The notes beneath the pieces are model-generated. The model saw only the letters and a list, made by a program, of their open reading frames with translations, ran no database searches and was not told the DNA's origin. Source: an uncultured Rhodobiaceae bacterium (GTDB taxonomy: Archaea; Thermoplasmatota; Poseidoniia; Poseidoniales; Poseidoniaceae). Taken from it: a stretch of 33,476 nucleotides of DNA. The DNA is taken from positions 1-33,476 of the forward strand of contig CALDQY010000136.1 in NCBI GenBank assembly GCA_937911445.1, written 5' to 3'. Below are positions 1-33,476 of the stretch, piece after piece; the first letter of the stretch is position 1; the number at the start of each line of letters is the position of its first letter. A program made the position numbers and the translations under genes.

Positions 1-131
1 AACTTGAGATCAGTCGTCTTTCCAAGGGATTGTGGAGGTCCTGCGAGTCGTATGGTCGACTCGGTTTGACTTGCAGCGAGAAAGTCCTTGACGCGAGCAA
101 GGACATCGTCGAGGAACTGCTCCGCCTCCAT
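1..131 (-). CDS. Unidentified protein, 5' end only (cut by window edge)
   Basis: An ATG at 131 on the minus strand opens a frame that stays open to the window edge (43 complete codons), beginning MEAEQFLDDVLARVKDFL. It is too short for the ORF track. The visible part is an amphipathic acidic helix followed by a segment with a PP pair (LAGPPQSLGKTTD). An N-terminal helix followed by a proline-rich turn is seen in PLP-dependent decarboxylases, but this is only a loose impression and I do not assign a function. It is divergently transcribed from the thiamine transport operon across 116 bp, so the two may share regulatory sequence. Confidence 0.6.
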   Translation of the reverse strand, partial: MEAEQFLDDVLARVKDFLAASQTESTIRLAGPPQSLGKTTDLK

Positions 132-247
132 GATGTTTGGTACGCAAAGCGGTCTTTGAAGATGGTCATTTAATCCTCTTCTCAAAATATATGCAAATTG
201 CATTTATCTTTACATAGTTTGAATAACTCTCTTGCTTTCGGAAGAAC
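132..247. promoter_or_regulatory. Divergent intergenic promoter region upstream of the thiamine operon
   Basis: This is the gap between the minus-strand partial gene and thiR. It is much more AT-rich than its surroundings. AAATATAT near 185-191 and TTTATCTTTA near 203-212 are candidate TATA elements for the plus-strand operon; ATTAAATG near 168-174 (read on the minus strand) could serve the other gene. No strong Shine-Dalgarno sequence precedes the ATG at 248. Promoter placement is inferred from base composition and archaeal spacing only. Confidence 0.45.
191..203. promoter_or_regulatory. Perfect palindrome, candidate ThiR operator
   Basis: ATGCAA-A-TTGCAT is a perfect 6-bp inverted repeat around one central base. 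It lies immediately downstream of the best TATA-like element, 45 bp before the thiR start. That is where archaeal repressors usually act, blocking pre-initiation complex assembly or polymerase access. The first gene of the operon encodes an HTH-ThiN protein, so self-regulation by thiamine phosphate is a natural hypothesis. The assignment is inference. Confidence 0.35.
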
Positions 248-1111
248 ATGCTAGGAGAAACCGGAGGCGCATGGCTCACCCGCCTGCACATGCAACTTGC
301 ACGAGAATTACGCGGCCAGGGATGGTCACAAATGAACATCGCATCAATACTGGGTACAACGCAAAGCACCATTTCGAGACAATATCAGAAAGGAATCGTG
401 GACTTGCCTGGTTCTGCAGACGAGCTCACTGTTGATGGATGGGCCAAGGAAATTGCAGGTGGATTGCTGTCTGTTGGCCAGACCGAAGAATTGCTGAGGC
501 AAAGATTCATTGTCGAATTCCAATTCACCGGGAATCAAGTCCTCCGATTTGACAAGACCTTGACTGGATTGGACCTCGAAGTCGATCAAAACGAGCACGC
601 TTTGATTCGCCGGCTCGAGTGGGCCATCGGACGACTTGATGCTCGACTCCTCATGCCTGTCCTCCCGAAGGTTGGAATGAACATCGCAGCATGCCTCAAT
701 TCAGCAACCACTCCAGAAGATGTCGCAGCAGTACCCGGTAAAATCAACGCTGTTGAAGGAGAACTTCGAACCCACGGCAAACCACAGTTTGGGTCCTCAA
801 AGCATCTCGCTGAAATGCTACTCGAAGCCCGCAAAAACGATTCTTCAAAGTCTGCCATCATGAACATACGGCCACCTGGCGACTACGAGGGAACAGACAT
901 CGATGCTGTCCAAGAAGCATGCAATCAACTCGGTTGGGAACTTGCTGACGCAGATCGTTCTGGTCTCGAAGATTCAGGCACAACCATCGATGTCATTCTT
1001 GACATCGGGGATTTTGGATGGGAACCCTCGCTCTACATCGTCGGAACAAGCCCCTTGGATGTCGTCGATCGATGCCATAGACTCATCAACGCACTTGGAG
1101 GGATGGCATGA
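248..1111 (+). CDS. thiR: HTH-ThiN thiamine-responsive transcriptional regulator (ThiR-like)
   Basis: Residues about 12-48 form a helix-turn-helix (WSQMNIASILGTTQSTISRQ). From about residue 125 to the end the protein matches the ThiN domain: the stretch TPEDVAAVPGKI, the FGSSKHLAEMLLEA segment, the MNIR motif, and a DVILDIG...EPSLYIVG ending. ThiN is a thiamine-phosphate synthase domain; HTH-ThiN proteins without ThiD are known archaeal regulators (ThiR) that sense thiamine phosphates. There is no ThiD kinase domain here, so a regulatory role fits better than an enzymatic one. The gene opens an operon with a thiamine ABC importer and its stop overlaps the thiB start (ATGA). The start at 248 is the first ATG and gives a complete HTH. 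Confidence 0.85.
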   Translation: MLGETGGAWLTRLHMQLARELRGQGWSQMNIASILGTTQSTISRQYQKGIVDLPGSADELTVDGWAKEIAGGLLSVGQTEELLRQRFIVEFQFTGNQVLRFDKTLTGLDLEVDQNEHALIRRLEWAIGRLDARLLMPVLPKVGMNIAACLNSATTPEDVAAVPGKINAVEGELRTHGKPQFGSSKHLAEMLLEARKNDSSKSAIMNIRPPGDYEGTDIDAVQEACNQLGWELADADRSGLEDSGTTIDVILDIGDFGWEPSLYIVGTSPLDVVDRCHRLINALGGMA

Positions 1112-2214
1112 TTCGAACCGGTTTCATCCTGCTCGTCCTTCTACTCGCACCGCTGTCGGGTTGTTTGAGTACACACAGCATCACCGAAGAGTGCGTAATA
1201 ACAAAATCATCAGATGACAAGACACTCACCATTGTTACGTACGACATTATCGCATTGAGTGATGAAGTGCTCCAAGAGTTTACCAATCAGACAGGATACA
1301 GCATCGAGATGATTCGGACAGACGATGCAGGTGGCATCCTTGAGCAACTTCTTCTTACGAAGGAAGCCCCTCAAGCTGATCTCGCCTTGGGCCTTGACAA
1401 CACATACCTACAAACAGCACTAGAGAATTGTCTTCTCGCACCACACTCTGCAACACTGCCGGATCTTGACCCACAAGCCCTCGTCCCGTATGCAGGAAAC
1501 ATGGCTGTACCGTTCGATCAAGGCTACGTATGCCTTAACGTGGACACACAAGCCCTGGAAGAAAACAACGTGTCCTACCCAACCACACTCGAGGAATTGC
1601 TCAACGAGGAGTGGAAAGGTAGAACCGCGTTCCCGAGCCCAACAACCTCCTCACCCGGACGTGCCTTCATGACGGCCACAATCGATTACTTTGAACAACA
1701 ATCTAATATGGATGCAATGGAATGGTGGGAAGCCATAGCAGACAACGACGCCATCTTTACGTCCGGCTGGACTGAAGCGTATGAAACACATTACAGCGGA
1801 GGCTATGGTGTCTGGGGCGAAGGCCACATTGGTGATGCTTGGCTAACAGTTTCCTATTGCCACTCACCTGGCGTCGAAGCCTATTATGGAGGAAATTACA
1901 CCATCTCCAGTGCACTCGACATCGATTATGCATCCTTCCATCAAGTCGAATACGCTGCAAAAGTCAATGGTGGAGGTTCAGAATCCGCAGTTGATGCGTT
2001 CATCGAATTCCTCCTGAGTGAAGAAATCAACATCAACATGCCAGAAAACAATCTCATGTATTCGGTACTGGAAGGCCAAGATCTGCCAGAGACGGATGGA
2101 TACAGGTACCACAGCCCAGTCCCAACTCAACCTTCTGAAATCACAACCGAACGAATCGATGATGAAATGGAGACATGGCTCATGGATTGGCGAAAGGCAA
2201 CCCAAGCTCTCTGA
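1108..2214 (+). CDS. thiB: Thiamine ABC transporter substrate-binding lipoprotein
   Basis: A 368-residue exported binding protein. It has a hydrophobic leader with a lipobox (PLSGC, Cys19), suggesting a lipid anchor on the outer face of the cytoplasmic membrane. The mature part opens with LTIVTYDIIALSDEVLQEF and continues with DLALGLDNTYLQ and YAGNMAVPFDQGYVCLN, which are characteristic of the TbpA/ThiB family that captures thiamine and its phosphates. Its start codon overlaps the stop of the regulator gene (ATGA) and the permease gene follows after 9 nt, so the three are co-transcribed. Length is close to family norm. The family could in principle bind a related pyrimidine or a metal complex, but the ThiN regulator beside it makes thiamine the best call. 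Confidence 0.88.
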   Translation: MIRTGFILLVLLLAPLSGCLSTHSITEECVITKSSDDKTLTIVTYDIIALSDEVLQEFTNQTGYSIEMIRTDDAGGILEQLLLTKEAPQADLALGLDNTYLQTALENCLLAPHSATLPDLDPQALVPYAGNMAVPFDQGYVCLNVDTQALEENNVSYPTTLEELLNEEWKGRTAFPSPTTSSPGRAFMTATIDYFEQQSNMDAMEWWEAIADNDAIFTSGWTEAYETHYSGGYGVWGEGHIGDAWLTVSYCHSPGVEAYYGGNYTISSALDIDYASFHQVEYAAKVNGGGSESAVDAFIEFLLSEEININMPENNLMYSVLEGQDLPETDGYRYHSPVPTQPSEITTERIDDEMETWLMDWRKATQAL

Positions 2215-2223
2215 GTTGACAAC

Positions 2224-3951
2224 ATGAAAGCGGCTGTAGGGCGAGGCGTTCCAGTAGCCTTGTACCTTGCATTGATTCTCATACCGCTCATTCTAGCACT
2301 TGAGAGGTTAATGTTCGTCACAGGCATGAATCCTTTTCAGGCGATTCTTCATCTTGATGAGCACCCCTTTGGCGTGAATGCTGTTGTCTTCACATTCGTG
2401 CAAGCCATTCTTTCAGCTATACTTACCCTCATTCTCGGACTACCCATTGCATGGTGGTTGGGGCGATACGAATGGAAACGTGTAGGCATCATTAGGGCAG
2501 CGTTAACACTGCCATTCGTCACACCAACCGTCGTAGCAGCCATGGGCTTTCTCGCTCTGATCAAAGAAGGAGGTCTGCTGGATTCCTTTGGAATCGATCT
2601 ACGCAATGAGAGTGGAGTAATCGGTTCGTTTTCATCGATGATCGGTGTTGAACACTCTGGCCACATCATTGCACTGCTTCTGGCCCACGCTTGGTTCAAT
2701 CTCGCACTTGTTATTCGATTTGTTGAACCAAAGATTTCGACACTTCCTCCTCGATACGAGGATGCATTTCGTATGCTACCCATAGGCCATGGTCGTTTGA
2801 ACCGCTTGACTCAATTTTGGTGGCCCATGCTCCGAACGTCGATTCTGTCTGCATTTGTATTCACCTTCATTTTCTCATTCACCTCATTTGCCCTTGTGCG
2901 ATGGCTTGCTCCAAACATGTGGACGCTCGAAGCACTCATGGCGGTTGAGGGAGGGGCGGCAGGAATCCCAGGGTATCGTGTCGATGTCAGCGTACTTGTC
3001 CTTGGTGGAGCGACGCTTCAGGGGCTTGTCCTTCTGAGCGCCCTTGCGCTTGCTGGGCGATGGCAGCAAAAACAATCCAATGAAATTGAACTCGTCTCTG
3101 AGAATTTTTCGAGGAAATACATTGGCAAGCCAACGACTGTTCCACGCATCGGTGTCTTTGTTGCCACCGTCTATGCTTTGACACCACTCTTCCTCATGGT
3201 TCTTTCATCTGTTCGGATTCGAAACCGAACTTCGGAATCGTATCGGTGGAGTTTGGATGCATGGGAATACGCGTTCAAAGGCGATCTTACGTACGCTTCA
3301 ATTCCTGAAGCTCTGACAAATTCCTTGGTGTATGCAAGTGGATGTCTCGTCGTGTCCTGTATCCTCGGGTTCTTTGTTGCACAATCCATCCACAGTCTTG
3401 AGCAGAATGGCCAAACTCGATTTGCTCAACTTGTTGACCTTTTGTCCATGCTTCCTCTCGCTCTCTCAGGCGTGATGGTCGGCTTGGGTGTTCTCCTTGG
3501 TATACTGAAAATTTGGCCAGTCCTATTCTCATGGTATGCCTTGCCTATCCTGCCGCATGCTATGCTCACGACACCTTTTGTTGTGCGCATATTGCTTCCT
3601 GCGATGCGTGAAATTGATTCATACTATGATGATACAGGAAAGGTTCTGGGCTACACCACAGTGCAGCGATTCGTCCGAATCAAACTTCCACTTCTGAAGC
3701 CACAAATCGTTGTTGCGGCAGCATTGTCGATGGCCTTCTCACTAGGTGAATTCGGAGCTTCTTGGATACTCTTGCGTTCAGGAGCCTGGGACACATTACC
3801 TGTCTTAGTCGATCAGTTGATGTCCAGACCGAAATACTTCGAACTTGTCGAACCAATTGCCATGGCTACTGCGACCATCCTCATGTGCATGACATTCCTA
3901 TTGTTTGTTATTGCTGAACGATTTCGCAGTCATCAAGGGGGTGGTTTCTGA
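2224..3951 (+). CDS. thiP: Thiamine ABC transporter permease, fused double-domain ThiP
   Basis: A 575-residue integral membrane protein with about 12 hydrophobic segments arranged as two homologous permease halves (roughly residues 1-270 and 300-575). Each half has an EAA-type coupling loop for the ATPase: EDAFRMLPIGHGRLNRLTQF in the first half, and the region around VLGYTTVQRFVRIKLPLL in the second. This two-in-one architecture is typical of ThiP and of ferric-iron FbpB permeases. The neighbours decide in favour of thiamine. The last base of its TGA stop is the first base of the thiQ ATG, a 1-nt overlap that implies translational coupling. No lesion is visible. Confidence 0.87.
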   Translation: MKAAVGRGVPVALYLALILIPLILALERLMFVTGMNPFQAILHLDEHPFGVNAVVFTFVQAILSAILTLILGLPIAWWLGRYEWKRVGIIRAALTLPFVTPTVVAAMGFLALIKEGGLLDSFGIDLRNESGVIGSFSSMIGVEHSGHIIALLLAHAWFNLALVIRFVEPKISTLPPRYEDAFRMLPIGHGRLNRLTQFWWPMLRTSILSAFVFTFIFSFTSFALVRWLAPNMWTLEALMAVEGGAAGIPGYRVDVSVLVLGGATLQGLVLLSALALAGRWQQKQSNEIELVSENFSRKYIGKPTTVPRIGVFVATVYALTPLFLMVLSSVRIRNRTSESYRWSLDAWEYAFKGDLTYASIPEALTNSLVYASGCLVVSCILGFFVAQSIHSLEQNGQTRFAQLVDLLSMLPLALSGVMVGLGVLLGILKIWPVLFSWYALPILPHAMLTTPFVVRILLPAMREIDSYYDDTGKVLGYTTVQRFVRIKLPLLKPQIVVAAALSMAFSLGEFGASWILLRSGAWDTLPVLVDQLMSRPKYFELVEPIAMATATILMCMTFLLFVIAERFRSHQGGGF

Positions 3952-4595
3952 TGTCATTGACCATTAAGCAACTCAACGTCGTAATCGGTCAATACCACAT
4001 CCTTCACAATCTGAATCTTCACCTCAAGTCCGATGAAATTGTCGCTATCCTAGGCCCGAGTGGGTGCGGCAAAACGACTCTGTTACGCACGATTGCTGGA
4101 CTCCAAAAACAACAATTTGGCACTATATTGATGAATAATCAACCCATACAAGACATGTTGTGTGAACACAGAGGCATCGGAATGTTGTTTCAGCGACCCG
4201 TTCTGTTCCCGTTCAAAGACGTGCTCGGTAACATCCTTTTCGCGTACAAGAACAAGAGGCTCTGGAATATGGATGATGTTCACGAAGTGATGGACGAGAT
4301 GGGCCTCATCGGTAAAGAACAACAGAGTATTGAGACATTGTCAGGAGGAGAAGCGCAACGTGTTGTTCTGGCAAGAACGCTCCTTACCGATCCCAAACTT
4401 CTGCTCCTTGACGAGCCACTCTCCGCACTCGATGTGGACCTTCGGCGAAAGATTGCTCATGAGATTCGTGCAGTGCTGAAATCTCGTTCGATTCCAGCCA
4501 TCCACGTCACGCACGACCCTGCTGAAGCAGAAATCATTGGAGATCGGGTCATACATTGGAGAGAATTACAACCAGGTGGCAATGATGAGGAGTAG
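3951..4595 (+). CDS. thiQ: Thiamine ABC transporter ATPase
   Basis: A 214-residue ABC ATPase with every canonical element: Walker A GPSGCGKT (35-42), Q-loop Gln81, signature LSGGEAQ (130-136), Walker B LLLLDEP (150-156) and switch His188 (HVTHD). It is short, as ThiQ proteins are, with no regulatory domain after the nucleotide-binding fold. It should energise ThiP to import thiamine delivered by ThiB. The start overlaps the thiP stop by 1 nt. Its 3' end overlaps the start of the next gene by 14 nt when that gene is begun at 4582. Confidence 0.88.
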   Translation: MSLTIKQLNVVIGQYHILHNLNLHLKSDEIVAILGPSGCGKTTLLRTIAGLQKQQFGTILMNNQPIQDMLCEHRGIGMLFQRPVLFPFKDVLGNILFAYKNKRLWNMDDVHEVMDEMGLIGKEQQSIETLSGGEAQRVVLARTLLTDPKLLLLDEPLSALDVDLRRKIAHEIRAVLKSRSIPAIHVTHDPAEAEIIGDRVIHWRELQPGGNDEE

Positions 4596-5337
4596 ATTGT
4601 TTGAGCCTCATCCATGGAAGATGTGGAGGTTTGTGTGGATTCATCGAGAGCAAGGAATTCTACTTCCCTCATTTATTGGAGGATTGTTTCTCCTTGCCAT
4701 CGGAATTCCATATGGAATAACAAACAGAGTTTCTGAATTCATTGGGTGGACGGCATTTGACCCAGAACTCCCTCTTGATTCATCCATACCCTACATCCCG
4801 GTCATGAACATCGCATATTTTTCGTTCTACATCTACTACGTCCTCATTCCGTTGTTGGCACGAACGGAAGTGCAGAGAAAGTGTGCCATCATATTCTCAC
4901 AACGTCTCTTTGTTGTGACATTACCAGTGTTTCTGATGTTTCTCTTACTGCCAGTGGAAGTCGATCTCCGCTCTGAAGTTGAAGGAGAGGATATTTTCAC
5001 GACACTTCTTTCACTCATTCACGGCGTTGATCAACCCTACAATGCTTGGCCAAGTCTCCATGTTGGGCACAGTCTTTGTGTTGTTCTCTCAGTACCACTG
5101 GTGTACAACATGAACAAATTCGCCCATGCAGCGCTTTGGATTGCATGGCTACTGCTCTCAATTTCGACGATGACAACCCAACAGCACTATCTCTTCGACG
5201 TCATTACAGGCATTCTGTTTGCTCTCCTTGCTCACTACAAGTTCATTCGACCGGTCGTTACCAAATGCATCCAAGGCGAATACGATGATGCATTCCAAGA
5301 ACTCTATGCGAACAGCGTCGAAACAACCTCAGGTTGA
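4582..5337 (+). CDS. PAP2-superfamily membrane phosphatase (Aur1/inositol phosphotransferase-like)
   Basis: An integral membrane protein of 251 residues from the ATG at 4582. The ORF track begins 45 nt earlier, deep inside thiQ, but ATGATG at 4582/4585 has a GGTGG just upstream and gives the usual short overlap. It has about six hydrophobic segments. The phosphatase motifs are PSLHVGHS (157-164) and QQHYLFDVITG (His202, Asp206), the pattern of the PAP2 branch that includes inositol phosphorylceramide synthase-like enzymes. These proteins remove or transfer phosphate-linked head groups of lipids or prenyl phosphates at the membrane. Position at the end of the thiamine operon might suggest dephosphorylating thiamine phosphates before uptake, but that is speculation; a lipid role is equally possible. 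The 3' end overlaps the convergent ccdA-like gene by 34 bp. Confidence 0.75.
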   Translation: MMRSRLFEPHPWKMWRFVWIHREQGILLPSFIGGLFLLAIGIPYGITNRVSEFIGWTAFDPELPLDSSIPYIPVMNIAYFSFYIYYVLIPLLARTEVQRKCAIIFSQRLFVVTLPVFLMFLLLPVEVDLRSEVEGEDIFTTLLSLIHGVDQPYNAWPSLHVGHSLCVVLSVPLVYNMNKFAHAALWIAWLLLSISTMTTQQHYLFDVITGILFALLAHYKFIRPVVTKCIQGEYDDAFQELYANSVETTSG

Positions 5338-6767
5338 GTGAGGTAAATGGTCAATCCAACACCCGCCATAATCATCATCCAAGAACCAACCATCTTGATC
5401 ATGCCAGTCATTCGTCTCAAGAAATTGATCATCACTTGACGTCCAAGACCGACGAGTACTGTGACCAAAATCATCAGAATCAACAACCCAAGCATAAGGC
5501 CAGACAATCCTGAGATGGTCGCACTGGTTCCAAGCGTTCCGAGGAAGATAACGAATGGCAACACTGCAGCTGCCGTACAATCGATGGATGCAGCAGCATA
5601 GCCAATACCGTAGAGGTACATGTTTCGACGGGGCGTGAAGGTCTCATCCATTTCTGTTGTTGACCAACGATCGACAAGCTTTTGCACAAACCCAAGAACG
5701 TGAGAAGTAATTCCAAGAAGCATAATGGAACCTAGAATTATGAGCAGCACAGCGATTCCAATCGCAATGTAATGAATCATACCAGATTGAGCAAAGGCTT
5801 CACCCATGGCAAAGGCAATGATACCGATAACGATGAAGAACGTCCACATTCCCAATCCTGCAAGCGTTCCAATAACCCATGATGAAGGCATGGCCGTTTT
5901 TAATTTCCCTTCCTTGATCAAATCGTCTTCTCGTGCACCAAGGCTGAGGTAGTACGAAATGAAACCTGGAAGAACAGGGAAGGCGCAAGGAGAAAAGTAC
6001 ACCAGAATGGAGAGAATCATTCCAAGAACAAATACGGCAACAAACGATGTTGACGGTTCTTCCCATGCTATTCGATCATCCATGGTAAGAGAGACATTCC
6101 CTGTCAGAGCCTTTTCAACCGAGGAATCGAACTCACCCCATCCCCCGATTGGCGTTCCTGTTGCTTGACGTTCGACGATGTAGCCTTCAACATCGATGAC
6201 CATGACAACGGGAATTTGGCCAGTTCCAGCAGTCGTGAACAGTTTCACAGGATCTGTGGTTGAACCATCTTCAAGCACAGCAGACTCTGTTGATCCAAGT
6301 CCGGTCGGATACAGTGGAACGGTGTACTCTCCGCCTGATTCATTGAGATATTCCAATGACTCCTGATACCAAGCACCATATCCAAGGATGTGGAAGCCAA
6401 CACCGTTCTCATCAGCCGTCTGTTTCCATTCATCCATGTATTCCTCAAGATGGGCCTGAACAGCATGACAGTTCGAACAATCGTGTGCCAGCAAATCGAG
6501 AATAATGACATCGCCACGTAGTTCAGATAGGCGAATCTCGCCCCCTGTCGTGTAGCTGTCTTCGATTCCAGTTCGATTCAAACTCTGAACAATAATTTCT
6601 GGAATAGGAGCGGGTTCAGCATCCGACTCAAAGATCTCGTCCATGCTATCAAACAAAGACAAGCCTGCAAAGGCAATGACACCGAAGAGAACGACTGCGA
6701 TACCGAACGCTTTCCACGTCTCAGAACGCTGGAACACACCCCAATCTGCTTGGTCAAGCATCCCCAT
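5304..6767 (-). CDS. Thioredoxin-like / CcdA (DsbD-type) fusion, thiol-disulfide membrane protein
   Basis: 487 residues from the ATG at 6767; the ORF track extends to a TTG at 6791, which I reject. Order: one N-terminal membrane helix, an outward-facing thioredoxin-like domain (about 50-215) with a CxxC centre (HDCSNCHAV, Cys97/Cys100), then a CcdA/DsbD-like domain of about six helices. The paired intramembrane cysteines are in FSPCAFPVLPGF (Cys261) and ASIDCTAAAV (Cys397). CcdA passes electrons from cytosolic thioredoxin across the membrane. Here the acceptor thioredoxin-like domain is fused at the N-terminus, so the protein can relay reductant to outside targets such as c-type cytochrome hemes or exported disulfide proteins. 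The gene follows the radical SAM gene by 39 bp in the same direction. Confidence 0.8.
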   Translation of the reverse strand: MGMLDQADWGVFQRSETWKAFGIAVVLFGVIAFAGLSLFDSMDEIFESDAEPAPIPEIIVQSLNRTGIEDSYTTGGEIRLSELRGDVIILDLLAHDCSNCHAVQAHLEEYMDEWKQTADENGVGFHILGYGAWYQESLEYLNESGGEYTVPLYPTGLGSTESAVLEDGSTTDPVKLFTTAGTGQIPVVMVIDVEGYIVERQATGTPIGGWGEFDSSVEKALTGNVSLTMDDRIAWEEPSTSFVAVFVLGMILSILVYFSPCAFPVLPGFISYYLSLGAREDDLIKEGKLKTAMPSSWVIGTLAGLGMWTFFIVIGIIAFAMGEAFAQSGMIHYIAIGIAVLLIILGSIMLLGITSHVLGFVQKLVDRWSTTEMDETFTPRRNMYLYGIGYAAASIDCTAAAVLPFVIFLGTLGTSATISGLSGLMLGLLILMILVTVLVGLGRQVMINFLRRMTGMIKMVGSWMMIMAGVGLTIYLTQPEVVSTLFA

Positions 6768-6806
6768 GATCAGTCCATTCACTGGTTGCAAATGAAACTA
6801 ATGCTG

Positions 6807-7895
6807 CTACATCGATTTTGCATTGAGATGTACCACAGAGACTTCCAAGCGCTCATGTGTTGGGTGAACTTCAACCATCTGTACCGGGACTGAAAGGACT
6901 TCTGCAAGTTCTTCAGCAACACTTAGTGGCATTTCGATACGACGAGTGGTTGCATCGTAACGAAGCCAAGAGGAACTGATGTGCAATGTTTCTTGCAATT
7001 CCATCATATCACCGCGAGCATCCTCGGGCTCTGTTGGTATCGCACCAAATAGAATCGTGTCATCTTCTGAAAGCGTTTCATAGGGCCGAAGTGTAGCTTC
7101 TGCTCGACGTCGGAATCGTGCTCGTAATTGTCCTGCATCCTTGTAGGAAGCCGTACAGAACTTGAGATGAAAGGACTTGTCTTTGGCCGCTTCTTTCAGT
7201 CGAACACCAAGTTCAAACGACCCTTCTGCCGCTGCAGAAAGGCCACTTGAGAGATTGAAACCTCGTACATCCATGTTCTCTTGGTTACCTGTTGTTATTT
7301 CCAACTCGTTCAAATTGAGGAATTGGACAGGGAGTTGATCCAATTGCTCGAGCAGTTCGAACAGAGAATCTTCCTTGTCCGGCTCACAAGGGAGTTCGAT
7401 TCCAACATTGATTCCGGCGACACTCGATGCTTTGATGACCTCTTCGTACTGCTTTGTTGTTCCATCGAGAAGATGGAATCGAAGCTCATCCAAACCCGCA
7501 GTTGCAAGTTTCTCGACCCATTCGAGTTTGAACGGAATCGAGGTGTAGAGGTGAATGTGGTGTTCTTGTCCGAAGGCTTGCTTCAGTTGTTTGATGGCTT
7601 CAACAGACCGTTCTGGATCAAGCATCGGATCTCCACCGGTGATGCCTGTTCCAGTTGCCTTCATGGCATGACCTTCCTCGATGACTTCCTCCCATGTGGA
7701 ACATCTTCGCTCATTCGCGAACATATCAGGAGATTCACGTCGATTCTCTGAGAGTGGACAATAATCGCACCCCCAGTGGCACTTGCCAGTCACAAAGAGG
7801 ACCAACTTTCGTCCTTCTTGGCATTGGACACATCCTTCTGCTTCACCCTCCTCAGGTGGCAGAATCTCCGTGTGCATTGGAAGATGGACGACCAT
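6807..7895 (-). CDS. Radical SAM protein, COG2108 type (related to pyruvate formate-lyase activase)
   Basis: A 362-residue radical SAM enzyme. The [4Fe-4S] motif is CHWGCDYC (Cys39, Cys43, Cys46), preceded by an additional CxxC at Cys22/Cys25 that may bind metal. It is followed by PLSENRRESPDMFANER and a GITGGDPML motif for the SAM amino group. This set is characteristic of the archaeal family COG2108, annotated only as related to pyruvate formate-lyase activating enzyme; its substrate is unknown to me. The C-terminal third lacks an obvious second cluster-binding motif. It sits between pdxT (27 bp away) and the thioredoxin-CcdA fusion (39 bp away), apparently one operon. An ATG at 7877 is an alternative start. 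Confidence 0.8.
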   Translation of the reverse strand: MVVHLPMHTEILPPEEGEAEGCVQCQEGRKLVLFVTGKCHWGCDYCPLSENRRESPDMFANERRCSTWEEVIEEGHAMKATGTGITGGDPMLDPERSVEAIKQLKQAFGQEHHIHLYTSIPFKLEWVEKLATAGLDELRFHLLDGTTKQYEEVIKASSVAGINVGIELPCEPDKEDSLFELLEQLDQLPVQFLNLNELEITTGNQENMDVRGFNLSSGLSAAAEGSFELGVRLKEAAKDKSFHLKFCTASYKDAGQLRARFRRRAEATLRPYETLSEDDTILFGAIPTEPEDARGDMMELQETLHISSSWLRYDATTRRIEMPLSVAEELAEVLSVPVQMVEVHPTHERLEVSVVHLNAKSM

Positions 7896-7922
7896 GAGCA
7901 GAACCCCCTGTGCACTCCTTGT

Positions 7923-8615
7923 TCAATCCGTCGGTGAAAGCGCAGCGATTTCATTCAATAACCATGCATGGAAGCGACGGTCATTGGTGAGTTCAGGATG
8001 AAACGTTACGGCACATTTTGAACCATCTCGAACACCTACAATTTCTTCACCTAATCGGGCAACAACCTCACAGTCAATGCCATCGGATGCAAAACGAGGT
8101 GCTCGAATGAAGACACCCGGAAAAGCATCGCCTGAGTTTTGGTTGTCAACATCACCGACCACCAATGGCGTGTGACCAAAGACATCAGGCGTTCGTTGAA
8201 CGGAAACGCCACTTGATTGCAAACGCTCAAGTTCAACTTCAATCTCTGCCTCAAAGGATTGACGTTGCCTTCCCCAGGCGTTTCTTGAGATTTGGACATT
8301 GATGTATGGAGGTTCACTGTTGCTTGGCATTGCGAGGAGGATCGCCCCCGCACAGGTACCGAGCACTGGACGATTTGGATGTTCGTTCATCCAGTTGTAG
8401 ATTGCGTCGAGCAATCCTTCTGACCGAGCTGCAATACGCATCGTTGTCGATTCACCACCGGGTAAAATCAGGCCATGAATCGAGGCATCAAGTTGATCGC
8501 CTTTGCGTAATTGGACCACTTCAACTTCATGTTCCAAGTCTTTGGCAATGGAGAGAATCGCTTCTTCATGCTCATGTCGTGCACCTTGCAACATCGCAAG
8601 ACCCACTCGCATCAT
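7923..8615 (-). CDS. pdxT: Pyridoxal 5'-phosphate synthase glutaminase subunit PdxT
   Basis: A class I glutamine amidotransferase of 230 residues that supplies ammonia to PdxS for PLP synthesis. Family hallmarks are LPGGESTTM (51-59), the nucleophile elbow GTCAGAILLA (Cys88), RNAWGRQRQSFE (111-122) and the catalytic pair His206/Glu208 in FHPEL. It is about 30 residues longer than usual PdxT because of an insertion around 130-165 between the conserved blocks. PdxS, its obligatory partner, is not in this window. ATGATG at 8615/8612 leaves two possible starts; GGAGGTCC lies about 17 nt upstream. It heads an apparent operon with the radical SAM gene and diverges from a PLP-dependent aminotransferase. 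Confidence 0.92.
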   Translation of the reverse strand: MMRVGLAMLQGARHEHEEAILSIAKDLEHEVEVVQLRKGDQLDASIHGLILPGGESTTMRIAARSEGLLDAIYNWMNEHPNRPVLGTCAGAILLAMPSNSEPPYINVQISRNAWGRQRQSFEAEIEVELERLQSSGVSVQRTPDVFGHTPLVVGDVDNQNSGDAFPGVFIRAPRFASDGIDCEVVARLGEEIVGVRDGSKCAVTFHPELTNDRRFHAWLLNEIAALSPTD

Positions 8616-8723
8616 GGCTGCTCCTGGACCTCCATGTCTTTAGCACATAGCATCCATGCAAACAATGAATTCAAGGGAAGTTCAGTGTTCTTATTCAAAA
8701 ACCGTGCGCGTTACCGTTGGCAC
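8616..8723. promoter_or_regulatory. Divergent promoter region between pdxT and the aminotransferase
   Basis: 108 bp between divergent starts. TTATTCAAAA at about 8691-8700 is centred about 28 nt before the ATG at 8724, the spacing expected for a TATA box driving a leaderless transcript. On the minus strand a purine-rich GGAGGTCC precedes pdxT, so that gene may have a short leader. Inferred from position and composition only. Confidence 0.35.
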
Positions 8724-9908
8724 ATGGCACACGAAGGCGATTGCTTTCTCGTCCCCGGTCCCGTTCGAATGAGTGATGCATGTTTGCAAGCCATGGCAAC
8801 ACCGGTTATGACGGCACGAGGAACAGAATTTCGAGATGTGATGGCCGATCTCAATGCTGGTCTGCGAACAGCCTTCAACCTCACACCATCTTCACGAAAA
8901 CGTGGAACTGAGTCATGGACTGGTGAAGATGGTTACAAGGTTCTTGCCGTATCTGGAAGCGGAACAGCTGCCATGGAGATGGTCATCGCCAACAGATTCA
9001 GACCAAACGATCGAGTGCTTGTTCCGACCAACGGCAAATTTGGTGAACGTGTTGCAGACATTTGTAAGCAATACTGTCAAGTCAAGCATATTGCATACGA
9101 GTGGGGCCGTAGTTTTGACATCATGGAACTTGAGGAACAACTTGGCCGTGGAACCTTCGAAGCGCTTCTTATTTGTCACAACGAAACAAGTTCTGGAATC
9201 ACACAAGACGCTGAAGCACTCGCTCAACTTTGCCAAGAACACGGCGTAGCGTTCATTCTCGATGGCATCACCTCCGTAGGGGGACTTCCCGTGCATCCCG
9301 CAAAATGGAACGCTGAAGCAGTGGTCATGGGTGCACAAAAGTGCACGGCTGGTCCAAGTGGAATCGCAGCCGTAGCCATCAATGACCACTTCATTGAGCG
9401 CGTCCACACCATTCGGCAACAAGGAGACTCCAATCCAGTGTATTATCTCGACATGGTTTCTGCCTTGAAAAAAGGGAACGACGATCAAACGCCGTGGACA
9501 CCTGCTATCAACTTAGCAATGGGTTGGGCAGCCTCCCTTCGTGAACTTGAAGACGAAGGTCTAGAGAACCGCTGGAATCGGTGCAAAACACTGGCTGATG
9601 GTGTGCGCAAATTGTTTTCCGACCTTGGCTTCATGTTGCTTGCCGATGCAGGGCAACAGAGCGACACAGTAACCGCCATCATGTATCCTGAGGGAATGAA
9701 CGATTCGTGGCGAAGCAAACTCAAGGATGAGTATGAAACGCAAGTCATCGGTGCCCAAGATCACCTCAAAGGTAAGATGTTCCGGGTTGGAAGTATGGGT
9801 ACGACCACCATCGAAGAAATGATTGAAGGCTGCAATCGAATGATTGCTTGCTTCAATGAGATGGGACATGCACTTCCAAACGTTGATGTTGCATCCTACT
9901 TTGCGTGA
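8724..9908 (+). CDS. Class V PLP-dependent aminotransferase (alanine-glyoxylate/serine-pyruvate type)
   Basis: 394 residues from the ATG at 8724. The ORF track starts at an upstream TTG whose 71 extra residues run over the divergent pdxT gene and look non-coding. Features of fold-type I class V enzymes are the N-terminal LVPGPVRMSD, the cofactor-binding SGSGTAAMEM (77-86), the Asp180 region (ILDGITSVGG) and the PLP lysine in MGAQKCTAGPSG (Lys206). Archaeal members act as alanine-glyoxylate, serine-pyruvate or phosphoserine aminotransferases; sequence alone does not separate these. An insertion around 53-72 (PSSRKRGTESWTGEDG) is rich in charged residues. nadM follows after only 3 nt, so the two form an operon. 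Confidence 0.82.
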   Translation: MAHEGDCFLVPGPVRMSDACLQAMATPVMTARGTEFRDVMADLNAGLRTAFNLTPSSRKRGTESWTGEDGYKVLAVSGSGTAAMEMVIANRFRPNDRVLVPTNGKFGERVADICKQYCQVKHIAYEWGRSFDIMELEEQLGRGTFEALLICHNETSSGITQDAEALAQLCQEHGVAFILDGITSVGGLPVHPAKWNAEAVVMGAQKCTAGPSGIAAVAINDHFIERVHTIRQQGDSNPVYYLDMVSALKKGNDDQTPWTPAINLAMGWAASLRELEDEGLENRWNRCKTLADGVRKLFSDLGFMLLADAGQQSDTVTAIMYPEGMNDSWRSKLKDEYETQVIGAQDHLKGKMFRVGSMGTTTIEEMIEGCNRMIACFNEMGHALPNVDVASYFA

Positions 9909-9911
9909 AGC

Positions 9912-10460
9912 ATGGGCAAAGGAATCGTATTGGGACGGTTCCAGCCGTTTCACAATGGCCATGCTTATCTCGTCGAACAAGCACTTGCTCGTTTCGAGCA
10001 GGTCACCATTGCAGTCGGTTCTGCACAAGACGAATGGACGGTCGACAACCCATTTTCATTCGAAGAACGAAGAGACATGATTCAGAGATGGGTAGACGGA
10101 AATGGGCACAATGAGAAGGTCGATATCGTAGGAATCGAAGACATCAATGACCCGCCGAACTGGGTTGAACATGCATCAAATCACCACGGCATAGGAACAC
10201 TGCTAACCTCCGATGAGGGCACAAGAACACTCTATGAGAAATCCGATTTCGAGGTCAGTTGGGTTGATCTTCATGAGCGTCAACAATTCGAAGGTTGGCG
10301 AATTCGTCAAACGTGCATGATGCTCTCAACGGTCTACGATGATGAAGCCACAAGGATGGTTTTGGCTCCGAGTGTCCCTTCACCTGTCATCGAATGGCTC
10401 ATTGAACAAGACGGGCTGTATCGCTTTTCGCAAATCAACACAAGTCCACATGCTGGTTAA
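9912..10460 (+). CDS. nadM: Nicotinamide-nucleotide adenylyltransferase, archaeal type
   Basis: A 182-residue nucleotidyltransferase that joins NMN and ATP to make NAD+. The N-terminal GRFQPFHNGH (8-17) carries the HxGH-type signature that binds ATP. DEWTVDNPFSFEERRDMI and DINDPPNWVEH match the archaeal NadM family, and FEGWRIRQ corresponds to the conserved C-terminal F-x-G-x-x-I-R block. Length is normal for the family. It lies 3 nt after the class V aminotransferase gene. Its TAA stop directly abuts the stop of the convergent grpE gene with no spacer. Confidence 0.92.
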   Translation: MGKGIVLGRFQPFHNGHAYLVEQALARFEQVTIAVGSAQDEWTVDNPFSFEERRDMIQRWVDGNGHNEKVDIVGIEDINDPPNWVEHASNHHGIGTLLTSDEGTRTLYEKSDFEVSWVDLHERQQFEGWRIRQTCMMLSTVYDDEATRMVLAPSVPSPVIEWLIEQDGLYRFSQINTSPHAG

Positions 10461-11030
10461 TCACTCGGTTGCAACGACAACTCGAGCTGCTCTTAGAACG
10501 CGTTCTTTGTACATGTAACCAGGTTCGAGAACGTCGATGACTCGGCCTGCCGGGAATTGTTCAGATGCCGGCAGTGTGGTGATGGCTTCCATCGTTGTTG
10601 GATTGAATTCTTGCCCTTTCGCTTCAATGGATTTGATACCATCTGCTTCAAGTTCTCTCCACAACTTGTTACGCAACAATCGGAGACCTTGCGCTACAGG
10701 GGACTCATCATCTTCCTCAACTTGACTCAACGCCCGATCAACGTCGTTCAAAATTGGAATCATTCGTCGAGCAAGGCCCATTCCGCCGTACTGTATCAGG
10801 GATGACTTTTCTGCCATCAAACGCTTGCGAACGTTTTGGATTTCTGCGTCTTTGTAAGCGATTTCCTTCTCAGCCTTCTCTGCCCGCTGAATCGCTTCGT
10901 CGAGAGGATCAACAGGTTCGACGTGTTCCGACAAATCCATCTGCTCATCGACCTCTTCGAAGGCGGGTGTCTCATCATCGTGAGATTCGTGGACTTCATC
11001 CAAAGGAACGTCTTCGTTCTCCTCTGACAT
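10461..11030 (-). CDS. grpE: Nucleotide exchange factor GrpE
   Basis: 189 residues from the ATG at 11030, which has GGTGGAAT just upstream; the ORF track begins at a TTG at 11060 that overlaps the upstream gene. The first 60 residues are very acidic and probably disordered. They are followed by a long coiled coil (IQRAEKAEKEIAYKDAEIQ) and the GrpE core (MIPILNDVDRAL, GQEFNPTTMEAITTLPA, VLEPGYMYKERVLRAARVVV). GrpE drives ADP/ATP exchange on DnaK. dnaK and dnaJ are not in the window. The DnaK system in archaea is generally taken to be of bacterial origin, consistent with a mesophilic marine archaeon. Confidence 0.93.
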   Translation of the reverse strand: MSEENEDVPLDEVHESHDDETPAFEEVDEQMDLSEHVEPVDPLDEAIQRAEKAEKEIAYKDAEIQNVRKRLMAEKSSLIQYGGMGLARRMIPILNDVDRALSQVEEDDESPVAQGLRLLRNKLWRELEADGIKSIEAKGQEFNPTTMEAITTLPASEQFPAGRVIDVLEPGYMYKERVLRAARVVVATE

Positions 11031-11056
11031 GATTCCACCGAAACGGATGTGGTCTT

Positions 11057-11773
11057 TCAACCCGACGCTGTTGTTTCATCAGGAAGTTCGTTCGCGAGAA
11101 CAGTTGAGAGATTCCATGAGAACGTCCCCCATTTTCTTGCCTCAAGATGATCTCGACCAATGATGGCCACAAGATTGCCCTCGCTGTTCCAACGCTTCAT
11201 GGTGTGGACGAGTGCCTTTGCGGCTCGATCGTGGGCTTCGAAGGTTGGAACAATTCGTGGATCTTCTTTCTCATCCATCGTTTCGCCTAATTCCTTGCGA
11301 CGTTCCATCCAATCCAGGCAAACTCGTTCAGCGTATTCTTGTTCCGGAATGTTCCATAGTGCTTGGCAGACCCCGTCCCACGTGTCACCGCCGTAGAGTT
11401 CTTCTTCACCTGCAATCGTTTTCGAGAGGGCAACGTCGAGGTACATGTAGGCTCTTCCTTCCCATGCTTCCCAAGCACCAGGACTGGCCCATTTCATGGC
11501 GAGAAGAAGGCCTTTTTCACCATCTCCTGAATCCTGCAAGCACGACCAAAAGGACGTTGTTTCTGAGGAATTGCGTTGTTGTGTATCCATCCAGTCGAGC
11601 AATTCCGCCTCAGCATCAATGTCAAAATTGACCTTCAACCGTGAATCCTGTTCCGGGCGAATCGATCGCATGGTACGCTTTTCTAAGCCAGAATAGAGGT
11701 CACTCCATGGAGTCGTGACAAGCTGACGCAAAATTGGGACATCAACGAGAAGAACAACGATTTCCAGTCCCAT
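11057..11773 (-). CDS. Unknown protein
   Basis: 238 residues from the ATG at 11773; the ORF track starts at a TTG (11827). I do not recognise the family. The N-terminus is hydrophobic (MGLEIVVLLVDVPILRQLV) but contains an Asp and may be a buried strand-helix rather than a signal or anchor. The middle is rich in Trp, Glu and Asp. The end (EAHDRAAKALVHTMKRWNSEGNLVAIIGRDHLEA) vaguely resembles the final block of TraB/PrgY-like proteins, which is not enough for an assignment. It lies 26 bp upstream of grpE in the same direction, so the two are probably co-transcribed. It diverges from the DRG-type GTPase gene across 131 bp. Confidence 0.7.
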   Translation of the reverse strand: MGLEIVVLLVDVPILRQLVTTPWSDLYSGLEKRTMRSIRPEQDSRLKVNFDIDAEAELLDWMDTQQRNSSETTSFWSCLQDSGDGEKGLLLAMKWASPGAWEAWEGRAYMYLDVALSKTIAGEEELYGGDTWDGVCQALWNIPEQEYAERVCLDWMERRKELGETMDEKEDPRIVPTFEAHDRAAKALVHTMKRWNSEGNLVAIIGRDHLEARKWGTFSWNLSTVLANELPDETTASG

Positions 11774-11904
11774 AAGCAAAGCGAGTGCTGGCTCTTCTTT
11801 GAGGCATTCGGCATCATCAGAAAACAAAGGAATGGAAAATTTCGGTCGGAAGAGGCAACAGGATTGAAGAACAGGGCCTGTTCCAGAGAAGTAGGGGGGT
11901 TCGT
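11774..11904. promoter_or_regulatory. Divergent intergenic region upstream of the DRG-type GTPase
   Basis: 131 bp between the unknown gene and the GTPase gene. GAAAATTT around 11835-11842 is the only AT-rich element and could serve as TATA box in both directions. GTAGGGGGG, a strong Shine-Dalgarno-like sequence, ends 4 nt before the ATG at 11905. A perfect palindrome lies between these two (separate entry). Confidence 0.4.
11869..11883. promoter_or_regulatory. Perfect 15-bp palindrome GAACAGG-G-CCTGTTC
   Basis: A 7-bp inverted repeat around a single central base. The 1-nt loop makes an RNA hairpin unlikely, so a dimeric protein-binding site is the better reading. It sits between the candidate TATA element and the ribosome binding site of the GTPase gene. 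No regulator can be named. Confidence 0.35.
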
Positions 11905-13020
11905 ATGGCGACGATTAAAGAGCAAATCGAAATGATTCGCGCTGAAATCGACAAGACGCAAAAGAACAAGGCAACCAACGCCCACATTGGGAAGTTGAAG
12001 GCCAAGATTGCCCAACTCAAACTCAAGGAAGAGAAAGCCGCTGCACACTCGAAAGCGAGTGGTGGTGGCAAAGGCTTCGAAGTCAAGAAGTCTGGAGATG
12101 CTACAGTTTCACTGGTTGGTTTTCCTTCCGTCGGTAAGTCGACATTGATCTCCAAAGTGACTGATGCTCATTCTGAAGCAGGCGGATATGCCTTTACCAC
12201 ACTCACGTGCATTCCTGGTGTTATGGAACACCGTGGTGCGAAAATACAGATTCTCGACTTGCCAGGATTGATCAAAGGTGCTGCAGAAGGAAAGGGAAGG
12301 GGTAAAGAAATCCTCAATGTGATTCGTTCCTCTGACATGGTTCTCTACATCGTTGACCCTTTCCAAGACGGGCATTTTACTGTCCTGCATCGAGAATTGC
12401 ACAATTCCGGCCTTCGATTAAATCAACAGAAGCCTCCTGTCTTCATCAAGCGTGTCGATAAAGGAGGAATCGATGTACGAACAACGGTTGAGCAAACGCA
12501 CCTCACTCCTGAAGAAATGGGTGACATCATTCGATCGTTCGGTTACACATCTGCGATTGTAACGTTACGACAAGATACAACAGCGGAACAAATTGTTGAT
12601 TGTTTAGCAGGAAACATCGTGTATGAAAAAGCAGTTATCGCTATCAACAAAATTGACATTGCAACGCCTGAGGATATTGAAAGAGCGAAATCAGGACTCC
12701 CAAGCGATTGGCCAATCATGGAAATATCGGCGTTCAAGGATATTGGACTCACTGAATTGAAGGATTTCATTTACGACAACCTCGGTTTCATGCGCGTCTT
12801 CTTGAAACCACAAGGACAAGAAGCCGATTTGGAGGAACCTCTGATTGTCAAGGACGATTCAACCGTTGAAACAATCTGCAATAAGTTGCATCGCGACTTT
12901 GTCCGGAAATTCCGTTTCGCTCGAATCAAGGGTCCTTCTGCAAAGTTTGACTGGCAGCGTGTCGGACTTGATCACCAACTCAAAGATGGTGATCTCCTTA
13001 CCATCGTGGTGAAGCGATGA
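11905..13020 (+). CDS. DRG/Rbg-family GTPase with TGS domain
   Basis: A 371-residue GTPase of the OBG superfamily, universally conserved in archaea and eukaryotes and linked to translating ribosomes. Residues 1-50 form a basic helical hairpin (IDKTQKNKATNAHIGKLKAKI). The G domain shows G1 GFPSVGKST (71-79), G3 DLPGLIKGAAEGKGRG, G4 NKID and G5 SAF. An inserted helical stretch follows G3, as in DRG proteins. The C-terminal TGS domain begins about residue 290 (MRVFLKPQGQEADLEEPLIV) and runs to the end. A strong GGGGGG ribosome binding site supports the start. The stop overlaps the DoxX-like gene (ATGA). Confidence 0.93.
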   Translation: MATIKEQIEMIRAEIDKTQKNKATNAHIGKLKAKIAQLKLKEEKAAAHSKASGGGKGFEVKKSGDATVSLVGFPSVGKSTLISKVTDAHSEAGGYAFTTLTCIPGVMEHRGAKIQILDLPGLIKGAAEGKGRGKEILNVIRSSDMVLYIVDPFQDGHFTVLHRELHNSGLRLNQQKPPVFIKRVDKGGIDVRTTVEQTHLTPEEMGDIIRSFGYTSAIVTLRQDTTAEQIVDCLAGNIVYEKAVIAINKIDIATPEDIERAKSGLPSDWPIMEISAFKDIGLTELKDFIYDNLGFMRVFLKPQGQEADLEEPLIVKDDSTVETICNKLHRDFVRKFRFARIKGPSAKFDWQRVGLDHQLKDGDLLTIVVKR

Positions 13021-13430
13021 AGCATTTGTGGCCTTACCACAAAGACGCAATGGCATTGGTATTAGGTGCTTTTTTCATCTACGTTGGTATTCTTCACTTC
13101 ATTGATGTTGAATGGTTTACACCGATTGTACCTGAAGCCCTTCCGTTCAGTGCAGAATTCTGGGTCATCATCAGCGGCATACCGGAGGTCATTTGCGGGA
13201 TAGGACTCATCCTTCGGCCGACACGCGCCATTGCAGGAAAGGCCACGGTTGCCCTTCTCATCGTTCTGTATTGGGCAAATCTCAACATGTGGATCAATGA
13301 CATTCCACTGAATGGAAACACGTTCCCATTGTGGGCACACATCCTTCGTGCCCTCGCACAGCTTGGCATGATTGCCGTCGCTGCCTATCTAGGCGAGTGG
13401 ATTCGAGAAATCAAACTCAACGAGGATTAG
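13017..13430 (+). CDS. DoxX-like small membrane protein
   Basis: 137 residues with four hydrophobic segments. The sequence GAFFIYVGILHFIDVEWF near the N-terminus and the ISGIPEVICGIGLIL stretch fit the DoxX/DoxD-like four-helix membrane family, whose members have been linked to quinone-dependent oxidation or redox homeostasis in some species. No catalytic residues are defined for this group, so function is open. The start overlaps the DRG gene stop (ATGA), implying translational coupling. The stop overlaps the convergent GH57 gene stop by 4 bp. Confidence 0.7.
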   Translation: MKHLWPYHKDAMALVLGAFFIYVGILHFIDVEWFTPIVPEALPFSAEFWVIISGIPEVICGIGLILRPTRAIAGKATVALLIVLYWANLNMWINDIPLNGNTFPLWAHILRALAQLGMIAVAAYLGEWIREIKLNED

Positions 13431-16400
13431 ACCCACTTATCGTCTCCATCCTCACCGTTTCGAACACGAATGAAGGCAATGAGAAGAACAAGAACTGTAA
13501 TCAGAATTCCAATTTGAACGACGCCACTTGAAACTGCGGAAGATGTTTGTTCACCATCGTCATCATCGGTCGAGTCGTTTGGATTCGTTGGGTTTGGATT
13601 GGTGTTTTCTGCATCCACGTCGATGGTAACCGAGATGCTGCTTTGATTGAGATTGCCTGAAGCATCAGCACTCTCGACCAATAACTCATACACACCATTA
13701 GCGTAAGCCTCAGTGATGAATTCGTGGTTCTTTTTCGTTGCAAATGCATCCTCGTGAATTGTTGTACCAGCGATTGAAACAATCTCTGTAGCGCTTTCTG
13801 AGGTGTACCACGTAACTCGGATTCGACCATCGTCGAGGACTTCGGCATCCAAATTCAACAGTTCAGGAGCTGTTTCATCAACGACGCTGCTGGTGTTGAA
13901 GTACAGAATCACATCCTCCGTTCCTTCAGCTCGGACAAACACCCAGTAGGAGGTTCCAACTTCGAGTTCAGTCAGTGTCACTGCATGATCGGTTCCTGCA
14001 AGTGTTTCGAGAACATTTGTCGTTCCATCAACAGGCTGTTGGTCTGCAAGGGCATATTGAATGGATGTAGCCGCAGAGACCGTTGTTGACCACGTCAATA
14101 CGGCGCTTGAAGAGGTGACCGTTTCAACAGACGCTCCGAAAATCTGCTGGGGAATTTCAGGCATTTCAAATCCGGTTAATGTGGCATACACATGACCATC
14201 GACATCGTACGAAGCAAGCATCTGTTCTTGTCCATCTCCATCCAAAATCATATCAATGATGTTCGGATCGTAATCGATTCCATCGTCTGCTGCAGGATTT
14301 GAACCACCGCCAAGTGTCCAGGTCGATGGTGTTGCATCAACGTCTCTCCACTTTCCTGTTCCAAACCCGTCTTGACTACCGATCACAACGATGTATCGAT
14401 AGTTCGGAATGTCATCGCCAATCACATCCTTACTCACAGTGAAGGTGATGGTTTTGGCATCAATGTCACCTGAGACATCGATTCCGCGAGATGATGTACT
14501 TCCCGTTTCAGATTGGACAGCAAAGACGGCCCCTGGTTCTCCAGTTCCGCTGATGGCGACTTCCCATGCCCATGCATCATCAATTCGAGCATTTGCCCCA
14601 TCGAGCATCTCTGTTGAACCATAACTCGTGTCTCCTTGATCGACATAGATTTGTACGATCTGATGGCTGAATCCGTTGCTCAAGCCCCAGATATCGGTCA
14701 TCTCGTCCATTTCAAGAATGAATTGAGCGTTCCACGCACTTTGGCGAATGGTCAGTTTCCTTGCATCCCACAGACCACCATTGTTTGGTGTTGCGAAATC
14801 ACTTGCAAGTGGATAGATGTAATCGCCATCACCGGTTTCGTCTCCGATGGCATCATCCAGCTCAAGCAAGGTTACCCACTCTTCAAGGTCAGGAAGAACC
14901 ATTTCAGCCGGTGCTGGAGGTGCCATCTCCTTGTCTTCGCCATCACCATAGGCGAGCGAATCAGCGAGAGCTGCGACGACCTTGATTCGTGTCGAATAAC
15001 GTGGTGCAAGCCCAATCTCGGACCAAGGGATAACAAACTCATAGACATCCTGAACGGCGCAGCCACCGAGTCCAGAACTTCCGCTCAAGACCCATTGTTC
15101 CTGATCACCAGTCTTGCCCTTTGCTGTGAAGAGGTTCCATTTGGCACGCCCATCGTCTCGCAAGGTTTCAAAGTCAAAGGCGACCATGTATTTGGATGGG
15201 AAACTGAGAATTTGATTGCCGTAGTAGGTACGGAAATTCGTTTCAGCCTCGTTGAAATTGACTGCATTGGGTTGCATAAAGTAGAGGGCTAAATCAGGGG
15301 ATTTGCCATTAAGTGACATGTTCTCGAGTTCGGAAATGGTGGTTGCATCCACTCGGACAAACACGTTTGAAGCGTCATAGCCGACGTAGAACTCCTCAAT
15401 GTTGAACGGTGCTCCTTCGACCGGTGCGTCGTAACGAGCAGCACCGTCCCATTCACCAGGTAACGCAACGCCGTCAACCATCGGTTCAATGATTGAGGAG
15501 GCTGCCGGTGACGGAACGGCTGGATTGGTCCACAAGTCTTGCAAGTACGGAGGGAGATCGAGATTGACCGCTCGATAAATGTTGGACAGATGGACCTTGA
15601 AAAGAACGTCCCAGTTCTCGTCGTAGCCACTGTCTTGATCGAGACCATACCACCAGAACCAATCGCTGCCTTCAGCGATGTACAACGATTCCCACGCAGC
15701 TTCGAGACCGGGGTCGTTTGGATTGTCTGCTTCGAAAGCAACAAGTTGCTGACGTGCTTCTACAAGACGTTGCCAGGCAAGGGATTCTTCTTCTTCACCT
15801 GCCCAAGTACGAAGCGTTCCGTCAATCCATGAACCCGTTCCAATGGTTTGAATTTCTGGCAATGTTGGTTCGGTTTCGAGGAATTCAGATGGTGTCGTAG
15901 TTACGATGGTTGGATGCGTTGCCAACCGACCGTACCATTCTGCCATGAAAGGACGGGCGTTGTCTTGGTGTTGGAACTCGGACATGAACATCCAATTCTC
16001 CCCATCGAGGGCGACGGTAAGTAGGTGTTCGGACGGGTCTTCGCCCGCGTCGAGCAGTTGTTGTCGAATGTTGTCAAGGTAGGCAATGAAATCAGAAACT
16101 GCTGCCTCTGGCGTCATTGTTCCATATTGGAAAGCAATACGATCCGAGATGACACGATCACGGAAAATGACAGCTACTTCACCACCATCAGCACCCGTAA
16201 CTTTCCACGGGGTTGCCAAATTGGTAACATCCTCTACATCGATGAAGTCGCCGTTTTGATTGGTCGATTGCTTGAGAATTTCCTCATCGGTAACCATCCA
16301 TTCGATACCGACGTCCGTTACTGGTTGAACCATGGCTGGAGAAACAGCTTCCTCGCTGGGCCACATTCCAGTAGGACGGAAGCCAAGTTCGTCTTCGAAC

Positions 16401-17896
16401 AAATCCATCCCTGTGATGAGATGATTTTGAACGTCCTCGGGCCATGCTTCTTTGTTGACGCGAATACCGTCCTCCATTGTCCAGCCTTCCATCATGAGCA
16501 AAGGCATAATCGGGTGGTAATATGGTGTAGTCGTAAGTTCGACTTGTCCGTTCGCAGCAAGTTCACTGTACATCGGCAAGACGTTGCCCATGTGGGCATG
16601 TTGGGCATCAAGGACGTAGTTCAAATCGCTCAATTCGTAATTCCCACTTTGCATGAATAAATCGATGAGACCTTGGTCACGATGACTCGAGTTGTAGGAC
16701 CCGAGGACATAATCTGGTGAGAATTGGTAAAGATACCAAAGGACTTGAAGATCGAGGAAATCTTGCGGTGGAAGCAGTTCATCGTCCATAATGGTTGCCG
16801 GTTTGAGATTGTGGAGTGTGTTGTCGTAGAGTTCCTTGTAGCGTGCACTCGAAGGGTGAAGCCAGCCGAGTTTCGGGTCATCCTCGGAGACGTTGTATAT
16901 CCAACCACTGTTCCAAAACGATTGGAATTGCATGGTGTGGAGTTCAAGATCTGTTGCGTTTGGATAGCCACCTGTTGCCCATGACCTCTTGGCGATGTCT
17001 GTATGTACATCCAATGTCTCTTGCTCGTGGTAATCGACAAGTTGTTCGATGAACGAGGGCACAAGGTTGTACGTTACCTTCGTTCCAGTATCAGCAAGAA
17101 TGCCTGGTGAATCGACGTATTCTGTCATGGCGTGGACACGGACCCAAGGCATCTCATACATCCCCGTTAGTTTGTTCTTGTAGTACGGTTGATGTTGGTG
17201 GAAAACAATAGCAAGATTGAGTGCATCATCGACTTTGCCGACTGCTGCAGGTTGAATAACAGGTAATTGGTTTGGTGACGTTGCGTTGTTGACATTCTCG
17301 ATGTGCCAAGCATGGGTGAACGTTTCAGCACCATTGTTGCTTGCTGGATTTTGCCCTGGGAACGAAGCCCAAACATTTCCTTCGTCTTGCCATTGTGCAT
17401 ACATCATAACATCCAGCGACGTAGGTGAACCAATCTCAGCCCATGGAATAGCAAGTTCGGTCACCATATTTCCTTCCCAACCAGCAAAGAGATCAACCAC
17501 GTAGGTACTGTCAACCCATGCGCTTCCATCGTAGGAAACAAGACGGAAGTAGGTGTCGTCCTCGAGAACAAATCCATAATTCGCTGCAAAAGGAAGCGTA
17601 TGTGAAAAGCCCCAGTCCTTGCTCAAGACCGATCCATCCGTTGAAGTATTAAGGTAAACGAAGAGGTCTGCTCCTTCCGAGGTAGATTTCCAATCGGTTC
17701 CATCCCATCCAATGTAGAGATTGGATGCATCCCATGTCATGTGCAGGTCGATGTTGCTGCTTGACATCAACTCGTCAGCGCTCCAATCGATCAAATCACC
17801 ATCCACTGTGATGGTAGAAGGTGTCTGTGAAGTGGCAAAACCACTCAAGGTTGAAGTTAAGAAAAGGAGCGACAATACCACAGCACTTCTTCGCAT
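13427..17896 (-). CDS. Giant exported, membrane-anchored GH57 alpha-glucan hydrolase (amylopullulanase-like)
   Basis: 1489 residues from the ATG at 17896 (the track's TTG at 17935 is rejected). Order: Sec signal peptide (MRRSAVVLSLLFLTSTLSGF); CBM9/DOMON-like beta-sandwich (about 25-200); GH57 catalytic region (about 225-800); two further beta-sandwich domains like the glucodextranase/DOMON modules of archaeal amylopullulanases (about 830-1210); one or two Fn3-like domains (about 1230-1430); an Asn/Pro/Thr/Asp-rich linker; a C-terminal membrane helix and charged tail. GH57 conserved regions are visible: HQHQP (region I, from residue 233), GMWPSEEAV with the likely nucleophile Glu515, and ALDGENW with the likely acid/base Asp631. 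Expected substrates are alpha-1,4 and possibly alpha-1,6 glucans such as starch, glycogen or pullulan. It diverges from malQ across 46 bp. Confidence 0.88.
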   Translation of the reverse strand: MRRSAVVLSLLFLTSTLSGFATSQTPSTITVDGDLIDWSADELMSSSNIDLHMTWDASNLYIGWDGTDWKSTSEGADLFVYLNTSTDGSVLSKDWGFSHTLPFAANYGFVLEDDTYFRLVSYDGSAWVDSTYVVDLFAGWEGNMVTELAIPWAEIGSPTSLDVMMYAQWQDEGNVWASFPGQNPASNNGAETFTHAWHIENVNNATSPNQLPVIQPAAVGKVDDALNLAIVFHQHQPYYKNKLTGMYEMPWVRVHAMTEYVDSPGILADTGTKVTYNLVPSFIEQLVDYHEQETLDVHTDIAKRSWATGGYPNATDLELHTMQFQSFWNSGWIYNVSEDDPKLGWLHPSSARYKELYDNTLHNLKPATIMDDELLPPQDFLDLQVLWYLYQFSPDYVLGSYNSSHRDQGLIDLFMQSGNYELSDLNYVLDAQHAHMGNVLPMYSELAANGQVELTTTPYYHPIMPLLMMEGWTMEDGIRVNKEAWPEDVQNHLITGMDLFEDELGFRPTGMWPSEEAVSPAMVQPVTDVGIEWMVTDEEILKQSTNQNGDFIDVEDVTNLATPWKVTGADGGEVAVIFRDRVISDRIAFQYGTMTPEAAVSDFIAYLDNIRQQLLDAGEDPSEHLLTVALDGENWMFMSEFQHQDNARPFMAEWYGRLATHPTIVTTTPSEFLETEPTLPEIQTIGTGSWIDGTLRTWAGEEEESLAWQRLVEARQQLVAFEADNPNDPGLEAAWESLYIAEGSDWFWWYGLDQDSGYDENWDVLFKVHLSNIYRAVNLDLPPYLQDLWTNPAVPSPAASSIIEPMVDGVALPGEWDGAARYDAPVEGAPFNIEEFYVGYDASNVFVRVDATTISELENMSLNGKSPDLALYFMQPNAVNFNEAETNFRTYYGNQILSFPSKYMVAFDFETLRDDGRAKWNLFTAKGKTGDQEQWVLSGSSGLGGCAVQDVYEFVIPWSEIGLAPRYSTRIKVVAALADSLAYGDGEDKEMAPPAPAEMVLPDLEEWVTLLELDDAIGDETGDGDYIYPLASDFATPNNGGLWDARKLTIRQSAWNAQFILEMDEMTDIWGLSNGFSHQIVQIYVDQGDTSYGSTEMLDGANARIDDAWAWEVAISGTGEPGAVFAVQSETGSTSSRGIDVSGDIDAKTITFTVSKDVIGDDIPNYRYIVVIGSQDGFGTGKWRDVDATPSTWTLGGGSNPAADDGIDYDPNIIDMILDGDGQEQMLASYDVDGHVYATLTGFEMPEIPQQIFGASVETVTSSSAVLTWSTTVSAATSIQYALADQQPVDGTTNVLETLAGTDHAVTLTELEVGTSYWVFVRAEGTEDVILYFNTSSVVDETAPELLNLDAEVLDDGRIRVTWYTSESATEIVSIAGTTIHEDAFATKKNHEFITEAYANGVYELLVESADASGNLNQSSISVTIDVDAENTNPNPTNPNDSTDDDDGEQTSSAVSSGVVQIGILITVLVLLIAFIRVRNGEDGDDKWV

Positions 17897-17942
17897 GGCT
17901 TGACCGTAGATATGATAATTTGAAAGACTTTGCAATGTTTTG
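17897..17942. promoter_or_regulatory. 46-bp shared divergent promoter (GH57 / malQ)
   Basis: The whole intergenic region is 46 bp and has one AT-rich core, ATGATAATTT at 17912-17921. Its centre is about 26 nt before the malQ ATG on the plus strand and about 21 nt before the GH57 ATG on the minus strand. In archaea a TATA box lies about 26 nt before the transcription start, so both transcripts should be leaderless or nearly so, and both pre-initiation complexes would compete for the same DNA. This is inferred from spacing. Confidence 0.5.
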
Positions 17943-19196
17943 ATGGAGACAGGTCACCAAAGTGGAATTCTCTGTCACTTGACATCACTGCCATCGAAGA
18001 AGTTGTCCGAAGGGCATCGATTTGTTGACTGGCTGAAAGAAAACGGATTCTCATTTTGGCAAATGTTGCCCCTCACACCGCCTGACAAATACCGCTCGCC
18101 ATATGCTTCACCATCGGCTTTTGCAGGATGGAGTGACCTGGCCGACTCGGAACAGAACTTTCCAATGGAGCAGGATGCATATTGGTTGAAGGATTGGGCT
18201 TTGTTTTGTGCAATCAAAGAGAATCAAGGTGGTAAACCTTGGTATGCATGGCCGGAGCCTCTCAAAAACCGAAATCCTGAGGCGTTGGCAGAGTTTGACC
18301 CACTGCTCAAACCATACATCCTTCAGCAACAAGCGTTCGCTGCAGAATGGGATGCATTACGAACACATGCGAACAACAACAGCATCAGAATGATTGGCGA
18401 CGTGCCAATTTTCATCGCTCACGACTCAGCTGACGTCTGGGCGCATCGGGAATTGTTCCAACTTGATGAGGACGGTTACCCCACCTACATCGCCGGTGTT
18501 CCGCCGGACTACTTCAGCGAAACTGGACAGGTTTGGGAAACAGTCCTGTACAACTGGGAGGCGCATGAACAAGACAACTGGAGATGGTGGGAAGAACGTA
18601 TGAAGCGAATGTTTCGCATGTATGACATCGTACGCATCGATCATTTCCGTGGATTTCATTCCAGTTGGGCCATACCCTATCCAGAAGAGGTTGCAACAAA
18701 CGGCCATTGGCAAAAGGGTCCTGGAGACAAATTGTTCGATCATCTGATGACTCTCGTTGCCTCACCTGATCAAATCATTGCAGAAGATTTGGGCATTATT
18801 CCAGAAGAAGTCATCGAATTCAGACGGCGACACATGCTACGTGGCATGAGTGTACTTCAATTTGGATTCTCGGATGACATCAACACCAACCCTCACCATC
18901 CGAACAACATTCGAGAAGATCAAATTGTGTACACTGGAACGCACGATAACAACACAGCAGAGGGATGGTTTGGCTCTGCCTCCGATGATGAACAGGAACA
19001 AGTTCGTTCACTTGCACTTGAAGATGAAACAACCTCGCAGACATTGATTCGCCTCGCACAATCTACGGACTCGCCAATTTCCATCATTCCTCTCCAAGAT
19101 TACCTCGGTTTAGGTGAAGATGCGAGAATGAATGTCCCCGGTCAAAAAGGTAAGAATTGGGGATGGAAATTTACTTGGCAGGATCTCATTGGGTGA
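17943..19196 (+). CDS. malQ: 4-alpha-glucanotransferase (GH77, amylomaltase)
   Basis: 417 residues from the ATG at 17943 (the track starts one codon earlier at a TTG). It is a cytosolic disproportionating enzyme that transfers alpha-1,4-glucan segments between maltodextrins and releases glucose. GH77 motifs are SGILCHLTSLPS, QMLPLTPP, SPYASPSAFAG, the nucleophile in VRIDHFRGF (Asp233), the acid/base in IIAEDLG (Glu281), the transition-state Asp in TGTHDNNT (Asp335) and IIPLQDYLGLGEDARMN. It is shorter than the usual ~500 residues: the conserved YGIGDLG segment after the first motif is missing and replaced by KKLSEGHRF. All three catalytic carboxylates remain. It is followed by the glucan phosphorylase gene in the same direction. 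Confidence 0.93.
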   Translation: METGHQSGILCHLTSLPSKKLSEGHRFVDWLKENGFSFWQMLPLTPPDKYRSPYASPSAFAGWSDLADSEQNFPMEQDAYWLKDWALFCAIKENQGGKPWYAWPEPLKNRNPEALAEFDPLLKPYILQQQAFAAEWDALRTHANNNSIRMIGDVPIFIAHDSADVWAHRELFQLDEDGYPTYIAGVPPDYFSETGQVWETVLYNWEAHEQDNWRWWEERMKRMFRMYDIVRIDHFRGFHSSWAIPYPEEVATNGHWQKGPGDKLFDHLMTLVASPDQIIAEDLGIIPEEVIEFRRRHMLRGMSVLQFGFSDDINTNPHHPNNIREDQIVYTGTHDNNTAEGWFGSASDDEQEQVRSLALEDETTSQTLIRLAQSTDSPISIIPLQDYLGLGEDARMNVPGQKGKNWGWKFTWQDLIG

Positions 19197-19241
19197 TGCA
19201 AGCAACAAAGAACTCATAACCTGATTTGACGAGCACAACCC

Positions 19242-20891
19242 ATGCCTGTGGTGGGGTATTTCACAGCAGAAATTGGACTCTGGTCGGAACTCCACACGTA
19301 CTCCGGTGGATTGGGTGTCCTCGCTGGAGACCACGTCAAATCAGCAGCAGATGCCGGCATTCCTCTTGTTGGTGTCACACTCCTCTACCACCAAGGCTAT
19401 GCACGCCAACACATTGACAGAAATGGCATCCAGACAGAAACTTTCCCAGAATTCGATCCAAGCAATCACTTGACAAAAACAGACATGACGATTACTCTAG
19501 CGCTCGATGGCCAATCACTGTCGGCTCATGTTTGGAAGGCCGACATCGTCGGACAATCAGGACACGTTGTTCCTGTATATTTCATCGACACGCATCATGA
19601 ATCAAATACTTCAGAACATCAAAGTCTCTCCTCAAGACTCTATGGAGGAGACGATGACATGCGGATTCGACAAGAATATGTCCTCGGCGTTGGTGGTGTC
19701 CAGTTGTTCGATCACCTTGATGTCGAAATGCAGGGCTTGCATTTGAATGAGGGGCACTGCACCTTTGCCATGCTCGAACTCCTGAATCGAGGATGGAGCA
19801 GAGAAGAGTTGGCAAGGCGAAGTCTGTTTACGACGCACACTCCAGTGCCCGCTGGTCACGACCGCTTTGAGTGGAGCTTGGTCGAACAGGTTGTGGGGGA
19901 CATCTTGCCAAGGGATGCACGTACATTGGTTCGGAATGCTGGCGACTCAGAAAGAGGCGCTCGATGCTCAATGTCACATCTTGCAGTTGCCCTCTCAACA
20001 TCGGTGAACGCTGTATCGAAGTTGAATGCTGATGTTGCTATGACCATGTTCGATGAACAAGTGATTCAGCCTATCACCAACGGCGTTCATCACATTACGT
20101 GGACGTCCCCGATCATGGCTTCGTACTTCGATCAACATCTGAATGGATGGAGAACGCATCCTGAATCGATTGCCAATGCCAAGACATTGCCGACAGAGGA
20201 ACTCAACCAAGCTCGAGCAACATCTCGCGCTCAGCTCCGAGACTATGTTCTCTCAACCACTGGGGTTGAACTTTCACCGGATCGATTGACGATTGGATTT
20301 GCGCGAAGGTTTGCAACGTACAAGCGTGCAAATCTCGTGTTCAAAGATTTGGACCGATTGTGTAGGATTGGGGCTGGAAAAATTCAGTTCGTCTTCTCCG
20401 GGAAGGCTCATCCGAGAGATCAGGGAGGAAAACAACTGATTCGAGACATTTTTGAGTCAGCAGAGCAAATCGCTGACGAAATTCCAGTTGCTTTCATCGA
20501 AAATTACGACATGCACACCGGTTTAATGATGACAAGTGGTGTTGATATTTGGCTCAACAATCCAATTCGTCCGATGGAAGCGTCTGGAACATCTGGAATG
20601 AAAGCAGCCATGAATGGTGTTCCGAACTGCTCCATTCTTGACGGGTGGTGGCCAGAAGCATGCATCCACGGTGTGAATGGATGGGCCATTGGCAATGCAG
20701 AAGATGACCGGGATGATGATCGTGATGCTGAGAACATCTACAAGGTGTTGGAGAACGATGTACTTCCTCTCTGGGAGGAAGATGGCGATGGTTGGTCGAA
20801 CATGATGAAGGCAAGCATTGCAGCATCAGCTGGATTCACTGGCCATCGTATGATTCAAGATTATCTTGAATTCTACAATCAATTTACTTGA
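19242..20891 (+). CDS. glgP: Alpha-glucan phosphorylase (GT35, short archaeal/bacterial type)
   Basis: A 549-residue PLP enzyme that cleaves alpha-1,4-glucans with phosphate to give glucose-1-phosphate. It belongs to the short alpha-glucan phosphorylase subfamily, which differs from classical ~800-residue glycogen phosphorylases. Motifs are TAEIGLWSELHTYSGGLGVL (8-27), HLNEGHCTF, NGVHHITW, FARRFATYKRANL and the cofactor lysine in EASGTSGMKAAMNG (Lys454). The N-terminal DUF3417-like domain carried by many members is absent. It lies 45 bp after malQ and is probably co-transcribed. Together they form the cytosolic maltodextrin pathway. No signal peptide. The 3' end overlaps the amylase gene end by 13 bp. 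Confidence 0.92.
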   Translation: MPVVGYFTAEIGLWSELHTYSGGLGVLAGDHVKSAADAGIPLVGVTLLYHQGYARQHIDRNGIQTETFPEFDPSNHLTKTDMTITLALDGQSLSAHVWKADIVGQSGHVVPVYFIDTHHESNTSEHQSLSSRLYGGDDDMRIRQEYVLGVGGVQLFDHLDVEMQGLHLNEGHCTFAMLELLNRGWSREELARRSLFTTHTPVPAGHDRFEWSLVEQVVGDILPRDARTLVRNAGDSERGARCSMSHLAVALSTSVNAVSKLNADVAMTMFDEQVIQPITNGVHHITWTSPIMASYFDQHLNGWRTHPESIANAKTLPTEELNQARATSRAQLRDYVLSTTGVELSPDRLTIGFARRFATYKRANLVFKDLDRLCRIGAGKIQFVFSGKAHPRDQGGKQLIRDIFESAEQIADEIPVAFIENYDMHTGLMMTSGVDIWLNNPIRPMEASGTSGMKAAMNGVPNCSILDGWWPEACIHGVNGWAIGNAEDDRDDDRDAENIYKVLENDVLPLWEEDGDGWSNMMKASIAASAGFTGHRMIQDYLEFYNQFT

Positions 20892-23620
20892 TCGCTCCAA
20901 TCAATTTCATCGAACTCATTCGCTTTCCCTTTACCCTTTTTTCCAGAAAAGACTAGGACAAGGGCTGCGATGACAACGACGCCAATCAACAAGGAGCGTG
21001 TCATTGTTATCGCAGATGATTTCGAGTCCGAGGTTCCTTCCGTTTCACAAGGAGCACAATCGACCACAGGACATGGTTCATCGGCTGCAACCTCGAACCC
21101 ATCTCCACAACATCCTTCACACGTTTTCATTTCACCGGGAGTGGACTGACTTCCATCCATTTCATTGTCCGGATTAGGTGATTGTGTTTCATTGTTCAAA
21201 GTCGATTCGTTTGTCGTTTCGTTCGTTTGTGTTGTCGTGTTTGTTTGATTGGTCGGACTTGGTTCCTCACAACTTGGACAACATTCTCCCTCTGCAGCAG
21301 GTATCGTGGTCCATCCTTCAGGACAAGCATCACAGAACACATCGCTGCAAGGATCGGTGTCGTACTGACAACTGCCATCATCTTCTGTTGCATTAGTATC
21401 ATAATTTGTAGCCGTGCTATCCATACAGCCGAGAATTGGTTCAGGTGGATACTCACAGGAGCCATCATCTTCTGTCGCAGATGCGTCAAAGTTTGTTGCT
21501 GTTTGATCGGTACACCCGTATACGGGAGATACGTCAACATCTGCATCAAGTTCGATGACCGTCACGGAATGTGCATCAACGGAAAGTGTTCCACTCTGCA
21601 TCAAGGAAGAACCGAAACGGACAACATCGTTGCTTGCAAATCCATTGACAGTTGTTGGCGCTCCACGGTTGAGAACAACGGACATGACCTGGTCTTCGTG
21701 CGTCATGTTGTAGACAAGGAGATTTGACATCGCCAATCTTGTGCTGTATTCACCCCGCTGTAAGGCAATCGAATTAGAGCGTAATTGACCAAGTTCAGAG
21801 ATGTTCTCAAACAATTGAGATTCCATCGGACTCCACGAACTTGCGTTTCGGTACATGTGACGATTGTCAGGGTCTGCACCTCCGTACTCCCCATATTCGT
21901 CACCGTAGTAAAGCAATGGAGCACCAGGTGTGGTCAAAAGCCACCCATAGGCTTGCAAAGCAGCATTGTACGCAGATGCATCACCAGGCTGTCCCGGAAG
22001 ACCATCCTCTGCCCATTGATTGAACGCATCGTTGGTACCAGTATCTGCTCGACTCGTCAATCGAGGAACGTCGTGACTACCCACATAAGGCACCATAATC
22101 GAACCATCGAGGTATTGATCCTGACTTCGGTTGGTCCAATAATCGAGATGCATGTAGTTCTCGTTTCCTGAAACGAACACGTTGTCAACAACAGCATGAT
22201 ACAACACGAAATCAGCTTGGCCATCCAATCCATCTGGACCCATGTATCCGTTGATTGTACCGTATTGTTCCTGGTTGTCTACGAGTGAGTGACCTGCCCA
22301 TCCCATGGCAGTCTCTCCCTTGAGGTAATAATCGGTTCCAACTGTTTCAAAGCGTTCGTTCACTTGGGCGACCAAGTTTCGAGTCGCCAAGTCTTCGACG
22401 TGTTTGACCGCATCAACCCTTAATCCATCGAGATCGTAGGTTTCCAACCACCACAATGCATCATCAATGAATTGCTCAGAGGCATCTCGAATTTTCCAAT
22501 TGACATCTGGCATATACGAGGTGAATTGGCAATCAAGCCGGTGCTCGGTCCAGTCACAATTTGCACTACCACAGATACAACCTGCATTGAACCACTCAGG
22601 ATTGTCTTCGTAGTAGGTGTGCTGCTCATGGACGTGGTTTACGACAAAGTCCATCATGACACGAATGTCATGGTCGTGGGCTGCTTCGACCAATGCATGA
22701 AGCTCCTCCGCTGTTCCTAATTTCGGTTCAATACCGCGTGGCTCGGTTGGCCAATATCCGTGGAAAGCAGAAACGTCGTGTACACCATCTGCAGCTTTAC
22801 CCGTTCCATTGGCTGCAGTATTGAATGGCGAAAGCCAAAGTGCTCCAACACCCAAGTCATCGAAATAACCAGATTCAATCATTTGCGTGACACCTGCAAA
22901 GTCACCGCCCTGCCAATCAGCCCCCTGGGCAGCACCAACCATGGGCTCATCGTTCGAGGTGTCTCCATTCACAAAACGGTCGGTCATGACCATGTAGATG
23001 AGAGCATCCTGCCAAACGAAATCAGCAGAAGGTCCTGTCCAGAATGGAACAAGTAAGTCATAGGCAGGATTTCCATCAACATCAAATCCATCGATTTTCA
23101 GAGAATGTTTCCCATCTTCCAATCCACTGACATCGTAGGTCCAAGTGCCTTGTTGGGCATCCCAAACGGCTCCGGTGATTGCAGAGGGCGTACCACTGAA
23201 GGCTGCTCCTGATGAACCAGGATGATACGAGACAACCAGAGACTGAGCAACAAGTTCAGCACTGAAGTGGGGACGTGTATGATCTCGCACACGGACTAGA
23301 GAATTCTCGATATCGCCACAATACGAACGTTCGGGATTCATTGGATCGAAGATGTATTCTCCATCAACGATGAACTTGTAACAGTACAATCCTTCCTGAA
23401 GATCGACCTCAGCGCTCCAAATACCATTTTGTTCCGTCATCGGAACTGGAACACTCCAATTCCATTCACCAACAACGGATACCTCGGTTGCAAAGCCTTT
23501 GAACGAAAACGACGTCATTGGAGATGCCGAGTGGGATGATGCGCGAACATCGTTCGACGAAAGTGGAGAGAAGAGGACGAGAATCATCATCAAAATCAAG
23601 AATCGTGCCGCGGTTTTCAT
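20879..23620 (-). CDS. Exported membrane-anchored GH13 alpha-amylase with N-terminal glycogen-binding-like domain
   Basis: 913 residues. Order: signal peptide (1-27); a CBM48/AMPK-type beta-sandwich (about 34-115, KGFATEVSVVGEWNWSVPV); a second sandwich (about 118-195); GH13 catalytic barrel (about 200-590) with region I DFVVNHVH, nucleophile Asp403 (LDGLRVDAVKH), acid/base Glu436 (YLKGETAM) and Asp517 (VGSHDVPR); an all-beta domain C (to about 690). After that come two 23-residue Cys-containing repeats, a Cys cluster, a Thr/Asn/Gln-rich stalk, another Cys cluster, a membrane helix (about 870-890) and a basic-acidic cytosolic tail. It should cut starch at the cell surface. The ATG overlaps the malK stop (ATGA), tying the enzyme to the importer operon. 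Confidence 0.93.
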   Translation of the reverse strand: MKTAARFLILMMILVLFSPLSSNDVRASSHSASPMTSFSFKGFATEVSVVGEWNWSVPVPMTEQNGIWSAEVDLQEGLYCYKFIVDGEYIFDPMNPERSYCGDIENSLVRVRDHTRPHFSAELVAQSLVVSYHPGSSGAAFSGTPSAITGAVWDAQQGTWTYDVSGLEDGKHSLKIDGFDVDGNPAYDLLVPFWTGPSADFVWQDALIYMVMTDRFVNGDTSNDEPMVGAAQGADWQGGDFAGVTQMIESGYFDDLGVGALWLSPFNTAANGTGKAADGVHDVSAFHGYWPTEPRGIEPKLGTAEELHALVEAAHDHDIRVMMDFVVNHVHEQHTYYEDNPEWFNAGCICGSANCDWTEHRLDCQFTSYMPDVNWKIRDASEQFIDDALWWLETYDLDGLRVDAVKHVEDLATRNLVAQVNERFETVGTDYYLKGETAMGWAGHSLVDNQEQYGTINGYMGPDGLDGQADFVLYHAVVDNVFVSGNENYMHLDYWTNRSQDQYLDGSIMVPYVGSHDVPRLTSRADTGTNDAFNQWAEDGLPGQPGDASAYNAALQAYGWLLTTPGAPLLYYGDEYGEYGGADPDNRHMYRNASSWSPMESQLFENISELGQLRSNSIALQRGEYSTRLAMSNLLVYNMTHEDQVMSVVLNRGAPTTVNGFASNDVVRFGSSLMQSGTLSVDAHSVTVIELDADVDVSPVYGCTDQTATNFDASATEDDGSCEYPPEPILGCMDSTATNYDTNATEDDGSCQYDTDPCSDVFCDACPEGWTTIPAAEGECCPSCEEPSPTNQTNTTTQTNETTNESTLNNETQSPNPDNEMDGSQSTPGEMKTCEGCCGDGFEVAADEPCPVVDCAPCETEGTSDSKSSAITMTRSLLIGVVVIAALVLVFSGKKGKGKANEFDEIDWSDQVN
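21362..21517 (-). repeat. Two tandem Cys/Asp repeats in the amylase stalk
   Basis: Two copies of a 23-residue unit, 29 residues apart, at residues 702-724 and 731-753 of the amylase. They share the pattern GC-x-D-x-TATN-x-D-x-x-ATEDDGSC-x-Y. The DNA copies are also clearly similar. Units of this kind recur in cell-surface proteins of marine Bacteroidetes and other marine microbes and may bind calcium, with the two cysteines forming an internal disulfide. Known occurrence is from memory and function is inferred. Confidence 0.75.
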
Positions 23621-24411
23621 TCCTGAACCTCCGATTGATGGGGTTGATTAAACAACGAATTCGCTGTGTCGACCAAATCATCGATGTGCTTGCACAAGAA
23701 CGAGCGAACAAACTCGTTCGCAGGATTATGGTAGGCATCCAGTGGTGCACAATGTTGCTGCAACTCACCTTTGTCAAGAATCGCAATTCGGTCTGCAAGC
23801 GTCATAGCTTCGATTTGATCGTGTGTGACGTAAATGGTCGTTGTTCCAAGTTCATCGTGCAAACGACGAATCTCGTTCCTCATTTGATGTCGTAATTCTG
23901 CATCGAGATTGGAAAGTGGTTCGTCCATCAACAGAACCTTTGGCCTTCGAACCAATGCACGACCAAGTGCAACTCGTTGTCGTTGGCCACCACTCAACTC
24001 CTTCGGTTTTTTATCGAGATGACCGTCAAGTTCCAGTAAATGGGCAATTTCTTTGACACGGTTCGAAATCTCCTGTGCCTCCAGTTTCTCAGTTCCCTTC
24101 ATCATCCTCAGTCCGAATGAGAGGTTGTCACGAATGGACATGTGTGGATACAGTGCGTACGATTGGAACACCATGCCAAGACCACGTGCTCCAGCAGGAA
24201 GATGATTCACCTTCATGCCGTCAATCCGGATGTCGCCTTCTGTGACGTCCTCAAGGCCTGCAAGCATCCGTAGAGTCGTTGACTTTCCACATCCAGACGG
24301 CCCGAGAAGAACCAAGAATTCCTTATCTTTGATGTCCAAGGACAAGCCCTTCACAGCTTGGAACCCATCATCGTATTGTTTGTTCACATTCTCAAATTCT
24401 ACGCTTACCAT
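23617..24411 (-). CDS. malK: Sugar ABC transporter ATPase, MalK/UgpC-like but lacking the C-terminal TOBE domain
   Basis: 264 residues from the ATG at 24411, which is preceded by GGGTGA and sits 4 nt after the malG stop; the ORF track's extra N-terminus lies inside malG. ABC elements: Walker A GPSGCGKST (37-45), signature LSGGQRQ (139-145), Walker B VLLMDEP (159-165) and switch HD in YVTHDQIEA. Sequence flavour (SYALYPHMSIRDNLSFGL) is that of the carbohydrate importer class. MalK-class ATPases are normally about 360-370 residues with an OB-fold regulatory domain. This one stops about 20 residues after the NPANEFVRSFL block, with an intact reading frame into the stop. It therefore lacks the platform used for regulation in other species. 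Confidence 0.88.
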   Translation of the reverse strand: MVSVEFENVNKQYDDGFQAVKGLSLDIKDKEFLVLLGPSGCGKSTTLRMLAGLEDVTEGDIRIDGMKVNHLPAGARGLGMVFQSYALYPHMSIRDNLSFGLRMMKGTEKLEAQEISNRVKEIAHLLELDGHLDKKPKELSGGQRQRVALGRALVRRPKVLLMDEPLSNLDAELRHQMRNEIRRLHDELGTTTIYVTHDQIEAMTLADRIAILDKGELQQHCAPLDAYHNPANEFVRSFLCKHIDDLVDTANSLFNQPHQSEVQE

Positions 24412-24415
24412 ATGC

Positions 24416-25663
24416 TCACCCTTTGACGCCACCTGCCGATAATCCATCGATCAAGAATTTCTGGAAGAAAAGGAACAACAGGGCAACCGGTAGGCTTACG
24501 AGCAAACTGGCTGCAGCAAAATCACCCCATGCTTGCCCAGTTGAGGAAATAAGCGAAGCCAATCCAACCGGAAGCGTGTACATATCGTTCGATGTGTTGA
24601 ACGTCAAAGCAAGCAAGAACTCGTTCCATGCCGCCAAGAAACTGAACAAGGCTGTCACGGCAATGGCTGGCGTCGACAAAGGTAAGACAACTTTTGTGAA
24701 CACTTGGAATTGATTGCATCCGTCGAGTGCAGCAGCCTCCTCAAGCTCTCGAGGTATGGTATCAAAGAATCCCTTCAGCATCCACACGCACAGTGGTAAG
24801 GCTGTAACACAGTAGGCCAGAATGAGACCCAAGTGTGAGTTTAGAAGTCCCAGCGTCTTCATGACCAAGAAGTATGGAACGAGAATAATAATCCCCGGGA
24901 ACATTTGCACCAACAGGAACGAGAACATCGAAACATCGCGCCCAGTGAACTTGTAGCGACTGAAAGCATAACCAGCAGGTATAGCAATGAACAGACCGAG
25001 AAGGGCTGTCCCAATACTCACGATGAGCGAATTTGTTAACCATGTCCAAAACGAATCTCCGTTGAGAATTTTTGAGAAGTGTTCCGTCGTAAATGAATCC
25101 CCAATCTGACCACCGAGAGCATTGCCTTCAGAGAAGGCAATATCGATGATCCAAATCAACGGAATCACTGTGATAGCAACGAAATGAAGCAACGTGATGT
25201 GGGTTGAAGTTTCATGGAATTTCTTGGACAAAGCCGCATTTCGCATCAAACCGTATTCAATCGCTGAATCGGACAGTTTCCTCGATGTCCAAACCGTCAC
25301 AGGTCGTCCTGATAACCAGAACAGCGTCAAGCCGGATGGAATCAAGCTCCAACAGTGAATCCAAATGTTAAACACCGTCGATTCAGTTCGCAAGAGGCGG
25401 TATACGGCAATTCCGAGAAGAATGGCACTCAAGACCAGACTGAGATTTCTGCGAACATGATCACTAACATTTGGAAGCGATGCACGAAGAGCTGCGAATA
25501 GAAGACACGATACGATACCCAGGAGAAGCAAGTCCGATTCAGCCCGGAGATAATCGACAGTCAGAAGGAGCACATTGACGAGGAAGGCTGCGACAAGCCA
25601 TCGTCTCAACATCACAATTTCCATTGGCACATACCACCAACGCATGTCTGTCGAATCCGTCAT
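24416..25663 (-). CDS. malG: Sugar ABC permease MalG with an extra N-terminal membrane domain
   Basis: 415 residues from the ATG at 25663, which overlaps the upstream stop (ATGA); the ORF track's 76-residue extension lies within the malE-malF gene. The C-terminal about 265 residues are a normal MalG-type permease with its EAA loop (LEEAAALDGCNQFQVFTKVV, from about 307) that docks on MalK. The first about 150 residues are not typical of MalG: they hold about four hydrophobic helices (for example RRWLVAAFLVNVLLLTVDYL and LSLVLSAILLGIAVYRLL) and a cytosolic basic linker before the first canonical helix. It should pair with the permease half of the fusion protein. Specificity for maltodextrin is inferred from the amylase in the operon. 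Confidence 0.87.
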   Translation of the reverse strand: MTDSTDMRWWYVPMEIVMLRRWLVAAFLVNVLLLTVDYLRAESDLLLLGIVSCLLFAALRASLPNVSDHVRRNLSLVLSAILLGIAVYRLLRTESTVFNIWIHCWSLIPSGLTLFWLSGRPVTVWTSRKLSDSAIEYGLMRNAALSKKFHETSTHITLLHFVAITVIPLIWIIDIAFSEGNALGGQIGDSFTTEHFSKILNGDSFWTWLTNSLIVSIGTALLGLFIAIPAGYAFSRYKFTGRDVSMFSFLLVQMFPGIIILVPYFLVMKTLGLLNSHLGLILAYCVTALPLCVWMLKGFFDTIPRELEEAAALDGCNQFQVFTKVVLPLSTPAIAVTALFSFLAAWNEFLLALTFNTSNDMYTLPVGLASLISSTGQAWGDFAAASLLVSLPVALLFLFFQKFLIDGLSAGGVKG

Positions 25664-28281
25664 GCTACCGCCTCCGTCGCATTGGTTTGTTTCATGTATC
25701 GCCAAGAGAATGCAAACAGCATCAGGAAGATGATGACCGACCACGCGGCAGCAACACCATAAGCACCTTCCCGGAAGGCAACATCGTAAACATACGTGAT
25801 CAAAATGTCCGTTTGACCGGGTTGGCCAAAGTACAGATTCGGTCCTCCATCGGTCATCAGATAAATCACGTTGAACATATTGAACGTCCATATAAATCCG
25901 AGAAGTGTAAGCGGAATCAATGCACTACGCAAGTTGGGTAACGTGAGATGTCGGAACGCCGCCCACCCAACAACCCCATCCAATTCAGCTGCTTCGTACA
26001 TATCCTTTGGAATGGATTGCAATGCACCGCTTATGGACATCATCATAAATGGAACACCCAGCCAAATATTGACGAGAATAACAATAATTTGTGCTCCAGT
26101 AGGATCTGAAAGGAAGTCAATGTTGGTACCGAGCAAGTCGTTCACAAATCCATCTGGCTGGAACATACCTCTCCAAACAAGGACGGAGATGTACGACGGA
26201 ACAGCCCAAGGTAGTAGCAAGAGTGTTCGATATGCAACCTTTCCGTGAATACGACTTCGGTGGAGCATATTGGCAAGGAACAGCCCAATTCCGATGTGAG
26301 CCGAAACGTTCACAACAGTCCAAACCAGTGTGAACAACGTGACGCGGAGGAATCCTTCAGCGGAAAAGACCTCAACGAAATTGTCGAGGCCAATAAACGA
26401 TTGATCACCAAGTTGCGTTTGATTCGCATCGGTAAAGGCAAGCCAAAAACCGTACAACACAGGATAGAAGGTCAAAATCGCCAAGGCCAGGAGCGCAGGT
26501 GCGACATAGAAATGAGCGAGTTTGGATTTTGTACGACCAAGCTTTGAATCGTTCCATTTCGCAAAACTTAGCAAAGCAATCAAAGAAAGGACAATTGCTC
26601 CAAGAGCGAAAAGCACTGGAGACGTATCGCCTGCTTCGGGGCGCTCATCAGCAACACTGGTGCGCTGAGTGGTCGAGAAAATCAGGACTTCATCGCCGAA
26701 CACCTCGATAAGATGGTCTTGCTCAGGCACCATTCCCGTCAAGGTACATTGGATGGTTTTTGTCGAAGCAAATGCGATTCTTTGTTGACCCAATTGGAGC
26801 AATTCGTTGACTCCGTCCGTGCATGAATCGTAATCCAATAGCGAACCATTGCTTCCCAACCCAACACGAATTTCAGTGTGCAGAGTGCCATCAACAAAGA
26901 CATCATACGATGTAGCATTCGTTGTTTCAAATTCGATTGTTATTGTGCGATAACCTTCTGCAAGCGGAAACGGATCTGCTCGGGATATGGATTCAATCTG
27001 TTCCTCAAGTTGCTGGTTTGCACCAGAAAGAGCTTCGTCTGTCGAGGCGATGCCTGAATAGGCTTGCTCAAAGGCGGTGGACAACGGATCATAGACAAGA
27101 GACATTGCTCTCGTTGTCGGAGCTGGTGTACCCTCTTTTGTTTGCTCAAGGAATCCTGCAAGCACTGCATCATCGTTGATGTCCGAATCCGATTCGAGCG
27201 CAACATGCGTCGGCATCGTGTAGGTTTCAACAGCGAATTCTTTCTGAACATCCTCCGATGAAAGCCATAGTGCGAGTTCAGTGGCAGCGACCTTGTTGGC
27301 ACTTTGCTTGCTAACAGTCCAACCTTTGTAGGTAACGAGTGGAGACATCCTTTCACCCGTACTTTCAACCGTGGGTAGCAGGGTTTGACCAATGTTTAAC
27401 CGGCTTGCTTCGTAGGTGGCCCAGTTCCATGGTCCATCAAAAATCATCGCAGCTTTCGAAGAGATGAATTGATTCTTCATGCCCTCAATTTGGGTGCCTG
27501 TTGCTACAACCCCATGTTCCAACTCAAGATCGAGCATCCAGCGCATCGCATCACTCGAACCGTTGGAATCAAGCGTTGGTTCACCGTTTTCATCAAACAA
27601 GGAACCACCAAATCCTTCCTGTATTGGGAACCACCAATAGGCAGTCTTGATAGGGATGGCTAAGCCTTGGACATCTTGGTAGGTGAGCAGTTCTGCTGCA
27701 TTGAGTAAATCTTGCTGAGTCCATGTTTCATCAGGATAAGCAAGGCCTTGCGCATCGAAGAGTGCTTTGTTGAAGATGAGGGAGAGACAATCCTGACTCG
27801 CTGGAATTCCATAAAGAGCATCTCCATAGCGCATCGCTTGCAAAGCCCTCTCTTCGAAAACAGCTCGATCTTGCGGTGTCAGGTGGGGACGTAAGTCTTC
27901 CAAGAGAGGGAATCCATCGACTCGGACTTCCCCAATCGCACCCAATTGGTCACTCGATAACCGCATCAGATCAGGTGCTTGTCCACCTTGCGCCGCTGTC
28001 ATGAACAGTTGATCTGCATTGCCAAAGGGCACCATCGTGACCTCGACCGTGACATTCGGATAAGCAGATTCAAACGATGAGACAGAATTCATGAAGACTT
28101 CTTCTTCTTTGCTTTCTGCAGCAAATGTGTGCCAGACCTCGAGAACAATCTCGCCATCAGCGTCTGTTTGTTGAGCATTTTCCTGACTACTACCAAGGCA
28201 TCCTGAAAGAAAAATCAAAGAAAAAAGCACAATGGCCAGAAGTCGCTTCCGACGGGAAGAACCTCGAGCCACTCCGTTCAT
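25660..28281 (-). CDS. Fused sugar-binding lipoprotein and permease (MalE-MalF fusion)
   Basis: 873 residues in one uninterrupted frame. Residues 1-28 are a lipoprotein signal (RRKR, then FLSGC, Cys28). Residues about 44-430 are a family 1 solute-binding protein (IVLEVWHTFAAESKEE, LPWLS-like surface residues, KAAMIFDGPWNW, VTYKGWTVSKQS). About 435-550 is a small outward beta-rich domain with two cysteines (487, 512). A membrane helix at 554-573 precedes a complete MalF-type permease (590-865) with an EAA loop (YEAAELDGVVGWAAFRHL). Binding protein and permease are normally separate. The fusion fixes one receptor per transporter and explains why no free malE exists here. The gene heads the malEF-malG-malK-amylase operon, all joined by overlaps or a 4-nt gap. 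Confidence 0.9.
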   Translation of the reverse strand: MNGVARGSSRRKRLLAIVLFSLIFLSGCLGSSQENAQQTDADGEIVLEVWHTFAAESKEEEVFMNSVSSFESAYPNVTVEVTMVPFGNADQLFMTAAQGGQAPDLMRLSSDQLGAIGEVRVDGFPLLEDLRPHLTPQDRAVFEERALQAMRYGDALYGIPASQDCLSLIFNKALFDAQGLAYPDETWTQQDLLNAAELLTYQDVQGLAIPIKTAYWWFPIQEGFGGSLFDENGEPTLDSNGSSDAMRWMLDLELEHGVVATGTQIEGMKNQFISSKAAMIFDGPWNWATYEASRLNIGQTLLPTVESTGERMSPLVTYKGWTVSKQSANKVAATELALWLSSEDVQKEFAVETYTMPTHVALESDSDINDDAVLAGFLEQTKEGTPAPTTRAMSLVYDPLSTAFEQAYSGIASTDEALSGANQQLEEQIESISRADPFPLAEGYRTITIEFETTNATSYDVFVDGTLHTEIRVGLGSNGSLLDYDSCTDGVNELLQLGQQRIAFASTKTIQCTLTGMVPEQDHLIEVFGDEVLIFSTTQRTSVADERPEAGDTSPVLFALGAIVLSLIALLSFAKWNDSKLGRTKSKLAHFYVAPALLALAILTFYPVLYGFWLAFTDANQTQLGDQSFIGLDNFVEVFSAEGFLRVTLFTLVWTVVNVSAHIGIGLFLANMLHRSRIHGKVAYRTLLLLPWAVPSYISVLVWRGMFQPDGFVNDLLGTNIDFLSDPTGAQIIVILVNIWLGVPFMMMSISGALQSIPKDMYEAAELDGVVGWAAFRHLTLPNLRSALIPLTLLGFIWTFNMFNVIYLMTDGGPNLYFGQPGQTDILITYVYDVAFREGAYGVAAAWSVIIFLMLFAFSWRYMKQTNATEAVA

Positions 28282-28303
28282 GTTGTGTGCTTGAAATACG
28301 CCG

Positions 28304-28311
28304 ACTTAAAC
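28304..28311 (-). promoter_or_regulatory. TATA-like element of the maltodextrin importer operon
   Basis: On the minus strand GTTTAAG is centred about 27 nt before the ATG at 28281. That is the TATA-to-start distance for a leaderless archaeal transcript, and no Shine-Dalgarno sequence precedes the ATG, which agrees. Inference from spacing and sequence. Confidence 0.45.
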
Positions 28312-28312
28312 A

Positions 28313-28336
28313 GAACGGAGGAACGATGTTCCGTTC
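28313..28336. promoter_or_regulatory. Nested inverted repeat, candidate operator of the importer operon
   Basis: GAACGGA (28313-28319) and TCCGTTC (28330-28336) are perfect reverse complements, and inside them GGAAC-GAT-GTTCC (28320-28332) is a second palindrome using part of the same arm. The site lies immediately upstream of the TATA-like element of the importer operon and overlaps the truA stop codon. It could be a binding site for a sugar-responsive regulator or a stem ending truA transcripts; the lack of a T-tract after it favours the first reading. Confidence 0.4.
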
Positions 28337-29255
28337 AATTTGACTTGTGATATGCAACAGGCAATTGTCCAAGTTGCATCCACTCGAGGTACAGCATACG
28401 TTTCATCTCCAATCGTGCACCTTGACGCCAACGTTTTCTCATGGTTCGCTCAGCCTCTCGACTGGGCACAGGAGCGGGTGAAAAGTTGCATGTTGATTCA
28501 TCGGATTCAGGAATTGGGGCATCTTCCCACTCAACACCCCACAGAATCAGCCAATCAGGAGGTGCGACGCCAAAATCAACCTCGATTTCAGGTTCATCGA
28601 TGGCCCGTTGTACATCCTCTTTACTTATTTCACCCAAGGCAAGAAGATGAAGCGCCATGGCAGTTCGGCGAACCTGATTCCACAGGAAGGCTTCTCCAAT
28701 GATTTCGAACCCAACCGTGCGACCATCAACAATCCAAGGTGTACACGAGAGAACGGTCCGAATTGGGTTCTTTCCTGGTTCCAATCGAGCAAAATTGCTT
28801 GCATTGTATGTCCCCTCGAATAATTTGAGCCATTCAGCGAAAATGTTTCCCGGATCGTTCCAAAATTCGATGCCCTCGAGACGATAGCGGTAGATGCGAT
28901 GTACTGCCATCCTCGGATTCCAATCCATAGGAACTTCGCGAACGTCAAGGAACGATATTTCGTCAGGGAGCAAGTCGTCTACAGCTCGTACAAACTTGCG
29001 AGGCGTGATGCTGTTCCAAAGCGATTGGGCAACCCGTACTGTCCCACCATTGAGTCGAACGTGAACCCCTGCATCGGTTCGACTCGAAAGAACGAGATTG
29101 TGTTCATCAGCATCCTTTGAAATCCAGCCAAGTTTCTCAAATGCGTGAATCAGTTCTCCCTGGACTGTTCGTACATCAGGTTGAATTTGGCTGCCGTGGA
29201 ACGCATCGCCCAAGTAACCGATTCGGAAATGCAGACGAGTTTCTGCATCCGACAT
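28335..29255 (-). CDS. truA: tRNA pseudouridine synthase TruA
   Basis: A 306-residue pseudouridine synthase that modifies uridines 38-40 in the tRNA anticodon stem. The catalytic aspartate is Asp61 in SSRTDAGVH. Other family blocks are FRIGYLGDAFHGSQIQP at the N-terminus, HRIYRYRLEG and the FEIIGEAFLWNQVRRTAMAL segment. The C-terminus carries a basic tail (REAERTMRKRWRQGARLEMKR) that could add tRNA affinity. GAGGT lies 8 nt before the ATG. It follows the helical repeat-like gene by 9 bp and probably belongs to the same transcript as the PH-domain gene. Confidence 0.93.
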   Translation of the reverse strand: MSDAETRLHFRIGYLGDAFHGSQIQPDVRTVQGELIHAFEKLGWISKDADEHNLVLSSRTDAGVHVRLNGGTVRVAQSLWNSITPRKFVRAVDDLLPDEISFLDVREVPMDWNPRMAVHRIYRYRLEGIEFWNDPGNIFAEWLKLFEGTYNASNFARLEPGKNPIRTVLSCTPWIVDGRTVGFEIIGEAFLWNQVRRTAMALHLLALGEISKEDVQRAIDEPEIEVDFGVAPPDWLILWGVEWEDAPIPESDESTCNFSPAPVPSREAERTMRKRWRQGARLEMKRMLYLEWMQLGQLPVAYHKSN

Positions 29256-29264
29256 ACGTGAACC

Positions 29265-29783
29265 TCAATCGTCCGAAGTGAGGATTTGAGCAGCTTCTTC
29301 AGGAGTGTACCCAAGTCCACCAACAGCCCAAATGAGCGCTTGCTTGACCCAAGGCTGAACCATTGGGTTTGCCTTTTCAGGATCGATCACTTCAATGGTG
29401 TCAACGATGTTGCGAGCAGCCATGTACAGGACATCGTCCGTTGGAATGTCCGCCATTTCGAGGCGACGGCTGTAACGTTGGAACTCCTTGACAGCCTGTG
29501 GAACACGGCGGCACTCAAGTGCGAACGATGCGAAATCAGCGATGTACTCATCGTTTTCTTCATCAAGTTCCATGGCTTTCTTGTAGGACATCATAATCTT
29601 GGTTCCGGGAACAACGTCATCCTGTTCTTCCATGTTGAGCATGTTTGCGAATTCTGCATATGTGTGCTGAAGTATAGCATTGTCACGGTTTGAACGGAGT
29701 TTTCCATCAAGATTCTCAACAGCGCCCTTGAGGTCGCCTGCGCGGAACAATTCCATTGCTTCTGCCATTACATCATCGCTCAT
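29265..29783 (-). CDS. TPR-like helical protein of unknown function
   Basis: 172 residues from the ATG at 29783, which follows a purine-rich GGGAGGAATGGAGAG. A second ATG at 29837 overlaps the upstream stop (ATGA) and would add 18 residues; I prefer the downstream start because that leader holds the ribosome-binding sequence. The protein is acidic and all-helical, with TPR-like periodicity (AMELFRAGDLKGAVENLDGKL, then AMELDEENDEYIADFASFALECRRVPQAVKEF). TPR folds usually mediate protein contacts; partner unknown. The C-terminal 45 residues contain PWVKQALIWAVGGLGYTPEEAA, perhaps a separate small helical unit. Confidence 0.7.
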   Translation of the reverse strand: MSDDVMAEAMELFRAGDLKGAVENLDGKLRSNRDNAILQHTYAEFANMLNMEEQDDVVPGTKIMMSYKKAMELDEENDEYIADFASFALECRRVPQAVKEFQRYSRRLEMADIPTDDVLYMAARNIVDTIEVIDPEKANPMVQPWVKQALIWAVGGLGYTPEEAAQILTSDD

Positions 29784-29833
29784 GTTTCTCTCTCCATTCC
29801 TCCCAATTTTTTGGGGTTCTTGAACACAACGGT

Positions 29834-30874
29834 TCATTCTTGTCCTTCGTTTTGCTGAGTGAGAATCTCTGCAAGGTTGTCCAACTTGGTCGATTGGCTA
29901 TGCTTTTTGTGCATTTCATTAAGCAGGGTTTTGGTGTCCTCCCAACCACGAATCTTGTAAAAACAGTGTTTTGGATCTGGTCGAACGGTCTTGATGGTTC
30001 GTTGATAGAACATCAAAGCGAAAAATGATTTTAGGAAACCTTTCCCTGCTTTTTCGACCGTTGTGTCATTTTCATTTTCAGCCAAATTAGGTGAAACTCC
30101 AACACTTCCCCCAACAGATTCTTCGACAATGCCAACACCTGAATCGGTAAGGATGGTGAGTGTAGCAAAACCAGTCATTGTTCCAAATGGTGTACGCTCA
30201 ACCTGCACTTCGGAAATGCGATCGAACAGGATGCGGCGGTGTGCACGGCTCAGCAAGAACGCATGCTTGAAGATGACAGCATTACTGGTGATAGCATAAT
30301 CGAAACTTCGCTGATAATAGAAGACAAGAGCCCAGTAACTCAAGGTAAGGGCCAATCCCGAAATGAGGAAATTGTATTTCCAACCAAGGAATGGTTCAAC
30401 ATCTGCATCGGAAAATAAGTCACGAACCAAAGCAATGAGACCATCGATTTGAATCAGGACAGGTAAGAGTGTCGCAAGAAGCAACCATACCGTCACCCAC
30501 TTGCCAGAGGTTGATGTATTCATCATTCTGTTAAACCATGTCAAGGTTGCCATGACCAGTACAAAACCGAATGGAAGTTTGGATCCACCCAATCCCATGA
30601 CCCAGACAATGAATTTGGCAATCCCTCCTGAATTCTCGTTCAACAATGCATCAGGTTTCCAGAACAACATGTGAACGCCGAAGACAATCAAACCAAGAAC
30701 GTACATGCTCATGAAACCAACAGGGCTTGGAGACTTCGTAAGAAGTACCTCTTCGCCTTCAATGAGTTTGAATCGATTTTTCATCACTTCATCATTGGTT
30801 GGGCCTTCAGCCTTTTCTTGTGTATCAACATCGACGCCTCCCGGCTCTTCGGATTGTACTTCTTCATCGGTCAT
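29834..30874 (-). CDS. Membrane protein with bacterial PH-like (bPH2/DUF304) domain
   Basis: 346 residues. An acidic cytosolic N-terminus (1-45) leads to about five hydrophobic segments (for example GFMSMYVLGLIVFGVHMLFW and VWLLLATLLPVLIQIDGLIAL). These are followed by a beta-rich domain of the bacterial PH type (YAITSNAVIFKHAFLLSRAHRRILFDRISEVQVE), then a charged helical tail. Such domains occur in many membrane proteins with no fixed activity; they may bind lipids or partner proteins. It is the first gene of a run with the TPR-like gene and truA, whose junctions are a stop/start overlap or a short gap. Confidence 0.72.
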   Translation of the reverse strand: MTDEEVQSEEPGGVDVDTQEKAEGPTNDEVMKNRFKLIEGEEVLLTKSPSPVGFMSMYVLGLIVFGVHMLFWKPDALLNENSGGIAKFIVWVMGLGGSKLPFGFVLVMATLTWFNRMMNTSTSGKWVTVWLLLATLLPVLIQIDGLIALVRDLFSDADVEPFLGWKYNFLISGLALTLSYWALVFYYQRSFDYAITSNAVIFKHAFLLSRAHRRILFDRISEVQVERTPFGTMTGFATLTILTDSGVGIVEESVGGSVGVSPNLAENENDTTVEKAGKGFLKSFFALMFYQRTIKTVRPDPKHCFYKIRGWEDTKTLLNEMHKKHSQSTKLDNLAEILTQQNEGQE

Positions 30875-30934
30875 GTGCTTGCACCGTTATGTTCTCAGCA
30901 CACAAGCACATAAGCCCTTTGCCGTAAGTGGGAC

Positions 30935-30940
30935 AAAAAA
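30935..30940 (-). terminator. Poly-T transcription terminator candidate
   Basis: On the minus strand six consecutive T residues (CCTTTTTTGTCCC) lie 13 nt after the stop of the unknown 378-residue gene, in the 78-bp gap before the PH-domain gene. Archaeal RNA polymerase terminates at T-runs without needing a hairpin. This would separate the upstream ABC-2 operon from the PH-domain/truA group. It is the clearest such signal I found in an intergenic gap. Confidence 0.4.
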
Positions 30941-30952
30941 GGCATCATCTCG

Positions 30953-32089
30953 CTAATGAAGCAAACCCCAACTGTGTTCCGCATTACCACGAATCCAATC
31001 GTACATGGCTTCACGCCTTACTCCATGCTCGTCCGTAATCGTGAGCGATTCTACTTCGAGAGGATATTCGTTGTAAGTCAAGTGTGACCAGACGCCTCCG
31101 CGCGTGGGTTGATGAAAGTCCCAGTAGGCACGTGCAACGGCCTTTACAGTGGCGTCGATGGTCGTTCGACCATTCTTGAGTTTCACATGGAAGCGTGGAA
31201 GGTTGTTGTCTTGACGGTCCTTTTCCACACGAACACGCTTGAAGCGTTCGCTTCTTCCATGGACAGCATCATGGAACAGACCACCTTGACTTACGGCAAT
31301 GTGAGAGACATCTCGCCGCTTCCATTCGCGATGATCTCGACTTAGGATGGTTGTCGAGAGGTGAGGCAGGAACCAATCAAGATACGACCCGTCAGAAAAA
31401 TGAAGAACACCCCAATACCAAGGAACACTCGGAGCTTGGACGCAGACTTTTTGAAAATATGCGGTACCACTCACATCTTTACCATCGATGATTCCTGAAA
31501 CCTTCGTGCCGTGCAATCGAAGGATGTCATAACCAAGTGACCCAAGGTAGGTAGCGGTTGCCTCACGAGCCGTCGACATGGCAGGATTCCATGGTGTCAT
31601 CTTCAATTGAATGGATTGGACTGCTTCATGTTCGATATCCAAGTTGAGCCAAAATTGTGAGCGATCAGGTAGCATACCCATCGAGCAATCGCCTCCCAGC
31701 AGTGGGACGACAGCTCCTCCACCTTGGCCTTCCTTGCCTGGCCATGATGTATGGTTGGAGGGAAGAACCACCATATCACAGACTTTGGCAATAATTTCGT
31801 CATGCATAACCGAACCATCGAACCACCATGCACAAACCATACCATCGATTTGAATGGCTCCTTGATCATCGAACCCAGGCGTCCCTTTTGGCTTCCATTC
31901 CACATCATTGATTTGAACATGGTCGTTTTCTTTGGTTGACCAAAGAACCATCAGTTGTTTACCCGCCATGGGATGTTCATCATCATCGAGCATAACGAGC
32001 CACCACCACCAATCCCATGTGAGATGTTCAATGGGTGGACGTTGATTCAACGTCCAAAGAGTTGAAAAATCGCCAGCAAAGGTTTCCAT
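30953..32089 (-). CDS. Unknown protein, possible lipocalin-like (CrtC/AttH-type) fold
   Basis: 378 residues from the ATG at 32089 (GAGGG 7 nt upstream); the ORF track's longer N-terminus lies in the neighbouring permease gene. No signal peptide or membrane helix. It is unusually rich in Trp and His, with a WDWWWW run near residue 25. The stretch VSGTAYFQKVCVQ...PWYWGVLHFSDGSYLDWFL resembles the pattern of CrtC/AttH-like proteins (carotenoid hydratases and relatives of lipocalin fold), where G-x-A-Y/W, a Trp pair and a DGS turn recur. That is a weak match. It follows the ABC-2 permease gene by 8 bp, so it may act on or bind whatever hydrophobic compound that transporter handles. Confidence 0.65.
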   Translation of the reverse strand: METFAGDFSTLWTLNQRPPIEHLTWDWWWWLVMLDDDEHPMAGKQLMVLWSTKENDHVQINDVEWKPKGTPGFDDQGAIQIDGMVCAWWFDGSVMHDEIIAKVCDMVVLPSNHTSWPGKEGQGGGAVVPLLGGDCSMGMLPDRSQFWLNLDIEHEAVQSIQLKMTPWNPAMSTAREATATYLGSLGYDILRLHGTKVSGIIDGKDVSGTAYFQKVCVQAPSVPWYWGVLHFSDGSYLDWFLPHLSTTILSRDHREWKRRDVSHIAVSQGGLFHDAVHGRSERFKRVRVEKDRQDNNLPRFHVKLKNGRTTIDATVKAVARAYWDFHQPTRGGVWSHLTYNEYPLEVESLTITDEHGVRREAMYDWIRGNAEHSWGLLH

Positions 32090-32097
32090 CCTATCCC

Positions 32098-33432
32098 TCA
32101 CACAATCTCTTTGGATTTGAAAATCAGTTGTCCAATGAACCAGAAAAACGTAGCTTGGAACACTAGAACGACCACAGAAACAACAGTCGTCGCATAGGGC
32201 CCCAAACCGAGACCAAGGTCGGATTGCGCCCATTCCAACGCACCATAACCTGGCAATTCATTGCCACCACCAAAGAAGAAAAAGCCATCAGGATTCGAAC
32301 CCCCTGCCCATGACCCTGCCTCGGTGAACATCGCCATATCTGGCCATACTAGATAGGCGCCAGAATCAATGATGCTCATCGACCAACCGACAATCGACAT
32401 TCGAAGGAAACTTGATTCAGGTACAGACATCGAGAGCAACGCCATTCCAAGCTCCCAAGCTGCAATCGGGAGGGCGAGAATGATTCCGTACTTCCAGAGA
32501 ACGCCCAAGAAAGCGAACAACATCCCGTACACGAGTGTCGCAAGTAAGGCAGCAATGAGGATTGAAAACCACACACCCAAATCTGCGAACCTGAAGAATT
32601 GGTCACCTGGCCCCATGAAGCCTGAAACAAGTGCAAGGAGGGTGCAGACAACGAGAAGATAGGGCCAAACGATAGCGAGATATCCAAGCATTCGATAAAG
32701 GAAAATTTCACCTCGAGCGATGGGCTTCGCCGTCATGTATTGCATCGTCCCGGAAGTCATTTCTTCTCGAATAAGACCCGTTGCGAGGAACAATGGTATG
32801 AAAATGCTCAGTAAGAACACAAATCCGAGTTTACCGATTCCAAGAATGAATGCTCGATGTTGAGCTTCCTTACCGTATCGATCTTCATCTGGATCTTCAT
32901 CGACATTTGGGTCGGCATAGACGAAATAGGTACCACTGTTAGCATCATAGACAAGAAGAATGTTGCATTGAATACCATCGCCATTGTCGTCTTTTTGGCT
33001 TGGTAACAACGATGAATCCGTACAATCACCATCATTATCGTATCCCGTTTTGACCGTTGAAGCATCGGAATAATCCCAATCATAGTCGTCTTCGTTGATG
33101 TACATCGATGCTGGCTCAGGTTCGATTGAAGGCGACAATAATCCAGGGTGCGACATTGAATCGTAAATGTCCGTGCCATACTTGATTTCCTGACCGTTTA
33201 CGTAACCATCACCATCCCAATCGTAGGAATCACCATCGTTATCGATTGCTTCAATCTCGGTATTCATCGCATCGATGTAAAAGAGGAGTACGACCGAAAT
33301 GGCGAGGAATCCAACCCCCAGGACAACCCATGTGGACAATCGGGTACGGTATTGCCGCATGGTAAATTCAGCAATTGCTGTTGCCTTTCGATCGAGCGAG
33401 GTCCAAATGGTCTCACCGCGTTCCTTTTCCAT
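32098..33432 (-). CDS. ABC-2 type transporter permease with an acidic calcium-binding-like extracellular insert
   Basis: 444 residues from the ATG at 33432 (the track's start is a TTG one codon earlier). After a cytosolic N-terminus and one helix (VVLGVGFLAISVVLLFYIDAM) there is an outward-facing loop of about 135 residues packed with EF-hand/thrombospondin-3-like acidic units (DNDGDSYDWDGDGYVNGQE, DNDGDC, DDNGDG). Five further helices follow, with the ABC-2 hallmark LIREEMTSGTMQYMTAKPIARGE between them. This family exports lipids, polysaccharides or drugs, or acts in gliding-type complexes, always with a separate ATPase. Its start overlaps by 1 nt the stop of the gene running off the window. 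Confidence 0.82.
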   Translation of the reverse strand: MEKERGETIWTSLDRKATAIAEFTMRQYRTRLSTWVVLGVGFLAISVVLLFYIDAMNTEIEAIDNDGDSYDWDGDGYVNGQEIKYGTDIYDSMSHPGLLSPSIEPEPASMYINEDDYDWDYSDASTVKTGYDNDGDCTDSSLLPSQKDDNGDGIQCNILLVYDANSGTYFVYADPNVDEDPDEDRYGKEAQHRAFILGIGKLGFVFLLSIFIPLFLATGLIREEMTSGTMQYMTAKPIARGEIFLYRMLGYLAIVWPYLLVVCTLLALVSGFMGPGDQFFRFADLGVWFSILIAALLATLVYGMLFAFLGVLWKYGIILALPIAAWELGMALLSMSVPESSFLRMSIVGWSMSIIDSGAYLVWPDMAMFTEAGSWAGGSNPDGFFFFGGGNELPGYGALEWAQSDLGLGLGPYATTVVSVVVLVFQATFFWFIGQLIFKSKEIV

Positions 33433-33476
33433 CAACGAAGCCCCCCTGTGAGATATCCGAGGATGGATTGTAGGTC
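33432..33476 (-). CDS. 3' end of an upstream gene, probably the partner ABC ATPase
   Basis: Reading in from the window edge on the minus strand gives DLQSILGYLTGGLR and a TGA whose last base is the A of the next ATG. A hydrophobic-then-basic ending of the kind I-x-x-Y/H-L-T-G is common at the C-terminus of ABC-2 ATPases, and their genes normally precede the permease. With 14 codons visible this is inference from context. Confidence 0.4.
   Translation of the reverse strand, partial: DLQSILGYLTGGLR

Follow-up and report, generated by a model that had tools for sequence, protein, structure and literature searches.

A conserved 46-bp spacer between divergent GH57 and malQ genes of Poseidoniales as a probable bidirectional core promoter

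The spacer that separates the divergent start codons of GH57 and malQ (46 bp, 17897-17942; positions are those of the window, the whole stretch of 33,476 nucleotides analysed) is probably a compact bidirectional core promoter serving two leaderless or nearly leaderless genes, with the elements of the two directions interleaved in the clade to which the window belongs. That it is a real promoter core is decided by its conservation and not by its motif score. A common core for two leaderless divergent genes had been proposed in the preliminary description, and three lines of evidence support this proposal: a promoter model, the conservation of the core in two families, and the spacing of 49-50 bp known between the start sites of bidirectional archaeal promoters (47 between the start codons here).

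The locus and its predicted promoter elements

The source contig belongs to a MAG of Poseidoniales (Marine Group II), and the relatives found by searches are labelled Candidatus Poseidoniaceae or Euryarchaeota. The GH57 glycoside hydrolase gene (13427-17896, minus strand, ATG complementary to 17894-17896) encodes 1489 aa with a Pfam PF03065 match (1.1e-51), a conserved, signal-peptide-like hydrophobic N-terminus and a C-terminal Glucodextran_C domain; it is a predicted secreted amylase. On the plus strand, malQ (17943-19196, ATG at 17943-17945, conserved in the clade) encodes a GH77 4-alpha-glucanotransferase of 417 aa (PF02446, 6.5e-125). Both ATG positions confirm the previously reported 46 bp. 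A GH57 start at the in-frame TTG at 17935, giving a longer ORF, was rejected, given that homologues start at the signal-peptide Met and that the invariance of the extra stretch at all codon positions counts against coding; a later malQ start was also discarded, as no conserved in-frame start codon lies ahead of the conserved G-(I/V)-L-C-H motif. Downstream of malQ there is an alpha-glucan phosphorylase gene (19242-20891, plus strand), and the 45-bp gap between them (19197-19241) contains a leaderless promoter that is predicted with a high score (9.4 bits at -37), so that the two may not form an operon. Further genes of the window, at 20879-28281, are those of an alpha-amylase carrying a glycogen-binding domain and of a sugar-type ABC transporter, the latter with solute-binding and permease domains fused in one ORF (25660-28281). 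Many relatives encode giant proteins, in open frames some 4,600 aa long, that contain the domain found near the N-terminus of GH57 at about residues 43-195 (for example G037:C31:18119-18589).

Leaderless archaeal promoters are expected to show BRE and TATA elements at a fixed offset upstream of the ATG, given the geometry of TBP and TFB. As a yardstick, 332 upstream regions, from about 720 kb of sampled contigs of the source genome and a second genome of the same genus (G007), were averaged with positions counted from the ATG, gene starts outside the GH57/malQ locus being those of a simple, crude home-made gene caller. A sharp signature was obtained, consisting of a BRE (S-R-A-A-R) at -36 to -32, a TATA (TT.AA) at -29 to -25 (or -24) and a C at -1; an EM motif trained without the GH57/malQ locus had its main start at -37. 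The spacer itself carries BRE and TATA at such offsets and no Shine-Dalgarno sequence, including before malQ. This absence, together with the offset of the motif across the genome, strongly suggests that both genes are leaderless or nearly so.

For GH57, the predicted elements are found on the minus strand in the register of the genome consensus: CAAAG at -36 to -32 (17928-17932), a putative BRE also marked by column conservation, and the near-palindromic TTTCAAA at -29 to -23 (17919-17925). The PWM gives 4.8 bits at start -36 and 3.4 at -37, a one-base ambiguity. Another GH57 match at -47 (TTGCAAA, 6.1 bits in the window) was discarded, as it is not conserved across the clade. For malQ, the best near match on the plus strand is CGTAG-AT-ATGATAA, starting at -39 (5.0 bits), with a predicted BRE at 17905-17909 and a predicted TATA at 17912-17918, the latter based on the PWM and on column conservation; the malQ leader would then be about 2 nt long. 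This register departs from the genome mode of -37, and a competing one at -31 (TGATA-AT-TTGAAAG) scores almost equally (4.9 bits) and would place the transcription start inside malQ.

The single TATA-like core formerly placed at 17912-17921 thus holds in part: the AT-rich core is there and fits malQ, but it lies about 6 nt too close for GH57, whose elements are mostly outside it. Instead of one box at equal distance from both genes, we find two predicted TATA/BRE sets that abut and interleave. The box at 17919-17925 is the one shared by both genes in other genera; in the window it lies at -26 from the GH57 start and only -21 from malQ, which appears to use a second TATA abutting it.

In both directions the PWM scores are ordinary (about 5 bits, around the 60th percentile of genes); each single-direction score is reached at about 6% of random places, and 1.2% of spacers shuffled by dinucleotides reach both together. 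Taken by itself, the motif score is therefore no more than moderately unusual.

Conservation of the spacer, the pair and the core

In the 12 calibration species of the window's clade, 30 of the 46 spacer columns are invariant, while among fourfold sites in the same species only 1 of 75 in malQ and none of 121 in GH57 are (1/196 together). Three blocks are invariant across 14 loci of the clade: CGTAG, followed after two free bases by ATGATAATTTGAAAG and, after a further free base, by CTTTGCA. These blocks coincide with the predicted BRE and TATA elements, and the 2-nt gap between BRE and TATA on the malQ side varies freely; the core has a predicted BRE on each side (CAAAG on that of GH57, CGTAG on that of malQ), and neither varies within the clade. 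Core-promoter elements can account for the conservation of the spacer, and constraint on protein coding cannot.

The conserved blocks run slightly beyond the core elements (17933-17934, and TCGC in g9; g-numbers are anonymous genus labels), as would be the case if the core served chiefly as the operator of an alpha-glucan gene regulator, lying between two overlapping promoters, and the genome does encode a TrmB-family domain. We regard this as improbable: the blocks match the BRE and TATA offsets, the arms flanking the core are not common to different genera, and the full core motif had no second copy outside the GH57/malQ locus when four genomes were scanned at one mismatch, which also speaks against the core as a regulon signal.

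Short spacers between divergent genes are not uncommon here. Among 76 divergent pairs sampled from two genomes with the crude gene caller, some of them orthologous between the genomes, ten have spacers of at most 56 bp. A by-product of genome compaction, resembling a promoter by chance, would agree with this count and with the moderate motif scores, but it is hardly credible in view of the extreme conservation of the spacer against saturated fourfold sites and of the recurrence of pair and core across two families. Of the sampled pairs in which both starts score well, one more has a TATA in common. It consists of genes for a membrane protein and an ATP-grasp ligase-like protein (identified from translations by inspection only), with a 55-bp spacer and the core ATTTSAAAT, and pair and core are found in 15 genomes of the genus. 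This spacer (L074:2148-2202) carries an additional conserved CCAAAACGGCCGAG block, which may be a regulator site.

The comparison of the spacer in related genomes, suggested earlier as a check, found the divergent pair and the core kept. Each of the 19 genomes of the genus in which malQ was matched has the pair, and so do the sampled members of g2, g3, g5 and g9 and those of g15 and g17 in a second family; the core TGATA-nn-TTSAAAG is likewise found again in several genera and beyond the family, being weaker or altered in some g3 members. In g6 and g19 (L096, L155-L157) the phosphorylase gene and malQ are swapped, with the former between GH57 and malQ, and in g19 GGAG precedes the malQ ATG in two of the three loci where malQ follows glgP, unlike in the window.

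In g2, g3, g5, g9 and g17 there is a single near-palindromic TATA, usually TTSAAAG, at 24-29 nt from the GH57 ATG and 27-30 nt from malQ (with one exception, where the start codon is uncertain), so that one TATA stands at canonical distance for both genes, in line by sequence with the offset of about -27 from each start expected of an archaeal BRE-TATA-BRE promoter. In g15 the malQ distance is 34-36, and a short leader would therefore be needed there. In all clades scored, the distance of the TATA centre from the GH57 ATG stays within 24-29 nt, and the malQ distance ranges from 20 to 36. Such a lock to the GH57 start is what one would expect if the core were the promoter of GH57 only and malQ were transcribed with a normal leader from a promoter inside GH57, where a 6.4-bit PWM match occurs 107 nt upstream of malQ. 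This alternative seems unlikely to us, since in the five genera mentioned the malQ distance is canonical too, mostly with a plus-strand match of 5.4-7.2 bits, since CGTAG is invariant in the window's clade where a malQ BRE is expected, and since malQ is without a Shine-Dalgarno sequence.

Within the genus, the TATA distances are 26 (GH57) and 20-21 (malQ) in the window's clade, and 25 and 27 in its sister clade, the malQ start being 6-7 nt closer to the core in the former. Given these sister-clade values, the shorter malQ distance looks derived. The start codons are 47 nt apart in the window and mostly 52-56 in the other genera with a shared TATA. The outer block is invariant in the window's clade and not in g9, and the malQ-side TGATA of other genera is only a partial BRE match; this clade-only invariance is consistent with a new malQ BRE.

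A bidirectional promoter and its possible evolution

Warman et al. (2021) reportedly described symmetry-based bidirectional promoters of bacteria and archaea, in which, as proposed here, overlapping elements on both strands allow divergent starts from one site. BRE-TATA-BRE promoters of Pyrococcus furiosus directed in vitro transcription in either direction, and 49 bp separated their start sites (PMC6640164). The spacer fits this plan by analogy, with a near-symmetric TATA and BREs on both strands, start sites there being about 49-50 bp and start codons here 47 nt apart. Unlike the P. furiosus cases analysed, in which antisense RNA is driven from head-to-tail genes, conserved and functionally related coding genes lie on both sides here, and the window's clade differs further in having two abutting TATAs. 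Arrangements of this general kind are known, and the present one has been retained in two families of the order.

From the sequence and the overlap geometry we infer two-way transcription from the core, the TATA registers of both genes and mutual exclusion of their promoters. TBP would bind the AT-rich, partly palindromic core, and TFB would orient the complex by contacting one of the two flanking BREs, so that RNA polymerase would start either leftward at the GH57 ATG or rightward about 2 nt before the malQ ATG, the two points being separated by 45-47 bp. A single TATA (TTSAAAG) at standard distance would serve both starts in most relatives, whereas in the window's clade malQ would use a second TATA (ATGATAA), abutting the first, and its own BRE (CGTAG). 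Simultaneous occupancy of these interleaved promoters is unlikely, because the pre-initiation complexes of both directions would need the same stretch of DNA. It is conceivable, and we suggest it tentatively, that in this clade, when the malQ start codon moved, the shared TATA gave rise to two TATA/BRE sets that abut and are shifted in register, which would have left the strength of each gene free to evolve separately while the promoters stayed mutually exclusive.

The supposition that the spacer has a balance of the extracellular and the cytosolic enzyme built into it is unsupported. Bidirectional promoters of E. coli showed basal transcription without competition, the loss of one direction having little effect, and interference once one direction was strongly activated (PMC12825309). 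Such a balance is doubtful because these data suggest no necessary competition at basal levels, although they concern promoters of a bacterial RNA polymerase and not TBP and TFB. The GH57:malQ ratio would depend on relative promoter strength only, and the cytosolic branch would not be wholly tied to the core, since the phosphorylase gene has its own predicted promoter.

For Poseidoniales, an uncultured group, the analysis yields a model of the predicted leaderless promoter with BRE and TATA. The spacer would be a well-conserved case in which an archaeal bidirectional promoter couples two coding genes of one pathway instead of producing antisense noise, and its variants offer a natural series for testing what sets TFB direction and start position. 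If true, the split TATA would make visible how a shared bidirectional promoter evolves into an interleaved one.
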